Source of the DNA: a candidate division TA06 bacterium SM23_40
Lineage (GTDB): Bacteria > LJUI01 > SM1-40
DNA: 6,217 nt
NCBI GenBank assembly: GCA_001303705.1
Contig: LJUI01000145.1
Span: 1-6,217 of the forward strand
Direction: 5' to 3'
The position numbers and the translations under genes are program-made. Every line of letters starts with the position of its first letter. Position 1 is the first letter of the stretch. The notes below the pieces were generated by a model. The model searched no databases, was not told the origin of the DNA, and saw only the letters and a list, made by a program, of their open reading frames with translations. Below, piece after piece: positions 1-6,217 of the stretch.

Positions 1-577
1 GCGTATCCGTCGGCGTGTGAGAGGGGGTATATGTACGCGTCACTGTCGGTGTACGGGTGGGCGTGGGCGTCTTCAGCGGCGTCGGCGTCGCCTTCATCTG
101 CCGACCTGGCTGGTTGGCGATCACCGTTGCCATCTGGATCGTGTCCGACATCGCCCCTGGATCCTGAAGCGGCCAGATCACCCGCACCACCACCTGCCGG
201 GCCGTCCCCGCCGCTCCGATATCACTCACATAGCGCTCCACCTGGAACCGATCGAGAAACGGAGAATCGAGGTAGAAGTAGCTCGAATCGGGAAGATACC
301 CGGTGTTGTCGCCCGTCTGCGTGAACCCCACGATGTTGTTCAGGCCGGGATACCCGCCCTGCTTCACGCTCTCGATCACCTCCTGGGCGAGCTTGGTGGC
401 GACCTGGCGATCCCGCGTCACGCTCGTCGTCCGCAACCCGGTGGAGAAGAAGACGACCGTCCCCAAAATGATAAATGCCAGGATCACGAGCGCGACGATC
501 ACCTCGATCAGCGTGAACCCGGCAGATCTGTAGCGGCCCCGATGCAGCGGGCTGTACCCCCCGTACGCCTCCTGCAT
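1..577 (-). CDS. PilV/GspI-like prepilin with Thr/Pro-rich tail (3' end beyond window)
   Basis: 192 codons are visible and the frame is still open at the left edge. The start is the ATG at 577-575, chosen because AGGAG (588-584) lies 6 bases upstream and because it gives a proper prepilin leader. Residues 1-20 (MQEAYGGYSPLHRGRYRSAG) are a basic leader ending in Gly20; GFTLIEV follows, so prepilin peptidase should cut after Gly20, leaving Phe+1 and the conserved Glu+5 (Glu25). Residues 21-45 are the hydrophobic N-terminal helix. The stretch around 59-72 (VATKLAQEVIESVK) matches the helix continuation of PilV/GspI-type minor pilins, and a small beta-rich head follows to about residue 160. From residue 163 the protein becomes a Thr/Pro tail (TPTPLKTPTPTRTPT and onward), unusual for a minor pilin and suggesting a linker to a domain outside the window. 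The protein should sit in the inner membrane and be assembled into a pilus or pseudopilus. The prepilin assignment is firm; PilV/GspI rather than another minor class is inference. Confidence 0.9.
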   Translation of the reverse strand, partial: MQEAYGGYSPLHRGRYRSAGFTLIEVIVALVILAFIILGTVVFFSTGLRTTSVTRDRQVATKLAQEVIESVKQGGYPGLNNIVGFTQTGDNTGYLPDSSYFYLDSPFLDRFQVERYVSDIGAAGTARQVVVRVIWPLQDPGAMSDTIQMATVIANQPGRQMKATPTPLKTPTPTRTPTVTRTYTPSHTPTDT

Positions 578-607
578 GATCGGCTCCTGTTGTCTTGACC
601 TCTACAG

Positions 608-664
608 CCCCACCACACTCCCACCTCGCACCCCACGTCATCACACCCCTCCAAATCCGACCCC
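608..664 (-). other. G-tract-rich 5' leader of the prepilin gene
   Basis: On the minus strand this leader carries five runs of 3-4 guanines (plus-strand C runs at 608-611, 620-622, 631-634, 646-649 and 661-664), spaced 11-15 bases start to start. It lies between the predicted promoter (683-711) and the ribosome binding site (584-588), so the runs would be in the 5' untranslated RNA. The pattern could allow a long-looped G-quadruplex, but loops of 8-11 bases make this uncertain. Confidence 0.35.
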
Positions 665-682
665 TGTCAACTACATGTATAT

Positions 683-711
683 AGATTACCAAAAAGTGCG
701 CGTCCCGTCAA
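683..711 (-). promoter_or_regulatory. Sigma70-like promoter of the prepilin gene
   Basis: On the minus strand TTGACG (711-706) is followed after exactly 17 bases by TAATCT (688-683), a good match to -35 and -10 boxes in a locally AT-rich patch. Transcription would begin near 676, giving a leader of about 100 bases before the ATG at 577. An 8-bp palindrome TACATGTA (672-679) overlaps the expected start point and could be an operator half-signal or chance. Confidence 0.6.
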
Positions 712-812
712 CAGCAAAATCGTAGTGCTTTTCTGGAAGACGCTGTGCACGAAGAGGTTGTATGTTCTACCGCGTCCTCTGGTCACAACGATAGGACACG
801 GCGCTCCCGCCA

Positions 813-843
813 GCCCGGGTGCTGGCAGCTTGCTGCCGCGGGC
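813..843. other. GC-rich hairpin
   Basis: GGCAGC (824-829) and GCTGCC (832-837) form a perfect 6-bp stem with a 2-base spacing, effectively a tight loop. An outer stem GCCCG (813-817) / CGGGC (839-843) encloses it with an asymmetric bulge on the left side. No U tract follows on either strand, so it is not a clear terminator. Role unknown. Confidence 0.4.
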
Positions 844-965
844 GTGCGTATCGGCACGCGCTCCGACTCCCACATTCCAGCGCGGCCCAAAGAGACCGCA
901 CCTCCCTGCCGACCTGTCTCGGGCGCCGCGCTGCCCTGCGGTTGATCGATCCAAGAAAAACCTTA

Positions 966-989
966 CCGAGATGATCGGACATATCTCGG
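966..989. other. 7-bp inverted repeat
   Basis: CCGAGAT (966-972) and ATCTCGG (983-989) are perfect complements around a 10-base centre (GATCGGACAT). The form suits either a modest RNA hairpin or a dyad protein-binding site. It lies about 250 bases upstream of the prepilin promoter, far for a classical operator. Confidence 0.3.
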
Positions 990-1058
990 CAGATCCCGGG
1001 AGCCGATACATCCCGATGCAGGAACAGGAAGAGCACCGGCTGGAGAAGACTGAAGGGA

Positions 1059-1094
1059 GGGAGCCGCCAGAGCAGAACGAAGAGGGCGGCTCCC
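1059..1094. other. Strong 10-bp stem-loop downstream of the terminator
   Basis: GGGAGCCGCC (1059-1068) and GGCGGCTCCC (1085-1094) are a perfect 10-bp inverted repeat with a 16-base loop. It lies about 25 bases beyond the main terminator in the direction of transcription. Downstream on the minus strand the sequence is TCCCTTC, a poor U tract, so this would be at best a backup terminator or an RNA-stabilising structure. Confidence 0.45.
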
Positions 1095-1119
1095 CATTTG
1101 AAGGTCGGAATAGCCAGGC

Positions 1120-1148
1120 AAAAGAGAGGTCACAAAGACCTCTCTTTT
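1120..1148 (-). terminator. Rho-independent terminator of the second large pilin-like gene
   Basis: AAAAGAGAGGTC (1120-1131) and GACCTCTCTTTT (1137-1148) form a perfect 12-bp stem with a 5-base loop. Read on the minus strand the stem ends in TTTT, as expected for an intrinsic terminator, although the matching A run on the other side means it could work in both directions. It lies about 110 bases after the stop at 1256. A hairpin with the same GAGAGGTC/GACCTCTC arms follows the paralogous gene at 3880-3906. Confidence 0.75.
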
Positions 1149-1156
1149 CTCGTTGT

Positions 1157-1195
1157 GCGCCGCCCGATCTGGAAGATAGGCGTACCGGGCGGCGC
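1157..1195 (-). other. GC-rich hairpin in the 3' untranslated region
   Basis: GCGCCGCCCG (1157-1166) and CGGGCGGCGC (1186-1195) are a perfect 10-bp inverted repeat with a 19-base loop, placed between the stop codon (1256) and the terminator (1120-1148). The equivalent place after the paralogous gene keeps only a weak partial pairing, so the strong stem is specific to this copy. It could protect the mRNA 3' end or aid termination. Confidence 0.5.
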
Positions 1196-1255
1196 GATGG
1201 AACGTTTCCGGAAGTCTGGCATTCGGCCAGAGCCGGTGCCTCCCCGTCCAGTGGA

Positions 1256-2986
1256 CTAGGTCACCGGCAGTACCCGCCAGCTTCCCGGATAGAGATAGAC
1301 GATCCGCGGCAGGGCCGGCAGCTTGACCCGCGTGAGATTCTCGTCGTAGTTGTACGATCGGCGGCCGTACGCCCGGGACAGCTCAGGCGTCTCATACGAG
1401 GCAATGCCTCCGACGAGGGTGAACTTCCGATCCCACGAGGAGATCCACTCAGGCAGGTGGACGTGCTGCCCGCGGAAGACACCGTTCTCACTGACGATCT
1501 GTGCACTCATCACCAGCGTGTCAGGAGCCGCCGGAATACCCAGGTACTCATACCTTTGATCCGCGATGACGATATCGTCCGTGGCGAAGAGCCCGAGCCC
1601 ACAGGGCCGTTCTTTCGTCTCCGGCGGCCTCACTGGTGGCTCCGTGTTGTAGTCCACATCCGAATACTTGATATCGCCGTTGATCAGGATTTTGCCCTGC
1701 CAATCGGAAACAACATCAGTGCCGCTGCAGATCGAGAGCCTGCCGTCGACCATGATGTCTCCCACGACAGCCACTCCATCATCGATGAAGAGTACGCCGC
1801 CCTCTTCCGCGGTACTGGGGGGACGGTAGTTCTGGGGAACAGCCTGGTAGGCGTAGCGCTCGCTCAGGGGAGTGTGCAAGGTGTCAAGCGCCGTGAGCGT
1901 GATCGTGCTCTCGGCCCCCTCGCGGCGCACCCACCACTTCTGCCATGTACCGGAACCGACTTCGCGTTCGATCACTCTGAGCGTATCCTCGGGGTTGGGA
2001 CCGGTCGACTGTATGAAGCTCTGTGCCCAGAGAGCGGACTCAGACAGCTCCCCAAACCAGAGACCATAGGCGTGATTTTCGCTCCAGCGGTCAAACCGCT
2101 GCACCCCACCGCCATAGTAGCCGCTGTCCGGATCGCCGCCGGTCGCCTGCATGAACGGTCCCTCGCTGCTCAGGTCGATATAAGGCATGGGCAGGACTGC
2201 AGTGCGCATGAACGAAGGAGTGGCGGTCGACACGATCCGGCCGTCGCTGGGCCCGGTATACGGATAGATCGAACCGCCGAAACTCGGAACGTCCACAGAG
2301 CTGGCCGTGGCATTGAGACGAATGGTATCATTCTCGCCGGGAACGGGACTGTAGTTATTGACCGAGAGGAGGGCATTGGAGTGGATCTTGCCGTGCCAGA
2401 CTCCTCCATTGACCAGGGTCAGATCGCCACCGGTGTACAGCACGTAGTCGCTGGGAGAGACGGTGACGACGAGTGCGAACAGACGCCTCGCATAGTCCGG
2501 ATCGGGAGAACCGTCGCGCATCCGGATGTTCCCGGTCCTGTCGAGCTTGTATCCCGTGCAGACGATGCCGATCCGCTTCATCCCGTCAGCATCATAACCC
2601 AGCGGTATACCCTGGAGCACCTCCTGCGGGGACAGATTCTGGTCCAGAGAATCTACACCAGTATGGATATCGAGGACGTATGCCGCTACGTTTTGTCCCG
2701 TCTGTGGATCACCGAGGACGACCGGATCGGTGGGGTTGGCATAACCATCCCACTCTACGTCCTGGATGAGATGCCGGATCACATCCTGGAGCCCGGCATC
2801 CGCAGCCTCAAGCGCAACGTCCCTGCCCGTGGCCTGAGCCGTGCGCTGCAATTCGTAGGGAATATAGGCGAGGAATGTCGCGCCCAACAGGGCGACGAGC
2901 ATGGTGAGCATGAGAGCGATGACGAGGATGAATCCCCCTTCGGCTCGCTCCGGCGCTCCTTGGGTACCTCTGCGATCGATCCTCAT
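1256..2986 (-). CDS. PilX/GspK-like (DUF4900-like) large minor pilin, second paralog
   Basis: 576 residues, ATG at 2986-2984, with a strong AAGGAGG (3001-2995) 8 bases upstream; TAG stop at 1258-1256. Residues 1-18 form a charged leader ending in Glu-Gly-Gly; cleavage after Gly18 would leave FILVIAL. Residues 19-41 are the hydrophobic helix. Glu+5 is absent (Ile), as in GspK. ELQRTAQATGRDVALEAADAG (45-65) resembles the PilX/GspK region after the helix. Around 181-245, YVLYTGG...NGGVWHGKIHSN...FGG resembles DUF4900-type proteins. Residues 395-440 are glycine- and beta-rich, with the look of a beta-solenoid or stacked-strand fold. The end (ELSRAYGRRSYNYDENLTRVKLPALP, then PGSW) is also DUF4900-like. 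The protein should anchor in the inner membrane with a large periplasmic or surface domain. It is about two thirds identical by eye to the gene at 4016-5752. Cysteines are 143, 420 and 462. A pilin-like membrane protein is firm; the exact family is inference. Confidence 0.88.
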   Translation of the reverse strand: MRIDRRGTQGAPERAEGGFILVIALMLTMLVALLGATFLAYIPYELQRTAQATGRDVALEAADAGLQDVIRHLIQDVEWDGYANPTDPVVLGDPQTGQNVAAYVLDIHTGVDSLDQNLSPQEVLQGIPLGYDADGMKRIGIVCTGYKLDRTGNIRMRDGSPDPDYARRLFALVVTVSPSDYVLYTGGDLTLVNGGVWHGKIHSNALLSVNNYSPVPGENDTIRLNATASSVDVPSFGGSIYPYTGPSDGRIVSTATPSFMRTAVLPMPYIDLSSEGPFMQATGGDPDSGYYGGGVQRFDRWSENHAYGLWFGELSESALWAQSFIQSTGPNPEDTLRVIEREVGSGTWQKWWVRREGAESTITLTALDTLHTPLSERYAYQAVPQNYRPPSTAEEGGVLFIDDGVAVVGDIMVDGRLSICSGTDVVSDWQGKILINGDIKYSDVDYNTEPPVRPPETKERPCGLGLFATDDIVIADQRYEYLGIPAAPDTLVMSAQIVSENGVFRGQHVHLPEWISSWDRKFTLVGGIASYETPELSRAYGRRSYNYDENLTRVKLPALPRIVYLYPGSWRVLPVT

Positions 2987-3058
2987 AGTCTCTGCCTCCT
3001 TGGTTCCACTTTCTATGCCAGTTCGTCATTTCGCTACCATCCCTACTCATAAGCAAGA

Positions 3059-3067
3059 AGCATACCA
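3059..3067 (-). promoter_or_regulatory. Possible extended -10 promoter of the second paralog
   Basis: On the minus strand TGGTATGCT (3067-3059) fits an extended -10 element (TG, one base, then TATGCT, 4 of 6 matches). No convincing -35 box lies at the right distance. The position, about 75 bases upstream of the ATG and downstream of the preceding gene's terminator and the repeat spacer, is where a promoter is needed. Confidence 0.3.
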
Positions 3068-3198
3068 ATCAGGGCCAACAAACAGCCCCGAAAATCCCCT
3101 CTGAACGGCCCTGGAACGCAGGTCTGCACGACCCACGCCGCGCGCTCTCGTGTCGGTGCGACACTATGTTACAGTCGGCCTCCATTTCGGTACACCGG

Positions 3199-3430
3199 AT
3201 CGCACTGCCACACCACACCGGGTTTGCTCGCCCGACTGCATCGGCACACCCCGCTGCGGTACTACCGCAGACTGCAGTAGCACACAGGACTGCAGTAGCA
3301 CACGGGACTGTAGTAGCATACCGACGTGGGTCGACACACCGGAGTGCACTGAGCCACCGGGCCTGACTGGCAATCTCAGTGCGGCGGCACACCAGACAGC
3401 ACTGGCACGCCAGACTGCAGGCACCTCCTG
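3199..3430. repeat. Degenerate tandem array 1, unit about 18 bp
   Basis: The best units are consecutive: ACTGCAGTAGCACACAGG (3271-3288), ACTGCAGTAGCACACGGG (3289-3306) and ACTGTAGTAGCATACCG (3307-3323). More decayed units run out on both sides, for example 3235-3253, 3324-3342, 3343-3361, 3396-3413 and 3414-3430. Unit length drifts between 16 and 19 bases, so no reading frame is kept; this argues against a coding repeat. There are no unique spacers between units, so it is not a CRISPR array. One unit (3254-3270) is a perfect palindrome: CTGCGGTA, one base, TACCGCAG. Confidence 0.75.
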
Positions 3431-3564
3431 CAACGAGGGAAGACCGCTCTCGCGGCCTCCATCCCGAGCCCCACGACGCGTATTTCCCCCCCTGCCGAAC
3501 GAGAGTCTGGAGAGTGACAAATAATGGAAGAGATCTCGGCGGATCTCACACAGCCCGCGCAGCC
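3431..3564. other. Inter-array stretch without recognised features
   Basis: About 130 bases separate the two repeat arrays. A short plus-strand frame begins with ATG at 3523 and runs about 48 codons into array 2, but its translation is repeat-derived and resembles no protein. No promoter or terminator is visible. Confidence 0.4.
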
Positions 3565-3820
3565 GGTGCGCCGGAGCGAGGTGATCCGCCGGAACAGCGG
3601 CCATGCGGCGACGCAAAGGTCGTGCGCCGGCGCGGGAGTCATACGCCCATGCAGGGGTCATGGATTGGGGTAGGATCGTACGCCGGAACAGGGTAAGCCG
3701 CCGAACCAGGGTCATGCGCCGCAGCAGGTCTGGGCGCCGGAGCAGGGTCCGACGCTCGTGCAGAAGTCGGACGCCGGAACAGGATCGTGGGCTGGAGCAG
3801 CGTCACGCGCCGGAGCAAGG
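3565..3820. repeat. Degenerate tandem array 2, unit about 18 bp
   Basis: Fourteen back-to-back units of 17-19 bases can be laid out from 3565 to 3820. The clearest are TCGTACGCCGGAACAGGG (3676-3693), 3694-3711, 3712-3729, 3730-3747, 3767-3784, 3785-3802 and 3803-3820; the unit at 3748-3766 has one extra base. The core CGCCGGARCAGG is well kept, while the first five bases of each unit vary. Variation is not three-periodic and single-base length changes break any frame, so the array is non-coding. It shares a CRCCGGA core with array 1 when the units are rotated to match, suggesting common origin. Confidence 0.8.
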
Positions 3821-3879
3821 ACCCGGCGGGCAGTCCAACCAGAGGTAGGCCGCTCGTTGCAGGCCCCGATCACAAAAGA

Positions 3880-3906
3880 AAAGAGAGGTCGTGAAGACCT
3901 CTCCTT
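3880..3906 (-). terminator. Rho-independent terminator of the first large pilin-like gene
   Basis: GAGAGGTC (3883-3890) and GACCTCTC (3896-3903) form a perfect 8-bp stem with a 5-base loop, extended by two A-T pairs after one mismatch. On the minus strand the hairpin is followed by TTTTCTTTTG, a proper U tract. It lies about 110 bases after the stop at 4016. Arm sequence and position match the terminator after the paralogous gene (1120-1148). Confidence 0.78.
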
Positions 3907-4015
3907 CTCGTTGCTCATCGCCAAATCACGAAGACGGCTTGGTGGCTGTGGGCCTTATGTACCTGCTTCGCGAACGCCGGGCGTCGGCCGGAACCGGTGC
4001 TCCTCCATCGACGGA

Positions 4016-5752
4016 CTACGACATCGGCAGAATCCGCCAGCTCCCCGGATAGAGATAGACGATCCGCGGCAGGGCCGGCAGTTTCACCCGATTCAGATTC
4101 AAGTCGTAGTTGTAGAATCGGCGCCCATATGCGCGCGACAGCTCGGGTGTTCTGTACGAACAGATCGCTCCCACGAGCGTGAATTTTCGATCCGCTGCGG
4201 GGCAATTGACCGGCAAATCGTTGTACAGAGCGCGGAAGACGCCCTGCTCGGTGATGATCTGAGCACTGACCGTCAGGGTGTCGTCGGCGCAGGGGATGCC
4301 GAATTGCTGGAACTGCTTGTCGGCGATAAATATCCTGTCCGTGGCGAAGAGCCCCAGCCCGCACGGCCTCTCCTTCGTCTCCGGCGGCGTTGTGGGCGGA
4401 TCTGTGCTGTAGTCGACGTCCGAATACTTGATGTCGCCATCGATCAGGATGGAACCCTTCCAGTGCGAGGGAGCGTCGGTCCCGGAGACGATGGAGACGC
4501 GGCCGTCGACCATGACGTTACCCACTACTGCGGTTCCGTCGTGGACGAAGAGCACGCATCCCTCTTCCGCCGGATTGTCGGGATGCCAGTTCACCGGCAC
4601 CTGCCTGTAGCCATATGACTCGTCGAGGGGATTGTACACGCTGTCGATCGCGGTGACGCTGATGAAGCTGTTCTGACCGTGACCTTCACGCTGCACCCAC
4701 CACTTCTTCCACACTCCCGACCCGACCTCCCGCTCGATGACCCTGATCGTGTCCTCGGGATTGGGGCCCGTCGATTGTATGAAGCTCTGTGCGAAGAAGT
4801 CAGTATCGGAGACCTCACCGAACCAGAGCCCGTGGTCGGAGTTGGTGCTCCAACGGTCGAATCGCTCCACGTGGCCGTTGTAGTACCCGCTGTCCGGATC
4901 GCCGTGTGTCGCCTGCATGAACGGACCATCCGGGCTCAGATCGAGATAGGGCATCGGCAGCACCGTCGTGTTGATGAACGGAGGGCTGGCAGTCGATACG
5001 ATCCGGGGATCGTTCGGCCCGGTGTACGGGTAGTGGCTCCCGCCGAAATCGGGCGGCGTGGGAGAGCTGACCGGAGCATTGAGATAGATCGTATCGTTGA
5101 GTCCGGGGACGGTACTGTAATTGTTGATGTTGATCTGCTCATTTGCGTGGATCTTGCCGTTCCACGTCCCTCCATTGACGATCGTGAGCCACCCACCGGT
5201 GAACAGCACGTAGTCGCTCGGAGAGAGGGTAACGACGAGGGCGAACACGCGCCTGGCGTAGTTGGGATCGGGAGAGCCGCCTTTCATCCGGATGTTGCCC
5301 TCCTGCGTCAGCTTATATCCGGTGCTGATGACCCCGATCCGCTTCATCCCGGTCAGGTCGTATCCGAGCTGTATGCCCTGCAGGGTCTCCGGCGGTGAGA
5401 CGTTCCTGTCGTACTGATCAACCCCGGTATGGACGTCCAGGGTGAATGCCGAGATGATCTTCCCGGATTCCGGATCGGTGAGCACGACCGGATCGTCCGG
5501 GTTCTCGTACCCATCCCATCGCGCATCCTGGATGAGATTCTGAATCACATCCTGGAACCCGGCATCAGCGGCCTCGATGGCTACGTCCCGCCCGGTGGCC
5601 TCGTCCGTACGCTGAAGCTCGAACGGAACGTAGGCGAGGAACGCCGCGCCGAGTAGGGCGATGAGCATGGTGAGCATGAGGGCCACGACGAGGATGAATC
5701 CTCCTTCGCCCTGGTCCCGGGCTCGCTGCTTGAGAGTGAAACGCGTCTTCAT
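4016..5752 (-). CDS. PilX/GspK-like (DUF4900-like) large minor pilin, first paralog
   Basis: 578 residues, ATG at 5752-5750, with AGGAGG (5766-5761) 8 bases upstream; TAG stop at 4018-4016. The basic leader MKTRFTLKQRARDQGEGG should be cut after Gly18, leaving FILVVAL; Glu+5 is replaced by Val, as in GspK. The transmembrane helix is 19-41, followed by the EAADAGFQD region (60-68). The section at 181-245 (YVLFTGGWLTIVNGG, then GKIHANEQ, PDFGGSHYPY) and the C-terminus (AYGRRFYNYDLNLNRVKLPALP...PGSW) are DUF4900-like. Residues 400-450 (VVGNVMVDGRVSIVSG, GSILIDGDIKYSD) suggest stacked beta strands. Compared with the copy at 1256-2986 there is one 2-residue length difference, near 360. It has five cysteines (399, 464, 488, 517, 531), only Cys464 being shared. 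It follows the PilW/GspJ-like gene by 63 bases, probably in one transcript, and would join a minor-pilin complex in the inner membrane. Pilin-like nature is firm; exact role is inference. Confidence 0.88.
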   Translation of the reverse strand: MKTRFTLKQRARDQGEGGFILVVALMLTMLIALLGAAFLAYVPFELQRTDEATGRDVAIEAADAGFQDVIQNLIQDARWDGYENPDDPVVLTDPESGKIISAFTLDVHTGVDQYDRNVSPPETLQGIQLGYDLTGMKRIGVISTGYKLTQEGNIRMKGGSPDPNYARRVFALVVTLSPSDYVLFTGGWLTIVNGGTWNGKIHANEQININNYSTVPGLNDTIYLNAPVSSPTPPDFGGSHYPYTGPNDPRIVSTASPPFINTTVLPMPYLDLSPDGPFMQATHGDPDSGYYNGHVERFDRWSTNSDHGLWFGEVSDTDFFAQSFIQSTGPNPEDTIRVIEREVGSGVWKKWWVQREGHGQNSFISVTAIDSVYNPLDESYGYRQVPVNWHPDNPAEEGCVLFVHDGTAVVGNVMVDGRVSIVSGTDAPSHWKGSILIDGDIKYSDVDYSTDPPTTPPETKERPCGLGLFATDRIFIADKQFQQFGIPCADDTLTVSAQIITEQGVFRALYNDLPVNCPAADRKFTLVGAICSYRTPELSRAYGRRFYNYDLNLNRVKLPALPRIVYLYPGSWRILPMS

Positions 5753-5769
5753 GATCTTTACCTCCTCAT

Positions 5770-5815
5770 ACAGGACCCGATACCCCGTGTGGGTGTGCGG
5801 GCCTGGAGGTCCTGT
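5770..5815 (-). other. Hairpin bridging a stop codon and the next ribosome binding site
   Basis: ACAGGACC (5770-5777) and GGTCCTGT (5808-5815) are a perfect 8-bp inverted repeat. Inside, CCCG (about 5785-5788) and CGGG (about 5798-5801) can pair as well. On the minus strand the left arm begins directly after the TGA of the PilW/GspJ-like gene, and the right arm ends three bases before AGGAGG of the next gene. It lacks a U tract, so a role in coupling, RNA processing or uneven expression of the two genes fits better than termination. Confidence 0.5.
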
Positions 5816-6217
5816 TCAGTTTCGTATGGCTGCTCGGGTTATTACGTGCATCCGCCCTCCGATATCCTGGCTACCACCCATCCGCCGTTGACGCTTCTCT
5901 GATTGGGCCGTTACTTCGATGATCATTCCCGTCTCTGCCGGTGTCGTATACGGCGCCGTTCCCCCCTGAAACTCGGGAAGATCGAACTGAACCGCCACCA
6001 CGTGCTCCAATACCACTCGCCTGATGGTCCGAGTCCCCGAACGCAAACTGTCAACCTCGATCAGCTTGAAGTTGTCCGGATCCGTCCTGTCCACGTAGTA
6101 GGTCATCCGATGTATGTGGTCATCACTAACATACTGCGTCACATCGAGCCCCGGATCGAGCATATAGAACCGAAACGAATTCGATGAATCCGAATGCCAC
6201 GTGTCGCGAAGCGGATA
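5816..6217 (-). CDS. PilW/GspJ-like minor pilin, C-terminal part (5' end beyond window)
   Basis: 133 residues are visible, the frame being open through the right edge; the TGA stop is at 5818-5816. An in-frame ATG at 6163 exists but has no ribosome binding site, and the upstream codons (YPLRDTWHSDSSNSFRFY) read as continuous protein, so the true start is outside. The content suits the C-terminal head of PilW/GspJ-type minor pilins: MTYYVDRTDPDNFKLIEVD, a polar strand pair; then VVLEHVVAVQFDLPEF; then ETGMIIEVTAQSEKRQ, the strand common near the end of this group; and a terminal TRAAIRN. The transmembrane helix and cleavage site cannot be seen. Location directly before a PilX/GspK-like gene supports the reading, since these genes are usually neighbours. 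Assignment rests on pattern and context, not a catalytic motif; another minor pilin class is possible. Confidence 0.72.
   Translation of the reverse strand, partial: YPLRDTWHSDSSNSFRFYMLDPGLDVTQYVSDDHIHRMTYYVDRTDPDNFKLIEVDSLRSGTRTIRRVVLEHVVAVQFDLPEFQGGTAPYTTPAETGMIIEVTAQSEKRQRRMGGSQDIGGRMHVITRAAIRN

Follow-up and report, generated by a model that had tools for sequence, protein, structure and literature searches.

The gene-free spacer between the two paralogous genes of the analysed stretch of DNA (the window, 6217 bp, which is the whole contig) probably holds two independent degenerate minisatellites that grew by local duplication and then decayed, and that are examples of a class of arrays found throughout the genome. 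The draft genome has a size of 2.88 Mb in 189 contigs and is about 90% complete. All genes of the window are located on the - strand (Table 1), and the spacer at positions 2987-4015 holds both arrays, with about 45 bp between the end of array 2 and the upstream paralog's terminator, and array 1 ending about 200 bp from the next gene. The N-terminal part of paralog 1 shows a weak match to GspK (E 0.0014, well short of the family cut-off), and because of the hydrophobic start and the prepilin neighbour the paralogs could, as a guess, be minor pseudopilins. No clear homologue of these proteins of ~577 aa was found in relatives or among genome and viral contigs, the search giving one weak match over 59 residues. 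A search of plasmids gave no match. A hairpin terminator is present 3' of both paralogs, that of paralog 1 near 1120-1155, and the flanks of the paralogs align through it, while beyond the terminator no homology of the flanks was detected (best score 36, which is the shuffled level, 95% = 40).

Table 1. Features of the window and, in the last row, a dispersed repeat on other stretches of the same genome.
Feature	Position	Strand	Description
Prepilin-type protein	2..577	-	N_methyl, PilV/GspI-like; cut off by contig end
Paralog 1	1256..2986	-	576 aa, N-terminus like that of a pseudopilin (weak match to GspK), no Pfam family
Array 1	3189..3440		About 12-14 units of 16-19 bp, consensus GACTGCAGTGGCACACCG
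Separator of arrays	3441..3545		Non-repetitive, 105 bp; best self-match at shuffled mean, p 0.60
Array 2	3546..3835		15 units of 18-19 bp (3546-3820) and a remnant, consensus GGTCATGCGCCGGAGCAG
Intrinsic terminator of paralog 2 (upstream paralog)	3879..3907	-	Hairpin
Paralog 2	4016..5752	-	578 aa, 70% identical to paralog 1, no Pfam family
Protein, no family assigned	5816-6217	-	Truncated at contig end
Dispersed ~40-bp repeat	L044:14997-15067; L075:7384-7451 and 9729-9842; L046:7261-7287; L091:2618-2644; L019:2002-2028		

Tandem arrays of about 18 bp in the spacer between the paralogs had been described in an earlier note made from the window alone, and they were confirmed by Tandem Repeats Finder, which reports a period of 18 in both, and by shuffling. 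The best self-match of each array is found at lag 18, with 89 of 150 matches in array 1 (shuffled mean 58.1, maximum 71) and 83 of 150 in array 2 (shuffled mean 61.5, maximum 71), and in neither case did any of 1000 dinucleotide shuffles reach the observed number. Array 2 was cut into its 15 units by eye. The purest part of array 1 is located at 3270-3323, with 2.7 units in 3270-3318 that are 93% alike, and decay is greater on both flanks. The units of the window are strongly decayed, with 73-77% identity to their consensus. By self-match there is no repeat in positions 3836-4015, after array 2, or in 578-1255, the spacer after the other paralog, and positions 2987-3190 are borderline (p 0.02). 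The window has no match in Rfam, and the RNA folding of the two arrays is ordinary (z -1.1 and -1.0). Both arrays are minisatellites in the sense of head-to-tail units of ~10-100 bp that match above chance, and are known here from one genome. That they should be what is left of a mobile element or of a coding sequence rich in repeats is scarcely credible: a unit of 18 bp is divisible by three and the arrays are crossed by open frames, but the observed lengths of 16-19 bp disrupt the frame, a gene caller based on codon usage accepts no gene across the spacer, and the genome has no other copy, and the arrays are non-coding, as the earlier note had stated.

The same note had proposed that both arrays are one ancient satellite split into two subfamilies, and this is very unlikely. 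The arrays adjoin and are equal in unit length, their units show a CRCCGGA match upon rotation, and A exceeds T on the + strand in both (AT skew 0.27 in array 1 and 0.28 in array 2), but a shared word of this kind is within expectation for two GC-rich 18-mers over all rotations, the GC skew is of opposite sign (-0.11 in array 1 and +0.14 in array 2), and 105 bp of non-repeat DNA separates the arrays. The family question was tested in four ways, namely by wrap-around alignment of the consensus, scored against shuffled units and against shuffled sequence, by ranking of spacers, by sequence-only profiles built from array dimers (R1 from array 2 and R2 from array 1) and run on the window with filters off, and by comparing one consensus with the other. 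All comparisons of array with array gave background, and such tests are blind to very old common descent that has left no signal. The array 1 consensus aligned to array 2 scored 26 against a shuffled-unit mean of 27 (p 0.45; p 0.19 with shuffled sequence), and the array 2 consensus aligned to array 1 scored 16 against 21.6 (p 0.77 and 0.75, respectively), with p = 0.72 for the two consensus sequences compared directly. Neither profile detects the other array above background, R1 giving only E values of about 0.9 (on the opposite strand) and 8 on array 1, and R2 only 4-5 on array 2. When 254 spacer pieces were ranked by the array 2 unit, array 1 came 160th, and by the array 1 unit array 2 came 7th, with a score of 28 that is in the background range (the best unrelated spacer reached 36). 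At the level of sequence, arrays 1 and 2 are therefore without detectable relation.

The earlier note had also seen in array 2 a kept core of 12 bases with about five variable ones, as in an array of protein-binding sites. Identity of the columns to the consensus ranges from 0.50 to 0.93, and when mismatches were shuffled within units a spread as large was seen in 11% of trials (p = 0.11), so that the core did not hold up; the column test gives binding sites in array 2 no support, without excluding them. It is unlikely that array 2, and perhaps array 1, is a cluster of binding sites through which a regulator or a nucleoid protein controls the downstream pseudopilin-like gene. The 15 units are regularly spaced by 18-19 bp and located upstream of a gene start, some columns of array 2 have an identity of 0.86-0.93, and the relation between neighbouring units is flat (r 0.03), as expected if the units were held to one site, but the unevenness of the columns is not significant, a spacing of 18-19 bp does not keep the helical phase, the end of array 2 is about 560 bp from the start of the downstream gene, and many spacers hold similar arrays with other units. 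Furthermore, the search of the genome with a profile of array 2 that had been suggested gave array 2 alone in the 2.88 Mb, and a pattern search for the unit in the same genome gave no more hits than the reversed control. A function of the arrays is conceivable but has no positive support. Slow decay of a satellite that was formerly more uniform, which the earlier note had offered as the other option for array 2, is probably right. The mismatches of array 2 comprise 31 transitions and 23 transversions, and those of all arrays 391 and 397, where 1:2 would be expected at random, an excess of transitions that is as expected for copies decayed by mutation.

One further array with a period of 18 bp, L046:530-698 with the consensus GCAGGGTCGCCGCGCGGA, is similar to the unit of array 2 (score 84, reached by 5 of 1500 shuffled units), but it was picked as the highest-scoring of 254 spacer pieces and the likeness is therefore not significant and possibly due to chance.

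Arrays in other spacers could not be seen from the window, since the genome is needed to see them. In a sample of 60 contig stretches, comprising 746 kb of the same genome with 84% coding according to a codon-usage caller trained on the sample, 196 spacers of at least 180 bp were scanned for self-match. A self-match of 52% or more over 100 bp at a single lag was found in 33 of them, with 0.2 expected from shuffles, although a few of the 33 are due to a dispersed repeat of ~40 bp and a few gene-abutting arrays could be missed coding repeats. Depending on the threshold, 26-33 of the 196 spacers hold arrays, where 0-0.2 would be expected. Periods could be fitted for 24 arrays and range from 14 to 39 bp, with 19 of the 24 between 14 and 26 bp. 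The unit sequence differs at each locus; 9.8% of 276 pairs of loci are alike at p 0.05, slightly more than by chance, which shared dinucleotide composition may explain, and no 5- to 7-mer is commoner over the arrays than in random spacer pieces. Of 21 array spacers, 20 lie between co-directional genes, compared with 117 of 153 other spacers (p 0.05), which may be chance or may reflect removal of arrays from divergent spacers crowded by promoters. A literature search that covered few subscription journals gave no report of a class of this kind in this group.

Two other kinds of repeat were observed in the sample. The dispersed repeat of ~40 bp (GGGGACGT...GAAGGTTA) is found genome-wide, often paired and once inverted, unlike the locus-specific arrays. 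At L054:866-1094 there is a tandem repeat of 67 bp with 3.4 copies at 90%, where the unit itself consists of two diverged halves of ~34 bp, an array of arrays.

By RpoB the nearest of the genomes compared, all from outside its own phylum, are an Eisenbacteria MAG (61%), further MAGs and a Latescibacterota MAG. With a protocol common to all samples (at least 55% self-match at lags 12-45), arrays were found in 26 of 196 spacers of the own genome and in 1 of 103 in the nearest lineages (0/23 and 0/45 in the Eisenbacteria G041 and G046, 1/35 in other near lineages), and random bacteria gave 3 of 60 and rpoB regions 6 of 189, which makes 10 of 352 for all controls. The excess in the own genome is significant both against near relatives (Fisher p = 1.7e-4) and against all controls (6e-6), but its size is only rough, since the controls are small and mostly contig starts and the rpoB regions are conserved operons. 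Roughly, the rate of arrays in this genome is several times that of the sampled relatives.

Twenty arrays have five or more units, and in 17 of them likeness between units drops with distance along the array. Pooled over the 20, the neighbour effect has a Stouffer z of -5.2 against permuted unit order, which points to growth by local duplication. In the arrays of the window alone the effect is not significant (p 0.17 for array 1 and 0.57 for array 2), and their duplication mechanism is for this reason taken from the genome-wide class. A short piece of spacer DNA would have been duplicated locally, by replication slippage or unequal exchange and separately for each array, further local duplication would have led to some 12-16 units, and the copies would then have decayed by point mutation, with an excess of transitions, and by single-base indels. 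Such arrays would be neutral and born in place, and unusually frequent in this isolated lineage. Two observations stand against a purely neutral model, namely the co-directional bias, which neutrality does not predict, and the uneven column conservation in some arrays, which could be constraint, though the genealogy of the units yields the same. It is conceivable, but not likely, that a process of this lineage actively and repeatedly duplicates spacer pieces of 14-26 bp in place, that much of its longer spacers is made up of such locus-specific arrays, and that the arrays are possibly kept to insulate or space co-directional genes. Loss of mismatch repair was considered as a cause and rejected; mismatch repair acts on short loops, and MutS-type domains are present in the genome.

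Independent minisatellites at many loci suggest that spacers in this genome grow by local DNA duplication and later decay by mutation. If this is true genome-wide, it would point to a lineage-specific bias in duplication or repair that shapes the spacers, and the loci constitute a set on which the origin and decay of tandem repeats in bacteria could be measured.

Regular direct repeats are shared with CRISPR, which the earlier note had rightly set aside, but here the units abut and diverge, with neither intervening spacers nor a conserved repeat. Iterons and other arrays of binding sites likewise have direct repeats of ~18-22 bp with regular spacing, but the arrays described here lie beside no replication gene, show no significantly conserved core and have no copy of the unit elsewhere in the genome. 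Bacterial minisatellites or VNTR loci in spacers are known from the MIRU loci of Mycobacterium tuberculosis (PMC3635867). Like these, the present arrays lie in spacers and have tandem units of minisatellite size whose copy number would change by slippage. MIRUs have one unit family common to the loci, whereas here each locus has a separate unit, the units of the window are strongly decayed, and the arrays are known here from one genome. Single bacterial minisatellites are ordinary, and it is the number and the independence that stand out, with dozens of arrays in a single genome that are unrelated to one another.
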